From the NCBI RefSeq assembly GCF_003254295.1, contig NZ_QKZO01000008.1:124001-188000 (forward strand): DNA of 64,000 nucleotides, written 5' to 3'. This document shows, one piece after another, positions 1-64,000 of the stretch (its first letter is position 1; each line of letters opens with the position of its first letter). Source of the stretch: Rhodobacter capsulatus. GTDB taxonomy: Bacteria > Pseudomonadota > Alphaproteobacteria > Rhodobacterales > Rhodobacteraceae. Made by a program: the position numbers and the translations under genes. A model generated the notes under the pieces. The model did no database searches, was not told the origin of the DNA, and saw nothing but the letters and a program-made list of their open reading frames with translations.

Positions 1-1430
1 GGGCCACCAAGGAAGGCTCGATCGAGGAGACCGCGCTCAAGACCAACCTTGAGGCCTCCGAGGAGATCAGCCGTCAGCTGCGGCTGCGCGACCTGGCCGG
101 TCTGATCGTCATCGACTTCATCGACATGGAAGAGCGGAAGAACAACGCCGCCGTCGAGAAGCGTCTGAAAGAGAAGCTGAAAACCGACCGCGCGCGGATT
201 CAGGTCGGCCGGATCTCGGGCTTTGGCCTGATGGAGATGTCGCGCCAGCGGCTGCGTCCGGGGATGCTGGAATCGACCACGCAGCCCTGCCCGCATTGCC
301 ACGGCACCGGGCTGATCCGCTCGGATGACAGCCTCGCGCTGCAGGTTCTGCGCGCCATCGAGGAAGAGGGCACGCGCAAGCGGAGCCGCGAGGTGCTGGT
401 GAAGTGCCCGGTCGCGGTGGCCAACTATCTGATGAACGCCAAGCGCGAGCATATTGCCAGCATCGAGGCGCGCTACGGCATGGCGGTGCGGATCGAGGCC
501 GATCCGACGCTGGTCAGCCCCGATTTCAGCATCGAGAAGTTCAAGACCGCGACCCGGATCGTGCCCGAGGTGCATAGCGCCGCGGTGCATGCCAGCGCCG
601 AGCTGATGGCCGAGATCGACGAGGAAGAGATCGTCGAGGAGGAAGAGGACGAGGTCGAAGAGGCCGCGCCCGCGGTGGCTGTGGCCGCGACGGGCGAGCC
701 GGGCGAAGGCTCGCCGAAGAAAAAGAAACGTCGCCGTCGGCGGCGGAAGAAAAACGGCGCTCCGGGCGGGACCGATCTGGCGGCCGAGGGCGACGAGGGG
801 GATGACGGCGAGGACGACGGCGAGGACGAGGGCGACGACGCCTCGGACGAGGAAGCCGCCGAAGACGCCGCCCGCGCCGCGGCTGCGGCCGAGCTGGCCG
901 ATGTGAGCCTGCCGGTGCTGGACGCCGAAGCGGAGGTGCAGGCTCCCGTGGCCGAAGCGGCCGCCGCGCCGGAAGCCGCGCCCGAAGAGCCGGCGCCGAA
1001 GCCGAGCCGGTCGCGGTCGCGGTCGAGCAAGGCGAAGAAAGAGGCCGAGGCCGTCGACGGCGTGGAAGCGCCGGTGAAGAAGACCCGGACCCGCACCACT
1101 TCGAAGGCGAAGAAGGAAGCCGAGGCGGCCGCGGCGGCAGCTGCAGCCGCAGCGGAAGCCCCGGTTGCCGAGGCTGCGCCCGAAGCTGTCGAAGCGCCCG
1201 AAGCCTTGGCGCCGGTCGTCGCGCCGGTGAGCGAAGCCGCGCCCGAGAGCGTGGTCGAGAGCTTGGTCGAAACCGAAACGGCGCCGCAACCCGAGGTTGC
1301 GCCGCAACCCGAACCGGTGGCGGAAGCGGCCGCGGAAGTCGCGGTCGACTCCGAGCCGGAGGCCGAGAACGATCCGGACTCGCCCGAAGATCAGAAGCCG
1401 AAGAAACGCGGCTGGTGGTCGCTGGGCTGA
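1..1430 (+). CDS. rne: Ribonuclease E, C-terminal part (5' end outside window)
   Basis: The reading frame is open from base 3 and runs to TGA at 1428-1430, so the N-terminal S1 and 5'-sensor regions lie outside the window. RNase E is the endonuclease of mRNA decay and rRNA processing. The visible part starts in the DNase I-like subdomain (LRDLAGLIVIDFIDM, with the catalytic-site acidic residues). The Zn-link motif CPHCHGTG follows near base 290; it holds the tetramer together. From about base 640 the sequence becomes a disordered acidic and Ala/Pro-rich tail with a basic cluster (KKKKRRRRRRKK, about 720-755), which in this family is the RNA-binding and degradosome scaffold. The protein ends KKRGWWSLG. 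A strong terminator follows 22 bp after the stop. The family call is secure; what binds the tail is unknown. Confidence 0.95.
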   Translation, partial: ATKEGSIEETALKTNLEASEEISRQLRLRDLAGLIVIDFIDMEERKNNAAVEKRLKEKLKTDRARIQVGRISGFGLMEMSRQRLRPGMLESTTQPCPHCHGTGLIRSDDSLALQVLRAIEEEGTRKRSREVLVKCPVAVANYLMNAKREHIASIEARYGMAVRIEADPTLVSPDFSIEKFKTATRIVPEVHSAAVHASAELMAEIDEEEIVEEEEDEVEEAAPAVAVAATGEPGEGSPKKKKRRRRRRKKNGAPGGTDLAAEGDEGDDGEDDGEDEGDDASDEEAAEDAARAAAAAELADVSLPVLDAEAEVQAPVAEAAAAPEAAPEEPAPKPSRSRSRSSKAKKEAEAVDGVEAPVKKTRTRTTSKAKKEAEAAAAAAAAAAEAPVAEAAPEAVEAPEALAPVVAPVSEAAPESVVESLVETETAPQPEVAPQPEPVAEAAAEVAVDSEPEAENDPDSPEDQKPKKRGWWSLG

Positions 1431-1452
1431 GCCCAGCCGAACGGAAAACGGA

Positions 1453-1478
1453 AACGCCGGGCCTTGGCCCGGCGTTTT
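1453..1478 (+). terminator. Rho-independent terminator of rne
   Basis: A perfect 10-bp stem (1454-1463 with 1466-1475), rich in GC, is followed directly by TTTT. It lies 22 bp after the rne stop. The tusA-like gene on the other strand ends at 1512, so the two genes converge here. Confidence 0.85.
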
Positions 1479-1511
1479 GCATTTGTGGCTCAGGTGTGGG
1501 GCCGCTCAGTT

Positions 1512-1763
1512 CTAGGGATCGGGCCGGTCCGGGCCGCGTGCGACAGTATAGATCAGCACGCCCGCGACCTCCCGGGCCGAGACGAGGCGATGGCCGGATT
1601 GGGCGCAGAAATGCGGCACGTCGATCCAGCTGGCGCGGTCGGTTGCCTGGATCTCGACCACCGCCCCCTCGGGCAGACCGCGCAGGGCCTTGGCCAGCCG
1701 CAGCACCGGCAGCGGGCACAAAAGGCCGCGCAGATCGAGCGAAAGGGCAGGGGGCGTCGTCAT
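1512..1763 (-). CDS. TusA/SirA-family sulfurtransferase
   Basis: This 83-residue protein has the full TusA fold length. It carries the family motif DLRGLLCPLPVLRLAKAL near residue 10, in which the Cys of CPxP carries the persulfide. TusA proteins pass sulfur from cysteine desulfurase or related donors to tRNA-modifying or cofactor pathways in the cytosol; the partner here cannot be told from the sequence. The gene is divergent from ccdA with a 91-bp gap, so both promoters should lie there. Which TusA paralogue this is (TusA, YeeD-like or YedF-like) is not decided. Confidence 0.85.
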   Translation of the reverse strand: MTTPPALSLDLRGLLCPLPVLRLAKALRGLPEGAVVEIQATDRASWIDVPHFCAQSGHRLVSAREVAGVLIYTVARGPDRPDP

Positions 1764-1854
1764 GAGGCGGGCCTAACGCCCGGGCGCGGCCCTGTCCACG
1801 GCAATGTGAGCCGTGCCCCGGTGACGCCGGGCCGCAGCCCTGCTAAAAGGATGC

Positions 1855-2613
1855 ATGACGCCGACCGACCTGATCTTCGACGCGGGCTTTCTGACCGCCG
1901 CGGCCACCGCCTTCGCCGCGGGGTTCCTGTCTTTCCTCAGCCCCTGCGTGCTGCCGATCGTGCCGCCCTATCTGGCCTATATGGGCGGGGTGACGGTCAG
2001 CGACATGGGGACGGGGCGGCCTTCGGCGCGGGGGCGGGTGCTGCTGGCGGCGCTGTTCTTCGTGCTGGGCCTGTCGACCGTGTTCCTGATGATGGGGCTT
2101 GGGGCCTCGGCGCTGGGGCAGGCCTTGGGCGCCTGGAAGGACACGCTGGCCAGGGTCTCGGGCCTGGTCGTGATGATCTTTGGCGCGCATTTCATCGGTG
2201 TCTATCGAATCGGCTTTCTTGACCGCGAGATGCGCTTTGACACCGGCGATCAGGGCGGCTCGGCGCTTGGCGCCTATCTGCTGGGCCTGGCCTTCGCCTT
2301 CGGCTGGACGCCCTGCCTTGGCCCGGTGCTGGGCACGATCGCCTCGATGGCGATGGTCGAGGGCACGATCGGCCGCGGCATGGCGCTGCTGTCCGCCTAT
2401 GCGGCGGGGCTTGGCCTGCCTTTCCTGATCGTCGCCGCGTTCTTCCCCAGCCTGGGCGGGGCGCTGGCCTTCATGCGCCGCAACATGGGCCGGATCGAGA
2501 AGATCTCGGGCCTGCTGCTCTGGACGATCGGGCTGATGATGCTGACCGGGCAGCTGTCGGATCTGTCGTTCTGGCTGCTTGACACCTTCCCGGCGCTGGC
2601 CGAGCTGGGCTGA
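1855..2613 (+). CDS. ccdA: Cytochrome c biogenesis protein CcdA
   Basis: This 252-residue membrane protein has about six transmembrane helices. The two signature Cys motifs are present: SFLSPCVLPIVPP near residue 26 and GWTPCLGPVLG near residue 152. CcdA (the DsbD transmembrane core) carries electrons from cytosolic thioredoxin across the inner membrane to periplasmic thioredoxin-like proteins that keep apocytochrome c and CcmG reduced. The start is supported by AAAAGG just upstream of ATG. It stands alone, upstream of PBP1A. Confidence 0.92.
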   Translation: MTPTDLIFDAGFLTAAATAFAAGFLSFLSPCVLPIVPPYLAYMGGVTVSDMGTGRPSARGRVLLAALFFVLGLSTVFLMMGLGASALGQALGAWKDTLARVSGLVVMIFGAHFIGVYRIGFLDREMRFDTGDQGGSALGAYLLGLAFAFGWTPCLGPVLGTIASMAMVEGTIGRGMALLSAYAAGLGLPFLIVAAFFPSLGGALAFMRRNMGRIEKISGLLLWTIGLMMLTGQLSDLSFWLLDTFPALAELG

Positions 2614-2724
2614 GCCCGGCGGGTTCCCGCGGGCGGCCCGGGCTAAACAGGAACTTGCTTTGACCCGATCTGTGCCCCGCGCTATAGGGGCGGCAACGGG
2701 CCAGATGGCCTTTGGGGGTGCTCC

Positions 2725-5286
2725 TTGATCCGCTTCGTCCTGTCTTCGCTTGGGGGGATCTTCTCCTGGATCGTCACCGCGCTTTTCTTTGTCGCGCTGA
2801 CCATCGGCGGCATCTTCTACATGTATTCGCGCAACCTGCCGAGCCATGAGCAGCTGGCGCAATACAGCCCGAAGACGATCAGCCGGATCTATTCCGGCGA
2901 GGGCCGGTTGATCGACGAATTCGCCCAGGAGCGCCGGATTTTCGTGCCGATCCAGGACATTCCCGACATCGTCAAGGAAGCCTTCGTTTCGGCCGAGGAC
3001 CAGAATTTCTACATCCACAAGGGCTATGATGCCCAAGGCATGGTTTCGGCGCTTTATGCGGCGGTGAAATCGGGCGGGCGCGACATGCGCGGGGCCTCGA
3101 CGATCACGCAGCAGGTGATGAAGAACTTCCTGCTCGACGGCTCCCGCTCGGCCGAGCGCAAGATCAAGGAACTGATCCTCGCCTCGCGCGTCGAGCAGGC
3201 CTTGTCCAAGGACCGCATCCTCGAGCTTTACCTGAACGAGATCTTCCTTGGGCAAAACTCTTATGGCGTCGCCGCGGCGGCGCAGACCTATTTCAACAAG
3301 CCCCTGACCGCGCTGACGATTTCCGAGGCGGCCTATCTGGCGGCGCTGCCGAAGAAACCGGCCGAGCTGCATCCGGTGCGCAACTACGAAGAGGCGCGGC
3401 TGCGGCGCAACTACGTGCTTCGGCGGCTGTTCGAGGACGGCCATATCACGAAAGCGCAGATGGAGGCCGAACAGGCGACCGAGCTGCGCACGGTGCAGCG
3501 CGGCGATTACGAGACCTTCCGGCAGGCGCTGCCGCCGCGCGACTATTTCACCGACGAGATCCGCCGCCAGCTCTCGAAAAGCTTCGGGCAGGATGAATTC
3601 TTCGGCGGCGGTCTGACGATCCGGGCGACGGTCGATCCGAAGCTGCAACGCCAGGCGGCGAAGGCGCTGCAGGAGGCGCTTGAGAAATACGACCGCGGCC
3701 AGGGGATCTGGCGCGGCACCGGGGTGAGGATTGCCGCCGACCAGCTGGGTGACGAGGCGGGCTGGCGCGCGGCGCTGGCCGCGGTGCCGACCGACAAGGC
3801 ACCGCGCGATGTCGAGGGCTGGCATGTGGCGGTGGTGCTGGAGCTGACCGACAAGGAGGCCCGCATCGGCATCGAGGGCGTGGAGGAAGACGCCGACGGC
3901 CACTGGATCCCGGCCAATGACGTGACCTGGGCGCGCAAGCGGCTGGCGGATGGCAAGCTGGGGGTGCGCGCGAAACGGGCCTCGGATCTGGTCGATGTGG
4001 GCGATGTCGTGCTGGTGCGCGCGGTGACGAAGGACGCGGATGGCAGTTTCCAGCGCTGGTCGCTGCGGCAGGTGCCGATCGTTGGCGGCGCATTCGTCGC
4101 GATGGACGTGCATACCGGGCGCGTGCTGGCGATGCAGGGCGGCTTTTCCTATCAGGCCTCGGTCTTCAACCGCGCGACGCAGGCGATGCGGCAGCCGGGC
4201 TCGAACTTCAAGCCCTTCGTCTATGCGGCGGCGCTGGACAGCGGCTTCAGCCCCGAGACGATCGTCGTCGACGCGCCGATCGAGGTCGATACGCCGCAGG
4301 GCCTGTGGCGGCCGAAGAATGCCTCGAACAAATACTATGGCCCGACGCCGTTGCGCACCGGGCTGGAGCAGTCGCGCAACCTGATGACGGTGCGGATCGC
4401 GCAGGAAGTCGGCATGGATGTCGTCGCGGGCTATGCCGAACGGTTCGGGGTCTATGATCCGATGGGACAGTTTCTGGCCAATTCGCTCGGCTCGCAGGAA
4501 ACCACGATGTACAAGCTGATTTCGGCCTATGCGATGTTCGCCAATGGCGGGCAAAGGGTGGAGCCGACGCTGGTCGACCGGGTGCAGGACCGCTGGGGCC
4601 GCACGATCTATCGCCATGATGCGGCGACGACCTGCCCGGATTGCGGCACGCCGGAGCTGGCTGCGGGGCTGGGGCCGCGGGTGCGCGCCGACCGTGAACA
4701 GGTGATCAATGCGATCACCGCCTATCAGATGATCTCGCTGATGGAAGGCGCGGTGAAACGCGGCACCGGGACCGGGGTGAACCTGCCGGTGCCGGTGGCG
4801 GGCAAGACCGGGACGACGAATGACGCCAAGGACGTGTGGTTCACCGGCTTCACCTCGAACATCGTCGCATCCTGCTACATGGGCTATGACCAGCCGCGCA
4901 CGCTGGGGCCGGGGGCCTATGGCGGCACGCTCTGCGTGCCGGTGTTCAACGATTTCATGCAGGAAGCGGTGAAGGATTACGGCGGCGCGGCCTTCAAGGT
5001 GCCGCCGGGGGGCTATTGGCAGAAATACAACCGCTTCACCGGCGAGAAACTGCCCGACGACGCCACCGGCGATTTCGTGCAGGCGGAATATCTGCGCGAG
5101 GGGCAGGAGATGCTCTCGCTGGGGCAGATCGTCGATGGCGGTTTCGCGATGGGTGAAAACTTGCCGCTGTTCGCGCAGGGCGAGACTGACACCGACACGA
5201 CGGCGGTGACGACCTCGACCGGGGAACAGCGGGTGATCCCGAAGAAGGCGACGTTCGGATCTTTGTCCGCCGGCGGTCTTTACTGA
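2725..5286 (+). CDS. mrcA: Penicillin-binding protein 1A (bifunctional glycosyltransferase/transpeptidase)
   Basis: An 853-residue class A PBP. It begins with TTG, preceded by a GGGGGT ribosome-binding site. An N-terminal membrane anchor (about residues 8-32) is followed by the GT51 domain with EDQNFYIHKG, GASTITQQVMKNF and RILELYLNEIFLG. An OB-like insert lies near residues 320-420. The transpeptidase domain has the S-x-x-K site in QPGSNFKPF, S-R-N in LEQSRNL, and K-T-G in AGKTGTTNDAKDVWF. It polymerises and cross-links peptidoglycan in the periplasm. It is followed by an intergenic repeat region and not by an operon partner. Confidence 0.95.
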   Translation: MIRFVLSSLGGIFSWIVTALFFVALTIGGIFYMYSRNLPSHEQLAQYSPKTISRIYSGEGRLIDEFAQERRIFVPIQDIPDIVKEAFVSAEDQNFYIHKGYDAQGMVSALYAAVKSGGRDMRGASTITQQVMKNFLLDGSRSAERKIKELILASRVEQALSKDRILELYLNEIFLGQNSYGVAAAAQTYFNKPLTALTISEAAYLAALPKKPAELHPVRNYEEARLRRNYVLRRLFEDGHITKAQMEAEQATELRTVQRGDYETFRQALPPRDYFTDEIRRQLSKSFGQDEFFGGGLTIRATVDPKLQRQAAKALQEALEKYDRGQGIWRGTGVRIAADQLGDEAGWRAALAAVPTDKAPRDVEGWHVAVVLELTDKEARIGIEGVEEDADGHWIPANDVTWARKRLADGKLGVRAKRASDLVDVGDVVLVRAVTKDADGSFQRWSLRQVPIVGGAFVAMDVHTGRVLAMQGGFSYQASVFNRATQAMRQPGSNFKPFVYAAALDSGFSPETIVVDAPIEVDTPQGLWRPKNASNKYYGPTPLRTGLEQSRNLMTVRIAQEVGMDVVAGYAERFGVYDPMGQFLANSLGSQETTMYKLISAYAMFANGGQRVEPTLVDRVQDRWGRTIYRHDAATTCPDCGTPELAAGLGPRVRADREQVINAITAYQMISLMEGAVKRGTGTGVNLPVPVAGKTGTTNDAKDVWFTGFTSNIVASCYMGYDQPRTLGPGAYGGTLCVPVFNDFMQEAVKDYGGAAFKVPPGGYWQKYNRFTGEKLPDDATGDFVQAEYLREGQEMLSLGQIVDGGFAMGENLPLFAQGETDTDTTAVTTSTGEQRVIPKKATFGSLSAGGLY

Positions 5287-5492
5287 GGGATTTCGCCGAG
5301 GCGATGCCTCGGCGACCCGCCGGGGGCTCCGCCCCCGGACCCCCGGGATATTTGGACCAAGGCGAAAGCAGCCGGGGCGGCTGGTGATCCGGGTCCCCGC
5401 ATGCGCGCCCCGGCTTTTTCTTGGCGCAAATACGCCGGGGGTGCGGGGGCGGAGCCCCCGCCCGGGTCGCCGCGCCTGCGCGGCGAAATTCC
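5287..5492. repeat. Inverted pair of GC-rich intergenic repeats
   Basis: Two related copies of about 75 bp face each other: 5287-5362 (forward) and 5420-5492 (reverse). Each contains, in order, TTTCGCCG, a short GC palindrome, CGGCGACCCG, a GGGGGCTCCGCCCCC hairpin, a run ending ACCCCCGG, and ATATTTG/GTATTTG..CCAAG. The ~57 bp between them include CCGGGGCGGC. Another pair lies at 45.92-46.02 kb. The elements look like a dispersed genomic family placed after genes; their function is unknown. No gene was seen in 5287-5608. Confidence 0.8.
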
Positions 5493-5559
5493 TCTCCGCC
5501 ATCGGCCGATCCGAGCGGCGGGCTGCGCGTCGATGCCGCCTTTGGCGGAGGCCACGCCG

Positions 5560-5583
5560 AAAAAGGGGCCCCGCAGGGCCCCA
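5560..5583 (-). terminator. Terminator of the small gene at 5609-5761
   Basis: Read on the minus strand, GGGGCCC-TGC-GGGGCCCC is followed by TTTTT. It starts about 26 bp after the stop codon of the 50-residue gene, which supports that gene as a real transcription unit. Confidence 0.75.
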
Positions 5584-5608
5584 GGTTTCGCGACGATGCG
5601 AAGGGAGG

Positions 5609-5761
5609 TCAGTGACCACGGACCGCGCGATGCGCGAGATCTGCGGCATCCTGCGGCGAAATCCCCAGATCGCGGCTCAGCCGGGCGATCTCGGCGCGGG
5701 TGCGCCGATAACGGGTCCGGCGTTCGGCAGAGGCGATCAGGCGGGAGAGGGGGCGTTTCAT
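5609..5761 (-). CDS. Small basic protein, DUF1127-like
   Basis: A 50-codon frame running from ATG at 5761 to TGA at 5609. It encodes a basic, helical, Arg-rich peptide that starts MKRPLSRLIASAERRTRYRR and ends DLAHRAVRGH. The pattern resembles DUF1127-type small proteins of Rhodobacterales (Arg-rich helix, then a LSRDLGIS turn and a second helix); some members of that family bind RNA or affect small-molecule uptake. The match is from memory of the pattern only. Support comes from a rho-independent terminator directly downstream. The ribosome-binding site is weak. The gene sits between a repeat pair and gap. Confidence 0.6.
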   Translation of the reverse strand: MKRPLSRLIASAERRTRYRRTRAEIARLSRDLGISPQDAADLAHRAVRGH

Positions 5762-5883
5762 CTTTCAGGTCCGGGTGGTCAGTTTTCTTGACCGGAATAT
5801 GCGCTTCCCGGGGGCGCCCGACAACCGAGGTTCCGGCAATGCCGCGATGCGGCCCCTGCAAGGGGTGTTTGTAGCATGCGAAA

Positions 5884-5905
5884 GGGGCAGCCCTGCGGCT
5901 GCCCC
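5884..5905 (-). terminator. Terminator of gap
   Basis: A perfect 9-bp stem (GGGGCAGCC / GGCTGCCCC) with a 4-base loop, followed on the minus strand by TTTC. It lies 24 bp beyond the gap stop codon. Confidence 0.75.
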
Positions 5906-5928
5906 CTGAAACGTTCCGGATCTTGCGA

Positions 5929-6930
5929 TCAGATCAGCTTGCCCATCGCCACGGCGGTATCCGACATGCGGTTCGAGAAGCCCCATTCGTTGTCGTACCA
6001 GGTCAGGATGCGCACCATCGTGCCCTCCATCACCTTGGTCTGGTCCATGTGGAAGACCGAGGAATGCGGGTCATGGTTGAAGTCCGTCGACACGTTCGGC
6101 TGGTCGGTGAAGCCGAGGATGCCCTTGAGCGGGCCATTGGCCGCCGCACGGATCGCCTCGTTCACCTCGGCGACGGTGGTGGCGCGCTTGGCTTCGAACA
6201 CGAGATCCACGACCGAGACATTCGGCGTCGGCACGCGGATCGCGACGCCGTCGAGCTTGCCCTTGAGTTCCGGCAGCACGAGGCCGACGGCCTTGGCGGC
6301 GCCGGTCGAGGTCGGGATCATGCTGAGCGCCGCGGCGCGGGCGCGATACAGATCCTTGTGCATCGTGTCGAGCGTCGGCTGGTCACCGGTGTAGCTGTGG
6401 ATCGTCGTCATGAAGCCCTTTTCGATGCCGATCGCATCGTTGAGGACTTTCGCCACCGGCGACAGGCAGTTGGTGGTGCAGGACGCGTTCGAGACGATGA
6501 TGTCGTCTTTCGTCAGCGTGTCATGGTTGACGCCGAAGACGATGGTCTTGTCGGCATTGTCGCCGGGCGCCGAGATCAGCACGCGCTTCGAGCCGTTCTG
6601 CAGGTGGGCGGCGCATTTTTCCTTCGAGGTGAAGATGCCGGTGCATTCGAGCGCCACATCGACATCGCCCCAGGGCAGCTCGGCCGGGTTGCGGATCGCG
6701 GTGACCTTGATCGGGCCGCGGCCGACATCGATCCAGTCTTCACCCGTCGTCACCGTGGCCGGGAAACGGCCGTGAACGCTGTCGAAACGCAGCAGGTGGG
6801 CGTTGGTTTCCACCGGGCCGAGATCGTTGATCGCCACCACTTCGATATCGGTCCGTCCCGATTCGATGATCGCGCGCAGCACGTTGCGCCCGATGCGTCC
6901 GAATCCGTTGATCGCCACCTTCACCGCCAT
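5929..6930 (-). CDS. gap: Glyceraldehyde-3-phosphate dehydrogenase, type I
   Basis: This 333-residue protein is the usual length for the family. It has the NAD-binding [10 protein letters not shown] at the N-terminus, the catalytic [10 protein letters not shown] (nucleophilic Cys near residue 152) and [11 protein letters not shown] near the C-terminus. It oxidises glyceraldehyde 3-phosphate in glycolysis and runs in reverse in the Calvin cycle. The start at 6930 is chosen because AAAGGAGG lies 5 bp upstream; an in-frame ATG 27 bp further up has no such site. A strong terminator follows. Confidence 0.95.
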
Positions 6931-7058
6931 CTCAGCCTCCTTTGGCTCGGTCCTCAAGTCGCCGCTACCTTGGTCAAGACGCCGGAAAGGTCAACAGAAG
7001 AAAGCAGTTTCGGCACAATTTCGACCCCGTGCCGGGGCTGTTGGCGCTCGCGCCAGCG

Positions 7059-7202
7059 CTAACGCCAGAAGGCGATCCAGTCGATCAGCAGAAAGGTCTT
7101 GCGGGCGAGGAACAGAAATCCCGCGCCCTGCCCGAAAACCGCATCGGCCAGAATGGCCAGAGCCAGAACCAGCCCCAGCCGGATCGCGATGGTATTGGTC
7201 AT
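7059..7202 (-). CDS. 47-residue membrane-like small protein upstream of gap
   Basis: ATG at 7202 to TAG at 7059. The peptide starts MTNTIAIRLGLVLALAILAD, followed by GAGFLFLARK and ending LIDWIAFWR. This gives one hydrophobic N-terminal helix and a second amphipathic aromatic segment, typical of a tiny inner-membrane protein. GGGGGCGG precedes the start. Similar short frames next to gap occur in related bacteria as far as I recall, but no function is known to me. It lies between fliG and gap in the same direction, 128 bp before the gap start. Confidence 0.65.
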   Translation of the reverse strand: MTNTIAIRLGLVLALAILADAVFGQGAGFLFLARKTFLLIDWIAFWR

Positions 7203-7304
7203 CTGCCGCCCCCGCTGTCAGGGCGGGGGCCGCTGCCCCGCCGCGCGCAGGATAGAGGAGGCCGCGGCCGGGGTGAAGCCCGGCCGGGCTGCGCGCGGGC
7301 CGGG

Positions 7305-8363
7305 TTATTCCGAATCCTCGGCGACGAGGAAGATCTCGCCCTTCGACTCGAGCTCGCGGATCGCGCTGACGATCTCGTTCATCGCCTCCTCGACATCCTT
7401 TTCCTTGACCTTGCCAAGGTTTGCCATCTCGTCGCGCAGGTTCTGCGCCATCCGTTGCGACATGTTCGCCAGGATGAATTCGGCCGATTTCGCACTGTCG
7501 CCCTTGGCGCCCGCCAGCGCCAGGATGAGCCGGGCCTGATCGACGGCGCGCAGGATCTTCGGGATGTCGCGCGGCTCGATCCGGGCATGGATGTTGGTGA
7601 AGGTGAAGATCGCCTTGCGCACCTGTTCGGCGAATTCCTTGTCGTCCTCTTCAAGCCCCTTGAGCACGGAATCGCGGGTGACGGCGGGCGAGAAGTTGAG
7701 GATCGCGCCGACGCGTTCCACCGGCCCGGTTTCAAAGGCCTTGACCGGCGCGGCATCGAGCTGATCGGCGAGCGCGGCGCCGATGCGCTGCACGGTCTCG
7801 GGCGCGACATTGCCGGTCAGCGACACCGCATAGGTCAGCCGCCGTGCCCGATCGGACGGCATCTTGCCCAGCAGTTCCGCCGATTTCGACACCGAAAGTT
7901 TCGAGAGCATCACCGCCCCCACCTCGATGCTTTCTTCCAGCAGCACCGGCAGCAGCACATCGGCCGAAAGCCCCGTCACCCGTTCCCACGGATCGGCGCG
8001 CGAGGTGCCGGTGGCCATGCGGCGGATCCGCGTCGCGGCCGAGGCCGAGAGCTGACCGTCCAGAAGTTTCAACGCCCCATCCAGCCCGCCGGGGAAGGCA
8101 AGCCCGACGGCTTCGAGTTCGGTGCAGAATTCCTCGACCACCTGATGCAGCGTGTCGCGATCGATCAGCCGCATCTGCGCGATCGATTCGGCCAGTTGCG
8201 TCTGCTGGTCGTCCGACAGTTCCATCAGCGGCAGCTTCTGCCCCTCCGACGACAAGAGCCGCACGATGATCGCAGCCTTTTGCCGCCGCGTCAGGGTCGG
8301 GCGTGTCGGCTGTCCGGGCATGGTCAACTGCCCGAGCGGCGATCTGGGGGTGATGGCGTTCAC
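7305..8363 (-). CDS. fliG: Flagellar motor switch protein FliG
   Basis: About 352 residues from a GTG start at 8363, which has GGAGA 6 bp upstream. An internal ATG at 8321 gives MPGQPTRPTLTRRQKAAII but has no clear ribosome-binding site. FliG sits on the MS ring and transmits torque from the stator to the rotor. Family features: an N-terminal helical domain (TRRQKAAIIVRLLSSEG), a middle domain, and a C-terminal domain (EFILANMSQRMAQNLRDEM, then VEEAMNEIVSAIRELESKG). It is separate from any other flagellar gene in the window, whereas fliG normally sits in a flagellar cluster. It could therefore be a paralogue or a dispersed component. Confidence 0.85.
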   Translation of the reverse strand: MNAITPRSPLGQLTMPGQPTRPTLTRRQKAAIIVRLLSSEGQKLPLMELSDDQQTQLAESIAQMRLIDRDTLHQVVEEFCTELEAVGLAFPGGLDGALKLLDGQLSASAATRIRRMATGTSRADPWERVTGLSADVLLPVLLEESIEVGAVMLSKLSVSKSAELLGKMPSDRARRLTYAVSLTGNVAPETVQRIGAALADQLDAAPVKAFETGPVERVGAILNFSPAVTRDSVLKGLEEDDKEFAEQVRKAIFTFTNIHARIEPRDIPKILRAVDQARLILALAGAKGDSAKSAEFILANMSQRMAQNLRDEMANLGKVKEKDVEEAMNEIVSAIRELESKGEIFLVAEDSE

Positions 8364-8426
8364 GAGCGTCTCCGATCCGTCTGTCCGGAGAGCTTCGCAG
8401 CAAGCGGTTAAACCGCGGTTAGCAAC

Positions 8427-8457
8427 GCCCGGGCAGGAGCAAAATACCTGCCCGGGC
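8427..8457. promoter_or_regulatory. Perfect 11-bp hairpin between purB and fliG
   Basis: GCCCGGGCAGG (8427-8437) pairs exactly with CCTGCCCGGGC (8447-8457) around a 9-base loop. It lies 64 bp after the purB stop and upstream of fliG, both on the minus strand. No T-run follows, so it may be a Rho-dependent stop, an RNA-stabilising stem or an attenuator ahead of fliG. Confidence 0.5.
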
Positions 8458-8475
8458 AAAGTGTTCCGTGCCGTC

Positions 8476-8540
8476 GCTTACGCGCCGAAGACGCGGGTTT
8501 TGCGTTTTGCGCTTTGCCGCTTACGCGCCAAAGACGCGGG
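8476..8540. repeat. 22-bp direct repeat at the purB 3' end
   Basis: 8476-8497 and 8519-8540 are the same 22-bp block (GCTTACGCGCC-A/G-AAGACGCGGG) with one mismatch, 43 bp apart. The right copy encodes the last codons and stop of purB. The left copy is a duplicated tail just beyond the stop. Confidence 0.7.
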
Positions 8541-9825
8541 CAAAAATCGTGTCGACATGCTTGGTGTGATAGCCCAGATCGAATTTCTCCTCGATCTCGG
8601 CAGGCGAGAGCGCGGCGGTCACCTCGGGGTCGGCCAGAAGCTCGGTCTTGAAATCCGCGCCCTGTTCCCAGACCTTCATCGCGTTTCGTTGCACCAGCCG
8701 GTAGCTGTCTTCGCGCGACACGCCCGCCTGCGTCAGCGCCAGAAGCACCCGCTGGCTCATCACCAGACCTTTGAACTTGTTCATGTTCTTCAGCATGTTG
8801 TCGGGGTAGATCACCAGATTTTCGATCACCCCGGCCAGCCGGTTCAGCGCGAAATCCAGCGTGATCGTCGCATCCGGGCCGATGCCGCGTTCAACCGAGC
8901 TGTGCGAGATGTCGCGTTCGTGCCAAAGCGCCACATTCTCCATCGCCGGGACGACGCACATCCGCACCAGACGCGCCAGCCCGGTCAGGTTTTCCGTCAG
9001 AACCGGGTTGCGCTTGTGCGGCATCGCCGAGGAGCCCTTTTGCCCCTTGGAGAAAAACTCTTCCGCCTCAAGCACTTCGGTGCGCTGCATGTGGCGGATT
9101 TCAATGGCGCAATTCTCGATCGACGAGGCAATGACGCCAAGCGTCGCAAAGAACATCGCATGGCGGTCGCGCGGAATGACCTGGGTCGAGATCGGTTCCG
9201 GGATCAGACCCAGCTGCGCGCAGACATGTTCCTCGACCCGCGGGTCGATATTGGCGAAGGTGCCGACGGCGCCCGAAATCGCCCCCGTCGCCACTTCGGC
9301 GCGGGCATTGACCAGACGGGCGCGGTTGCGGTCCATCTCGGCGTAAAACCGCGCGAAGGTCAGCCCCATCGTCGTCGGTTCGGCATGGATGCCGTGCGAG
9401 CGGCCGATGCGCACCGTGTCCTTGTGCTCAAAGGCGCGCTTTTTCAGCGCCGCCAGAACCCGGTCCATGTCGCGCAGAAGAATGTCGGCCGCCCGCACCA
9501 GCTGGATGTTCAGCGTGGTATCGAGCACGTCCGAGGAGGTCATGCCCTGATGCACGAAGCGCGCATCATCCGCGCCGATATGCTCGGCCAGATGGGTGAG
9601 AAAGGCGATCACGTCATGCTTCGTCACCGCCTCGATCTCGTCGATGCGGGCGACGTCGAATTCGACATCCTTGGCGCGCCAGACCGCCTCGGCATTGGCT
9701 TTCGGGATCACGCCAAGCGCCGCCTGCGCGTCGCAGGCATGGGCCTCGATCTCGTACCAGATCTTGAATTTCGTGGCGGGTTCCCAGATGTCGACCATCT
9801 CTTTGCGGGCATAGCGCGGGATCAT
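8521..9825 (-). CDS. purB: Adenylosuccinate lyase
   Basis: This 434-residue protein is full length for the PurB branch of the fumarase/aspartase superfamily. It begins MIPRYARKEMVDIWEP. Family signatures are MTSSDVLDT (substrate site), SHGIHAEPTTMG and the superfamily loop SSAMPHKRNPV. It cleaves adenylosuccinate to AMP and SAICAR to AICAR in purine synthesis. The frame continues upstream without a stop, but the family start is ATG at 9825. A partial copy of its last codons is duplicated just after the stop. Confidence 0.95.
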   Translation of the reverse strand: MIPRYARKEMVDIWEPATKFKIWYEIEAHACDAQAALGVIPKANAEAVWRAKDVEFDVARIDEIEAVTKHDVIAFLTHLAEHIGADDARFVHQGMTSSDVLDTTLNIQLVRAADILLRDMDRVLAALKKRAFEHKDTVRIGRSHGIHAEPTTMGLTFARFYAEMDRNRARLVNARAEVATGAISGAVGTFANIDPRVEEHVCAQLGLIPEPISTQVIPRDRHAMFFATLGVIASSIENCAIEIRHMQRTEVLEAEEFFSKGQKGSSAMPHKRNPVLTENLTGLARLVRMCVVPAMENVALWHERDISHSSVERGIGPDATITLDFALNRLAGVIENLVIYPDNMLKNMNKFKGLVMSQRVLLALTQAGVSREDSYRLVQRNAMKVWEQGADFKTELLADPEVTAALSPAEIEEKFDLGYHTKHVDTIFARVFGA

Positions 9826-9906
9826 GGGCAGGCCTCTTGCTTGTGACGGGGTTGCCGGGTGCATAGACTGAGACCCTGTTTGGGGCAAGGCAAAGGGCGG
9901 GTCAGG

Positions 9907-10311
9907 ATGCCGCAATTGAACGATTTCACCGGCGTCTGGACGCTTTCGCGCCGGATCGTGCAGGCAAACGGCCCCGAGGGGCAGTTCACGGGCCGGGCGG
10001 TCTTCACCCCCGAGGGGGCGGGGCTGCGCTATCACGAGGCGGGGCAGCTTGTGCTGGCGGGCGAGGCGCCGATGCAGGCCGAACGCGACTATCTTTGGTC
10101 GGCCGAGGGCGCGCAGATCGTCGTGCGGTTCGAAGATGGCCGCGACTTTCACCGTTTCGACCCCAGCCTGGCCGAGGCCGCGCATTGGTGCGACCCGGAT
10201 GACTACCGCGTCCGCTATGATTTCGCGCACTGGCCCGCGTGGTCGGCCGAATGGCGCGTCACCGGGCCGCGCAAGGATTACGTAATGATCTCGCGCTACA
10301 CTCGGGCCTGA
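9907..10311 (+). CDS. DUF6314 family protein
   Basis: A 134-residue cytosolic protein with the pattern DFTGVWTLSRRI at the start, a central FDPSLAEAAHWCDPDDYRVRYDF, and WRVTGPRKDY near the end. It resembles a small lipocalin-like beta-barrel of unknown role. The start at 9907 (MPQLND) is preferred over an ATG 48 bp upstream because the domain begins there and GTCAGG precedes it. It is divergent from purB. Confidence 0.7.
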   Translation: MPQLNDFTGVWTLSRRIVQANGPEGQFTGRAVFTPEGAGLRYHEAGQLVLAGEAPMQAERDYLWSAEGAQIVVRFEDGRDFHRFDPSLAEAAHWCDPDDYRVRYDFAHWPAWSAEWRVTGPRKDYVMISRYTRA

Positions 10312-10536
10312 GGGGCGACCCTCCTTTGCCGCCCGGCGAAGTCCCCCCGGAGTCCTTGGGCCCGAAGCTGACGGGGTTTGCGTCTTCTCCGGCTTCGGGA
10401 TCCGACCTCCGGGGGGAGGTGCGGCGCGAAATCCCCCGGCCTGCTGCCAAATCGCGCGTTGCAAAGCTTGTAACCGTCTTGAAAACCTGCAAATCAGGGA
10501 CAGGATAGCCGGGGGACGGAATGCGAGGGAGGCGCC
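10312..10536. other. Intergenic region with short GC-rich stems
   Basis: 225 bp without a convincing gene between the DUF6314 gene and mprF. It contains ACCTCCGGGGGGAGGT (a small stem near 10406-10422) and GAAGC..GCTTC arms around 10371-10397. No terminator with a T-run was seen. The mprF promoter should be in the AT-richer stretch 10450-10510, but no clear -35/-10 pair could be assigned. Confidence 0.4.
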
Positions 10537-13143
10537 ATGACGAAGCGTGAGGCCGCGGGGCCAGGCCCGGGGCGGCTGCGTCATCTGGGGCCGCTGATCA
10601 TCGGCTTTTCGCTCCTTGGACTGGGGCTGTTTGCGCTTCATCATCTGCTCAAGCCGGTCGATTTCGCCGATGTGATCGCGCAGATGCGCGCGACACCGCT
10701 GCAAACCTTGGCGATCGCGCTTGGCGCCACCGCGCTCGGCTACGGGGCGCTGATCGGCTATGATTTCTGGGCGTTGCAATATCTGGAAAAGAAACTGCCG
10801 CTGCGGGTCGTGGCGCTTGGCGGCTTTCTGGGCTATGCCTTTGGCAATACGATCGGAATTTCCGTCCTCTCGGGCGGGGCGGTGCGCTATCGGATCTATT
10901 CCGCCTTCGGGCTGAACGCCTTCGAAGTCGCGGCGCTGGCCTCTTACATCGCGCTGGCCATGGGCACGGGGCTGTCGCTGGTGGGGGTCTTTGCGCTGGC
11001 CGCGCATCCCTCCGCGCTCAGCGGGCTTTTGCCGCTTTCGGAAACAACGATCCGGGCGCTGGCGCTGACCGGGGGCCTTGGCACTTTGGGGCTGCTTTAC
11101 GCGCTTGGCATTTCGGGGCGCGTGCTGCGCGTCGGGCGCTTCGACATCGCCATGCCGCGCCCGCGCATCCTGACCGGGCAGATGGTGATCGCGCTCTTTG
11201 ACAGCTCGATGGCGGCGCTGACGCTTTATGTCCTTCTGCCCGCGGGCGCCCCGGATTTCGTCACTTTCCTCGCCATCTATGCCACCGCGACGATGATCGG
11301 CGTCATCACCCATGTCCCGGGCGGCGTCGGCGTGTTCGAGACCGTCGTCATCGCCGCCATGCCCAAGGGAACCCCGGTCGGAGAGGTCGCCGCGGCGCTG
11401 TTGATGTTCCGCATGATCTATTACCTGCTGCCCTTCGCGCTGGCTTTCGTGATCGTGTCGCTGAACGAGGCGCGGCTCGCAGGGGGTTGGGCGCGCAGGC
11501 TTTTTGGCGATATTTCCGAACCGATGCGGCCCGCCTTCAAGGCCATCGGCGGCATGGTGCCCTGGCTTTCCGGCGCCTGGGCCTTCGGCTTTGGCGCCTA
11601 TCTGATCGCGGTGTCGATCCTGCCGACGGTGCGGCCCCTGCATGATCCCGACGACCTTGTCGGGCTGATCCTGCTCGAGGGCGGCGCGCTTGTTTCGGCC
11701 GTGACCGGCGTCGTGCTGGTGATCCTGTCGCACGGGCTGATCCGACGCGTCACCGGCGCCTTCTGGCTGACGCTTCTGACCCTGGGCGGCGGCATCGCCG
11801 CGGTGATGCTGCGCAGCTTCGACATCGAAAGCGCGGCGCTTCTGACCCTTGGCGCGCTCGCGCTCTGGCCGTTCCGGGGCGAGTTCTACCGCCAGGCGAA
11901 GATCACCGAGGGCGTGCTCGGCCCGGCCTGGATCGCGCTGGTGACCATCGTCATCGCCTCGGTGGCGCTGTTCTTCGTTTTCATCCATGCCGCGACGCCC
12001 TATTCGCACATGTTCTGGTTCGATTTCGCCCAGGATGCGAACGCGCCGCGGTCGCTGCGCGCAGGCGTCACCGGCTCGGCCGTGCTGGTGATCTTCACCA
12101 TCTTCCTTGCGCTCAAACCCTCGTCGAAACAGCGCCCGCAAAGCATGGCGCAGGCGCTGCGGCTGGCAGGCGAGATCGTCGCCGGCCAATCCGACCCGCA
12201 GGCCTGTCTGGCGCTTTCGGGCGACAAGGAATTCCGCTTTGCCGAAAGCGGCACCGCCTTTTTGATGTTCGCGCGCCGCCGCACCTCCTGGGTCTGCATG
12301 GGCGATCCGGTCGGCGATGCGCGCTATTTCGACGATCTCGGCTGGGGCTTCGTCGAAGCGGCGCAGCAGGCCAGTTGCCGCCCGGTCTTTTACGAGCTGT
12401 CCGAACGCCACGTGCCCTTCATGATCGAGATGGGCCTGGCCGCGCACAAGATGGGCGAAGAGGCGGTGGTGAATCTGACCAAGGCCTCGCTCTCGGGCAC
12501 GCGGCTTGCCGGGCTGCGCACGGCTTACGAACAGGCCCGGCGCGAGGGGCTGCGCTTCAAGGTGCTCGCCCCGCCGCATGCGCCAGAGCTGATCGCGGCT
12601 TTGAAACCGATCTCGGAAAGCTTCCTCAAGCATCGGATCGGACAGGAAAAACGCTTCTCGGTCGGGCGGTTTGACGCGGCCTATCTGAACCGTTTCCCGC
12701 TGGCGGTGATGTGGCGCGGGGGCGAACCCGTGGCCTTTGCGGCACTGCTCGCGCCCGGGGCGGGCAAGCGCGTCGCCATCGACGTGATGCGCTATCGCCC
12801 CGAGGATGCGCCCGCGCTGATCGGCTTCATGTTCTTCGCGCTGATCGATCATTACAAGACCGCGGGGGCGAGCGAGCTCAGCCTGGGTCTGGCGCCGCTT
12901 TCGGGGCTGGGCACGCGGCGCACGGCGCGGCTTTGGGACCGGTTCGGGCCGCTGATGTTCCGCCACGGCGGCGCCTTCCGCAGCTTCGACGATCTGCGCG
13001 CCTACAAGGCGCAATTCGGCCCGGAATGGCGGCCGCGCTACATCGCTCTGCCGGTCGGCGTTTCGCCGATGGTGGCGATGGCCGATGTGGCGGGGCTGAT
13101 CGCGGCCGGACGTGGCGGGCTGTTGCGGCGCAAGGCGGGCTGA
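10537..13143 (+). CDS. mprF: MprF: phosphatidylglycerol lysyltransferase and flippase
   Basis: This 868-residue bifunctional membrane protein has an N-terminal multi-helix region (about residues 15-520). The C-terminal cytosolic DUF2156 acyltransferase-like domain (about 540-850) includes RRTSWVCMGDPVGD, HRIGQEKRFSVGRFD and RFGPLMFRHGGAFRSF. MprF uses aminoacyl-tRNA to add lysine (or another amino acid) to phosphatidylglycerol, then flips the lipid, which lowers surface charge and raises resistance to cationic peptides. GGGAGG stands 5 bp before ATG. The stop codon abuts the stop of the convergent TM2 gene with no gap. The amino acid used cannot be read from sequence alone. Confidence 0.9.
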   Translation: MTKREAAGPGPGRLRHLGPLIIGFSLLGLGLFALHHLLKPVDFADVIAQMRATPLQTLAIALGATALGYGALIGYDFWALQYLEKKLPLRVVALGGFLGYAFGNTIGISVLSGGAVRYRIYSAFGLNAFEVAALASYIALAMGTGLSLVGVFALAAHPSALSGLLPLSETTIRALALTGGLGTLGLLYALGISGRVLRVGRFDIAMPRPRILTGQMVIALFDSSMAALTLYVLLPAGAPDFVTFLAIYATATMIGVITHVPGGVGVFETVVIAAMPKGTPVGEVAAALLMFRMIYYLLPFALAFVIVSLNEARLAGGWARRLFGDISEPMRPAFKAIGGMVPWLSGAWAFGFGAYLIAVSILPTVRPLHDPDDLVGLILLEGGALVSAVTGVVLVILSHGLIRRVTGAFWLTLLTLGGGIAAVMLRSFDIESAALLTLGALALWPFRGEFYRQAKITEGVLGPAWIALVTIVIASVALFFVFIHAATPYSHMFWFDFAQDANAPRSLRAGVTGSAVLVIFTIFLALKPSSKQRPQSMAQALRLAGEIVAGQSDPQACLALSGDKEFRFAESGTAFLMFARRRTSWVCMGDPVGDARYFDDLGWGFVEAAQQASCRPVFYELSERHVPFMIEMGLAAHKMGEEAVVNLTKASLSGTRLAGLRTAYEQARREGLRFKVLAPPHAPELIAALKPISESFLKHRIGQEKRFSVGRFDAAYLNRFPLAVMWRGGEPVAFAALLAPGAGKRVAIDVMRYRPEDAPALIGFMFFALIDHYKTAGASELSLGLAPLSGLGTRRTARLWDRFGPLMFRHGGAFRSFDDLRAYKAQFGPEWRPRYIALPVGVSPMVAMADVAGLIAAGRGGLLRRKAG

Positions 13144-13458
13144 TCAGTCGTCAAGGCCCTGCATCAGCCGCAGCCGCAGCCAGGCATTGTCCGAGGCGAT
13201 CATGCCCGGGATCAACAGCGCATCAAGCGCCCACCACAGCGCCACGAAGGCGAGCGGCAGATAGCCGACCAAGAGCACCGTCAGCGCCGAGCCGATGCCG
13301 AACAGGAAAAGCATCAAAAGCCCCGAGACCCAGCGCCCCAGATAGAACCGGTGCACGCCGAAGAAGCCAAGGAAAAACCACAGCAGATAGGCGACAAGGG
13401 CCGAGCGGCTCTCGTTCGCGACGCGTTGTTCGATGTAAAGCGCACGGGTGTCGTTCAT
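13144..13458 (-). CDS. TM2 domain-containing membrane protein (copy 1)
   Basis: 104 residues. The TM2 hallmark is present: LVAYLLWFFLGFFGVHRFYLGR, two helices joined by a short loop with FGVHRFYLG. The N-terminus is polar (RALYIEQRVANESRS) and the C-terminus LIPGMI resembles the second TM2 protein at 14.3 kb. AAGGAGG lies 6 bp before ATG at 13458, which decides the start. The function of bacterial TM2 proteins is not established. Confidence 0.85.
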   Translation of the reverse strand: MNDTRALYIEQRVANESRSALVAYLLWFFLGFFGVHRFYLGRWVSGLLMLFLFGIGSALTVLLVGYLPLAFVALWWALDALLIPGMIASDNAWLRLRLMQGLDD

Positions 13459-13522
13459 GTGAACCTCCTTCACATGAACGCCATATGGGGAGGCGCGGCG
13501 CCGCAAACAAGACCGCCGCCGG

Positions 13523-14095
13523 TCAACGGGCGTAAACAGCGGTCCAGAAGGTGGTCTTGCCGTCGGCGGCGGTGGCGGTGCCGATGCCGAAATCGCGCAG
13601 CGACGGGATGGTGATATTGGCGCGGTGCTTGGGCGAGGCGCTCCACTGTGCCAGGGTGCCGTTCAGCTCGAACCGCCCGGCGGCGATGTTTTCGGCAATG
13701 GTTTGCGGGCGATAGCCCATCTGCCGCGCCCGCGCCATCGGCCCGGTGGTGGCGCTGCCCGCATGGGTCATCGTGCCCCGGTTGGCCATGTCGCAGGCAT
13801 GGGCGGCGGCAACGCGGTCCAGCACCGGATTGGAGCGCATCGGCGCCAGCCCCGCCTGCGCCCGGGTCGCATTGGTGACGGCAAGCCCGGTCGCGGCCAT
13901 CGCCGCGCTGGTGGCCGGGCAGCTTGCCCGCCCGGCGGCGGCCACGGCAACATCGCCGTGCCCGTCCGTCCAGACCACCCGGCCCGGCAGGCGCGGCCCG
14001 GCGGCAGCGCCCGGCTCGGGCGGGGGCGCGGTGGGGGCGGCGCCGCAGGCGGCAAGGCAGAGCAGGGCAAGGACTGCGGCGGGGCGGGTGAGCAT
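13523..14095 (-). CDS. CAP/SCP-domain lipoprotein
   Basis: 190 residues with a type II signal peptide; the lipobox is LAAC near residue 16. A Pro/Ala-rich linker is followed by a CAP domain with NATRAQAGLAPMRSNPVLDRVA, HACDMANRGTMTHAGS, TIAENIAAG and WSASPKHRANI. CAP proteins are secreted or membrane-tethered alpha-beta-alpha folds with a metal-binding His/Glu cavity; in bacteria their role is mostly unknown. It lies between two TM2 genes in the same direction. Confidence 0.85.
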   Translation of the reverse strand: MLTRPAAVLALLCLAACGAAPTAPPPEPGAAAGPRLPGRVVWTDGHGDVAVAAAGRASCPATSAAMAATGLAVTNATRAQAGLAPMRSNPVLDRVAAAHACDMANRGTMTHAGSATTGPMARARQMGYRPQTIAENIAAGRFELNGTLAQWSASPKHRANITIPSLRDFGIGTATAADGKTTFWTAVYAR

Positions 14096-14268
14096 GCTGA
14101 TCTCCGTCGAACTGAACAGACGGACATCCTAAGCCACGCGCCCGGGGGATCAAAAGCCGAACTGCGCGCAATACGACGCAAAACCGCGTCACCGCGCGGG
14201 ATCGTGCCCATCCGGTCCGGCAGGCGGGCAAGGCCCCGCCCGGGGGCCGTTGCCCGCGGCTTCCGGGC

Positions 14269-14628
14269 TCAGCCCACCGGCATCGGCGGCACCGCGGCGC
14301 CCGGCATGCCCGCGTTCATCTCGAGCTGAAGCCGCAGCCGTTGCTGCGCGGTATTTTCCGTGATCATGCCGGGGATCAGGAAGGCATCGACGATCATCCA
14401 GATCGCGACGACAAGCAGGAAGGCGATGCCGATGTAGATGACGGCGGTCAGCCAGCCAAGGATCATCAGCACCAGCATGATCGCGCCCGAGCCGGTTTTT
14501 CCGAGATAGAAGCGGTGCACCCCGAACCCGCCCAGAAAGAACCAGAGCAGATAGGCCACGAGAGTCGATTTCTTGTCATTCGCCAGGCGTTGCTCGACGA
14601 GGATCAGCTGTTCGGTCGTAAGAGTCAT
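14269..14628 (-). CDS. TM2 domain-containing membrane protein (copy 2)
   Basis: 119 residues. It carries the same core as the gene at 13.1 kb: LVAYLLWFFLGGFGVHRFYLG and LIPGMI. A longer C-terminal tail ends MPGAAVPPMPVG. GAGG lies upstream of ATG at 14628. The two TM2 proteins are clearly paralogous (compare EQRLANDKKSTLVAYLLWFF with EQRVANESRSALVAYLLWFF), so a local duplication around the CAP gene is likely. Confidence 0.85.
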   Translation of the reverse strand: MTLTTEQLILVEQRLANDKKSTLVAYLLWFFLGGFGVHRFYLGKTGSGAIMLVLMILGWLTAVIYIGIAFLLVVAIWMIVDAFLIPGMITENTAQQRLRLQLEMNAGMPGAAVPPMPVG

Positions 14629-14742
14629 TTTGGGCCTCAAAAAGTGAATCAACGCTGCCAGTGGAGCAGCGTCTTTCCGAAACACAAGAAAAAACTGTCA
14701 CGGAATTTTGAGCTTCCCGTCATGCGGGCGGCGCGCAGGCGC

Positions 14743-15762
14743 TTACCTCCGCTCGACCACGCCGAACCAGCCCTTGCCGGTCCAGGTCTCGAAGCCCTCG
14801 GTGCGGTGAAAGCCGATCAGGCCGCCGCCCTGCGCGCACCAGCCCTTCGCCTGATCCGCGGGCAGGGCGAGCTGCGTCACCCGCTCGGCCCCCGGACCGC
14901 GGGCCGCCAGAACCCGGCCCGTCGCATCGACCAGATAGCCGCGCATCTCGCCGTCCGCGTCGCAAAAGCGCAGGCTTTTCAGCACTGCCTCCGCCTGCGG
15001 CGCCCAGTCGAATTGCGTCACCAGAAGCCCGATCACCGCGCCATTCCGCGCCCCGCCCATCCGCACCGGCGTCGCCCAGGCCATCGTCGCCCGTCCGCCC
15101 AGATGCGCCGAGATCTCGACATCGCCCGCCACGAATCCGTCGCCATCGCGCACCGCCATCGCAGGCGAAAACCAAGGCGCGTCCGAGACTTGCGCCCCCG
15201 TCACCGGATAGCGGCCGGGCCTGCCATTGGCCAGAACCCGACCGTCGGGCGCCACGAGCCAGATATCGGAATAGACCGTATACGCGTCCAGGATCACCCC
15301 AAGCCGCTGCCCCGCGCGGCGCAGCCTGTCGCGGTCCTGATGCTGCGCGGCCGCGATCAGATCGGCGTCGGTCGCCCACCAGCGCACGTCGCAGGAGCGT
15401 TCATAAAGGTTGCGGTCGATCAGATCGACGGCGGTGAAGGCGCTGTCCACCAGCCGCGTGCCGGTCGCCGCGATCGAGAGCTGCGACACCATCTGTTCCA
15501 GCCCCGAGAGCCGCGCCTTCAGCGTCTCGCCCAGCTGGTTCGCGATCTCGCCGATCTGCCCCGAGACCTTGCGCACCTCCTCGGCCACCAGCGCGAATCC
15601 CGCGCCCTGCTGGCCCACCCGCGCCGCCTCGATCCGGGCGTTCAGGCCCAGAACGTTCATCTGCTTGGTGATCTGCGCGATCCGGTCCACCGTGACGCCG
15701 GTGATTTCGGAAGCATCCCGCGTTTCAGAGGCGATCGAAGCAAGGGTTGGGGTAGAGGTCAT
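14743..15762 (-). CDS. Soluble chemoreceptor-like protein: short MCP signalling segment then Cache-like sensor
   Basis: 339 residues with no transmembrane helix. Residues about 10-95 are a short methyl-accepting-protein signalling segment including the hairpin tip (MNVLGLNARIEAARVGQQGAGF, split here as a motif, then ALVAEEVRKVSGQIGEIANQLGE). Residues about 130-335 form a Cache/PDC-like sensor (AYTVYSDIWLVAPDGRVLAN, APWFSPA, TMAWATPVRMGG). This order is opposite to classical receptors, which sense at the N-terminus and across the membrane. It should sense a cytosolic ligand or redox state and feed CheA/CheW. No che genes are nearby. The start is the ATG before STPTLASIA; its ribosome-binding site is weak. 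Confidence 0.75.
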   Translation of the reverse strand: MTSTPTLASIASETRDASEITGVTVDRIAQITKQMNVLGLNARIEAARVGQQGAGFALVAEEVRKVSGQIGEIANQLGETLKARLSGLEQMVSQLSIAATGTRLVDSAFTAVDLIDRNLYERSCDVRWWATDADLIAAAQHQDRDRLRRAGQRLGVILDAYTVYSDIWLVAPDGRVLANGRPGRYPVTGAQVSDAPWFSPAMAVRDGDGFVAGDVEISAHLGGRATMAWATPVRMGGARNGAVIGLLVTQFDWAPQAEAVLKSLRFCDADGEMRGYLVDATGRVLAARGPGAERVTQLALPADQAKGWCAQGGGLIGFHRTEGFETWTGKGWFGVVERR

Positions 15763-15869
15763 GCGCGTCTCGAAGATGTTGTGGTCCGCTGCAGATAGGC
15801 TTCCGCGTCTTAATGCCGGATGAATCCTTTCCAACCGCTGAACGGCCCTGCCAAAATGTCGCGGTCGCG

Positions 15870-15894
15870 AAAAAAGACGGCCCGAAGGCCGCCT
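15870..15894 (-). terminator. Terminator of acnA
   Basis: On the minus strand GGCGGCC-TTCG-GGCCGTC is followed by six T. This is a UUCG-capped 7-bp stem with one G-U pair, starting about 40 bp after the acnA stop codon. Four T on the other strand could make it bidirectional. Confidence 0.85.
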
Positions 15895-15932
15895 TTTCAG
15901 CGTCTTGTCCGCAAACTGGGCGGCGTCGGAAC

Positions 15933-18641
15933 TCAGGCCTTGGCCAGATTGCGCAGCACGTAATGCAGCACGCCGCCGTTCTTCAGATATTCGATCTCGA
16001 CCTCGGTATCGATCCGGCTCTTGATCATGATCCTGGTCAGCGTGCCATCCTTGCGCAGGATCGTGCAGGGCACCAGCGAGAGCGGCTTGATCTCGCCTTC
16101 GAGGCCCTCGATCGTCACCACCTCGTCGCCGGTCAGGCCCAGCGACTTGCGGTTCTGCCCCTCGGTGAATTCGAAGGGAATGACCCCCATGCCGATCAGG
16201 TTCGAGCGGTGGATGCGCTCGAAGCTTTCCGCGATCACCGCCTTGACGCCCAGAAGGTTCGTGCCCTTGGCCGCCCAGTCGCGCGAGGAGCCCGCGCCGT
16301 ATTCGATGCCGCCAAAGATCACCAGCGGGATATTCGCCGCCTGATAGGCCATCGAGGCGTCGTAGATCGAGGTCTGCACCCCGTCCGGCCCCTTGGTGTA
16401 GCCGCCTTCGACGCCGTCCAGCATCTCGTTCTTGATGCGGATATTGGCGAAGGTGCCGCGCATCATCACTTCATGGTTGCCGCGGCGCGAGCCGTAGCTG
16501 TTGAAGTCCTTCGGGGCCACCTGACGCTCGGTCAGGTATTTGCCCGCGGGGGTCGAGGGCTTGAACGAGCCCGCCGGGCTGATGTGGTCGGTGGTGATCA
16601 TGTCGCCCAGAACCGCCAGCACATGCGCGCCGACGACGTTCGAGATCACGCCCGGTTCCTTGGCCATGCCGCGGAAGTAAGGCGGGTTCTGGATATAGGT
16701 CGAGGCGGCGGGCCAGTCATAGGTCTCGCCCTCGGTGGTTTTCACCCCCTGCCAGTTCGCGTCGCCCTTGAAGACATCGGCGTATTTCGACAGGAAAGCC
16801 GCGCGCGTGACGCATTTTTCCACCAGCTCGGCGATTTCCGCGTCCGAAGGCCAGATGTCTTTCAGGAACACCGGCTTGCCCTCGGGCGTCGTGGCGATGG
16901 CTTCGGTGGTCAGGTCGATGTTCATGTCGCCCGCGATGGCGTAAGCCACGACCAGGGGCGGCGAGGCGAGGAAGTTCGCCCGCACATCGGGGCTGATCCG
17001 GCCTTCGAAGTTGCGGTTGCCCGACAGCACGGCCGCGGCGACAAGGTCGTTCTCGTTGATCGCCTTCGAGATTTCCGGCGTGCCGAGCGGGCCCGAGTTG
17101 CCGATGCAGGTGGTGCAGCCAAAGCCCACGATGTTGAAGCCAAGCGCGTCGAGGTCTTCCTGCAGGTTCGCGGCTTTCAGATATTCTTCAACCACTTGGC
17201 TTCCGGGGGCGAGCGAGGTCTTGACCCAGGGCTTCGCCGTCAGCCCCAGCGCGCGCGCCTTGCGCGCCACCAGACCGGCGCCGATCAGCACATAGGGGTT
17301 CGAGGTGTTGGTGCAGGACGTGATCGAGGCGATCACCACCGAGCCGTCGCCGACGGTGTAGTCCTTGCCGTCCACCGAAACCGTTTTCACCCCGGTCTCG
17401 GCCGCGCCCTTGGCGGTGCGATATTCCGCCACGACCTTGGCGAAAGTCGATTTCGCATCGGTCAGCGGCAGATAATCCTGCGGCCGTTTCGGCCCCGAGA
17501 TCGCCGGAACGATGCTCGACATGTCCAGTTCCAGCGTCGAGGAATAGATCGGCGCGTAATCGGCGCTGCGCCAGAAGCCGTTTTCCTTCGCATAGGCCTC
17601 GACCAGCGCGATGCGGTCTTCGCTTCGGCCGGTCTGGCGCAGATAGCGCAGGGTCTCGTCATCGATCGGGAAGAAGCCGCAGGTGGCGCCGTATTCGGGG
17701 GCCATGTTGGCAATGGTCGAGCGCTGCGCCAGCGGCAGTTTATCAAGACCCTCGCCGTAGAATTCGACGAATTTGCCCACAACGCCATGCTGCCGCAGCA
17801 TCTGCACGACCTTCAGCACCAGATCGGTGCCGGTGCAGCCCTCGCGCAGCGCGCCGGTCAGCTTGAAGCCGACGACCTCGGGGATCAGCATCGAGACGGG
17901 CTGGCCCAGCATCGCCGCCTCGGCCTCGATCCCGCCGACGCCCCAGCCCAGAACCGCCATGCCGTTGACCATCGTCGTGTGGCTGTCGGTGCCCACCAGC
18001 GTATCCGGGTAAGCCACCAGATCGCCGTTCTGGTCGGTGTCGGTCCAGACCGTCTGCGCCAGATATTCCACGTTCACCTGATGGCAGATGCCGGTGCCGG
18101 GCGGCACGACGCGGAAGTTCTCGAACGCGCCCTGACCCCATTTCAGGAACTGATAGCGCTCCATGTTGCGCTCGTATTCCAGCTCCACGTTGCGCTGGAA
18201 CGCCCGCGGCGTGCCGAATTCGTCGATCATCACCGAATGGTCGATGACCAGATCGACCGGAACGAGCGGGTTGATCTTTTTCGCGTCGCCGCCCAGCGCC
18301 TTGATGCCGTCGCGCATCGCGGCAAGGTCGACGACCGCCGGAACGCCGGTGAAATCCTGCATCAAGACGCGCGCCGGGCGATAGGCGATCTCGCGCGGGT
18401 TCTTGCCGCCCAGCTTCGCCCAGTCGCCAAAGGCCTTGATATCCTCGACCGAGACCGAAAAACCGCCGTCTTCAAAGCGCAGCAGGTTTTCCAGCACCAC
18501 CTTGAGCGCGGCGGGCAGGCGCGAGAAATCGCCCAGACCCGCAGCCTGCGCCGCGGGGATCGAATAATAGGCGTAGCTCTGTGCGCCGACCTGAAGCTGG
18601 CGACGGGTCTTGGCGGTATCCTTGCCGGTGACGACGGTCAT
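15933..18641 (-). CDS. acnA: Aconitate hydratase A
   Basis: A 902-residue AcnA-type aconitase converting citrate to isocitrate in the TCA cycle. The three [4Fe-4S] cysteines are visible: one in [10 protein letters not shown] and two in [12 protein letters not shown]. Other signatures are [20 protein letters not shown] and [13 protein letters not shown]. The start is ATG at 18641 (MTVVTGKD), which has GGGAGG upstream; the frame runs open further up. A UUCG terminator follows. It is divergent from the DUF1223 gene; the promoters should be in the 227-bp gap. Confidence 0.95.
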
Positions 18642-18868
18642 CTGGGTGGGCCTCCCATGGCTGAAAGAATGCGTTATCGCGTGTTTGCCCGATGCGGCGG
18701 AGTCGTTCAAGGGGGGCTCTGCATTTTTGTATACCATTGCACACCGATTTTGCCGCAGCCGCCGCGACGCTGCGTCGCACTGCAACCGGCAGGCATCATC
18801 GCAAAACCTTGATTGGCCCTGCGCGCGACGCCGGTTTAGGAGGGGGGCTGCAGCAAAAGCGAGGCATC

Positions 18869-19888
18869 ATGGCACGCGCGACCCTCAGCGCCGCGATTGA
18901 AGGCATGATCCTGTCGGGCTTTCTTGCCGTTGCTCCCATGGTGGCATGGGGGCAGGCAGGACCGACGGGGGGCTTTGGCGCCGGTCCGTCCGGGGCCGCA
19001 AGCCCCTATGGCGGTGCCTTTCTTGGCGGCTCCGGCCCGGCGCCCTTGCCGTCCGCGCAGGCGGGCGATGGCCGTCTGGTCCAGGCCGAGCTTTCGGCGC
19101 CCGCGCCCGGATCGCTGCCGGGGGCGTCGCTGGTCGAAAGCCTGAACCGGGCGCTGGAGCGCGCGATCGGTCAGACCGCGGCGAAACCGCAGACGAATGC
19201 GCTGATCGCGCCTGCGGCGGCACCCGCCCCCTCGCCGGTGGTGGTCGAGCTGTTCACCTCGCAGGGCTGTTCCGCCTGTCCGCCCGCCGATGCGGCGCTG
19301 GCCAAGGTGGCGGCGCGGCCCGATGTTCTGGCGCTGTCGCTGCATGTCGATTACTGGGATTATCTGGGCTGGGAAGACCCCTTTGCCCAGCCTGCCTTCA
19401 CCGCGCGGCAAAAGGCCTATGCCCGCGCCGCCGGTCTGCGCACGCTTTACACGCCGCAGGTGATCGTGGCGGGCACGCAATCGCTGGTCTCGCCCGCCGA
19501 TCCCGAGCTGGACGCCGCCATCGCCACGGCCGCCGCCGCGCCGCCGGTCGTCGCGATGACGGTCAGCCGCGGCGCCGAGCCGGGCCAGTTCGCCATCGAC
19601 CTGTCGGCGCCGCGTCCGCTCAAGCAAGGCACCGTGGTGCAGATCGTGCGCTATGTGCCGCAAGCGCGGGTCGAGATCCTGCGCGGCGAAAACGCCGGTC
19701 AGGTGCTGGATTTCGCCAATGTGGTGACCGCCTGGCATGCGGTGGCGGATTGGGACGGCAAGGCCCCGGTGCGTCTGAAGGCGAAGATCGAGGGCGAGGA
19801 CCCGGCGGTGGTGATCGTGCAGACCGCGCTGCCGGGCAAGACCGTGCCGCTGCCGGGCGCGATTCTGGCGGCGGGCTGGCTGCGCTGA
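18869..19888 (+). CDS. Secreted DUF1223 thioredoxin-fold protein
   Basis: 339 residues. The N-terminus has a hydrophobic stretch (GMILSGFLAVAPMVAWGQ) that fits a signal peptide, followed by a Gly/Pro/Ala-rich linker. The DUF1223 domain starts near residue 120 with VVELFTSQGCSACPPADAAL, a thioredoxin-like CxxC, and continues with VDYWDYLGWEDPFA and LYTPQVIVAG. The role is unknown, and a periplasmic thiol redox function is inferred. GAGG precedes ATG at 18869. Confidence 0.8.
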   Translation: MARATLSAAIEGMILSGFLAVAPMVAWGQAGPTGGFGAGPSGAASPYGGAFLGGSGPAPLPSAQAGDGRLVQAELSAPAPGSLPGASLVESLNRALERAIGQTAAKPQTNALIAPAAAPAPSPVVVELFTSQGCSACPPADAALAKVAARPDVLALSLHVDYWDYLGWEDPFAQPAFTARQKAYARAAGLRTLYTPQVIVAGTQSLVSPADPELDAAIATAAAAPPVVAMTVSRGAEPGQFAIDLSAPRPLKQGTVVQIVRYVPQARVEILRGENAGQVLDFANVVTAWHAVADWDGKAPVRLKAKIEGEDPAVVIVQTALPGKTVPLPGAILAAGWLR

Positions 19889-19903
19889 GCGGCCCCGACC
19901 CCG

Positions 19904-20797
19904 TTACAGGTTCTTCCAGCGCCGGTGGATCCAGAACCATTGCCCGGGATGGGCGCGCACCCGCGCCTCGAGCCGGTCGTTGAACTCCTGACACATCGCC
20001 TCGGGCGTGGCGGGCGGGATCGGGTCTTCGACTTCGATCACGAAGCTGAAGCCGTCGGGCTGGCGGGTGGCGAAGATCGGGATCAAGGGCACGTCGTAGC
20101 GCAGCGCCACTTCGGCGGCCGAAAGCGCGGTGCGGGCCTTGCGGCCGAAAAAGGTCAGATCGGCGCCCGAACTCAGATATTGGTCGATGGCAAGGCCGAT
20201 CATCCCGCCCTCTTGCAAGAAGCGCATCATCTGCGCCATGCCGCGGCGGTTGCGCGGAAAGAGCGGCTTGGCGATGCGCTCGATCGCGGCGATGTAGCGG
20301 GTGTTGAAGTCGCGATTGTCCATCGGCCGGTAGAGCGCGCCCATCCGGTAGCCGCGCCCGACCAGCCCGCCGCGGAAGACGTCGTAATTGCCGAAATGCC
20401 CCGAGACGAGCACGACGCCCTTGCCCTCGGCGTTGCGCTGTTCCAGCAGCGCCGCGCCGGGGCCGGTGAGCGGCAGATCGCGGCAGCGCGCGACGAATTC
20501 CGGCCCCGAAAAGATCTCCGCCAGCGTCCGGCCGACATTGTCGGGCACGGCGCGGACCAGCCGTTCGACCTCGGCTGCGGGCAGATCGGGCATGGCGATG
20601 GCCAGATTGGCGCGGATGCGCTTGCGCCAGCCCGCCAAGGGCGCCACCACCTCGGCAAAGAACCGCCCCGAGAGCGCGACGCGCGAGCGATAGGGCAACA
20701 GCCCCAGCACCCGGACCGTCGCGCCAAAGGCGCGCGCGGAAAGCATGTCGCGCAGCCGTTGCCGGGAAAAGCTGTCGTCTTCGGACATCTTCTTCAC
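19904..20797 (-). CDS. LpxL/HtrB-family lipid acyltransferase
   Basis: 297 residues. The acyltransferase site H-x4-D is in SGHFGNYD near residue 133, followed by LYRPMDNRDFN, a G-rich IGLAIDQYLSSGADLTFFG and a C-terminal WFWIHRRWK. This family adds secondary acyl chains to lipid A or makes other lysophospholipids at the inner membrane. The GTG start at 20797 overlaps the stop of the upstream permease (GTGA), indicating translational coupling; an ATG 9 bp inside is the alternative. It is the last gene of the tkt operon. The exact substrate is not decided. Confidence 0.85.
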   Translation of the reverse strand: MKKMSEDDSFSRQRLRDMLSARAFGATVRVLGLLPYRSRVALSGRFFAEVVAPLAGWRKRIRANLAIAMPDLPAAEVERLVRAVPDNVGRTLAEIFSGPEFVARCRDLPLTGPGAALLEQRNAEGKGVVLVSGHFGNYDVFRGGLVGRGYRMGALYRPMDNRDFNTRYIAAIERIAKPLFPRNRRGMAQMMRFLQEGGMIGLAIDQYLSSGADLTFFGRKARTALSAAEVALRYDVPLIPIFATRQPDGFSFVIEVEDPIPPATPEAMCQEFNDRLEARVRAHPGQWFWIHRRWKNL

Positions 20798-21774
20798 TCG
20801 TTTCCTGTCTCGGCCCGGGCGTCGGATCTGGCTTCGGCTTTGGTCTCGGCCCGTTCACGCGACCAGACATAGACACCCGCCGCCACGATCACAAGGGCAC
20901 CGATAACCGTATAAAGATCAGGCAGTTGCGCGAAGAACACCCAGCCCCAGAGCCCCGAGAAGATCAGATCGGAATAGCCGAAAGGCGCGATCGAGCCTGC
21001 CTCGGCCTTGCGAAAGGCGACGATCAGCGCGGCTTGCCCCACGGCGCCCAGCGCGCCGACGGCCAGAAAAAGCGGCAGATCGATCGGCGCCACCTCCTGC
21101 CAGAAGAAGGGCAGCGCAAGCGAGGACAGCCCGGTGCCGACCATCGCCGACCACAGGACCGAGGTGGCGGTGGAATCAAACCGCACCACCCGCGTCAAGA
21201 GCGCGCCGCCCGCATAGGTGAAACAGGCCAGCAGCGCCAGGATCGCCGCCGGATGCATCACGCCCGCGCCCGGGCGCAGCACGATCAGCGCGCCGGTGAA
21301 AGCCGCGACGATGCCGATGATCCGCCCCGCGCCGAGTTTCTCGCCGAGGAAAAGCGCGGCACCCAGCGTGATCAGCACCGGCGAGAGCGCGCCCAGCGCC
21401 GCCGCATCGGCCAGCCCGATATAGCGGATCGCGATGAAGAACAGCGCCACCGTGCCCATCTGGAAACAGCCGCGCAGGAATTGCAGCCCCGGCTGCTGCG
21501 AGCGCACGAGCGTCGCCAGCTTGCCGCGAAAGAGCAGCGTCACCAGCGCCAGATTGACCGCGAACCGTGCCCAGACCACCATCGCAGGCGGGTAATCCTG
21601 CGCCAGTTTCTTTGCCGCCACATCCATCAGCCCAAAAAGCATCAGCGCCAGCAGGAACAGTCCGATGCCCTGCGCGGTGGCCTTGGCCTTGGCCTCGGCG
21701 GCCAGCCGAACGGAGGAGGGGGCCGTCTCCGGCCCCCCCGCATGTCCCGTCGCCGCGTCGCGCAGATCGCTCAC
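20794..21774 (-). CDS. DMT-superfamily (EamA) permease
   Basis: 326 residues with about ten transmembrane helices in two EamA repeats ([18 protein letters not shown] in the first, [14 protein letters not shown] in the second). These carriers export or import small metabolites; the substrate is unknown. The start is GTG at 21774, which overlaps the tkt stop by GTGA, and its own stop overlaps the GTG of the acyltransferase in the same way. The tight coupling across three genes suggests one transcript. Confidence 0.85.
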
Positions 21775-23789
21775 AGCAGGCTCTTGACCTTGGCGGCGAT
21801 CGCTTCGGGGGTGATCCCGAATTCGGCGTAAAGCCGTTCCGCCGGGGCCGAGGCGCCAAAGCCCTCCATGCCGACGAAGCCCGCCTTGCGCTCCATCCCG
21901 CGCTCGCCCAGAAGCCAGCGGTCCCAGGGCTGCCGGATCGCCGCCTCGACCGCCACGCGCACGCCGCCCGCGGGCAGGATGCGCTTGCGGTAAGCCTCGT
22001 CCTGCGCCGCGAAAAGCTCCATGCAGGGCATCGAGACGACACGGGTGCCGATCGCCTCGGCCTGCAAGAGCGCCCGGGCCTTCAGCGCGATCTCGACCTC
22101 CGAGCCGGTCGCCATCAGGATCGCCTGGCGCTTGCCCTCGGCCTCGGCGATGACATAGGCGCCCTTGGCGGTCAGGTTCTTCGCCTCGTGCTTGGTGCGC
22201 AGCGTGGGCAGGTTCTGCCGCGACAGCGCCAGCACCGAGGGCGTGCGTTCCGACGACAGCGCCAGTTCCCAAGCCTCGGCGGTCTCGATCACGTCGGCCG
22301 GACGGAAGGTCCAGGTGTTCGGCGTCGCCCGGCAGATCGCCAGATGCTCGACCGGCTGGTGCGTCGGGCCGTCCTCGCCCAGACCGATGCTGTCATGCGT
22401 CATGACGTAAACGGTGGGCACGCCCATCAGCGACGAGAGCCGCATCGCGCCGCGCGCATAATCGGTGAAGCAGAAGAAGGTGCCGCCATAGGGCCGCACG
22501 CCGCCATGCAGATACATGCCGTTCATCGCCGCCGCCATCGCATGTTCGCGAATGCCGTAGCGCATGTAGCGGCCCTTGTGATTGCCCGGCATGAAATCCT
22601 CGATATCCGAGGTTTTCGTCAGGTTCGAGCCGGTCAGGTCGGCCGAGCCGCCGATGGTTTCGGGCACCACCGGGTTGACCGCGGCCAGCACCATTTCCGA
22701 CGCCTTGCGGGTGGCGACCTTCGGTGCGGCTTCCGATTGCGCCTTCTTGAAGGCGCGGATCGCGCCCGCCAGTTTCGGCGCGACACCGCGCGCCATCTGG
22801 CGTTCGAATTCGGCGCGCTTGCCCGCGGGCAGGGCGGCCAGACGGGCCTCCCATTCGGCGCGTTCCGCGGCGCCCTTGGCGCCGATCGCTTCCCATTCCG
22901 CCTTGATGTCGGCCGGGATCACGAAGGGACCATGCTCCCAGCCGTAAGCCTCGCGGGTCAGCTTGATTTCCGCATCGCCCAGCGGCGCGCCATGCACCGC
23001 ATAGCTGTCGGCCTTGTTCGGGCTGCCGAAACCGATCAGCGTCTTGCAATCGACCAGAACCGGCCGCTTGGCCTTTTTCGCCGCCGTCAGCGCGCGGTCG
23101 ATGTCTTCGGCGTCATGGCCGTCGCAGGACAGCACATCCCAGCCCGAGGCGGCAAAGCGCGCCTTCTGGTCGGTCACGTCGGACACCGTCACCCGGCCGT
23201 CGATGGTGATGTTGTTGTTGTCCCAAAGCACGATCAGGTTATCAAGCTCCTGCTTGCCCGCCAGACCGATGGCTTCCTGGCTGATGCCCTCCATCAGACA
23301 GCCGTCGCCCGCGATGACCCAGATCTTGTGATCGACAAGCTTCTTGCCGAACCGCGCCGCCATGGATTTTTCCGCGATCGCCATGCCGACGGCGGTCGAG
23401 ATCCCCTGACCCAGCGGGCCGGTGGTGGTCTCGACCCCTTCCAGATGGCCATATTCCGGGTGCCCCGCCATCCGCGCGCCCCATTGCCGGAAGTTCTTCA
23501 CCTCGTCCAGCGTCGCCTGTTCGTAGCCGGTCAGGTGCAAAAGCGCATAAAGCAGCATCGAGCCATGGCCCGCCGACAGCACGAACCGGTCGCGATCCGC
23601 CCAGTTCGGCGCTTTCGCGTCGAATTTCAGGTGGTTGCGGAACAGAACCGTGGCGACATCGGCCATGCCCATCGGCATGCCGGGGTGGCCCGAATTGGCC
23701 GCCTGCACGGCATCGATCGCCAGCACGCGGATCGCGGTGGCAAGCTTCCAGTGATCGGGGGTCTTGGCCCGCAGAGCGGCGAGATCCAT
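21771..23789 (-). CDS. tkt: Transketolase
   Basis: A 672-residue thiamine diphosphate enzyme of the pentose phosphate and Calvin pathways. The sequence shows [47 protein letters not shown] (the ThDP/Mg motif GDG-N-like region) and [19 protein letters not shown] stands before ATG at 23789. It leads a three-gene coupled operon. Some bacteria have a second, cbb-linked transketolase; nothing here says which one this is, but no cbb genes are adjacent. Confidence 0.95.
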
Positions 23790-24051
23790 GAGGGTGCGTC
23801 CTTTGTTGCGCCGAAATCTTCGGTGACGGTGATAACAGGGATCGGGGCAGATTCAAGCTTGGCTCCCAAGTGCTTGATGCAAAAAGGTGGGAGGAGCGCG
23901 ACGCAGCGGCTAGAATGTGGCGTGACACCGGGCGGATGCGATTCGCCGCGGCGCCTTTTCGCACCGCGCGGGCGCGGCGCGTTGACGGCCGCGACCGGAT
24001 GAAGCAGACGAACGACAAGAACCAAGACCAAGGGCAGTTAGCGAGGATGGC

Positions 24052-24663
24052 ATGACCGAACTGGCCGAATATGAGCGCCGCATCGCCTTTGCGCTGGAGC
24101 GCATCGGACGCGGCGTCGAGACGCTGGGCGATCTGCGCGCGGCGGCTCTGGCTGCGGCTGCGGCGGTGCCCGCGCCAGACCCCGAGCCAGAGCCCGCACT
24201 TGAACCCGTGCCGGAACCGGAGATCGCGGCGGCGCCGCTGGCCGTCGAGACCGGCCCTTCGGCCGAGGTGCTGGCGTTGCAGGCGGAACTCGAGGCCGAA
24301 CGCGCCGCCTCGGCGCAGCTGACCGAGCGGGTGCTGGCGATCCGCGAAAAGCAGGAAACGACGCTGGCGGCGCTGGAAAAGCGGCTGACCCAGGCGACGC
24401 GGGCGCTCGAAGCGGTGCAGGTCGAGGCGAACCGGCTCAAGCGGGCCAACAACGATCTGATCGAGGTGAACCGGCAGCTGATCGACGGCGCCGGGCGGAT
24501 CGATCCGGCGCTCGTCAACCTGTCGATGCAGGCCGAGCTTGAGGCGCTTCGGGCGGCCCGGGCCTGGGAGGCGTCGGAGCTGTCGGAGATCGTCACCGGG
24601 CTGGCCCCGATCGTGGCGGCGCATGTGAAGGGACAACCGGCGGGGGGATCGGACAATGGCTGA
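24052..24663 (+). CDS. Coiled-coil protein upstream of zapA
   Basis: 203 residues and not recognised as a named family. It has an N-terminal helix (YERRIAFALERIGRGVETL), a Pro/Glu repeat linker (residues 38-62), a long coiled coil (about 70-145, LQAELEAERAASAQLTERVL) and a C-terminal helix (ELEALRAARAWEASELSEIV). Its stop overlaps the zapA start by 8 bp, so the two are co-translated and may act together in cell division. It is divergent from tkt. Confidence 0.75.
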   Translation: MTELAEYERRIAFALERIGRGVETLGDLRAAALAAAAAVPAPDPEPEPALEPVPEPEIAAAPLAVETGPSAEVLALQAELEAERAASAQLTERVLAIREKQETTLAALEKRLTQATRALEAVQVEANRLKRANNDLIEVNRQLIDGAGRIDPALVNLSMQAELEALRAARAWEASELSEIVTGLAPIVAAHVKGQPAGGSDNG

Positions 24664-25039
24664 GTTGCGCATCACCATCGGCGGGCGCGATTTCGACGTG
24701 GCCTGTCAGGAGGGCGAGGAACAATATCTGCGCGCCGCGGCGGCGATGCTGGACAATGAGGCGCAATCGCTGTCGCAGCAGCTGGGCCGCATTCCCGAGG
24801 CGCGGATGCTGCTGATGGCGGGGCTGATGCTGGCCGACAAGGCGGCGGGCGCCGAGGACAATGTCCGGGTGCTGAGCGCGCGCGTCGAGGCGCTCGAATC
24901 GCAGCTCGCTGCGGCAAAGGCGCATCCGGTCCGCATCGAGGTGCCGGTGGTGCCCGCGGCGGTGACCGAAACCCTGGCCGAGATCGCCGCCCGCGCCGAG
25001 GCGCTGGCCGACCGGGTCGAAGAGGCTGCGGCCGGCTGA
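24656..25039 (+). CDS. zapA: Cell division protein ZapA
   Basis: 127 residues with the ZapA pattern: ITIGGRDFDVACQEGEEQYL at the N-terminus, then AAAMLDNEA and a long C-terminal coiled coil. ZapA bundles FtsZ protofilaments at the division ring. The gene overlaps the preceding coiled-coil gene by 8 bp and ends in a strong terminator after a short tandem repeat. 6S RNA, often near zapA in other bacteria, was not seen here. Confidence 0.88.
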   Translation: MAELRITIGGRDFDVACQEGEEQYLRAAAAMLDNEAQSLSQQLGRIPEARMLLMAGLMLADKAAGAEDNVRVLSARVEALESQLAAAKAHPVRIEVPVVPAAVTETLAEIAARAEALADRVEEAAAG

Positions 25040-25045
25040 GCCGGC

Positions 25046-25081
25046 GCCGCCACGCAGGAAAAAGCCGCCACGCAGGAAAAA
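25046..25081. repeat. Perfect 18-bp tandem duplication after zapA
   Basis: GCCGCCACGCAGGAAAAA occurs twice head to tail (25046-25063 and 25064-25081), directly between the zapA stop and its terminator stem. It is probably a recent slip duplication. Confidence 0.85.
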
Positions 25082-25116
25082 GGGGTGTGACGGCGGTCCC
25101 GTCACACCCCTTTTCT
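25080..25116 (+). terminator. Terminator of zapA
   Basis: A 10-bp stem (GGGGTGTGAC / GTCACACCCC) with a 9-base loop, followed by TTTTCTTTT; it is flanked by AAAA on the other side and could serve both strands. Confidence 0.9.
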
Positions 25117-25149
25117 TTTCGGTCCGGCCCGTCTTTCGGGGCCGTCAGC

Positions 25150-25320
25150 TCAGGCGAAGCGCCACAGGAACACCCCCGACCACAGCAGCGCCAGAATCGC
25201 CGTGGTCAGCAGATGCGAGGGCGGCGCGCTGCGCGCCACCGCCGCCCAGGCCCGGCGCAGCGACGGCGCAAGGGGCCGGGCGGCACGCGGCAGGGCGGCG
25301 ACGGCAAGGGCGGTACGCAT
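25150..25320 (-). CDS. Small membrane protein, unknown function
   Basis: A 56-residue peptide starting MRTALAVAALPRAARPLAPS and ending in a single hydrophobic helix (LLTTAILALLWSGVFLWRFA). The start at 25320 is chosen for its strong GGAGAGGAG site 7 bp upstream; longer in-frame starts at 25359 and 25389 lack one. Its upstream region is notably AT-rich and it lies downstream of an Rrf2 regulator on the same strand. No family was recognised. Confidence 0.55.
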   Translation of the reverse strand: MRTALAVAALPRAARPLAPSLRRAWAAVARSAPPSHLLTTAILALLWSGVFLWRFA

Positions 25321-25457
25321 GGCGGGCTCCTCTCCTTGGGGCACGGGAAGATCTTCCATAAAATCTACCGCATAAGTCGAGTATATCAAGGGAATAATCC
25401 CGCTTTATTTCGTCGTGATTAGGCGGAAATCTTCTTCGCGGCGCTGCGCAAAGCCAA

Positions 25458-25480
25458 AGGGCCGATCTGAAGATCGGCCC
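25458..25480 (-). terminator. Terminator of the Rrf2 regulator
   Basis: GGGCCGATC-TTCA-GATCGGCCC followed by TTT on the minus strand, 26 bp after the stop of the Rrf2 gene. Confidence 0.75.
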
Positions 25481-25505
25481 GCAACAGCTTGAGGGTAAAG
25501 GAATA

Positions 25506-25958
25506 TCAGCCTTCAAGCAGCTTTGCCGCGGGATTGCCCGCCGTCAGCATGTCTTCCAGCGTGAGCGAGTCGATCAGCACCAGATAGGACCAGAACACCT
25601 CGGCAAAGACCTTGCGGATGCGGCAGGCGGCCTCGTCGTCGCAATCGTCGCAGGGCTGATAGGCGCTGCGCGACAGGCACGGCAAGGGCGCGATCGGCCC
25701 GTCGATGCGGCGCAGCAGCTCCGAAATCGACACGTCGCGCGGCGCTTTCAGCAGGCTGTACCCGCCCGACCGGCCGCGGATCGAGGCCACGACCCCGGCC
25801 TTGCGCAGATCCAGCAGGATATGCTCCAGAAACCGCTTCGGCGTGCCGGACCGGGTGGCGATCTCCTCGATCGTCAGCGCCTGCGGGCTGTCGCGCCGGG
25901 CCTCGTCGGCCAGTTCCAAAAGCGCCTTGAGCGCATATTTCATCTTCTGCGTGATCAT
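25506..25958 (-). CDS. Rrf2-family transcriptional regulator with a four-cysteine C-terminus
   Basis: 150 residues. The N-terminal winged helix is typical of Rrf2 (MKYALKALLELA, TPKRFLEHILLDLRKAGVVAS, RGRSGGYSL). The C-terminal half has cysteines at about residues 94, 103, 106 and 112 (PCLSRSAY..PCDDCDDEAAC). Members with three or four such cysteines (IscR, NsrR, RirA, CymR types) may bind an Fe-S cluster or sense thiols; which applies here is not known. The start is ATG at 25958, with 25943 as an alternative. A terminator follows. Confidence 0.85.
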   Translation of the reverse strand: MITQKMKYALKALLELADEARRDSPQALTIEEIATRSGTPKRFLEHILLDLRKAGVVASIRGRSGGYSLLKAPRDVSISELLRRIDGPIAPLPCLSRSAYQPCDDCDDEAACRIRKVFAEVFWSYLVLIDSLTLEDMLTAGNPAAKLLEG

Positions 25959-26168
25959 GTCCCAGCCTTACGGGCGCGCGGGGCGTTTATCAATGTCGAT
26001 CTTGTCGGGCTTTCGGGCATTTTTTCCCCACCGCGCCGCGTCGGGACGCCCCGGTCCTGCGGCAATCGGGGCTTTCATCGGGGCTGCGACGATGTGACGC
26101 TTTCCCCGTTGCCAAGACCGCGGTTCCGGCGTAGCCCGGTTCCGCAACCCGAGGCGCGGAAACCGACG

Positions 26169-26756
26169 ATGACCCTTGCGGCTTTTTCTCTTGCGGTGCT
26201 GGCGCTGCTGCTGGCGCCGGGGCCGACGAACACGCTGATGGCGGTCGCGGGCGCCAGTCACGGGCTGCGCAGGGTGGTGCGGCTGGTTCCGGCCGAACTT
26301 GCAGGCTATCTGCTCACGGTTGTGCCGCTCGCGCTGGCGGGGGCGGGGCTGATGGCCAGGGCGCCCGGCGCGGCGCTGCTGCTCAAGCTGGCGGCTGCGG
26401 CATGGGTGATGGTTCTGGCGCTGCGGCTGTGGCGGTCGGCGGCGGCGGGGGCCGAGGGCTTCGCGATCGGCGCCGGGCGGATCTTCGTCACCACGGCGCT
26501 CAACCCCAAGGCGCTGATTTTCGGCCTTGTGCTGCTGCCCGCGCCAAGCCCGGCCGAGGTCGCGGCGCGGCTCGTTGTGTTTTGCGGACTGGTGGTCGCT
26601 GTGGCGCTGCTCTGGGGCGGGCTCGGGGCGCTTGGGCACGCGCGGGCGGCCGGGGCGCGCGCGGGCGGGCCGCGGCCCGGACGGTTGCGCCGGATCGCCT
26701 CGGGCTGGCTGGCGCTGGTCTCGGTCTCGCTGCTCTGGGGGGCGTTGCGCGGCTGA
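26169..26756 (+). CDS. LysE-family exporter
   Basis: 195 residues with about five or six helices. The N-terminal LALLLAPGPTNTLMA motif and the central FVTTALNPKALIFGLVL are typical of LysE/RhtB amino-acid exporters. The substrate is unknown. The start at 26169 is set by the family N-terminus; the ribosome-binding site is weak. Confidence 0.8.
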   Translation: MTLAAFSLAVLALLLAPGPTNTLMAVAGASHGLRRVVRLVPAELAGYLLTVVPLALAGAGLMARAPGAALLLKLAAAAWVMVLALRLWRSAAAGAEGFAIGAGRIFVTTALNPKALIFGLVLLPAPSPAEVAARLVVFCGLVVAVALLWGGLGALGHARAAGARAGGPRPGRLRRIASGWLALVSVSLLWGALRG

Positions 26757-26830
26757 CCGGCGCGGGGGCGTTAATCCCTTGGCAAACCTTCGTCTTTAAT
26801 TCCGATCCTGGACGGACGAAGGAGATCGGG

Positions 26831-28039
26831 ATGCCCAAGCCGCTTGTTCTTGCTGCGCGCCTGCTGGCGCTTTTGGCGCTGGTTTCGGGTCTGGGGGCCG
26901 CGCCGGTCGCGGCGCAGCAGGCCTCGGGCGGGGGCGATCTGGCCTTTGCGCAGGTGGCGCCGCTGGCCGGGCCTGCGGCGGCGCTTGGCACCGGGATGAA
27001 CCTCGGGATCCGCGCCGCCTTCGCAGAGGCGAACCGGGCGGGCGGCGTGCTGGGGCGGAAGCTGCGGCTGGAGGCCTTTGACGACGGCTACGAGCCCGAA
27101 ACCTCGGCCGAGCGCACCCGGGCGGTGATTGCGGGCAATGCCCATCTGGCGCTGATCGGGGCGGTGGGCACGCCGACCTCGCAGGCGACGCAGCCCCTGG
27201 CCGAGGCGGCGGGGCTGCCCTTCATCGGCCCCTTCACCGGCGCGGCCTTTCTGCGCGATCCGAAATTGCGCAATGTTTTCAACCTGCGCCCCTCCTATGG
27301 TGCCGAGGCCGAGGCCTGGGTGCAGCATCTGGTCGAGACCCGGGGCAAGCGCAGGATCGGCATTCTTTATCAAGATGACAGTTTCGGCCGGGCCGGGCTG
27401 GCGGCGCTGGAGGCGGCGCTTGCGAAACGCGGGTTGCAGCTGACGGCGCGCGGCGCCTATGTGCGCAACACCCTGGCGGTGAAGACCGCGCTTCTGGGCC
27501 TGCGCCGCGCCGAGGTGGACGCGGTGGTGCTCGTCGGCGCCTACAAGCCGGTGGCGGAATTCGTCCGTGTCGCCGATCGCATCGGTTACCGCCCCGAGAT
27601 GGTCAACATCTCCTTTGTCGGCACCGATGCGCTTCTGGCCGAGTTGGGCGCCGAGGGCGCGGGGGTGGTGATCTCGCAGGTCGTGCCCTATCCGTTCGAC
27701 ACCGATCTGCCGGTGGTGGCGCGCTATCAAGCGGCGCTGAAGGCGCTCGATCCGGCGGCGGTGCCGGGTTTCGTCTCGTTCGAGGGCTATCTGACCGGCC
27801 GTCTGGCGCTGGCCGCGCTGGCTGCGGCGGGGCCGGATCCGACCCGGGCCAGCTATCTGGCGGCGCTGCAAAATCTGCGCGCGCTCGATCTGGACGGGCT
27901 GCGGCTGCAGTTCGGTCCGGGCGACAATCAGGGTCTGGACCAGGTGTTTCTGACGGTGATCTCGCCCGAGGGAACGATCTCCGAAATGACGCCCGCGGCA
28001 TCCCCGACCCCGGCCCCCGCGCCCGGGACCGGCGGCTGA
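26831..28039 (+). CDS. Periplasmic ligand-binding protein (LivJ/PBP1-type)
   Basis: 402 residues. A signal peptide (VLAARLLALLALVSGLG..AAPVAAQQ) precedes a type I periplasmic binding fold with FAQVAPLAGPAAALGTGMN, a GAVGTPTSQATQPLAE domain-1 segment and RIGILYQDDSFGRAGLAALE. GGAG precedes ATG at 26831. No ABC permease or ATPase genes adjoin it. The next gene, 18 bp downstream, is a chemoreceptor, so the protein may deliver its ligand to that receptor and not to a transporter. The ligand is unknown. Confidence 0.82.
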   Translation: MPKPLVLAARLLALLALVSGLGAAPVAAQQASGGGDLAFAQVAPLAGPAAALGTGMNLGIRAAFAEANRAGGVLGRKLRLEAFDDGYEPETSAERTRAVIAGNAHLALIGAVGTPTSQATQPLAEAAGLPFIGPFTGAAFLRDPKLRNVFNLRPSYGAEAEAWVQHLVETRGKRRIGILYQDDSFGRAGLAALEAALAKRGLQLTARGAYVRNTLAVKTALLGLRRAEVDAVVLVGAYKPVAEFVRVADRIGYRPEMVNISFVGTDALLAELGAEGAGVVISQVVPYPFDTDLPVVARYQAALKALDPAAVPGFVSFEGYLTGRLALAALAAAGPDPTRASYLAALQNLRALDLDGLRLQFGPGDNQGLDQVFLTVISPEGTISEMTPAASPTPAPAPGTGG

Positions 28040-28057
28040 GCGATCGGGGGATTGCGC

Positions 28058-30790
28058 ATGACCCGCCTCACCATGCTTTTTGCCAGTGTCGGCGCGAAGA
28101 TCGTCGGCATCGTGCTGGCGCTTTTGACGATGACCGCGCTGGCGGTCGGCATCAGCCTTGACGTCTTTCGCGACACCGACAGCATCGTCCGCGATCTGGT
28201 CGAGCAGGAGGTGCCGGAGCTGCGCCAGACCATGGCGCTTGCGGGCGCGACCGGGGATCTGGGGCAGGCGATGGTCGACATTCTTTCGGCCGCCACGCCC
28301 GACGATTTGCAGGCGGCGCGGCAGCATCTGCAGCGGACGCTGGCCGGGCTCGAGGCCGCGCTGCGCGACGCCCCCGCGGGTCTGCGCGATGCGGTCGGCA
28401 CGATCGGCGCGCGGGCGGGCGATCTGGTCGATGCCCGGCAACAGGGCTTTGCGGCGCTGGCCGAAACCGATACGGCGGTGGCGGGCATCTTCGAGGTGAA
28501 CACCCGCATTTCCGAACGGCTGGTCGAGATCGGCGATGATGCCTATTTCAACATGGTGATGGGCGGCGAGGCGGCTTCGGGCCGGGTGAAGACCACGCTG
28601 GAAGATCTGGTCGACCGCGATTTCGCCCGGCTCAGCGATGCGCTGGCCTTGCGGATCGAGGTGAACGTGCTGCGCGGCGCGGCGCTGGCGATGGTGCCGG
28701 GGCTGGATGTCGCCGGTCAGGCGATCGTGCGCGACAGCGTGGCCGCTGGCGAAAGCCGGATGCAGGACAAGATCTTTGCCATCGAGGCGACGGGCCCGCT
28801 GGCGCCCCTGCGCGCCGATCTGGCCCGGCTGGCCGATCTGGCGCGCGATCTCGCGCGGCCCGGCAGCCACGAAAATTCACAATTACGACAGCAGATTCAA
28901 AGCCTTGCGACCAAGGTCGATCTGGGTCTCGGCGTGGCCGTCGATGATCTGGCCTTCGCGCTGACGCTGAATGCGATCGAGGCGGGCAAGGCCAATGCGA
29001 CGACGATCGACACGCTTCTGACCCGCGATGTGGCGCCGATGATCGAGGCGGCGCGGATCGAGGCGCGGGCCCGCGATCTGGTCGCCTCGGCGCTGCGGCT
29101 GGCGCTGAGCCGCAGTCTGGAAAGCTATGAGCGCGAAAGTGCCGCGCTGGAGGCCGCGCGGGCGGTGGTGGCGGGGCAGATGGCGCAGCTGCCGCCGGAT
29201 CTTGTGCCCTTGCTGCGCGATCTTCTGGACCGGACCGATCCGGCGAAGGGGCTGGCGCAGGCGCATCTGCGTATGATCAAGGCGCGGGCCGCCGCCGAGA
29301 CGGCCTTTGACGCCGCCAATGCGGCGATGGAGACGATCACCACCGGGGCGGCCACGGCGGCCGAAACGGTGCTCGGGCGGATCGACGGCACCAGCGGCGC
29401 GGTGAACGACCGCACCTCCGGGGCGATCGGCACGCTGCTGGCGCTGGCGGGGCTGAGCGCGGTCTTCGGGCTTCTGGCGCCGCTTCTGGCCTGGCTTGGC
29501 ATCGTGCGGCCGCTGCGGCGGGTGACGCAGGCGACGGCGCGGCTGGCGGCGGGCGACACCGGCGCGGTCGACGGGCTGCGGCCGGGGGCGGGCGAGATCG
29601 GCGCGCTGGCCGGGGCCTTGACGGTGTTTCGCGACGCGCTGAACGACCGCGCCCGGCGCATGCGCGAGGACATGGACCGGGCCGGGGCGGCGGCGGCGGC
29701 CGAACGGGCGGCGCAACAGGCGGCGCTGGCGGCGGCCGAGGCCGAGCGCGACCGCGACCGGCAGGAGCAGGCCCGGCAGGAGGCCGAGCGGCAGGAGCGG
29801 CGGCGGCTGCGCGAAGAGGCCGAGGCCGAGCGCGCGGCGCAGCTGCAGGAGCAGCAGCTGGTGGTGTCGCGGCTGGCCGAGGCGCTGCGGGCGATCTCGG
29901 CGGGCGATCTGACGGCGCGGATCGAGACCGCCTTTCCCGCCGCTTATGAGGGGCTGCGCAGCGATTTCAACCAGGCGGTGACCCGGATGGCCGAGTTGTT
30001 GAGCGAGATCGTCCGGGCCGGCGGTTCGGTGCAATCGGAGGCGGATCAGCTCGGCGCGGCCTCGGGCGAGCTGGGGCGGCGCACGGAAACGCAGGCGGCC
30101 TCGCTGGAGGAAACCGCGGCGGCGATGAACCAGATGGCGGCCTCGGTCGCGCAGGCGCTGCAGGGCGCGCGCGAGGCGGCGCAGGCCGTCGGCCAGACCC
30201 GCGAGACCACCGCCGCCGGGCGCGAGGTGGTGCGCCGCACGTTGCAGGCGATGACCGACATCGCGCAAAGCTCGGAACAGATTTCCCGCATCACCGGCGT
30301 CATCGACGACATCGCCTTCCAGACCAATCTTCTGGCGCTGAATGCGGGCGTGGAAGCCGCGCGGGCGGGCGAGGCCGGGCGCGGCTTTGCCGTTGTCGCG
30401 TCAGAAGTGCGGGGGCTGGCGCAGCGCTCCTCGGAGGCCGCGCATGAGATCGCCGGGCTGATCGCGACCTCGGTGCGGCAGGTTGGCGAGGGGGTGGATC
30501 TGGCCAGCGGCTCGGATGCGGCCTTGGGCCGGATCGAGGATCTGGTCACCCGGCTCGACGCCCTGCTGGCCGCGATCGAGACCGGCGCGGGCGAGCAATC
30601 GGCGGGGATATCGGAGATCACCGCGGCGATGAACCAGCTTGATCAGGTCACCCAGCACAATGCGGCGATGTTCGAGGAAAACGCTGCCGCGACCCAGGCG
30701 CTGCTGGGCGAGGCGCAGAGGCTGCGCGCGCTGACGGCGGTGTTCCGGATGCAGGACGCCGAGGCGCCGCCGCTGCGGCAGGCGGGCTGA
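28058..30790 (+). CDS. Transmembrane methyl-accepting chemotaxis protein
   Basis: 910 residues. TM1 is at about residues 12-32 and a long periplasmic helical sensor follows (about 35-455). TM2 is near 460-485, then comes HAMP ([17 protein letters not shown]), a long charged coiled coil (about 540-600, Glu/Arg/Gln repeats) and a second HAMP-like segment ([12 protein letters not shown]). The signalling domain tip ([20 protein letters not shown]) lies near residue 760-780. No CheR pentapeptide is seen at the C-terminus (PPLRQAG). ATG at 28058 has GGGGGA 6 bp upstream. It is coupled to the preceding binding protein. Confidence 0.88.
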
Positions 30791-30943
30791 AGATCCCCGA
30801 TCGGCCGATTTTTGCGCAAGATTATCAGGATCTTGCCCTTGCATCCCGGGGGGGCGGACATAGCTGATATGCGGGGCGGTTTCGATGGTTGCCCCGCCCT
30901 GCCCGGGCTGCTACGGGGGGCCGATTGCAAGAAGGGGAACCGC

Positions 30944-31738
30944 ATGGAAACCGGGGACGATCCGGTGGTCATCCGCCACCGCGAGCTGGAGCGCTATGCC
31001 AACACGGCGCTCAAGGCGGGCAGGATCATGATGGAAAGCGGCGCCTCGGTCAGCGTCGTGCACCGCGGCATCACGATGATCGCGCGCGGCTTCGGCGTCG
31101 AGACGATCGGGCTGCGCTCGGGCTATACCTCGATCGCGATGACCGTGCATGTGGCGGATCAGACGATCACCCGGATGCTGCAGGTCGGGCGGCTGGGGGT
31201 GAACCACCGGCTCGATCTGGCGGTGCGCCAGCTTTGCGCGCGCGCCGAAAGGGGCGGCATGAGCGTCGAGGAGGTCGAGGCCGAACTGGCGCGGCTGGTG
31301 CGCGAGACGCCGCGGCATGCGCCCTGGTTCACCGCGCTGGCGGTGGGGCTGGCCTGCGCCTCCTTCGGGCGGCTTCTGGGCGTCGACTGGCTGGCTTTCG
31401 GGCCGGTCTGGCTGGCGGGCGCGATCGGGCAATACATCCGCCACCACCTGCTGCATCGCGGCGTGAACATCTTCATCGTCGCCGGGGCGATCGCCTTCCT
31501 GTCGGCGACGCTGGGCGGGCTTGGCGCGATCGCGCTGCAAAGCGCCACGGTGCAGCTGGCGATGATGGCCTCGATCCTGCTTCTGGTGCCGGGCGTGCCC
31601 TCGACCAATGCGCAGACCGACATCATGGACGGCTATCCGACGATGGGCAGCGCCCGCGCGGTCTGGGTGCTGATGATCATGCTCTTCGCCGCGACCGGGA
31701 TCTGGTTTGCCGAGGAACTTCTGGGGATGAGGAGTTGA
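30944..31738 (+). CDS. ThrE-type threonine/serine exporter, cytosolic-plus-membrane half (DUF1212)
   Basis: 264 residues. The N-terminal soluble part has YANTALKAGRIMMESGASVS, the hallmark of the ThrE/DUF1212 family, and the C-terminal half has about five helices including SILLLVPGVPSTNAQTDIMDG. The paired downstream gene (DUF3815) provides the rest, so the exporter is split into two proteins. AAGGGG precedes ATG at 30944. The substrate is inferred from the family. Confidence 0.82.
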   Translation: METGDDPVVIRHRELERYANTALKAGRIMMESGASVSVVHRGITMIARGFGVETIGLRSGYTSIAMTVHVADQTITRMLQVGRLGVNHRLDLAVRQLCARAERGGMSVEEVEAELARLVRETPRHAPWFTALAVGLACASFGRLLGVDWLAFGPVWLAGAIGQYIRHHLLHRGVNIFIVAGAIAFLSATLGGLGAIALQSATVQLAMMASILLLVPGVPSTNAQTDIMDGYPTMGSARAVWVLMIMLFAATGIWFAEELLGMRS

Positions 31739-31740
31739 TC

Positions 31741-32208
31741 ATGTGGGATTTCCTGCCGCATCTGCTGCATCAGGCGCTGTTTGGCGCCGCCGCCGCCGCG
31801 GGCTTCGGCGTTCTGTTCAACTTCGGTCTGCGGGCACTGCCCTGGTGCGCGGCGGCCGGGGCGCTGGCGCTGATGGTCCGCACCGGCGGGCTCGATCTGG
31901 CCTGGAGCCTCGAGGGCGCCACTTTCGCCGCCGCCATCGTCACCTCCTGCGCGGTCTCGGCGCTGCGCCGCGTGCTGGGCCCTGCCTGCAATGCGGTGGC
32001 GCTGGCGGGCTGCATTCCGATGGTGCCGGGCGCCTTTTTCGGCGAGGCGCTTCTGGGCTTCTTTGCCCTGACCGCGCCGCATCCGGCCGATGCGGCCGAG
32101 ATCTTCGTCGCCGCGGCCGAGCATATCATCCGCGTCATCTTCACCCTGGCGGCGATCGGCGCGGGGCTGGCGATCCCGGCGCAGCTGTTGAAAAACCAGG
32201 ACTTCTGA
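31741..32208 (+). CDS. ThrE-type exporter, small membrane half (DUF3815)
   Basis: 155 residues with about four or five helices. The family motif GCIPMVPGAFFGEALLG is present. It starts 2 bp after the stop of the larger half with GGAG inside the end of that gene, so it is co-translated. Together they should form an amino-acid exporter of the ThrE class. Confidence 0.8.
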   Translation: MWDFLPHLLHQALFGAAAAAGFGVLFNFGLRALPWCAAAGALALMVRTGGLDLAWSLEGATFAAAIVTSCAVSALRRVLGPACNAVALAGCIPMVPGAFFGEALLGFFALTAPHPADAAEIFVAAAEHIIRVIFTLAAIGAGLAIPAQLLKNQDF

Positions 32209-32220
32209 GCCCCGACGGGC

Positions 32221-32985
32221 TCAATCAAGCCCGGTGCAGACCAGCCGTCCGGGCGCTCCGGCGAAGAACAACGTATCGCGCTGCTGCCCGGTGCCGGTTT
32301 CGGTTTCAAGCCGCAACCCGGCGAGGGGCAGGCCCAGATAGCGGCCGCGCAGCGGCACGTCGATCTGTTGCCAGGCCCCGCTTTGACGGAGGCGCAGCGG
32401 CTGACCCGGCGGCGGATTTCCGGCAGGCCAGGGGATCGCGCCGATCGCCTCTGACGCGCTGGCCGCAGCCTGCCGCAGACTGCGGGTGAGGGCGCGATAC
32501 TCCGGTCCGGGGCGGCAGGTCTCGATCCCGCGCAGCAGATCGTCGAGCACCGGCGCGGGCGCGGGCGGCTCCGCCGGACTGGGGGCGAAGCGCACAAGCG
32601 CCCCCTCGGCCGTGGCCAGAACCAGCTGGCCCCGCCGGTCGCGCGCCAAAAAGGCGGCCGGGCGATCCTGAAACCGCGGCGGACACTCCGGGTCGTTGCC
32701 GCGTTCCACCACCGCAAGGCCGACGCCGGGAAACAGCACCTCGTAGCGCTGATAGGCGCAGCGATCCTCGGCCGCGGCGGGGGGGGCGGGGCGGTGGCTG
32801 ATGGCGCAATCGCCCGCAAAAAGCGTCTCGCCCCCGGCCGCGGTCAGGCTGCAGGCGCCCGTGTAATCGGTTGCACCGCCCGGCTCGGCCGCCAAAGCCG
32901 CCGCGGCAAAGCCGAACCAGACCAGCGCCGCCAGAGCGGGGCCAGTCCAGCCAAGGACGCCAGGGGAAGGGCGAAACCACGTCAC
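32221..32985 (-). CDS. Secreted protein of unknown function
   Basis: 254 residues from a GTG start at 32985 that has TCAGGA upstream; longer in-frame starts are not supported. The N-terminus is a signal peptide (GPALAALVWFGFAAAALAAE). The mature part has six or more cysteines (ACSLTA, GDCAIS, DRCAYQRYEV, DPECPPRF, ETCRPG, LVCTG), suggesting disulfides and a periplasmic location. No known domain was recognised. It converges on the ThrE pair. Confidence 0.6.
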   Translation of the reverse strand: MTWFRPSPGVLGWTGPALAALVWFGFAAAALAAEPGGATDYTGACSLTAAGGETLFAGDCAISHRPAPPAAAEDRCAYQRYEVLFPGVGLAVVERGNDPECPPRFQDRPAAFLARDRRGQLVLATAEGALVRFAPSPAEPPAPAPVLDDLLRGIETCRPGPEYRALTRSLRQAAASASEAIGAIPWPAGNPPPGQPLRLRQSGAWQQIDVPLRGRYLGLPLAGLRLETETGTGQQRDTLFFAGAPGRLVCTGLD

Positions 32986-33349
32986 TGCAGGATCCTGACC
33001 GGCCACATCGGGGGAACCATCGCGGGCGAAGGTGAAGACGGCGCTAAGACGGCGCCGAATTTCCGGCGCATTTGAGCTTTCGCCCGGGGCGTTTTGGCCC
33101 GATCCGGGTTTGCGGCGGTGCGCGCACGTCCCTTCGGGGCGCGCACCGCCGGGTGAAGGGGGGCGTGAGGGCACCCGCCCTTCGGCTGTCTTGATTGACG
33201 GAAAAATCAACTCTCGCTAGCGAGGCGCAGCGCGCAGGGCTGGGCCAAATGCGACGCTTCCGGATCAAAACGCGTCACCTGCGCGGCGCGAAGACCACGT
33301 TTCCGTGATCGGCCCCCGCGGCCGTGCCGGGGAACGCGCCGCGGCCCGG
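32986..33349. other. Gene-free stretch with two hairpins
   Basis: About 360 bp without a convincing gene. A perfect 12-bp stem (CGGCGGTGCGCG 33113-33124 with CGCGCACCGCCG 33140-33151) encloses CCC-TTCG-GGG. A second imperfect stem (about 33156-33183, GAAGGG..CCCTTC) follows within 5 bp. Neither has a T-run. They may be an RNA structure or REP-like element. TTGAT at 33191 and ATCAA at 33206 do not match the Fnr spacing. Confidence 0.5.
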
Positions 33350-34252
33350 TCAGGCCCGCGCCGGTTCCAGCCACCCCGCCGCGACCTGACGGCGATGCGC
33401 GGTCAGCGCGTTGCGCATCAGCATCGCCACCGTCACCGGCCCGACGCCGCCCGGAACCGGGGTGATCCAGCCCGCCACCTCGCGCACCGCCTCGGTGTCG
33501 ACATCGCCGAGGATCCGCACCTTGCCCGCCGCATCGGTCACCTGATTGATCCCGATGTCGATCACCGCCGCGCCGGGCTTGATCATCTCGGGGCCGATCA
33601 GATGCGCCTTGCCCACCGCCACGATCACCACATCGGCGCGGCGCGAATGCATCGCGACCGAGCGCGTCATGTGGTGACAGACCGTCACCGTCGCCCCCTC
33701 GGCCATCAGCAGGAAGGCGACGGGCTTGCCGACGATTTCCGAATGGCCGATCATCACCACTTCAAGCCCCGGCAAGGGCAGCCCGGTCGCCCGCACCATC
33801 TCCACCGCCGCCGCCGCGGTGCAGGGCGCCAGCGCAATGTCATTGTAAACGATATTGCCGATCGAGGCGGGGTTCATCCCCTCGACATCCTTCAAGGGAT
33901 GGATCGCCGATTGCAGGGATCGCACATGGATATGCGCGGGCACCGGGCGTTGCAGGATGATCCCCAGCACCGAAGGGTCGTCGTTCAGCGCCGCGATCTT
34001 GCGCTTGCAGGCCTCCTGCGTCGCCGCGGCCTCCCAGACCACCTGCTCGAAGGGCAGACCGGCCGTCGCGGCGGCGCGGGCCTGATTGCGGACATAGACC
34101 TCGATCTCGGGCGAGGGGCCGATCGAGATCGACACCAGCCGCCCGACCGGATGGGTCTGCGCCGCCGCCTCCAGCTCGGCGCGGATCCCGGCCAGAAGGC
34201 GCTGCTGCACAGCCTTGCCGTCGATGATCCGGTGATCGCGTCTGTCGGCCAT
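33350..34252 (-). CDS. FolD-like methylene-tetrahydrofolate dehydrogenase with altered active site
   Basis: 300 residues. The FolD fold is clear: GIILQRPVPAHI, MIGHSEIVGKPVA, the C-terminal PGGVGPVTVAML. FolD makes 10-formyl-THF from methylene-THF by dehydrogenase and cyclohydrolase steps. Here the conserved YVxxK site reads YVRNQ, so the catalytic Lys (human K56) is Gln57; KDVDG reads KDVEG (E124); PCTPxG reads PCTAAA; GRS in the NADP site reads GHS. From memory, K-to-Q at this place leaves dehydrogenase but not cyclohydrolase activity. It may be a one-function enzyme or paralogue. AAGGAGAG precedes ATG at 34252. Confidence 0.82.
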   Translation of the reverse strand: MADRRDHRIIDGKAVQQRLLAGIRAELEAAAQTHPVGRLVSISIGPSPEIEVYVRNQARAAATAGLPFEQVVWEAAATQEACKRKIAALNDDPSVLGIILQRPVPAHIHVRSLQSAIHPLKDVEGMNPASIGNIVYNDIALAPCTAAAAVEMVRATGLPLPGLEVVMIGHSEIVGKPVAFLLMAEGATVTVCHHMTRSVAMHSRRADVVIVAVGKAHLIGPEMIKPGAAVIDIGINQVTDAAGKVRILGDVDTEAVREVAGWITPVPGGVGPVTVAMLMRNALTAHRRQVAAGWLEPARA

Positions 34253-34345
34253 GGCGGGTCTCTCCTTGCTGCGCGGCTGGGCCGATCCTTGCACGGCGCC
34301 ACCGCTGCCCGCGTTCCGGCGCCGACGCATCGGCGGGAAAAAGCG

Positions 34346-37300
34346 TCAGACCCCGGGGCCTTCGACGCGCAGGCTGGATCGGCCGCCGCCCTCCTTGCGC
34401 ACGGCGATGCGGGTGGCGATGCGGGCCTGCATCGCCTCGACATGGCTGATCACGCCCACTTGCCGCCCCTGCGATTGCAGTGTCTCGAGCGCGTCGATCG
34501 CCAGATCAAGGCTGCCCGCATCCAGCGCGCCGAAACCTTCGTCAATGAAAAGCGTGCCTGCGAAAGTGCCCTTGCCGCCCATCTGCGAGAGCGCGAGCGC
34601 CAGCGCCAGCGAGACCAGAAACCGCTCGCCGCCCGAAAGGCTGCGGGTGGCGCGCGGGCTGTCGCCCATGTCGCGGTCCTCGACCTGCAGGCTCAGATCG
34701 GCGGCGCGGCGCAGCCGGTAGCGCGGGTTCAGATCGGCCAGATGGCGGTTGGCGTGATCGACCAGAACATCCAGCGTGATCGCCTGCGCGATGCGCGCAA
34801 ACCGGTCGCCCGAGCGCGCGCCGATCGCCTTGTTCACCGCCTCCCAGACCTCCAGCTCCGCCCGCGCGGCCTCGGTTTCGGCCGCCAGATCGGCCAGCGC
34901 CGCCCGCGTCGCCGCATCGCGCGCAAGCTCGGCCGAGAGCCGCCCGATCTCTTGCGCGCGGCGTTCGGTCTCGGCCTCAAGCGTCGCAAGACGGGCGGCG
35001 AGCGCCTCGGGGTCTTCTGCGGGAAGTCCTTGTTCCTCAATCTCTTGCAGGTCGGTCTTGCGCGCCTCGAGGGCCGAGCGTGCCGCCGTCACCGCATCGT
35101 CAAGCCCGCGCAGCTCGGCGCGCAGGCTTTCGGCCGTGCCGGGCGGCAGGGCGATCAGCGCGGCCAGGTCCGTTCCGGTCATCCCGGCGGCCTCCAGCGC
35201 GGCGGCCAGCCGCGCCTCGGCCACGCCCTGCGCCTCGGCGGTCTCGCGCGTGGCGCGGGCGGTTTCCGCCGCGCGGGCCTCGGTGGCGGCAAGCTCTGCC
35301 TGCGCCGCGGCAAGGGCGGTTGCGGCTTGCTGTTGCGCCTGTTGCGCCGCCAGCCGACGGTCGTTGAAGTGGCTGCGATGCGCGGCGGTGGGCTGCCCGT
35401 CCAGAAGCGGCGCCCGTTCGGCGCGCAGGGCGGCCCATGCGGCGTTCCGGTTCCGCGCCGCCTGCGCAGCGGTCCCGGCCTGCGCCTGCGCCGTCTCGGC
35501 ATCGCGTCGCGCCGCGGCCAGCTGCGGGGCGAGCGCGGTCAGCGCCTGTTGCGCCGCCTGCAGCGCCGCCCGCGCCGCGCCGACGGCAAGGACCGTGGCC
35601 GTCAGCCGTTCGGCCAGCCCCGGCGCGGCCGGGTCGTGCTCTCCCGCAAGGGCAAGCGCGGGGGCGAGCGCCAGTGCCAGCCGGTCGCGCCGGGCTGCGG
35701 CCTCGGTCCGGCGGGCCTCGGCCAGCGCGGCCGCCTGCGCGGTTTCGGCCTGCAGCAAGGCCAGCCGCTCGCGCGTGCCGCGATGCGCCAAAAGCGCCCG
35801 GCGCAGGCGCTCGCGGTCGCGCCCGGTCTCGGTCAGGCGGGTGCGCAGCGCCGAAATCTCCGCCTGCGCGGCGGCCTCGGCGGTTTGCAGCGCGCGAAGA
35901 TGGAGCTGCGCCGCGGCAAGGGCGGTCGGGTCCGGGGTCTCGGGCAGCGCGGGGCAAAGCGGCCGGGCGGTGACGCGGGCCCGGGTCTCGGTCCAGGCGG
36001 CGCGGGCGGCTTCGGCGCGGCTGCGGGCGCGGTGGCGCTCCTCGGCCGCCTGTTTGGCCCGGGCCTCGGCGCGGGCGCGGGCGCCCTGCGCGGCGGTCAG
36101 CGCGTCCCGCGCCGCCAGCGCCGCGCCGCGGGCGGCGGATTGGTCGGCGCGCAGCCGGTCGGCCAGATGCGCCAGCCCCGCCTCGGCCGGGGTCGGATGC
36201 TCGAGCGCGCCGCAGACCGGGCAGGGGCTGCCCGGGGTCAGGCGCGCGCGCAGGCTGCGGGCGGCATCGGAAAGCGCCAGATCGGCCTGTTCGAGCGGCG
36301 CCGCAAGCGTGGCCATCTGCGTCTCGGCGCGTGCAAGTGCCTCTTTCGCCGCGCTTTCCTGCGCCTCCGCCACGGCGGCTTCGGTGGCGGCCGCGGTTGC
36401 CGCTGTCTGTCCCGCCGCACCCAAGGCTTCGGCTTCGGCGCCATCGCGCAGCGCCCGCGCCAGCTCGGCCAGATCGGTTTCGATCCGCGCCAGATCGGCG
36501 GTGCGGGCGGGGGGATGCGCGGCTTCAAGCGGCGCAAGCGCCTGTTGCAGCGCCGCGGCGGTTTGCGCCAGGGCGCTGTCGGCGGCCTGATCGCGGGCCT
36601 CGTCTGCGCAAGCGGTCTCTGCCTCGGTCGCCAGTGCCTGCGCCCGGTCGCGCGCCGCCTGCGCGGCCTGCGCCGCCGCGGTTGCCGCCGCGCTGGCCGC
36701 CTGATGATCGGCCAGATCGCGGCGCAGCTGCGGCCAGTCATCGGCCAGAGCCGCGACCCGGGAAAGCCCCGCCAGCGCCGTTTCGGCGCGGCGCTGATCC
36801 GCGCCCGCGCGCGCCTCGGCGGCGGCAAGATCGGCAAGCGCCCCTGCGGCGCTGGCCGCCGCCTGTTGCGCCGTCAGGGCTTGTGCCTGCGCCGCTTCCG
36901 CCTCGGTCGCGGCACTGCCGATCTGCGCGTCCAGCTCGGCGGCGCGGTCCCAGATCCGGCCAAGTGCCTTGAACTCCTCTTCCGTTTCGGCCACCGCCGC
37001 ACGCGCCCGGTCGGCCGCATCGGCCTGTTGCGCCAAGGCCAAGGCCGTCGCGGCGCGGGCCGCCGTTGCCGCTTCGGCCGCCGTCCGCGCCAGGGCCAGA
37101 CGGCTGCGGGCCTCGGTCGCCGCCTGCCAGGGCAGGCGCAGCGGTGCCGCCCGCTCCAGCCGCTCCAGCTGCGCCCGGGCCGGGCCCGCTTCGGCCTGCC
37201 GCGTCTCGGCCCCGGCCAGCGCGGCGGCGGCGGTCTGCAGCTGCGCCTGCGCTTCGGCATGGCGGCGGTGACGGGCCAGCGCCTCGGTCAGCCCCGCCCG

Positions 37301-38062
37301 CTCTGCCGCCGCCGCCTCCGTCGCCGCGGTCTTTGCCGCGATCTCCTCCGTCAGCGCCGCGCGGGCGGCGTCGTCGAGCAAGCGATGCTCGGCCGCGCGG
37401 GCCAGAAGCTGCGCATGGGCGGCCCGCGCGGCCTCGGTCCGCTCATAGACCCGGATCGAGACCGCCCGGTAAAGCCCGGTTCCGGTGACCTTTTCCAAAA
37501 GCGCCGCGCGCTCGCCGGTGTCGGCACGCAGGAAGGCGTCGAAATCCCCCTGCGCCAAGAGGACGGTGCGGCGGAATTCCTCGTAGGACAGGCCGGTCAG
37601 CGCCGCGACCTGTTCGCTGACCGCCTGGGTCTGCGCCGCCAGCACCTGCCCGTCCGCGGCCCGGGCCAGGCTGCGCGCCACCGATTGCAGCTTGCCCTCG
37701 ACCCGGTCGCGGGCCCGCCGTGCCTGCCAGCGCGCGATATAGTCCGCGCCGTCGCGGCCGGTGAACCGCACCTCGGCCCAGCCCGTCGCCGCGCCGCGCC
37801 GCAAGATCGCGCGGCTGTCGGCGGCGCTGATCTCCTCGCCCGCGGCGTCGGGCACCTTGTCGCCGCGCGCCCCCGCCGAGAGCCGCGGCGCGTCGCCGTA
37901 AAGCGCCAGACACATCGCATCGAGGATCGAGGATTTGCCCGCCCCGGTTTCCCCGGTGATCGCGAACAGCCCGGCGCCCGCCAGCGGCGCGGTGGTGAAA
38001 TCGATGCGGAAGGGTGCCGCGAGGCTGGCGATGTTCTGCCCGGAAATCGACAGGATGCGCAT
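34346..38062 (-). CDS. sbcC: Exonuclease SbcC (SMC-like ATPase subunit)
   Basis: 1238 residues. The Walker A (ITGETGAGKSSILDAMCLAL) lies at about residues 35-55. Two very long Ala/Arg/Glu-rich coiled coils flank a zinc hook CPVC near residues 612-615. The C-terminus has the ABC signature (SLSGGERFLVSLALAL) and Walker B (LFIDEGFGALD). With SbcD it cleaves DNA hairpins and palindromes. It begins 3 bp after the stop of sbcD. Confidence 0.92.
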   Translation of the reverse strand: MRILSISGQNIASLAAPFRIDFTTAPLAGAGLFAITGETGAGKSSILDAMCLALYGDAPRLSAGARGDKVPDAAGEEISAADSRAILRRGAATGWAEVRFTGRDGADYIARWQARRARDRVEGKLQSVARSLARAADGQVLAAQTQAVSEQVAALTGLSYEEFRRTVLLAQGDFDAFLRADTGERAALLEKVTGTGLYRAVSIRVYERTEAARAAHAQLLARAAEHRLLDDAARAALTEEIAAKTAATEAAAAERAGLTEALARHRRHAEAQAQLQTAAAALAGAETRQAEAGPARAQLERLERAAPLRLPWQAATEARSRLALARTAAEAATAARAATALALAQQADAADRARAAVAETEEEFKALGRIWDRAAELDAQIGSAATEAEAAQAQALTAQQAAASAAGALADLAAAEARAGADQRRAETALAGLSRVAALADDWPQLRRDLADHQAASAAATAAAQAAQAARDRAQALATEAETACADEARDQAADSALAQTAAALQQALAPLEAAHPPARTADLARIETDLAELARALRDGAEAEALGAAGQTAATAAATEAAVAEAQESAAKEALARAETQMATLAAPLEQADLALSDAARSLRARLTPGSPCPVCGALEHPTPAEAGLAHLADRLRADQSAARGAALAARDALTAAQGARARAEARAKQAAEERHRARSRAEAARAAWTETRARVTARPLCPALPETPDPTALAAAQLHLRALQTAEAAAQAEISALRTRLTETGRDRERLRRALLAHRGTRERLALLQAETAQAAALAEARRTEAAARRDRLALALAPALALAGEHDPAAPGLAERLTATVLAVGAARAALQAAQQALTALAPQLAAARRDAETAQAQAGTAAQAARNRNAAWAALRAERAPLLDGQPTAAHRSHFNDRRLAAQQAQQQAATALAAAQAELAATEARAAETARATRETAEAQGVAEARLAAALEAAGMTGTDLAALIALPPGTAESLRAELRGLDDAVTAARSALEARKTDLQEIEEQGLPAEDPEALAARLATLEAETERRAQEIGRLSAELARDAATRAALADLAAETEAARAELEVWEAVNKAIGARSGDRFARIAQAITLDVLVDHANRHLADLNPRYRLRRAADLSLQVEDRDMGDSPRATRSLSGGERFLVSLALALALSQMGGKGTFAGTLFIDEGFGALDAGSLDLAIDALETLQSQGRQVGVISHVEAMQARIATRIAVRKEGGGRSSLRVEGPGV

Positions 38063-38065
38063 GGG

Positions 38066-39295
38066 TCAGACCTCGGAAAGCGCGTCGCGAAAGGCGCCAA
38101 GGTGGCGGGTCTCGGGATCGCAGCCGTGCAGATCGCGGAAGGCGGCGGCAAAAAGCGCCTCGGGCGTGGTCCGGCTCAGATCCTGCGGCGGCGGGGCTGT
38201 GGGCGCGGCGGTTTCGGGGCGGGTGATCGTCAGCCCGGCCAGCCGCAGCGGCAGGGGCTCGAGCGCGGCCTCGAGCGCCGCGGTGATCTCGGTCACCGGG
38301 CGGTCGGCGGCAAGGGCGAGGTAGAGGAAGGGGCCTTCGGCACGCGCTGGGGCACCCGGCGGCAGGGCCGCGAGCGCGGCGAGGATCTCGGGCAGGGGGG
38401 CGGTGCCGCGCGCGGGCAGGCGCAGCACCGGCACCGGGCGCGGCAGCGGGATATGGCGCGGCGCCGCCCCGGCGTCCAGATCGAGCAGCGTCACGCCATG
38501 GTCATAGCCGATCTCGCTGGCCGAAAGCGGAAAGGGCGAGCCGGAGTAGCGCACCCGCCCGCCGTCAAGCGATTGCGGCCTGTGCAGGTGACCCAGCGCG
38601 ACATAGGCAAGCGCGGGCGGAAAGACATCGGGCGGCACGGCATGATCGCCGCCGATCAGGATGCGCCGCTCGGCCCCCGCGCTTTCCAGCCCGCCCGCAC
38701 AGGTCAGATGCGCCATCGCGATCAGCGGCACCGCGCCCGCAAGCGCCTGCGCCCGCGCGACCGTCTCGGCCAGAAGCGCGCGCAGGGCGGCGGTGACGGC
38801 GCCCCCGGAGCCCGCCTCGGTGCCCGCTTCGGCGCCCAGACGCAGGCCCGGCAGATCGGCCTGACGCAGGAAGGGCAGCGCCAGAACCTGCGCGCGGACC
38901 TGCCCGGTGGCGTCGCGCAGCGCGATCAGATGGCGGCCAAGGTCCACCCCCTCGGGCCCGCGGCTCAGCGTGCCAAGGACATGCACGCCCAGTTCGCGCA
39001 GCACCGCCTCGGGCGCTTCCAGCCGCTGCGCCGGGTCGTGATTGCCCGATGTCAGCACGATCTGCAGCCGCGGATTGGCCCGCACATAGCCCGCAAGCGC
39101 GGCGTAAAGCAGCCGCTGCGCCTCGCCCGAGGGGTTGAGCCCGTCAAAGACATCCCCCGCCACCAGCAGCGCATCCACCTGTTCGCGCAGTAGGATTTCG
39201 CCCAGCTGCACGAGGAAGGCGCGGTGCTCGGCCTCGCGCGACCAGCCGTTCAGGGTCTGTCCGATATGCCAGTCGGCGGTGTGCAGGATACGCAT
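38066..39295 (-). CDS. sbcD: Exonuclease SbcD (nuclease subunit)
   Basis: 409 residues. The calcineurin-like phosphoesterase motifs are all seen: HTADWHIGQ, AGDVFD, TSGNHD, and GHLHRPQ. The metal-dependent nuclease cuts at hairpins with SbcC. The start is ATG at 39295 (MRILHTADWH); the long upstream open frame is not coding. It is upstream of sbcC with a 3-bp gap, and divergent from the Mrp operon. Confidence 0.92.
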   Translation of the reverse strand: MRILHTADWHIGQTLNGWSREAEHRAFLVQLGEILLREQVDALLVAGDVFDGLNPSGEAQRLLYAALAGYVRANPRLQIVLTSGNHDPAQRLEAPEAVLRELGVHVLGTLSRGPEGVDLGRHLIALRDATGQVRAQVLALPFLRQADLPGLRLGAEAGTEAGSGGAVTAALRALLAETVARAQALAGAVPLIAMAHLTCAGGLESAGAERRILIGGDHAVPPDVFPPALAYVALGHLHRPQSLDGGRVRYSGSPFPLSASEIGYDHGVTLLDLDAGAAPRHIPLPRPVPVLRLPARGTAPLPEILAALAALPPGAPARAEGPFLYLALAADRPVTEITAALEAALEPLPLRLAGLTITRPETAAPTAPPPQDLSRTTPEALFAAAFRDLHGCDPETRHLGAFRDALSEV

Positions 39296-39595
39296 GGGGG
39301 CTTTCGCGGCAGTATTCGGGGGCGGGGACGGGGGCGGGAAGGGGCCGGGCAGGCCGGACCGGCGCCAGATTAGACCGCGCCGCCGCCAAGGGCCACCCGA
39401 AACGATCCCGTGGCCGCGGGGCAAAAACGCGTCGCATCGTCTTGAAATGGTGTAAACAACCCCTTTATGAAACAGGAGTTCCCTGTCACGATCCGGGGCC
39501 CGTGCCTGCGGCAGCCTGCTTGGGCTGAGCGCCGGGGTCGGTTTCGGGGCGGGACCCTCCATGACCTCAAACCCTGAAAGGACAGCTGCGGGCGC
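39296..39595. other. Divergent control region, sbcDC and mrp
   Basis: 300 bp without a gene. On the plus strand TTGAAA (39442-39447) and TATGAA (39466-39471) are 18 bp apart and fit a sigma-70-type promoter for the Mrp operon. A GC-rich leader of about 120 nt follows, with CCCTGAAAGGAC near the start codon, and could be structured. Confidence 0.4.
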
Positions 39596-42484
39596 ATGAT
39601 CGAAGAGAACCTGCTGCTGATCCTTGTGGCGCTGCCCTTCGCGGCGGCTTTGGCGACAAGCACGATGTCGCCGCGGGCGCATGACGCGGCGGCCTGGGTC
39701 TCGGGGCTGTTTCTGGCGGCGGGGGGCGTCGTGCTGGCGCTGCTGCACGGGCCGATCGGCGCGGGGCAGGTGGTGCGCGGCCAGATCGGCTGGGTGCCCG
39801 CGCCGGGACTGGATCTGAGCTTCCGGATGGACGGCTTCGTCTGGCTGTTCGTCTCGCTGATCTTCGGCATCGGCATCCTCGTGCTGATCTATGCGCGCTA
39901 CTACCTGTCGAAAACCGATCCGGTGCCGCGGTTTTACGCCTTTCTGATGGCCTTCACCGGCGCCATGGTCGGCATGGTGCTGTCGGGCAACATCCTGATG
40001 CTGGTGGTGTTCTGGGAGCTGACCTCGATCCTGTCCTTCCTCTTGATCGGCTATTGGCATCAGGGCCAGGCGGCGCGCGAGGGCGCGCGGATGGCCCTGA
40101 TCGTCACCGGGGCGGGGGGGCTGTGCCTGCTGCTGGCGATGGTCCTTTTGGGGCAGATCGTCGGCAGCCATGATCTGGACCGGGTTCTGGCGGCGGGCGA
40201 TCTGGTGCGGGCGCATCCGCTTTACCCGCTGGTGCTGGGGCTGTTCCTGCTGGGTTGCTTCACCAAATCGGCGCAGATGCCGTTTCATTTCTGGCTGCCC
40301 GGCGCGATGGCGGCGCCGACGCCGGTCTCGGCCTTCCTGCATTCGGCGACGATGGTGAAGGCGGGGGTGTTCCTGCTCGTGCGGTTCTCGCCGGTGCTGG
40401 GGCAGACCGACCTGTGGTTCCATCTGGTCACCGGCACCGGCATGGCAACCCTTGTCCTGGGCGCGTTCTTTGCGATCTTTCGCCATGATCTCAAGGGGTT
40501 GCTGGCCTATTCGACGATCAGCCATCTGGGGCTGATCACCGCGCTTGCGGGCATCGGCAGCACCGGCGCCATCCTTGCCGCGATCTTTCACATCCTCAAT
40601 CACGCCGTCTTCAAGGCCTCGCTCTTCATGGCGGCGGGCATCATCGACCACGAGACCGGCACCCGCGACATGCGCCGTCTGGGCGGGTTGCGCCATGCGA
40701 TGCCGGTGACGGCCAGTCTGGCCATCGTCGCCTCGGCGGCGATGGCGGGGGTGCCGCTGCTCAACGGATTTTTGTCCAAGGAGATGTTCTTCGCCGCCGC
40801 GGCGGACTGGAACAACGGCAGCTGGCTGGACAATGCGCTGCCTTATTTGGCGGTGCTGGCCGGGGCCTTTTCCGTCGCCTATTCGCTGCGCTTCATCGCC
40901 ACCGTCTTCTTTGGCCCGGTCGCGACCGATCTGCCGCGCGCCCCGCACGAGCCGCCCGCGCTGATGCGCCGCCCGGTCGAGGCGCTGGTGCTGATCTGCC
41001 TTGTCGTCGGCATCCTGCCCGGGCTGACGCTCGGTCCGGTGCTGCATCTGGCGGCGGTCTCGGTGCTGGGGCCGGATCTGCCCTATACCGACATCGCGCT
41101 TTGGCACGGGCTGACGCTGCCGCTCGCGATGAGCGGCGTCGCGCTGGTGGCGGGGCTCCTGCTTTACGCGGTCTTCGGGCGGCAGATCGCGCGCGGGCCC
41201 GAGGGGCCGCCGCTTTTGCACCGGCTGCGGGCGCAAAAACTCTTCGAGCGGGGGATGTTCCGGTTGACCTGGACCTTGCCGCGGCTGGGGCTGCGGCTTT
41301 TCGGGACGGAACGGCTGCAACCGCAGCTGCGGCTGATCGTGCTTCTGGCGCTGGCGGCGGCTGCAGTGCCGCTGTGGGGCGTGCTGGCGCCCGCGGCACA
41401 TCCGCTTTCAGTGCCGCTCAACCCGGCCTTTGCGGCGATGTGGGGGGCGGGGGCGGCCTGCGCGCTGGGCGCGGCGGCGCTGGCGAAATACCACCGCTTC
41501 GCCGCCGTCATCCTGCTGGGCGGGGCGGGGGCGGTGACCTGCCTGACCTTCGCCTGGCTTTCCGCTCCCGATCTGGCGGTGACGCAGCTGCTGGTCGAGA
41601 TCGTCACCACCGTCCTGTTGCTGCTGGGCCTGCGCTGGCTGCCAAAACGGCGCGAGGAAATCGCCGCCGACCGGCTTTTGCCCGCGCGGCTGCGCCGGGC
41701 GCGCGATTTCGTCATCGCGGGCACGGTCGGCCTCGGTCTGGCCGCCGTCGCCTATGTGATGATGACCTCGCCGCTGATCCCCAATGTCGGCGACTGGTTC
41801 CTGCGCAACGCCTATCACGAGGGCGGCGGCACCAATGTCGTCAACGTGATCCTGGTCGATTTCCGCGCCTTCGACACCTTCGGCGAAATCACCGTTCTGG
41901 CGATTGTCGGCATCACCGTTTTCGCGCTGCTGCGCCGCTTCCGCCCGGCGCCCGAAAGCACCACCCGCAGCGAGGAAGAGGCCGGGCTGCGCGATCCGAC
42001 GCTGGCGCATGCGCTCTTGGTGCCCTCGGTGATCATGCGCTGGATGTTCCCGGTGCTGATCGTGCTGGCGGCGACCCTGTTCTTCCGCGGCCATGACCTG
42101 CCGGGCGGCGGCTTTTCCGCCGGGGTGACGGTGTCGATCGCGATTTTGCTGCAATATCTCGGCCATGATCTGCGCTGGGTCGAGGCGCGGCTGACCGTGC
42201 TGCCGATCCGCTGGATGGGGGTGGGGCTGTTGATCGCGGGGGGCACGGGGCTGGGTGCCTTCGTCTTCGGCCATCCCTTCCTGACTGCCCATGCGCGCTA
42301 TGTCGATCTGCCGCTGATCGGGCAGGTTCCGGCGGCGACGGCGCTGATCTTCGATGCCGGGGTCTTTGCGCTGGTGCTGGGGGTGACCGTGCTGATGCTG
42401 ATCGCGCTGGCGCACCAGTCGCTGCGCATCGCCCGCCTGCGCGAGCGCGACCGCCTTGCGCAAAAGGAACGGGAGGCCGCGTGA
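39596..42484 (+). CDS. mrpA: Mrp-type Na+/H+ antiporter subunit A fused to B
   Basis: 962 residues with about 20 helices. The N-terminal half is a NuoL-like antiporter module (SGNILMLVVFWELTSILSFL, HSATMVKAGVFLLVRFSP, SKEMFFAAAADW). From about residue 800 there is an MrpB-like domain (LPGGGFSAGVTVSIAILLQY). The A/B fusion is typical of group-2 Mrp operons (PhaAB of rhizobia). It exchanges cytosolic Na+ or K+ for protons as part of a six-protein complex. Its stop overlaps the next start as TGATG. Confidence 0.93.
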   Translation: MIEENLLLILVALPFAAALATSTMSPRAHDAAAWVSGLFLAAGGVVLALLHGPIGAGQVVRGQIGWVPAPGLDLSFRMDGFVWLFVSLIFGIGILVLIYARYYLSKTDPVPRFYAFLMAFTGAMVGMVLSGNILMLVVFWELTSILSFLLIGYWHQGQAAREGARMALIVTGAGGLCLLLAMVLLGQIVGSHDLDRVLAAGDLVRAHPLYPLVLGLFLLGCFTKSAQMPFHFWLPGAMAAPTPVSAFLHSATMVKAGVFLLVRFSPVLGQTDLWFHLVTGTGMATLVLGAFFAIFRHDLKGLLAYSTISHLGLITALAGIGSTGAILAAIFHILNHAVFKASLFMAAGIIDHETGTRDMRRLGGLRHAMPVTASLAIVASAAMAGVPLLNGFLSKEMFFAAAADWNNGSWLDNALPYLAVLAGAFSVAYSLRFIATVFFGPVATDLPRAPHEPPALMRRPVEALVLICLVVGILPGLTLGPVLHLAAVSVLGPDLPYTDIALWHGLTLPLAMSGVALVAGLLLYAVFGRQIARGPEGPPLLHRLRAQKLFERGMFRLTWTLPRLGLRLFGTERLQPQLRLIVLLALAAAAVPLWGVLAPAAHPLSVPLNPAFAAMWGAGAACALGAAALAKYHRFAAVILLGGAGAVTCLTFAWLSAPDLAVTQLLVEIVTTVLLLLGLRWLPKRREEIAADRLLPARLRRARDFVIAGTVGLGLAAVAYVMMTSPLIPNVGDWFLRNAYHEGGGTNVVNVILVDFRAFDTFGEITVLAIVGITVFALLRRFRPAPESTTRSEEEAGLRDPTLAHALLVPSVIMRWMFPVLIVLAATLFFRGHDLPGGGFSAGVTVSIAILLQYLGHDLRWVEARLTVLPIRWMGVGLLIAGGTGLGAFVFGHPFLTAHARYVDLPLIGQVPAATALIFDAGVFALVLGVTVLMLIALAHQSLRIARLRERDRLAQKEREAA

Positions 42485-42828
42485 TGGAAATCGTTCTCTC
42501 TGCCGCGATCGGAATTCTGGCCGCCTCGGGGGTCTGGCTGCTGCTGCGGCCGCGCACGTTTCAGGTGATCGTCGGGCTTTGCCTTTTGTCCTATGCGGTC
42601 AATCTGTTCATCTTCGCGATGGGGCGGCTGATGGTGGGGGTGCCGCCGATCATGCCGCGCGGCGGTTTCATCGACCCGACCGCCTATGCCGATCCGCTGC
42701 CGCAGGCGCTGGTCTTGACGGCGATCGTCATCGGCTTTGCCGCGACGGCGCTGTTCCTGGTCGTGCTGATCGCGGCGCGGGGGCTGACCGGCAATGACCA
42801 TGTCGACGGCAAGGAGCCCGAGGCATGA
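42484..42828 (+). CDS. mrpC: Mrp antiporter subunit C
   Basis: 114 residues, NuoK-like, three helices (GLCLLSYAVNLFIFAMGRL, DPLPQALVLTAIVIGFAATA). ATG at 42484 overlaps the mrpA stop; a GTG 3 bp upstream is an alternative. The stop overlaps mrpD by ATGA. Confidence 0.92.
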   Translation: MEIVLSAAIGILAASGVWLLLRPRTFQVIVGLCLLSYAVNLFIFAMGRLMVGVPPIMPRGGFIDPTAYADPLPQALVLTAIVIGFAATALFLVVLIAARGLTGNDHVDGKEPEA

Positions 42829-44431
42829 TCCCCGCGCCCGAACATCTGATCATCGCGCCGATCCTGATCCCGTTCTTCGCCGGGGCCTTGATGCTGATCT
42901 ATGACGACCGGCAGCGGCGCGCGAAACTGGCGATCAGCCTCGTCTCGGCCCTGGCGACGCTGGTCTGCGCGCTCGAGCTTTTGTCGCGCGCCAAGGCGCA
43001 GGGGCCGGGCGGCGCCGAGCTGGGGCTTTACCGGCTGGGCGACTGGCTGGCGCCCTGGGGCATCGTTCTGGTGAACGACCGGCTTTCGGCGCTGATGCTG
43101 GTGCTGACCGGGCTGCTCGCTTTGCCCGCGCTGGTCTATGCGGCGGCGGGCTGGCACCGGCAGGGACCGCATTTCCACAGCCTGTTCCAGTTCTTGCTGA
43201 TGGGGCTGAACGGCGCCTTCCTGACCGGCGATCTGTTCAACCTCTTCGTCTTTTTCGAGCTGCTTCTGGCCGCCTCCTACGGGCTGTTGCTGCATGGCGG
43301 CGGGCAGCTGCGGGTGCGGGCGGGGCTGCATTACATCGCCGTCAACCTGACCGGATCGGCGCTGTTCCTGATCGGGGTCAGCCTGGTCTATGGCGCCAGC
43401 GGCACGCTCAACATGGCGCAGCTGGCGGGGCTCGTGCCCGATCTGCCCGAGGGGCGGCGGGCGCTGTTTCACGCCGGGGCGGCGCTGATGGGGCTCGCCT
43501 TCCTGATCAAGGCCGGGATCTGGCCTTTGTCCTTCTGGCTTCCCACCGCCTATATGGCCGGCGCCGCGCCGGTGGCCGCGATGTTCGCGATCATGACCAA
43601 GGTCGGCCTTTACGTGATCTTGCGGCTCTCCTTTCTGCTTTTTGGCGCGGGGGCGGGGGCCTCGGCGGGGTTTGGCGCCCCGGTGCTGATCGCGGGCGGC
43701 ATGGCGACGATCCTGTTCGGCGTCATCGGCATTCTGGCGGCGCAGGGGCTGGGCCGGATCGCCGCCCATCTGGTGCTGGTCTCCTCGGGCACGATCCTGA
43801 CCGCGGCGGGCTTCGTGCTGGCGGGGGCAGACAGCGCGATCCTGGCGGCGGCGCTATTTTACCTGCTCAACTCGACGCTGGCCACCAGCGCGCTGTTCCT
43901 GCTGATCGAACCGATGAGCCGCGAGGAAGGCGGCATTGCCGGGCTTCTGGCGCTGACCGCCGATGCCTACGGCCTTGACGAGCGCGAGGAGGAGGCCGCG
44001 CCCGGGGCGGGGCTGGCGATCCCGGGCACGCTCTCGGTGCTGGGCCTGTCCTTTGGCGCCTGCGCGCTGGCGCTGGCGGGGCTGCCGCCGCTGGCGGGAT
44101 TTCTGGGCAAGCTCGGGCTTTTGCAGGGGCTTCTGGCCGGGGCGCGCGCACCCGACGCGCTGCATTGGGTCTTTGCGGCGCTGCTTCTGGGCGCGGGGCT
44201 GGCGACGCTGATCGGTCTGGTGCGGGTCGGCGTGCAAAGCTTCTGGGCCGTCGATGCGCCGCCGCCGCGGGTGCTGGCGCTGGAAATCGCCCCGGTGATG
44301 GCACTGATCGGGCTTCTGGTGCTGCTCTCGCTCAAGGCCGCCCCGGCGCTTGGCTACATGCAGCAGACCGCCCGCGCGCTGGTGCCGCCGCCGCCTGTCG
44401 TCGCGCCCGCGACCGCAACGGAGGTTGCGCC

Positions 44432-44435
<4 letters not shown>
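42825..44435 (+). CDS. mrpD: Mrp antiporter subunit D
   Basis: 536 residues, NuoN/L-like with about 14 helices. It has LFNLFVFFELLLAASYGLLL and FLIKAGIWPLSFWLPTAYMA (the conserved Lys and Glu of the proton path). It is coupled by ATGA overlap at both ends. Confidence 0.93.
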
Positions 44436-45542
<1,107 letters not shown>

Positions 45543-45655
45543 GGTCTTCTCGCCCCGGCGCCGGTCTGGGGGGCTTGTGTGCAGCTTGTGCGTGTTTTTC
45601 GGGCGGGTCTGCGCGCGGATGGGGCAGGTACGACAGATGTGTCGAAAAAGGGAAA

Positions 45656-45915
<260 letters not shown>

Positions 45916-45918
45916 AAG

Positions 45919-46022
45919 CGGGGGGCTCCGCCCCCCCCCGGATCTTTGCCCAAGCTGCAATGCCGCCCTTTCACCTTGGCGCAAATATCCCACGGGGGTG
46001 CGGGGGTGTGAAACCCCCGTCG
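45919..46022. repeat. Second inverted pair of the intergenic repeat
   Basis: GGGGGGCTCCGCCCCCCCCCGGATCTTTGCCCAAG (start 45919, given as a motif in parts: GGGGGCTCCGCCCCC, then ATCTTTGCCCAAG) faces CCTTGGCGCAAATATCCC..GGGGGTGCGGGGGTG..CCCCCGTCG (45974-46022). It is the same element family as at 5287-5492, less conserved. Confidence 0.7.
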
Positions 46023-46152
46023 CGCCGACCGGATCAAGGCCGACGGCCGGGAAAACACGGCGGTTGAACGCCTGATAATCAGCAGGCCCCGGCAAAGGGC
46101 AAATCTGCCGGTGCAGGATGGATTTTCCGGCGCGGTTTCCTAGATTGGGGCG

Positions 46153-47232
46153 ATGACAGCTGCACCCCTTTCCCCGCCCGCCCCCTGGCTTCGTCTTGAG
46201 CGCGTCAGCCGCCGTTTCGGTGCGGTGACGGCGCTTGCGGAGATTTCCTTCAACCTTGGCCGGGGCGAAATCCTCTGCCTGCTGGGCGCGTCGGGCTGCG
46301 GCAAGTCCACGCTGCTGCGCCTGATCGCCGGGGTCGAGCGCCCCGATGGCGGCGAGATCACGCTGGCGGGGCGGGTGCTGGCGGGGCAGGGCGGCTTCGT
46401 CGCGCCCGAGGCCCGCGGCATCGGCTTCATGTTTCAGGATTACGCGCTGTTTCCGCATCTGAGCGTGGCGGAAAACGTGGCCTTCGGGCTGCGCGGGGTG
46501 CCCGCTGACGCGCTGCGGGCGCGGGTGGCCGAGGTTCTGGCGGTGGCGGGCGTGGCGGGGCTGGCCGCGCGCTATCCGCACCAGCTTTCGGGCGGGGAAA
46601 GCCAGCGCGTGGCGCTGGCGCGGGCGCTGGCGCCAAGGCCCGGGCTTTTGCTGATGGACGAGCCGTTTTCCAACCTCGACCAGGGTCTGCGCGACAGCGT
46701 CCGGGCCGAGACGCTGGCGCTTTTGCGCCAGCTTGGCGTGGCGGCGATCCTTGTCACCCATGATCCGGCCGAGGCGCTGGCGGTGGCCGATCATCTGGCG
46801 GTGATGCATGCGGGCAAGATCGAGGCGCTGGCCGATCCGCGCAGCCTTTATCACGCGCCGCCAACGCTTTACGCCGCGCGCTTTCTGGGGCCGGGCAGCA
46901 TCCTGCGGGGGCTGGTGGCGGGCGGCGCGCTGCTGACGCCGCTGGGCCGGTTCGCCGCCCCGGGGCTGGCCGAGGGGCAGGCGGCGGTGGCGTTCTTCCG
47001 CCCGCAGGCGCTGGCTCTGTGCGATCCGTCCGAGGGGGCGGCGGCGCGGATCGAACGGGCCGAGTTTCTGGGCGCGCAGGAACGGCTGGTCCTGCGGCTG
47101 GAAACGGGCGGGGCGGAGCTGCGGCTGGATCTGCCCTCGGCGCGGCAGCCGCATTCCCCGGAGCGGGTCGGTCTGCGGCTTGACCCGGGCGCGGTGCAGG
47201 TTTTTGCCGCCGCGCCGGGCGAGGCCTGCTGA
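46153..47232 (+). CDS. ABC transporter ATPase, Fe3+/spermidine (FbpC/PotA) type
   Basis: 359 residues. Walker A LGASGCGKSTLLRL, signature LSGGESQRVALARAL, Walker B LLLMDEPFSNLD and the H-loop VTHDPAEAL are all intact. A C-terminal TOBE-like region (about 250-355) suggests a molybdate/iron/spermidine-type regulatory part. It is alone: no permease or binding protein lies next to it, so it may serve distant partners. The start is ATG at 46153; the ribosome-binding site is weak. Confidence 0.85.
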   Translation: MTAAPLSPPAPWLRLERVSRRFGAVTALAEISFNLGRGEILCLLGASGCGKSTLLRLIAGVERPDGGEITLAGRVLAGQGGFVAPEARGIGFMFQDYALFPHLSVAENVAFGLRGVPADALRARVAEVLAVAGVAGLAARYPHQLSGGESQRVALARALAPRPGLLLMDEPFSNLDQGLRDSVRAETLALLRQLGVAAILVTHDPAEALAVADHLAVMHAGKIEALADPRSLYHAPPTLYAARFLGPGSILRGLVAGGALLTPLGRFAAPGLAEGQAAVAFFRPQALALCDPSEGAAARIERAEFLGAQERLVLRLETGGAELRLDLPSARQPHSPERVGLRLDPGAVQVFAAAPGEAC

Positions 47233-47388
47233 CGCGCCGCGGACGGGGCCGTCATCGCGGGTGTCCGGGCGGTTGTCGCGCTTTCCCCCCCGCCCTGACG
47301 CGCGTTTTCGCTTGATCCCATGCCCGGAACGCAGGAGTGTCGCCGGGCAGCCTTCATGTGGCATGTTCAACCCGGGCGCCTCTCTTTC

Positions 47389-49311
47389 ATGACGATCGCA
47401 AGTGATTTGACACACCCGCCCGCGCGGCCGGGTCCTCTGGCGGTGATCGCCTGTCAGCGCAACGAGGCGATGTGGCTGCTGGAATGGGTGGCGTTCCAGC
47501 AGGCCGCGGGGTTCGATCGCGTCTTCGTCGTCTCGAACGACTGCAGCGACGGCTCGGACCGGATGCTCGACCGGCTGGCCGAGATGGGCGAGGTCGTGCA
47601 TCTGCGCCAGCAGACGCAGCCCGGCGAAGCGCCGCAGGTGAGCGGCTGCGCGCTGGCGCTGGCGCATCCGCAGATGGCCGATGTCGCCTGGGCGTTTCAC
47701 TGCGACATCGACGAATTTCTTAATGTGACCTGCGGCGAAGGCCGGGTGGCCGATCTGATCGGGACGGTCCTGCGCGCCGGTCCCACCGATTGCATCGCCG
47801 TCAACTGGCGCATGTTCGGCTCGGCCGGGCGGCGCAGCTGGGACGGCGGCGCGGTCCTGCCAAGCTTCACCCTGACCGAGGCGCAGCTGCGCAAGGGCCG
47901 CGCGATGCAGAAATGTCTTTTCCGTCCCGAGGTTTTCGCGGCGGTGCATTGCCACATGCCGAAACATCCCCGCAAGGCGGACCCGGTTTTGCGCAGCAGC
48001 GGCGGTGTGGAAATGCCCAATGCGCCGCTTTTCGTGCCGCAGCAGATGCGGCATCAGACCGCCACCCATGCGATGGTCAGCTGGCAGAATGCCGCGCTCA
48101 ATCACTATGCGATCCGGGCGCAGGATGTGTTCCTGCTCAAGAACCTGCGCGGCGACGGGATGGCTCTGACGCATCAGAAATACCGTCTGGGCTCGCCGTT
48201 CTGGGCCTTTGCCGAGCGGACCGAGATCGAGGACCGCACGATCTTGCGGCATTGGCCGGAGGTGGCGGCGCGGCTGGAGCGCTATCGTGCCGACCCCGAA
48301 ATCCGCGCCATCGAGGCCGAGGCCCTGGCCGCGCACGCGCGGCTGCGGGCAGAGATCCTGGACCGGCAGGGCCGGTTCGGCTGGCACGATCCCGCCCCCA
48401 AGCTGCCGCCGCAGGAGGTGCCGAAGGCGCATCTGCCCGACACCGCCGCGGCGATGCGGTTCCTGCTCGCGCATCTGCCGCGCGAGCGCCGCACGGTGGT
48501 GCTGGATGTCGGCGCCAACCCGATCACCCCGACCCCCTACAAGACGCTTCTGGCGCTGCAGGGCTGCGACGTGATCGGCTTCGAGCCGCAGCCCGAGGCC
48601 TTCGCGGCGCTGCAGGCCAGGCCCTCGCCGCGGGAGCGGTATTTCCCCCATGCGGTGGGGGACGGGACGGCGCAGGAGCTGAAGATCTTCCGGTTCAGCG
48701 GCATGACATCGGTGTTCGAGCCCTGTCTGCCCTCGATCGCGCTCTTGGGCAAGCCGCGGATGGGCCGGGTGATCGCACGGGTCGAGATGCCGACGGTGGC
48801 GCTGGACGCGCTGCCCGAGATCGGCCGGATCGATCTGCTCAAGATCGACATTCAGGGCGGCGAGCTGGCGGTGTTTCAGGGCGCGCGCCAGACGCTTGCG
48901 CAGGCGGTCGCGGTGATCGTCGAGCTGCGTCACCTGCGGCTTTACGAGGGCGAGCCGCTGGCGGCCGGGGTCGATCTGGAGCTGCGCGCGCAGGGCTTCG
49001 CGCTGCACAAGTTCCTGTTCAACAAGTCGATGCCGATCGCCAATTCGCAGCTTGCCCGGCTTTCGCGCGCGGCCACCAGCGATCAGCTGGTCGATGGCGA
49101 TGCGGTCTATCTGCGCGACCTGAGCACCCTCGGGGCGATCGACGACGAGGGTCTGGTGCAGCTGGCCATTCTGGCCGCCTCGGTCTTTGACAGCCACACC
49201 GTCGCCCTGGCCTGCCTTGATGCGCTGGCCGCAAGGGGGCGGGTTCCGGCAACCCTCGCGCAGAGCTATGTCGACCATCTGCCCGCCCGCCTGCGCAGCG
49301 ATCCGGCGTAA
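47389..49311 (+). CDS. Glycosyltransferase family 2 fused to FkbM-like methyltransferase
   Basis: 640 residues from ATG at 47389; longer starts at 47320 and 47356 exist and none has a convincing ribosome-binding site. Residues 20-330 form a GT2/DUF4422-like glycosyltransferase with ACQRNEAMWLLEWVAF and the metal motif CDIDEF. Residues about 385-620 are an FkbM-type SAM methyltransferase (VVLDVGANPITPTP, VIGFEPQPEAFAAL, IDLLKIDIQGGELAVF). The protein may add and methylate a sugar of a surface polysaccharide. No such cluster is adjacent. Confidence 0.8.
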   Translation: MTIASDLTHPPARPGPLAVIACQRNEAMWLLEWVAFQQAAGFDRVFVVSNDCSDGSDRMLDRLAEMGEVVHLRQQTQPGEAPQVSGCALALAHPQMADVAWAFHCDIDEFLNVTCGEGRVADLIGTVLRAGPTDCIAVNWRMFGSAGRRSWDGGAVLPSFTLTEAQLRKGRAMQKCLFRPEVFAAVHCHMPKHPRKADPVLRSSGGVEMPNAPLFVPQQMRHQTATHAMVSWQNAALNHYAIRAQDVFLLKNLRGDGMALTHQKYRLGSPFWAFAERTEIEDRTILRHWPEVAARLERYRADPEIRAIEAEALAAHARLRAEILDRQGRFGWHDPAPKLPPQEVPKAHLPDTAAAMRFLLAHLPRERRTVVLDVGANPITPTPYKTLLALQGCDVIGFEPQPEAFAALQARPSPRERYFPHAVGDGTAQELKIFRFSGMTSVFEPCLPSIALLGKPRMGRVIARVEMPTVALDALPEIGRIDLLKIDIQGGELAVFQGARQTLAQAVAVIVELRHLRLYEGEPLAAGVDLELRAQGFALHKFLFNKSMPIANSQLARLSRAATSDQLVDGDAVYLRDLSTLGAIDDEGLVQLAILAASVFDSHTVALACLDALAARGRVPATLAQSYVDHLPARLRSDPA

Positions 49312-49635
49312 GCCGGTGGCGGTCGGGCGTTGTTGCCCGGTTCACGCTTGCGACGTGATTGCCGCTTTCCCCTTGGGCTTCATGCGACGCGGACGATCTC
49401 GGCAGTGCCGAGGGCGTTGACGCGATTGATGACTGGGCGGCAAGTGCCATGGGGCCAAACGCCGCCACGAGGAATGCGGATCTGGATTTCGGCGGTTTGG
49501 CGGTCGGGGCCTCTGGCCGCATACGGGCTTTCTCCTGCCGCGAGCTTTTGCCAGTTGCCCGGGCGGGAGCTCCTCCGGGCGCAAGGCCTGCGTATCAAGT
49601 GTAAATTCAAACCGGCCTCAGGGGAATATAAGGGG
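49312..49635. other. Intergenic stretch with a possible gene remnant
   Basis: About 320 bp between the GT-FkbM gene and the broken metallo-hydrolase. On the minus strand a frame (about 49380-49560) reads GNWQKLAAGESPYAARGPD and later NRVNALGTAEIVRVA. It looks protein-like but has no clear start, and I did not recognise a family. It may be the 3' end of a decayed gene. Confidence 0.3.
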
Positions 49636-50573
49636 ATGAGATGTCGAAAGGACATCCACCGCGGCACCCGGCAGATCGGCGGCAACCTGATCGAGATCAC
49701 CCATCCCGAGGGGGCGCGGCTGATCCTCGACGCGGGTCAGGCGCTCGAACTGCCGGAGGGCAAGGAAGACCGCCTGCCTGAGACGCTCGACACCAGCCGC
49801 CCGGCAACCGTGCTCAGCCATGCCCATCTTGATCACTGGGGGCTGGTGGCGCAGCTTCCTGCCGATTGGCCGGTGATGTGCGGGGCGGCGCCGGCGCGGC
49901 TGATCGCGGCCTCGCCCTTCGACAAGGGCAAGCTGCCGCATCGCCTGACGACCTGGGAAAGCCGCAGCGGGCCGATCCCGATCGGACCGTTCACCCTGAA
50001 GCCGTGGCTGACCGATCATTCCGCCTTCGACGCCTACATGTTGCAGATCGACGGCGCGGGGCGGCGTATCCTTTACATCGGTGATTTTCGCCGCCATGGC
50101 GCAAGGCGGCCTTGGTCGATGGGCTGATGAAACATCCCCCGAAGGGGATCGACCTGCTGATCACCGAGGGCACCAATCTTGGCACATCAAAGCCCACAGT
50201 GACCGAGACGGATCTGGAAAACTGGCTGGTCGAACGCAGCAAGACCGTGAAGGGGCGGATCTTCGTCTCTTGGTCGGGGCAGAATTTCGACCGCCTGACA
50301 ACGCTTTACCGCGTCGCCAAACGCACGCGGCGGGATCTGGTGATCGACCTTTACACCGCCGACATGCCCGAGCAGGTAGCCGAGGGCTCGGGGCTGCCCC
50401 GCCCCGGTTGGCCAAACCTGAAGGTGGTGTTGACCGCCGGATTGCGCCGTCTTTACGCCGACCGCTACGGCGAAAGCTGCATCGGCGGCATCAGCCGCAC
50501 CGGCCTCGGCGCCGCCGCGCTGATCGGCAGCCGCGCCATCGTGATGCTGCGCAAGGGGCGGTTTGCCGAATGA
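49636..50573 (+). pseudogene. Metallo-beta-lactamase-fold hydrolase, frameshifted
   Basis: The gene starts at 49636 with IHRGTRQIGGNLIE and the metal site SHAHLDHWG. The frame stops at 50127 after DFRRHG. From about 50098 the next frame reads on as KAALVDGLMKHPPKG..LLITEG to a stop at 50573. One base seems lost near CATGGC-GCAAGGCGG. The rejoined length of about 312 residues is also short for the family, so the C-terminus may be missing too. Related proteins are RNase J-like or ribonuclease Z-like hydrolases. It could be a sequencing slip or a real mutation. Confidence 0.75.
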
Positions 50574-50657
50574 GAAGTCGCAGCATCGCACCTGCAGAAA
50601 CTGGCGATAACCGCCGTCCGTCCAATGCTGTCGCTTCCGCGCACCGCTTTCTCGAGC

Positions 50658-51089
50658 CTATCGGGCCACTTTCTTGCGCACATAAAGCTCAAGCCGGTGA
50701 TGGACGATCTCATAGCCCAGGGCTTCGGCGATCTCGGCCTGAAGCGCCTCGATCCTCTCGTTGGCGAATTCGACCACCTCGCCGGTCTCGACATCGATGA
50801 TGTGATCGTGGTGGCGGGTCTCGGAATGCTCGAACCGCGCCGGTGTGCCTTCGAACTGATGACGCAGGATGACGCCCTGATTCTCCAGCTCTGTCAGGGT
50901 GCGATAGACGGTGGAGAGCGAAATTCCCGGCACCGCGGCCTCGGCGCGGCGATGCAACTCGACCGCTTCGGGGTGATCGTCGGCCGCCGCCAGAACCGAC
51001 AGGAGCGCGGCACGCTGGCGGGTGATGCGCACACCTGCACGGCGCAGCGCGTTCGTAAGTTTCTCGGCTCGGTGTTCTGTCTTTGTCAT
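50658..51089 (-). CDS. mur: Fur-family metal regulator (Mur/Fur type)
   Basis: 143 residues from ATG at 51089. The winged helix RITRQRAALLSVLAAADDHPEAVEL and STVYRTLTELENQGVILRH are typical. The C-terminal metal site is RHHDHIID. The zinc CxxC motifs of many Fur proteins are absent, as in Mn-dependent Mur of alphaproteobacteria. It is divergent from sitABCD with TGCAA-type operators between, so it is likely the repressor of the Mn importer and of itself. A longer start at 51149 would place an operator inside the gene. Confidence 0.85.
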   Translation of the reverse strand: MTKTEHRAEKLTNALRRAGVRITRQRAALLSVLAAADDHPEAVELHRRAEAAVPGISLSTVYRTLTELENQGVILRHQFEGTPARFEHSETRHHDHIIDVETGEVVEFANERIEALQAEIAEALGYEIVHHRLELYVRKKVAR

Positions 51090-51133
51090 CGTCTGCGTTT
51101 TGCACGAACACGCGCCTGTCGGCAAGCTCTTGT

Positions 51134-51148
51134 TGCAAGTGATTTGCA
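51134..51148. promoter_or_regulatory. Candidate Mur/Fur operator 1
   Basis: TGCAAGTGATTTGCA, a TGCAA-N5-TTGCA palindrome, 45 bp upstream of the regulator start. Confidence 0.7.
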
Positions 51149-51162
51149 TTTGCGACTACAGA

Positions 51163-51177
51163 TGCAAATGATTCTCA
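51163..51177. promoter_or_regulatory. Candidate Mur/Fur operator 2
   Basis: TGCAAATGATTCTCA, about 36 bp before sitA ATG. It is 29 bp (about three helical turns) from operator 1, in the same orientation. Confidence 0.7.
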
Positions 51178-51213
51178 GATAGACTTGCGGCAAACATGCA
51201 GGGGAGCACGCAA

Positions 51214-52101
51214 ATGATCGGCAGAAGATTTCTACTGGGCATGGCAACGGCGCTGGTGCTGGCCGGGCCCGCGGGCGCAAAGGACAAGCTCAAGGTGGTC
51301 ACCACGTTCACGGTGATCGCGGACATGGCGCAGAACGTGGCGGGCGATGCGGCCGAGGTGGTCTCGATCACCAAGCCCGGTGCCGAGATCCACGGCTATC
51401 AACCCACGCCGAGGGACCTGGTGAACGCGCAGGATGCCGATCTGATCCTCTGGAACGGGCTCAACCTGGAACGATGGTTCGAGCAGTTCCTCGCCAATCT
51501 GCGGGACGTGCCGGCCGCGACGATCTCTGACGGAATCGAACCGATCTCGATCGCGGGGGGCGATTATGACGGCAAGCCCAACCCCCATGCCTGGATGGCG
51601 CTTTCATCGGCGGAACTCTATATCGACAATATCCGCGCCGCGCTGAGCGCAGCCGATCCCGGAAATGCCGGGACCTATGCCGCCAATGCCGCGGCCTACA
51701 AGGCGCAGATTGCCGCCGTGATCGGTCCGCTGCGCGCGGCGGCGCGGGCGCTGCCCGAAGATCGTCGCTGGCTGGTGACCTCGGAAGGGGCGTTCTCCTA
51801 TCTTGCGCGGGATTTCGGTCTGACGGAGGTCTATCTCTGGCCGATCAATGCCGACGCGCAAGGCACGCCGCAGCAGGTGCGGGCCGTGATCGACACGGTG
51901 CGCGCCCACCGCATTCCGGTGGTCTTTTCCGAAAGCACGGTCTCCGACAAGCCCGCCCGGCAGGTCGCGCGCGAAACCGGCGCGCAATATGGCGGCGTGC
52001 TTTACGTCGACAGCCTCTCCGAGCCCGGCGGGCCGGTGCCGACCTATCTCGACCTGTTGCGCGTGACCTCGGAGACGATCGTGAAAGGCTTGCAGCCATG
52101 A
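51214..52101 (+). CDS. sitA: Manganese/zinc ABC transporter, binding protein SitA
   Basis: 295 residues. The start at 51214 has GGGGAG upstream; an ATG 18 bp before is less good. The signal peptide MIGRRFLLGMATALVLAGP precedes the metal-binding fold. The four ligand positions are seen in GAEIHGYQPTPRDL, KPNPHAWM, FSESTVSDKPA and LYVDSL (His, His, Glu, Asp), the Mn-type (SitA/PsaA) arrangement. It is first in sitABCD. Confidence 0.9.
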   Translation: MIGRRFLLGMATALVLAGPAGAKDKLKVVTTFTVIADMAQNVAGDAAEVVSITKPGAEIHGYQPTPRDLVNAQDADLILWNGLNLERWFEQFLANLRDVPAATISDGIEPISIAGGDYDGKPNPHAWMALSSAELYIDNIRAALSAADPGNAGTYAANAAAYKAQIAAVIGPLRAAARALPEDRRWLVTSEGAFSYLARDFGLTEVYLWPINADAQGTPQQVRAVIDTVRAHRIPVVFSESTVSDKPARQVARETGAQYGGVLYVDSLSEPGGPVPTYLDLLRVTSETIVKGLQP

Positions 52102-52952
52102 TCGAAGACGGCCTCCGCGCGACCGGCGTCACGGTCACCTATCGCAACGGCCATACCGCGCTGCGCGATGCCAGCTTCGCGATCCCGCGCGGCACGATCA
52201 CCGCGCTTGTTGGCGTGAATGGAGCCGGAAAATCAACCCTTTTCAAGGCGTTGATGGGCTTTGTTCCGGTTGCGGCCGGGCGGATCGAAATTCTTGGCCG
52301 CCCGGTGCGCGAGGTGATGAAGACGCAATCGGTGGCCTATGTGCCGCAAGCCGAAGAGGTCGACTGGAGCTTTCCGGTGCTGGTCGAGGATGTGGTGATG
52401 ATGGGCCGCTACGGCCACATGGGGTTTTTCCGTCGCCCCCGCCCCGCCGATCACGCGGCGGTCGCCGCCGCCCTGTCCCGCGTCGACATGACCGAATTCC
52501 GCAACCGCCAGATCGGCGAATTGTCGGGCGGCCAGAGAAAGCGCGTCTTCCTCGCCCGCGCATTGGCGCAGGACGCACAGGTGATCCTGCTCGACGAGCC
52601 CTTCGCCGGCGTCGATGTCGGGACCGAGGAGCAGATCATCGCGCTTCTGTGCGAGCTGCGCGCCGAGGGCCGGGTCATGCTGGTGGCCACCCACAACCTT
52701 GGCTCGGTGCCCGAATTCTGCGACCGGGTCGTTCTGGTGAAGGGGACGGTGCTGGCCTTCGGGCCGACGGCAGAGGTCTTCACGGCGGAAAAACTGCGCG
52801 CGGCTTTCGGGGGCGTGCTGCGCCATTTCATGCTGGACGGAGCGCATCTGCATGACGACAGCGATCCGCGCAAGCTGGAGGTCTTTTCGGACGATGAGCG
52901 CCCGCTGGTGATCTATGATGATCGCACCCGCACCGTGAAGGAGCGGTCATGA
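52098..52952 (+). CDS. sitB: Manganese ABC transporter ATPase SitB
   Basis: 284 residues. Walker A GVNGAGKSTLFKAL, signature LSGGQRKRVFLARALA and Walker B VILLDEPFAGVD are intact. ATGA overlap with sitA and sitC. The C-terminal tail of about 35 residues (LHDDSDPRKLEVFSDDERP) is as in SitB of related bacteria. Confidence 0.9.
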   Translation: MIEDGLRATGVTVTYRNGHTALRDASFAIPRGTITALVGVNGAGKSTLFKALMGFVPVAAGRIEILGRPVREVMKTQSVAYVPQAEEVDWSFPVLVEDVVMMGRYGHMGFFRRPRPADHAAVAAALSRVDMTEFRNRQIGELSGGQRKRVFLARALAQDAQVILLDEPFAGVDVGTEEQIIALLCELRAEGRVMLVATHNLGSVPEFCDRVVLVKGTVLAFGPTAEVFTAEKLRAAFGGVLRHFMLDGAHLHDDSDPRKLEVFSDDERPLVIYDDRTRTVKERS

Positions 52953-53803
52953 TCTGGCTCGAACCTTTTCAATACGGCTACATGACCAATGCGATCTGGG
53001 TCTCTGCCCTTGTCGGGGCGGTCTGCGCCTTCCTGTCGGCCTATCTGATGCTGAAGGGCTGGTCGCTGATCGGCGATGCGCTCTCGCATTCGGTCGTGCC
53101 CGGTGTCGCGGGGGCCTACATGCTGGGCCTGCCCTTCGCCCTCGGCGCGTTTCTCTCGGGGGGGCTTGCGGCGCTGGCGATGCTGTTCCTGCGCCAGCGT
53201 TCGGGGTTGAAGGAGGACGTGGTGATCGGGCTGATCTTCACCTCGTTCTTCGGGCTGGGGCTGTTCATGGTGTCGCTGAACCCGATGGCGGTCTCGATCC
53301 AGACCATCACCATGGGCAATATCCTTGCGATCTCGCCCGGGGATACGGTGCAGCTGCTGATCATCGGCGGCGTGTCGCTGGCGGTGCTGACGGTGAAATG
53401 GCGCGACCTGATGGCCATATTCTTCGACGAGGCCCATGCCCGGACGATCGGGCTGAACGTGGGGGCGCTGCAAGTGTTGTTTTTCACGCTGCTTTCGGCC
53501 TCGACGGTGGCGGCGATGCAGACCGTGGGGGCATTTCTGGTGATCGCGCTGGTGGTGACGCCGGGGGCGACGGCCTATCTGCTCACCGATCGTTTCCCGC
53601 GGCTCCTGGCGCTGTCGGTGATGATCGGCGCGCTGAGCTCCGCGGCGGGCGCTTATCTGAGCTATTTTCTCGACGGGGCGACGGGCGGCGTGATCGTCTG
53701 CCTGCAGACCGCTCTTTTTCTGGCGGCGCTCGTCCTTGCGCCCAAGCATGGGATGCTTGCCGCGCGCGCCCGCTCCCGTCAGGCCCTGAAGGAGAGCCCG
53801 TGA
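52949..53803 (+). CDS. sitC: Manganese ABC transporter permease SitC
   Basis: 284 residues with about eight helices; ABC-3 family (LKGWSLIGDALSHSVVPGVA, VALVVTPGATAYLLT). Overlaps sitB by ATGA and sitD by TGATG. Confidence 0.9.
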   Translation: MIWLEPFQYGYMTNAIWVSALVGAVCAFLSAYLMLKGWSLIGDALSHSVVPGVAGAYMLGLPFALGAFLSGGLAALAMLFLRQRSGLKEDVVIGLIFTSFFGLGLFMVSLNPMAVSIQTITMGNILAISPGDTVQLLIIGGVSLAVLTVKWRDLMAIFFDEAHARTIGLNVGALQVLFFTLLSASTVAAMQTVGAFLVIALVVTPGATAYLLTDRFPRLLALSVMIGALSSAAGAYLSYFLDGATGGVIVCLQTALFLAALVLAPKHGMLAARARSRQALKESP

Positions 53804-54633
53804 TGCAGGATCTTCTCTTGCCCTTCCAGTTTCCCTTCATGCAGAACGCATTCCTGATCATGGCGCTGATCGCCCCCGCCGCCGCGATGCTGAGCACGTT
53901 TCTCGTGCTCAAGGGCTGGTCGCTGATGGGCGATGCCACAAGTCACGCGGTTCTGCCGGGCGTCGTTCTCGCCTATCTTGCCGGTATCCCGCTGATCGTC
54001 GGCGCGTTTCTTGCCGGGCTGCTCTGCGCGGTCGCAACCGGAGTCATCAAGGACAATTCGCGGATCAAGCAGGATACGGTGATGGGCATCGTGTTCTCCG
54101 GCATGTTCGGTCTGGGCGTCGTGATCTACACCCAGATCGACAGCGCGCTGCATCTTGATCACATCCTGTTTGGCAACATGCTGGGCGTGGGCGCGCAGGA
54201 TCTTTGGACCGCCGGGCTGATCGCGGCGGGCGTCGTGCTGGTTTTCAGCGTGAAATGGCGCGATTTCCTCGTTTACAGCTTCGATCCGGCCCAGGCGCGG
54301 ATGATCGGGCTGCGCACGGGGTGGCTGCATTACGGGCTGCTGGCGATCTTGTCGGCAACCATCGTCGCGATGCTGTCGTCGGTGGGGATCATCTTGTCGG
54401 TGGCCTATCTGATCGCCCCGGGCGCAATCGCCTTTCTGCTGACGCGGCGCTTCGCGGCGATGTTGGTGACCTCTGTCGCCGTTGCGCTGATCGCCGGGAT
54501 CGTCGGGATCTACGTGGCCTTCCGGCTCGATGCAGGTCCCGCGCCAACCATCGTTCTGGTCCTGACGGGCATGTTCCTTGCGGCGCTCGTGCTCCGAGGG
54601 CGGCGCGAACGTCGGGTCCGACGATCGGCTTGA
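53803..54633 (+). CDS. sitD: Manganese ABC transporter permease SitD
   Basis: 276 residues with about eight helices; ABC-3 family, paralogue of SitC (LKGWSLMGDATSHAVLPGVV, IILSVAYLIAPGAIAFLL). It ends the operon with a basic tail (RGRRERRVRRSA). No clear terminator follows. Confidence 0.9.
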   Translation: MQDLLLPFQFPFMQNAFLIMALIAPAAAMLSTFLVLKGWSLMGDATSHAVLPGVVLAYLAGIPLIVGAFLAGLLCAVATGVIKDNSRIKQDTVMGIVFSGMFGLGVVIYTQIDSALHLDHILFGNMLGVGAQDLWTAGLIAAGVVLVFSVKWRDFLVYSFDPAQARMIGLRTGWLHYGLLAILSATIVAMLSSVGIILSVAYLIAPGAIAFLLTRRFAAMLVTSVAVALIAGIVGIYVAFRLDAGPAPTIVLVLTGMFLAALVLRGRRERRVRRSA

Positions 54634-54794
54634 GAGCCGTTGCCCCCCGTTGCCGGGCGCCGGATCGCGGGGACGTATCGGCGCCGCCATGCCCGCGACG
54701 GTCGCGCGGCCGGGATCTGTGCCGTGGTCCCGGGCGAAGCTGCGGTCGCCTCCGGTCGAAGGTCACCCCGGCGTCCCCCCATGACGGGATGGCC

Positions 54795-55436
54795 TTACCA
54801 GCGCAAGAGCCGTCGTCCGGCCACAGCGCCGAGGGCTGCGCAAAGCGCGATGCCGCCGCCATACCAGGTCACATAGAACATCGGCGAATCCTCGGGGCAA
54901 TGCAGCGAATAGCCTGCCACGGCAAAGGCCCCGACGGAGAGCCCCGCCAAGGCGCCGGTCAGCCGCGGTCGGGTCGAGGCGCCCGGGCGCAGCGCCGCAA
55001 GCCCAAGGCCAAGCGGCAAAAGCGAAAGCGATGTGATCGAGAGCAGGCAGGCGCCCGCCGTCTGTCCCAAAAGCTCGGTCTGCAGCCGATCCGGCGCCGT
55101 TGTCAGCGCCCGCGCAACAAAAAGCCCAAGCGCGAGGGCAAGCGGTGCGGCCAGCGGCCAAAGCGGAATGCGCGCAGCAGGTCGCGTGCTGGCGAACGTG
55201 GCCGAAAGCGCCAGCAGACCCAGCAGGAGCGGCACAAGCGTCTTGGCCGCGACGACGGGGGTCGAGAGCGTGTCCAGCAGTCCCTCCCGCAGGCCGAGGG
55301 TGGCATAAAGCACGGCCAATCCCGCCGCCAATCCGGCCAGCGCAAGGCCGATCACGCGGGCCGGGCGCAGCGGCGCGGGGGCGGGCGCGGCGGCCAGCCG
55401 GTCGATGAAGGCATTCGTCTGATCGGGCGTGGTCAT
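54795..55436 (-). CDS. nrsF: NrsF-type anti-sigma factor (DUF1109)
   Basis: 213 residues with six predicted helices and a short N-terminal cytosolic part (residues 1-25). Cysteines at positions 130 (TAGACLLSI) and 180 (YSLHCPED) fall almost exactly where NrsF of Caulobacter has its two metal-sensing cysteines (131 and 181, from memory). The family holds an ECF sigma factor at the membrane and releases it on metal stress. It starts 4 bp after the sigma gene. Identity as DUF1109 rests on this pattern and the neighbour. Confidence 0.85.
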   Translation of the reverse strand: MTTPDQTNAFIDRLAAAPAPAPLRPARVIGLALAGLAAGLAVLYATLGLREGLLDTLSTPVVAAKTLVPLLLGLLALSATFASTRPAARIPLWPLAAPLALALGLFVARALTTAPDRLQTELLGQTAGACLLSITSLSLLPLGLGLAALRPGASTRPRLTGALAGLSVGAFAVAGYSLHCPEDSPMFYVTWYGGGIALCAALGAVAGRRLLRW

Positions 55437-55440
55437 GGTC

Positions 55441-55986
55441 TCATCCTTTCACGATCTGGCGCAGGCGGGAAAGCGCGCGGTGCAGCGCCACCCGCGAGGC
55501 CCCCGCCGAAAGGCCAAGCGGCGCCCCGGCCGCCTCGGCACTTTCGCCCTCCAGCGTCACGGCCCGCACCAGCGCGGCCGAGCGCGCGTCGATCCGCGCC
55601 AGAAGCCGCTCCGCATCGCGCCCCGACAGCGGCGGCACGTGATGCGGGTCTTCGAGCGTCTCGACAAAGGGCTCGATCGGCACATGGATCGCGGTGCCGC
55701 GCCGCCTGCAGGCGTCGATCAGCTTGTAGCGCGCGATGGCATGAACCCAGGGCCGCACCGGGGCCTCGGGGCGCCAGCTGTGGCGCTTGAGGTGAAGCGC
55801 CAAGAGCACCTCTTGCAGCACGTCCTCGTGCTGATCGGGCGGCAGCGCACCGCCCCGGGCGCGCAGGATGGTGCGGATGGCCGGGCTGACCGCGCGCAGG
55901 AACTGCGCCAGCGCCGCCCGCGCATCTGCGCCGTCATCCGCATTGGCGCGACGCAGCAGATCGGCCCAGTCGTCGTGATCCGCCAT
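55441..55986 (-). CDS. sigF: ECF sigma factor, SigF type
   Basis: 181 residues. Region 2 has EDVLQEVLLALHLKRHSW and RPWVHAIARYKLIDACRRRG; region 4 ends LGLSAGASRVALHRALSRLR. The start at 55986 has GGAGGGAGAG upstream. With the DUF1109 protein next to it this fits the ECF16/SigF group. It follows the buf operon on the same strand after a 100-bp gap and probably drives the promoter before bufA. No such promoter is seen before its own start. Confidence 0.87.
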   Translation of the reverse strand: MADHDDWADLLRRANADDGADARAALAQFLRAVSPAIRTILRARGGALPPDQHEDVLQEVLLALHLKRHSWRPEAPVRPWVHAIARYKLIDACRRRGTAIHVPIEPFVETLEDPHHVPPLSGRDAERLLARIDARSAALVRAVTLEGESAEAAGAPLGLSAGASRVALHRALSRLRQIVKG

Positions 55987-56086
55987 CTCTCCCTCCGACC
56001 GCGCCGGGCGCGCTGCGCCAAGCCTATCCGATCTCGGGGACGCGGGGCAACGCAGCGCTTGGGCCGGGGGCAGCGCCAGGTCCATC

Positions 56087-56521
56087 TCAGCGCCCCCCGG
56101 GCTCAAACCCCAGCGCCCGGTCCAGAGAAAGCCGCCCGGGGCCAAGCACGACCAGCGCCAGCAGCGCCGAGGCCCAGAGCCCATGGGTAATCCAGGCCTC
56201 GGGATAAACGAAGATTTCGATCACCGCGGTCATGCCGATCAGGCCAAGCGCCGCAACCCGGGTGAAGAGCCCCAGGATCATCAGCGCGGGCAGAAGATGC
56301 TCGGCACTGGTGGCGAGAGGCGCGGCGATCTCGGGCGGGATCAGCGGCAGGGCGTAGTCGTGCTCGAACAGGTAATAAGTCGAAGGCTTGATCGTGACGC
56401 CCTCCACCTTGGTGCGGCCCGATTGCAAGAAGACGAAGGCGGGAAAGAGCCGCAAGGCGATGCGCACAAGATCAAGCGGCACCCGGGCCAAAGCCGCGTT
56501 CAGTCGGATCAGTGCCCTCAC
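56087..56521 (-). CDS. DoxX-family membrane protein of the buf operon
   Basis: 144 residues with four helices ([19 protein letters not shown] and [20 protein letters not shown] are DoxX features). The GTG start at 56521 overlaps the bufC stop by GTGA; a TTG 18 bp upstream is an alternative. In described bufferin operons a DoxX gene is the fourth member (often named bufD). Its role is unknown, perhaps redox support at the membrane. Confidence 0.85.
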
Positions 56522-57258
56522 GGCCCGGCTCTTTCGCAAAGCGCGCCCGCCTGCATCAGCGCGACCAGAAGCGCGGTGGGGTCAAGTTCGGGCGCATGGG
56601 CTGCGGCCTGCAGCAAGGTCTCGCCGCGCCCAAGCGCTGCAATCAGCGCGGCCTCGGCCGGGGCGATCGCACGAACCGGCACGTCAAAGGCGCGGTCGCG
56701 CAGGATCAGCGCGGTTTCCGGGCCGGAATGGACCGGCCCGGCCTCGGCGCCCGGCTGGTTGATGGCCCAGATCGCGACGGCGGGGGAGGCAAGGGGCAGG
56801 AGGATCACCGACGGGTGCAAGGCCAGACGCAGCCTTGCCGGATCGGCCCCGGTCAGCCGCGCGGGGGCAATCGGCGCGGCATCGGCGGCATGAAAGGCCA
56901 GTCCCCGCGCCCATTCGATCCGCGCCACATCGCCCATATAGGAAAAGGCCGCGAGCGGCGCGCAGGCGTCGAGACTGTCCGGGAAAGCCGCCCCCCATTC
57001 GTGCAGCACCGGGCTTTGCGGCGGATGCGCCGCGATGAAGTCCCGCGCCAGCGCGGCGAAGAACTCTGCGCCCACAAGGCGGGCGATGACCGGGAAGCGT
57101 GTCCTGAGCGCCGCGCAGAGGCTGAAGCTGACATTGTTGCGATAGACCGCAAAGCGGCGCGCGACTTCGGCGGGATCGGATGCGGTGACCTCTGGCGGGG
57201 CCGCGCCGTGCCGCAGCGCTGCGCCGAACCGCGCAAGGGTTGCGTCATGCGGGCTCAT
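56518..57258 (-). CDS. bufC: BufC/HvfC-type partner protein (DUF2063)
   Basis: 246 residues. The N-terminal DUF2063 domain has [20 protein letters not shown] and [18 protein letters not shown]; a second domain follows (about 145-246). In bufferin and related RiPP systems this protein brings the precursor to the MNIO enzyme. It overlaps bufB by 14 bp and the DoxX gene by 4 bp. Confidence 0.88.
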
Positions 57259-58102
57259 GGCAGACCTCGCGCGCAAGGATCTCGGTGGCACGGTCGGCCT
57301 CGGCGGCAAGAGTTGGCCAGTCGGGCAGGTCATTGTCCCATTCGATCAGCGTGGGCAGCGGCCCGGTGCGGCGGATCGTTTCGGCGTAAAGCGCCCAGAC
57401 CGGATCGGCGACCGGGCTGCCATGCGCATCGATCAAGAGCGGCCCCGAGGGCAGGTGCTCGACCGCGTGCCCGCCCAGATGGATTTCGCCCACGGCGCCA
57501 AGGGGGAAATCGGCCATCATCGCCCGGGGATCACGGCGGTGATTGCTGCAGGAGACGAAGAGGTTGTTGAGATCGAGCAGCAGCCCGCAGCCGGTGCGGG
57601 TGGCGATGATGCGCAGAAATTCGGTCTCGGGGATCGTCGATTGCGCGAACAGCACATAGGTGGCGGGGTTCTCGAGCAGCATCTGCCGCCCGAGTGTTTC
57701 TTGCACCTGATCGACATGGGCGCAGACGGTGGTCAGGGTTTCCTCGGTATAGGGCAGCGGCAGAAGGTCGTTCAGATAGGCGCCGTCATGGCTTGACCAG
57801 GCCAGATGTTCGGAGAAGCTTTCGGGGGCATACCGATCGCAAAGGGTCTTGAGCCGGGCCAGATGATCGCGGTCCAGCGGCGCGGCGCCGCCGATCGACA
57901 GCCCCACCCCATGCACCGAAAGCGCATGATCGGCCCGCAGCGCGGTGAGCTGCGCATGGGGCAGGCCGCCCGCGCCCATGTAGTTCTCGGCATGGATTTC
58001 GAAGAACCCGACGCGGCGGCGGTCGGCACGGATCTGCTCGAAATGCGCGGGCTTGAAGCCAAGACCGGCGGTTCGGGGCAGGCAGGCGGGCAGATGGATC
58101 AT
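57245..58102 (-). CDS. bufB: BufB: MNIO enzyme (DUF692) modifying the bufferin precursor
   Basis: 285 residues with a TIM-barrel and iron ligands in the DUF692/MbnB order: [22 protein letters not shown] (His64), SEHLAW (His99), LLENPATY (Glu144), LLLDLNNLF (Asp177), IHLGGH (His208), DAHGSPV and EWDNDLP (Glu254). MNIO enzymes use two or three iron ions to turn cysteines into thiooxazole or related rings. GAGGAGG stands before ATG at 58102. The precursor gene is 53 bp upstream. This is the catalytic core of the operon. Confidence 0.92.
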
Positions 58103-58123
58103 GGAAAACCTCCTCGGGCAAGG

Positions 58124-58146
58124 GAGGCGCGGAATGCCCGCGCCTC
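58124..58146 (-). promoter_or_regulatory. Perfect 9-bp stem-loop between bufA and bufB
   Basis: GAGGCGCGG-GCATT-CCGCGCCTC lies in the 53-bp gap and is followed on the minus strand by no T-run. It could protect the bufA message or partly stop transcription so that precursor outnumbers enzyme. Confidence 0.6.
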
Positions 58147-58155
58147 GACGCAGGG

Positions 58156-58473
58156 TTACGAGGCGATGTCGCGATCAAGGGCCATCAAGGCGCCGTGCCG
58201 GGCCATGCCATCGGCACCGGCGGGCAGTTCCATCGTCATGCAGGTGCCCGCGGGCACGAGCTTCCACGCATTGCCCTGGTAATCGACTTTCGAAGTGCCG
58301 GCGCAGGTGGTGCCGGGGCCCGCGGCGCAGTCGTTCTGCCCGGCCAGCGCGACGCCGAAGCATTTTTCCATGGTCTCGGCCTGCGCGGGCAGCGCCGCCA
58401 TCGCGCCAAGCGCGCCCGCAAGCGTGGCGGCAAGGGCGAAATGCGAAGCGCGGCGGGGGGGGGATGCGGTCAT
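58156..58473 (-). CDS. bufA: BufA1: bufferin copper-binding peptide precursor (DUF2282)
   Basis: 105 residues. A Sec signal peptide ([20 protein letters not shown], cleavage near 32) precedes a core with four cysteines at 38, 49, 57 and 78 in the bufferin order: [35 protein letters not shown] and PAGTCM. In described bufferins two of these cysteines become thiooxazoles that bind copper. GGGAGA precedes ATG at 58473. It leads the operon and has a SigF-like promoter 50 bp upstream. Confidence 0.92.
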
Positions 58474-58523
58474 GGTCTGTCTCCCTGTGGGTTGCGAAGA
58501 GCTCCCTTGCCCTTCCCCTTACA

Positions 58524-58550
58524 GTTCGCAGCCGCCGCTGCCTTCGTTAC
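58524..58550 (-). promoter_or_regulatory. Candidate SigF promoter of the buf operon
   Basis: On the minus strand GTAAC (58550-58546), a 17-bp spacer and CGAAC (58528-58524). This matches the SigF-type GTAAC / CGAA pattern recalled for Caulobacter. The predicted start site is near 58517, giving a leader of about 45 nt. Confidence 0.65.
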
Positions 58551-58570
58551 AGTCCTCACGCAGCCGTGAT

Positions 58571-58870
58571 CGGCGGGCGCAGGTTCAGAGATCGCACGGC
58601 CGTTGCCCCGCCGGTCGGCGCGCCGAGGCCTCCGCAAAATTTTACCGCAGGACGTGCCTGCGGGCCAAGCGCAGTCAAAAAGTGGATGGATGGAACAGCC
58701 GATGCAGCACCCTCACGGGCGGCAACCCACCGTCATACTTGCACGAAGCCTTCCGCCGCGCCCCGCGCGAAAGGTCGGAATGGGCTGCGACCGCCTATCG
58801 CTGCAGGCGGATCGGGTGACCGCTTCGGCGGCCTATGGCGGGAGGGCCGACCGGCGGCTGAGGGTCGACG
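58571..58870. other. Gene-free stretch upstream of the buf promoter
   Basis: About 300 bp with no supported gene, terminator or repeat. It separates the buf promoter from the decayed recombinase, so it may be the outer edge of an old insertion. Confidence 0.4.
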
Positions 58871-59507
58871 TTACTCCGTCAGATCATCCAGACTCACGCC
58901 AAGCGCATCTTCCAGATCGACACCCAGATAGCGAACGGTGCTGTCCATCTTGGGTCGTGGCCCAGGAGCAGCTGCACGGCGCCAGATTTCCGGTCTTCTT
59001 GGTGATCTGCGCAACCTTCGTGCGCTGCATCGAATGCGTGCCATAGACACTGGGCTCGAGCCCGATCGAAAGAACCCAGTCGCGCATGATCCGGGCATAT
59101 TGGCGTGTCGACAGGTGCGGGCTGGCGTGAACGCGGCTGGGCCAGAGATAGTCGCTGCCGACCCTTTCGGGATCCTTGATCCACCGTTCCAGCGCCAGTC
59201 GCGTGGTCTCGGTGATCTTGAAGCGGACGGGTTTTCGGGTCTTGCTCTGGGTCACCGAGGCACGTTCCTTGACGTGACCGGCTGCATAGACGTCGCTCAC
59301 CCTGAGGCCGACCAGATCGCAGCCCCGGAGTTTGCTGTCGACGGTCCTGTTGAACAGGGCAAGGTCACGCCGATTGTCGGCCATTTCCAATCGAACGCGG
59401 ATAGACCAGACATGCTTTGGCTGCAGCGGAAGCTTTTGGCCGATGATGCGGCTCTTGTTCCACGGCGCGCGGACCGGGCGAAGAGCGGGTAGGGGTTCAA
59501 TGGTCAT
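58871..59507 (-). pseudogene. Tyrosine recombinase/integrase, doubly frameshifted
   Basis: From ATG at 59507 the frame reads a short integrase: LRGCDLVGLRVSDVY (the Arg box), SKTRKPVRFKITETTRLAL, YGTHSMQRTKVAQI. It then breaks near 59000; the next frame gives VQLLLGHD, and a third gives MDSTVRYLGVDLEDAL to TAA at 58871. The catalytic Tyr (VRYLGVD) survives only in the last frame. The protein also lacks the N-terminal arm domain of phage integrases. This is a decayed remnant, of a type often found alone in Rhodobacterales genomes. Confidence 0.85.
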
Positions 59508-59857
59508 GACGGAACTCCTCTCCGCCACGCCCACCACGTCCTCGGCTCCGCCGAGCCGCCGGAGAGGTTGCGGCATTGCACCGCGGCAATGGGCGATAGG
59601 GTCCATTTGCGCTTCGCTAAGGAAGCGACGAACTGCGCTGGTTGCGGACATTGCGGGCAACAAGTCGCCTCTGGCGCGACCGACGCCTATTGCCCCTTGC
59701 ATTCGGGCACAGACCAATCTTGCGGATCGGCAGCGTTCACGAAAGCCGCCGCGCGAATGCGCAGCGACAACGCCCCTTTCGAAGTACAAACGGCCAAGAA
59801 CTGTCTCGCCGCAGGTGGTCCCGTGGGTCGTGGCGCGACCGATCCCTGCAACTCCGC
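59508..59857. other. Junction sequence without a recognised gene
   Basis: About 350 bp. On the minus strand the recombinase frame stays open for 94 codons upstream of its ATG (to 59789), but with no start site or family. GC content is slightly lower than in neighbours. I could not assign it. Confidence 0.35.
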
Positions 59858-60662
59858 TCAGCGGGCGAGCCCGGCGTAAAGGCGCGGCAGGCGTTCGGGC
59901 AGGCGCTCGACCCGGTCCAGGATCTGGTAACCGCGCGGCCCGAAGATCTGCGCCACATAGGCATCCGCCGCGGGATCGAGGCTGAGGCAGAAGGGCTGCA
60001 CGCCTGACGCGCCCGCGCGGTCACCGCGACGCGGGCGTCGTGGCGCAGATGCGCGGGGGCGCGTTCGTCGATATCGGCGGGCGCCCCGTCGGTCAGCGCC
60101 AATAGCAGCTTGAGCGCCGCGCGCTGCTGGCCCAGATGCCAGCCCGCATGCCGGATCGCCGCCCCCATCCGGGTGGAGAGCTGCCCCTCCATCCCCGCCA
60201 GCCGGGCCTTGGCCATCGGACCCCAGTCCTCGCTGAAGTCCTTGAAACGCTGATAAAACACATCGTGCCGCCCGTCCGGGCAGAAGCCGTGCAGGGCGAA
60301 AGGATCGCCGACGCGATCCACGGCTTCGGCCATCAGCACGGTGGCGGCGCGGGTCAGATCCAGAAGGGGCGTGCCCTCGGCCCCCGTGGGATCGTTGAGC
60401 GAGGCCGAGAGGTCGCGCAAGAGCAGCACCGCCACGTCGCGTGTGACCCGGCGCTGGCGCATCATCACCCGCGGGTCGGGCTGACGGCCCAGCCGCCGGT
60501 CGACCGCGGCACTGATCGCGGCATTCAGATCCAGCTCGTCGCCGTCTTCGAGCCGCCGCAGCCTTTGCACGCCCCGCGGCTGCAGCGCCTCCAGCACCCG
60601 GCGCATCCGCGCCAGAACCGGATGTTCGGGGCTGAGGGAGTTCCGGCCAGGGCCGAGACCCA
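59858..60662 (-). pseudogene. CbbO/NorD-family VWA protein, 5'-truncated and frameshifted
   Basis: The frame reads ALQPRGVQRLRRLEDGDELD, then a VWA MIDAS (LLLRDLSASLND) and LLLALTDGAPADIDER. It shifts near 60010 and then reads QPFCLSLDPAADAYVAQIFG and LDRVERLPERLPRLY to the stop at 59858. Family members are over 600 residues; only the last ~260 remain. It was part of an enzyme-activation (Rubisco or NO reductase) MoxR-VWA pair. The 5' end is fused to a DUF502 fragment. Confidence 0.8.
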
Positions 60663-60803
60663 TGACCGAGCCGCCCGGGCAAGCTGACCGAACAGGAATT
60701 CGAGAATGACCCAGGTGATCGCCAGGGGCGCAGCTGTCAGGGTTCCGATCAGGATATGGCGATCGGCGGACTTCACCCGGTGCGGTGTCTCAGGTGTCGT
60801 CAT
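60663..60803 (-). pseudogene. DUF502 family N-terminal fragment
   Basis: ATG at 60803 starts MTTPETPHRVKSADRHIL, then a DUF502-like first helix (GTLTAAPLAITWVILEFLFG). After about 45 residues the likeness ends and the CbbO/NorD-like remnant begins in another frame. DUF502 proteins normally have about 200 residues and two or more helices. This is a deletion-fusion scar. Confidence 0.6.
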
Positions 60804-60961
60804 GCCAAAACGGTCCCCCGTCTCACCTGGTCTTCGCGCCTGACGCAATTGGATGAAATCGCCTGCAAAGAAAGTCGGCGGCACCACGACAGAGCGTTTG
60901 CCGTCGGCGAGCTTGAGGATATCTCCCTGACCCGCCCCATTATCGCAGCGCCGTGGAGGCT

Positions 60962-62833
60962 CTACAATGGCCAGACGATCAGCAGCAGGGGGATGCTGAC
61001 GCCGACGACCAGCCCTTCAAGCGGCAGGCCGAGCCTCCAGTAGTCGCCGAACCGAAATCCGCCAGGGCCCAGGATCAGCGTATTGTTCTGGTGGCCGATG
61101 GGAGTGAGGAACGCACAGGACGCGCCGATGGCGACGGCCATCAAGAAGCTGTCGGGGCTGACCTCCAGATTTTCCGCGATACCGATGGCGACCGGGCACA
61201 TCACCGCCGCGGTGGCAGAATTGTTCATCACATCTGACAGGAACATGGTGGTGACCAGCACCACTCCCAAAGCGGCGATGGGATTGCCTTGTGCTATCAC
61301 ATCGACCAGGACCTCTGCCAGACGGTCGGCGGCGCCCGTGGTCTGCATCGCACCTGCCACCGGGATCAGCGCCGCCAGAAGCACGATCACCGGCCAGTCG
61401 ATCGCGGAATAGACCTGGCGTGGCGGCACTGTGCGCAGCAGCATGGACAGCAGAACGCCCAGCATGAAGGCCGGTGCGGCAGGCAGCCACCCAAGCGTCA
61501 CGATTCCAACTGTGCCCAACAGGATGGCCCCGGCGATGATGGCCATGCGACGCTGTGGAATGCGCAATTCCCGTTCAGCCAGCGGAACGCAGCCTGCGTC
61601 ATTGATGAAATCGGCCATGACCTCCGCAGGGCCTTGCATCAGCAAGAGATCGCCAGATTTCAGCGGAAGTGATCCGAGCCTTTCGCGGGGCGGCGTTCCA
61701 TGGCGCGAGACCGCCAGCAGATTCAAACCGTAGCGAGAGCGCAGGTGCAACTGGCGTGCCGTCCTTCCGACGATATTGGCCCCCGGCAGCACCACAAATT
61801 CGCACAGCAGGATATCGTCTTCGCGTGCGGCGCGGCCCCGGGCCTCGTTCCGGTCTTCGTCACCGCCCGACAAGACCTCGGCGCTGATCGTGTCGGGCGA
61901 GCTGTCCGGCGCTCTTGTCCCGGGCGGGGCATCAGGAAAGGATGATCCCTGCTGTTCCAGCCGGAGCCCGAACACCGAAAGCGTCTTGGCCACCGCGTCG
62001 ACATCGGCCTCCAGAACCAGGATGTCATTCGGTTGCAGACGGCGGCCGCCACGCGGGGCGAACATGTGGACCTCGTTGCGCACCAGTCCCACGACTTGGG
62101 CGCCGCTGGGCTCGAGGGCACGCTCGAAGTCCCGCAGGCTCAGGCCGACCGCTTTGCTCTTCTCCGTGATCCGGACCTCGGTCAGGTAACTGCCGGTGTC
62201 AAACCCGCCACCCGAAAGGGATTTGCGCGCTGGCACAAGACGCCATCCGATGGCGGCGACGAAGAGGGTGCCCGCAGCGGCCACCGCAACACCCACGGGC
62301 GCAAAGTCGAACATGGCGAAATGCCCCAGGCCAGCTTCGTCCCGAAAACCGGAGACAATCAGGTTGGGCGGTGTGCCGACCAGCGTGGTCATGCCGCCAA
62401 GAAGGGTGCAGAAGGCGAGGGGCATCAGCACCTGCCCCGGCGTCAGGCCGAGCCGTCCTGACAGTCGCACCGCAACCGGCATCAGGAGCGCCATGGCGCC
62501 CACGTTGTTCATGAAACCCGACATTGACGCGCCCAGACCCATCAACGCGACCAGGCTCGGCAGTCGCCCGGCCTCAGGCGGCAGCGCACCGCGCGCCAGC
62601 CAATCCATCGCGCCGGTGTTCTGCAATCCCTGGCTCAGGACCAGGACGCAGGCCACCGTGATCACGGCAGGGTGGCCAAAGCCAGCAAAGGCCTCCTCGG
62701 ACGACACCAGCCCGGAAAGAATGCAGGCCATCAGTGCTGCCAGCGCCACCACGTCATGTCGAAGCCGACCCGAAAGGAAGAGGGCCATCGTCGCCGCAAG
62801 AATTCCGAAGAACAGCAGTTGTGGGGATGTCAT
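60962..62833 (-). CDS. SLC13-family permease with two RCK_C (TrkA-C) domains
   Basis: 623 residues. Two membrane halves of about five or six helices each flank a cytosolic part (about 205-420) with two TrkA-C domains (LRDFERALEPSGAQVVGLV and HLRSRYGLNLLAVSRHG). The DASS/SLC13 motifs are NNVGAMALLMPVAV and NNSATAAVMCPVA. It may carry sulfate, dicarboxylate or another anion with Na+. It follows the GntP-like gene on the same strand after an 84-bp gap. Confidence 0.88.
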   Translation of the reverse strand: MTSPQLLFFGILAATMALFLSGRLRHDVVALAALMACILSGLVSSEEAFAGFGHPAVITVACVLVLSQGLQNTGAMDWLARGALPPEAGRLPSLVALMGLGASMSGFMNNVGAMALLMPVAVRLSGRLGLTPGQVLMPLAFCTLLGGMTTLVGTPPNLIVSGFRDEAGLGHFAMFDFAPVGVAVAAAGTLFVAAIGWRLVPARKSLSGGGFDTGSYLTEVRITEKSKAVGLSLRDFERALEPSGAQVVGLVRNEVHMFAPRGGRRLQPNDILVLEADVDAVAKTLSVFGLRLEQQGSSFPDAPPGTRAPDSSPDTISAEVLSGGDEDRNEARGRAAREDDILLCEFVVLPGANIVGRTARQLHLRSRYGLNLLAVSRHGTPPRERLGSLPLKSGDLLLMQGPAEVMADFINDAGCVPLAERELRIPQRRMAIIAGAILLGTVGIVTLGWLPAAPAFMLGVLLSMLLRTVPPRQVYSAIDWPVIVLLAALIPVAGAMQTTGAADRLAEVLVDVIAQGNPIAALGVVLVTTMFLSDVMNNSATAAVMCPVAIGIAENLEVSPDSFLMAVAIGASCAFLTPIGHQNNTLILGPGGFRFGDYWRLGLPLEGLVVGVSIPLLLIVWPL

Positions 62834-62917
62834 GCAGTGTCTCCCGAAGATTGCCTTGGCGCGACCAGATCGGAGTGGGCCATCCGCCGCAACAGGCTAC
62901 CTGCTGTCACCTGGTCG

Positions 62918-64000
62918 TCAAAAACTGCCCAGCATCGTGCCTGAAACCACCAGGACCACGAGCGCAACCACGGGGATCGCCACGGCGACGACGAAAATAT
63001 CCCGGTAAGCTTCCCGGTGTGTCAATCCGCAGATGGTCAACAGCGTGATCACGGCCCCGTTATGCGGCAGCGCATCCAGCCCGCCCGTCGCAACCGCGGT
63101 CACCCGGTGCAGAAGGTCGGGCGACACGCCGGCAGCCTGCCCCATGGCCAGATAGGTCTCGCCCAAGGTCGAGAGCGCGATCGACATTCCGCCCGAGGCC
63201 GATCCCGTCATTCCGGCCAGAAGGCTGGTGCCGACCGCCAGCGAGATCAGCGGGTTATCCCCGCCTACAGTGACCACCCAGTCGCGGATCAGGCCGAAGG
63301 CCGACAGCGAGGCGATCACGGCGCCGAAGCCCACAAGGCTTGCGGTGTTGAAAATCGGCTTCAACGCGTTCCTGGCGCCGTCGTCCAGCGTCTCGGACAG
63401 TCCTGTCGCCAGCCGCCGCCAGTTCATGCCCACCAACGCCAGCGAGGCCAGGGTCAAAGCGGCGATGATAGACCATACCCCGCGCAGCGCATCCGCGTCG
63501 GTTGCGCCGAATTCGGGCAGCGCCAGATAGCCGGTGTCCATCGCCGGTATCACGAGGAAGGTAAAGCCGAGGTTCAGTGCCAGCACAAGCAACAGGGGAG
63601 CGGCCGCCACCGCCAATCCGGGTGCATCGCCAGTTTCGGGTTCGGGGTCAATTTCGGACAGATCCCCATAGCCCGGACCAAGCGCACGCGCGCGGTACTC
63701 CAGCCAGCCCCAGCCCAAACCCAACATCAGCGCCCCGGTTATCAGCCCCAAGCCCGGCGCGGCAAAGGGCGTGGTGCCGAAATAGGGCATCGGGATCGCG
63801 TTCTGGATGGCGGGCGTGCCCGGCAGCGCGGTCATGGTAAAGGTGAATGCCCCAAGAGCGATGGTCGCGGGAATCAGCATCCGGGGCAGGTCTGCCTCCC
63901 GAAACAGTGCCGATGCGATGGGCCAGACGGCAAAGGCCACGACAAACAGCGACACGCCGCCATAGGTCATCGCCGCACAGGACAGGATCACCGCCAGGAT
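62918..64000 (-). CDS. GntP-like permease, 3' part (5' end outside window)
   Basis: At least 361 codons remain, open at the window end. About nine helices are visible, with FTMTALPGTPAIQNAIP, MTGSASGGMSIALSTLGE and GGLDALPHNGAVITLL. The GntP family carries gluconate, hydroxybutyrate and similar organic acids. The substrate here is not known. It is probably co-transcribed with the SLC13 gene that follows. Confidence 0.82.
   Translation of the reverse strand: MLAVILSCAAMTYGGVSLFVVAFAVWPIASALFREADLPRMLIPATIALGAFTFTMTALPGTPAIQNAIPMPYFGTTPFAAPGLGLITGALMLGLGWGWLEYRARALGPGYGDLSEIDPEPETGDAPGLAVAAAPLLLVLALNLGFTFLVIPAMDTGYLALPEFGATDADALRGVWSIIAALTLASLALVGMNWRRLATGLSETLDDGARNALKPIFNTASLVGFGAVIASLSAFGLIRDWVVTVGGDNPLISLAVGTSLLAGMTGSASGGMSIALSTLGETYLAMGQAAGVSPDLLHRVTAVATGGLDALPHNGAVITLLTICGLTHREAYRDIFVVAVAIPVVALVVLVVSGTMLGSF

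Follow-up and report, generated by a model that had tools for sequence, protein, structure and literature searches.

In Rhodobacter capsulatus, a predicted Buf1-type bufferin operon is present in full and is linked to a SigF-NrsF pair; its unusual features are the position and orientation of the regulator genes. We read the locus as a variant of the known bufferin/SigF module with rewired promoters, in which the ECF switch forms the tail of the Buf1-type operon under its control. This reading, to which we assign a probability of about 0.7, best explains jointly the observed gene content and order, the conservation of promoter and dyad, the missing SigF motif before sigF and the clade structure, and it would entail co-transcription, induction by copper and thiooxazole formation. 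The locus belongs to assembly GCF_003254295.1, contig NZ_QKZO01000008.1; the window is the whole stretch of DNA analysed (contig positions 124,001-188,000, 64,000 nt), and coordinates refer to it. Six genes, ordered bufA-bufB-bufC-doxX-sigF-nrsF, run from 58473 to 54795 on the minus strand, with the following features:

58556..58569, minus strand: dyad TCACGGCTGCGTGA (TCAC-N6-GTGA), putative second-regulator site, 5 nt upstream of the -35 element
58525..58550, minus strand: SigF-type promoter of the operon, GTAACG-N16-CGAA
58156..58473, minus strand: bufA, Buf1 (DUF2282) bufferin precursor, 105 aa (Pfam DUF2282, 8.4e-26)
57245..58102, minus strand: bufB, MNIO (DUF692) maturase, 285 aa (Pfam MbnB_TglH_ChrH, 8.4e-105)
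56518..57258, minus strand: bufC, DUF2063 partner protein, 14-nt overlap with bufB (Pfam DUF2063, 7.4e-25)
56087..56521, minus strand: doxX, membrane protein (Pfam DoxX, 7e-17)
55987..56086, minus strand: doxX-sigF gap, 100 nt, open in frame with sigF
55441..55986, minus strand: sigF, ECF sigma factor, 181 aa (Pfam Sigma70_r2, 2.3e-8)
54795..55436, minus strand: nrsF (DUF1109), anti-sigma factor, 213 aa (Pfam NrsF, 2.8e-46)

All six proteins scored over the cut-off of their own family in a Pfam profile search, and a chance origin of the operon was ruled out by how well the families scored and by the conservation seen in the compared relatives. A genome-wide family search gave one match each for BufB, NrsF and DUF2282. 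Gene calls and Pfam matches agree with a sequence-only reading that had placed all the named genes on one strand; its interval, 55441-58473, ends short of nrsF. The four cysteines it had noted in BufA lie at positions 38, 49, 57 and 78 and are near-invariant across relatives (C38, C49 and C57 in 140/140 aligned rows, C78 in 139/140), behind an N-terminus that by eye contains a signal-like segment; the NCBIfam profile search returned no match for BufA. The assignment of bufB as a DUF692 MNIO also held: BufB exceeds the NCBIfam MNIO_BufB bufferin-maturase cut-off (381.8 bits vs 310), and its conserved His/Asp/Glu positions, putative metal ligands, line up with the solved DUF692 protein 3bww. E35, H64, H99, D112, E144 and H208 are invariant in 143/143 aligned rows (the window's sequence among them); D177, D225, H227 and E254 are kept in 142/143. 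The bufC and doxX genes are coupled to bufB as had been proposed, through the 14-nt overlap and through a GTG start of doxX inside a 4-nt GTGA overlap with bufC. Four proteins fall under the corresponding NCBIfam cut-offs: BufC (HvfC, 63.2 vs 142), the DoxX protein (HvfX, 54 vs 80), SigF (best SigF equivalog, 166.4 vs 198) and NrsF (AntiSigF_NrsF equivalog, 74.5 vs 300 bits). The ECF sigma gene is followed by an NrsF (DUF1109) gene with two conserved cysteines, C130 in 143/143 aligned rows and C180 in 126/143, which identifies a SigF/NrsF pair; the two residues lie near the positions of C131/C181 of Caulobacter NrsF in the numbering of PMC3511200.

Buf operons adjoining sigF-nrsF are already in the literature (PMC3511200, PMC8224329, PMC10304878 and PMC12452194, each available in part), so the linkage itself is no news. 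Of the proposed self-contained metal-response cassette, self-regulation is supported by the SigF-type promoter directly upstream of bufA. The regulator genes do lie behind the structural genes, as had also been pointed out, unaware that the usual layout is the divergent one. The 41 Rhodobacteraceae loci with both parts comprise 33 divergent, 7 codirectional and 1 convergent; usually sigF is divergent from bufA and has its own SigF-type promoter, whereas in the window it is codirectional at the operon tail. All six Paracoccus plasmid records, four of them close to each other, are codirectional as well (P. aestuarii p296221, P. liaowanqingii, three from P. marcusii, and Paracoccus sp. Arc7-R13). 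In two relatives, a DsbD-like and a thioredoxin-like gene lie inside the operon.

The promoters follow this division. A SigF matrix, trained on 41 of the 61 non-codirectional loci and with detection set at a score of at least 8 bits, found a SigF-type promoter before sigF in 61/61 non-codirectional loci (60 divergent, 1 convergent) and in 0/13 others, namely 0/7 codirectional loci and 0/6 Paracoccus. Before bufA the promoter was present in 52/61, 7/7 and 6/6, respectively. Upstream of sigF in the window the best matrix score was -4.9, inside the shuffle range; at locus L040 the best weak match before sigF reached 5.2 bits (shuffle p 0.075). Since sigF-nrsF is without the separate SigF-type promoter of its divergent relatives, SigF would control its own gene by way of the structural operon, which, judged from the sequence, probably raises its own regulator whenever switched on. 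One sigma-70-like site was found upstream of bufA (58668-58639; 0.3 expected) and may provide bufA with an additional basal promoter. Across the genome the pattern GTAACN-N15-17-CGAA occurs at 13 sites, against 47 for a reversed control, and 7 of the other 12 sites, inspected by eye, had no dyad and no evident bufferin gene. The operon itself is thus the only predicted SigF target found among those viewed. In Caulobacter, msrP is a SigF target.

The layout could instead be neutral, with an ordinary SigF/NrsF-bufferin module in which a housekeeping promoter that escaped recognition, placed within the doxX-sigF gap or ahead of it, drives sigF-nrsF, and with feedback as in Caulobacter or Cupriavidus. 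Such an arrangement has precedents, in that rpoQ-rsqA of C. metallidurans is RpoD-dependent (PMC10304878) and Caulobacter sigF is weakly autoregulated and has a second, unnamed regulator (PMC3511200), and several codirectional loci share a TAGG-containing element in this gap. However, scanning the gap revealed neither a sigma-70-like promoter nor a terminator (terminator-like sites in the region are at chance level, 2 found and 2.5 expected), and by eye the spacing of the TAGG element to any -35-like hexamer is inconsistent, so the element is not supported as a sigma-70 promoter. We regard a neutral layout as unlikely.

The gap might also be coding, such that SigF of the codirectional clade would have a translationally coupled N-terminal extension of ~30-40 aa, absent from divergent SigF. 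Indeed, a start codon in frame with sigF adjoins the upstream stop in 6/7 codirectional genome loci and in P. aestuarii, and sigF is annotated with a 4-nt overlap with the upstream gene in P. aestuarii and P. liaowanqingii. At locus L191, however, the start is out of frame with sigF, and the extension shows a mild third-position excess in codon-position counts (13/10/14 at WIN-L040, 9/11/17 at WIN-L041) against a strong one in the sigF body (14/8/48 and 19/14/66), and is thus at best weakly constrained as protein. In the window a GGAGGG run lies ahead of the short start. We consider a coding gap improbable: sigF likely starts at 55986 (181 aa), and 56085 may be an alternative start. A 247-aa sigF frame from 56184 runs into doxX and is less likely than the 181-aa form.

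The 7 codirectional loci group as one clade (SH-aLRT 98) in a 97-row SigF tree; support is 88, under the starred level, once Paracoccus is added. The clade was not recovered in a free BufB tree, although the tree constrained to contain it has the better fit (p-AU 0.766).

A second input at the bufA promoter is suggested by the dyad, which stands 4-6 nt upstream of GTAA in 37/41 Rhodobacteraceae sigF-linked loci (shuffle mean 0.01) and was found upstream of sigF in one of the 41. The dyad-plus-GTAA arrangement is present at bufA in 0/47 sigF-less buf operons, and the dyad at the bufA promoter in 0/6 Paracoccus codirectional loci. It is missing in 4/41 Rhodobacteraceae, 13/27 named and 18/24 class/phylum sigF-linked loci. 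The dyad is not essential, because the Paracoccus codirectional loci and part of the sigF-linked loci do without it. Its distribution nevertheless suggests that a second regulator acts at the bufA promoter through it. The exact pattern occurs at 31 sites in six genomes, 4-6 in each; the 20 of 26 non-bufA sites that were read revealed no consistent target beyond bufA and one neighbourhood shared by three genomes, and no candidate dyad-binding factor. That neighbourhood holds a potassium-transporter-like gene, named by eye. An NGO1945-like DNA-binding role of BufC at the dyad is unlikely, because the sigF-less buf operons that lack the arrangement carry BufC. A literature search on DUF692 and an inverted repeat at ECF sigma promoters found no report of the dyad. 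It is a tentative extension, which we hold possible rather than probable, that the bufA promoter of Rhodobacteraceae takes two inputs (SigF and a dyad-binding activator or repressor) and that the ECF switch was captured into its own operon in one clade, giving a one-transcript feedback device in several genera and on plasmids.

In the rewired module that we favour, metal stress would inactivate the membrane anti-sigma factor NrsF via its two conserved cysteines; the metal would be copper and, by analogy, also chromate and cadmium. Freed SigF would transcribe from the single GTAACG-N16-CGAA promoter through bufA and bufBC-doxX into sigF-nrsF, such that positive feedback (through SigF) and negative feedback (through NrsF) would share one transcript, and a second regulator would act on the bufA promoter at the conserved dyad near the -35 element. 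BufB and BufC would turn the two central cysteines of BufA (C49, C57) into thiooxazoles, C38 and C78 would form a disulfide, and after export the peptide would capture surplus copper in the periplasm. The operon might instead answer another metal or envelope thiol stress rather than mainly copper, its peptide being unmodified or binding other ions. Consistent with this, Caulobacter SigF responds to chromate and cadmium (PMC3511200), MerC fusions of bufferins are known (PMC12452194), and two relatives have the DsbD-like and thioredoxin-like genes mentioned above. However, the four BufA cysteines and the conserved BufB positions are retained, and copper is reported to induce the SigF regulon in Caulobacter and gig in Cupriavidus (PMC10304878 for gig), which leaves this alternative rather doubtful.

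Bufferins form a large class of copper-protective peptides that was recognised recently, and the available parts of the cited papers work out little of how their expression is tuned. The two layouts constitute a natural experiment, in which the same six genes have sigF either driven by a promoter of its own or set at the operon tail, even within one genus, and they permit a direct test of the effect of feedback layout on the metal response. The conserved dyad hints at a second, unnamed bufferin regulator and offers a precise DNA site for fishing out the factor.

One of the closest described systems is that of Caulobacter crescentus, where CC3254-CC3257 (bufA-B-C-doxX) and sigF-nrsF (CC3253-CC3252) share six gene families with the window, as well as the promoter class (GTAACC-N16-CGAA) and the two conserved NrsF cysteines (PMC3511200). 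The available part of that paper reports that SigF-dependent expression needs the motif found ahead of both bufA (CC3254) and sigF, and that NrsF C131/C181 are required for control; a Caulobacter sigF mutant is also reported to be copper-sensitive. Caulobacter sigF-nrsF, however, forms a unit of its own under a dedicated SigF-type promoter, apparently divergent judging by the gene numbering, whereas in the window the pair is the buf tail without the motif; Caulobacter also has a second DUF2282-DUF692-DUF2063 operon, whereas one was found in the genome studied here. The gigPABT/rpoQ-rsqA locus of Cupriavidus metallidurans has the same operon gene order and is inducible by copper and gold, but it is termed a 'divergon', with its RpoD-dependent rpoQ-rsqA, unlike the codirectional locus of the window (PMC10304878). 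Antoine et al. 2025 place sigma and NrsF genes in Buf1 and not Buf2 clusters and note four conserved cysteines; orientation, promoter loss and the dyad are not described in the portion of the paper available (PMC12452194). The Paracoccus operons differ from the window locus in being plasmid-borne and in lacking the dyad at the promoter, and in P. liaowanqingii a gene annotated as thioredoxin separates doxX from sigF. Like the window locus, they combine codirectional gene order with a SigF-type promoter that is present at bufA and missing at sigF.

The six genes of the bufferin operon lie on the minus strand behind two candidate control sites:

58569-58556: dyad TCAC-N6-GTGA, a putative site for a second regulator, upstream of the bufA promoter
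58550-58525: SigF-type site GTAACG-N16-CGAA, before bufA
58473-54795, minus strand: bufA, bufB, bufC, doxX, sigF and nrsF, in that order

Each of the six proteins scored above the Pfam cut-off for its own family, and BufB also passed that of the NCBI bufferin maturase model; the window proteins stayed below the cut-offs of NCBIfam's NrsF, HvfC and HvfX equivalogs. Gene order and Pfam matches bear out the bufferin operon with its own SigF-NrsF switch proposed by a sequence-only reading, except that the interval it gave (55441-58473) leaves nrsF outside. bufB overlaps bufC by 14 nt and bufC overlaps doxX by 4 nt (GTGA), while the spacing is 100 nt between doxX and sigF and 4 nt between sigF and nrsF. 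Cysteines 38, 49, 57 and 78 of BufA are kept in 140, 140, 140 and 139 of 140 aligned rows, respectively; in NrsF, C130 is present in 143/143 rows and C180 in 126/143, the remainder having Glu (9) or His (8). The window's genome has one match each to BufB, NrsF and DUF2282, and among 18 genomes of the genus BufB was found in 9, NrsF (above cut-off) in 10 and DUF2282 in 10. Eight rhizobial loci (L094-L097, L101, L103, L106 and L107) carry two tandem DUF2282 precursor genes before a single bufB. The bufferin operon of the window is genuine and belongs to a known kind, in a rewired layout.

Within the window's own genus sigF-nrsF occurs both codirectional with the buf genes and divergent from them: of 11 loci, 4 carry it downstream in the same orientation and 6 in the divergent one, and 1 has no buf genes. 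Of 22 loci from a family set of 149 genomes, 1 was codirectional, 10 were divergent, 1 was convergent, 9 lacked buf and 1 was incomplete; 26 further loci from a family set of 394 genomes comprised 2 codirectional, 17 divergent and 7 lacking buf. Pooled over these sets, the 41 loci with both parts (two of which share a genome) include 7 that are codirectional and 33 that are divergent, the remaining one being convergent. By BufB similarity, the nearest 80 named loci, a sample that may omit records very close to the window, comprise 32 divergent (3 apparently in genomes already counted), 48 without NrsF and none codirectional. Further out, the best 40 of 90 listed places at class level, window excluded, were divergent in 18, codirectional upstream in 3, codirectional downstream in 1 (the distant locus L252) and without buf in 18; 20 hand-picked of 87 listed places at phylum level were divergent in 5, without buf in 13 and codirectional upstream in 2 (scored by bufB; bufA itself is divergent). 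A plasmid search by SigF returned 16 records, of which 7 were examined: all six from Paracoccus are codirectional, three P. marcusii and Arc7-R13 being close to each other, and the one from Rhizobium is divergent. In Paracoccus sp. Arc7-R13 the annotation splits the sigF region into two pieces (L325, 5377-5920).

The seven codirectional loci are monophyletic (SH-aLRT 98) in a 97-row SigF tree, where they lie among divergent Rhodobacteraceae and the distant L252 is placed elsewhere, so the divergent layout is likely ancestral. With NrsF and five of the six Paracoccus loci added (L322 was too short), a branch supported at 88 separates the 12 codirectional rows from the rest. A quick BufB tree (91 rows) splits the group; constraining it gave a higher likelihood (p-AU 0.766).

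The change of layout is accompanied by loss of the SigF-type promoter before sigF. A matrix trained on 41 sigF-side promoters, with a threshold of 8 bits of our choosing, scored at least 8 bits in all 61 sigF regions of loci that are not codirectional (60 of them divergent and one convergent; 20 outside the training set) and in 52/61 of their bufA regions. None of the seven codirectional sigF regions reached 8 bits (best 5.2, L040, shuffle p 0.075; window -4.9), and all seven of their bufA regions scored at least 8. The six Paracoccus loci range from -1.4 to -6.8 before sigF, in contrast to 11.9 to 18.1 before bufA. With the site kept only before bufA, SigF-dependent autoregulation in this clade would presumably depend solely on transcription reading through from bufA. 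Genome-wide matches mean little, since the pattern occurs at 13 sites in the window's genome versus 47 for a reversed control; the bufA site stands out by its position and conservation. The region also holds one sigma-70-like site, against 0.3 expected, further upstream of bufA (58668-58639).

The 100 nt before sigF in the window are open in the sigF frame, and a start adjoining the upstream stop, in frame with sigF, occurs in 6/7 codirectional genome loci and in P. aestuarii. The third-position excess over the gap codons is mild, and a short SigF seems preferable to a translationally coupled N-terminal extension. Two genes separate doxX from sigF in G290 and G291, two relatives' genomes (loci L190, which is in G291, and L191); those of G291 match the DsbD_TM and Thioredoxin families, the G290 pair looks similar by eye, and in P. 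liaowanqingii a gene annotated as thioredoxin occupies this place. Such genes inside buf operons suggest that the pathway also involves thiol redox chemistry.

The dyad, scored with at most one mismatch and with 4-6 nt between its end and the GTAA of the promoter before bufA, is present in 37/41 Rhodobacteraceae sigF-linked bufA regions (21 without mismatch, against a shuffle mean of 0.01 for the total), counts that are not independent because the sequences are related, although their flanks look dissimilar by eye. Its distance from GTAA is 5 nt in 30/37. It was found in 1/41 sigF regions, in 14/27 named and 6/24 class- or phylum-level sigF-linked bufA regions, and in 0/47 bufA regions without sigF; three operons with a SigF-type site and no linked sigF have it at other offsets. 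None of the six Paracoccus loci has it at the bufA promoter; L323 has a one-mismatch copy elsewhere in its upstream region. In three genomes of the window's genus (L306, L312, L317) an exact TCACG-N4-CGTGA lies close to where a TrkH-like gene begins, with an Lrp-like regulator adjoining (both identified by eye).

Just upstream of bufA, on the minus strand, is a tyrosine recombinase (58887-59738; Phage_integrase, 1.9e-7) that seems broken by eye, and G291 has a relative in the same place (L190, 10674-11414; 75% identity over 175 aa), hinting that the cassette may once have been mobile. Convergent with nrsF are a Fur-family regulator and a ZnuA/ABC-3 type metal uptake operon (50658-54633; second permease identified by eye).

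The association of buf operons with sigF-nrsF, pointed out by the sequence-only reading, is already described in Caulobacter and C. metallidurans (PMC3511200, PMC10304878), the latter having a divergon of gigPABT with rpoQ and an antisigma gene (PMC10304878), and a survey of MNIO enzymes reports sigma and NrsF genes in Buf1 clusters (PMC12452194); thiooxazole chemistry is treated for the wider class (PMC12668002). The Caulobacter system is induced by chromate and cadmium (PMC3511200), its SigF regulon is copper-induced and a sigF mutant is copper-sensitive (PMC8224329). Substitution of C131 and C181 in Caulobacter NrsF derepresses the regulon (PMC3511200), the window protein having C130 and C180. 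GTAACC-N16-CGAA elements are needed there upstream of both bufA (CC3254) and sigF (PMC3511200); the window promoter reads GTAACG-N16-CGAA. Beyond gene content and promoter anatomy, we infer the probable mechanism from Caulobacter and Cupriavidus. The contrast in layout and the dyad make the regulation directly testable. The linkage itself is known; what differs is the codirectional layout and the loss of the SigF-type promoter before sigF.
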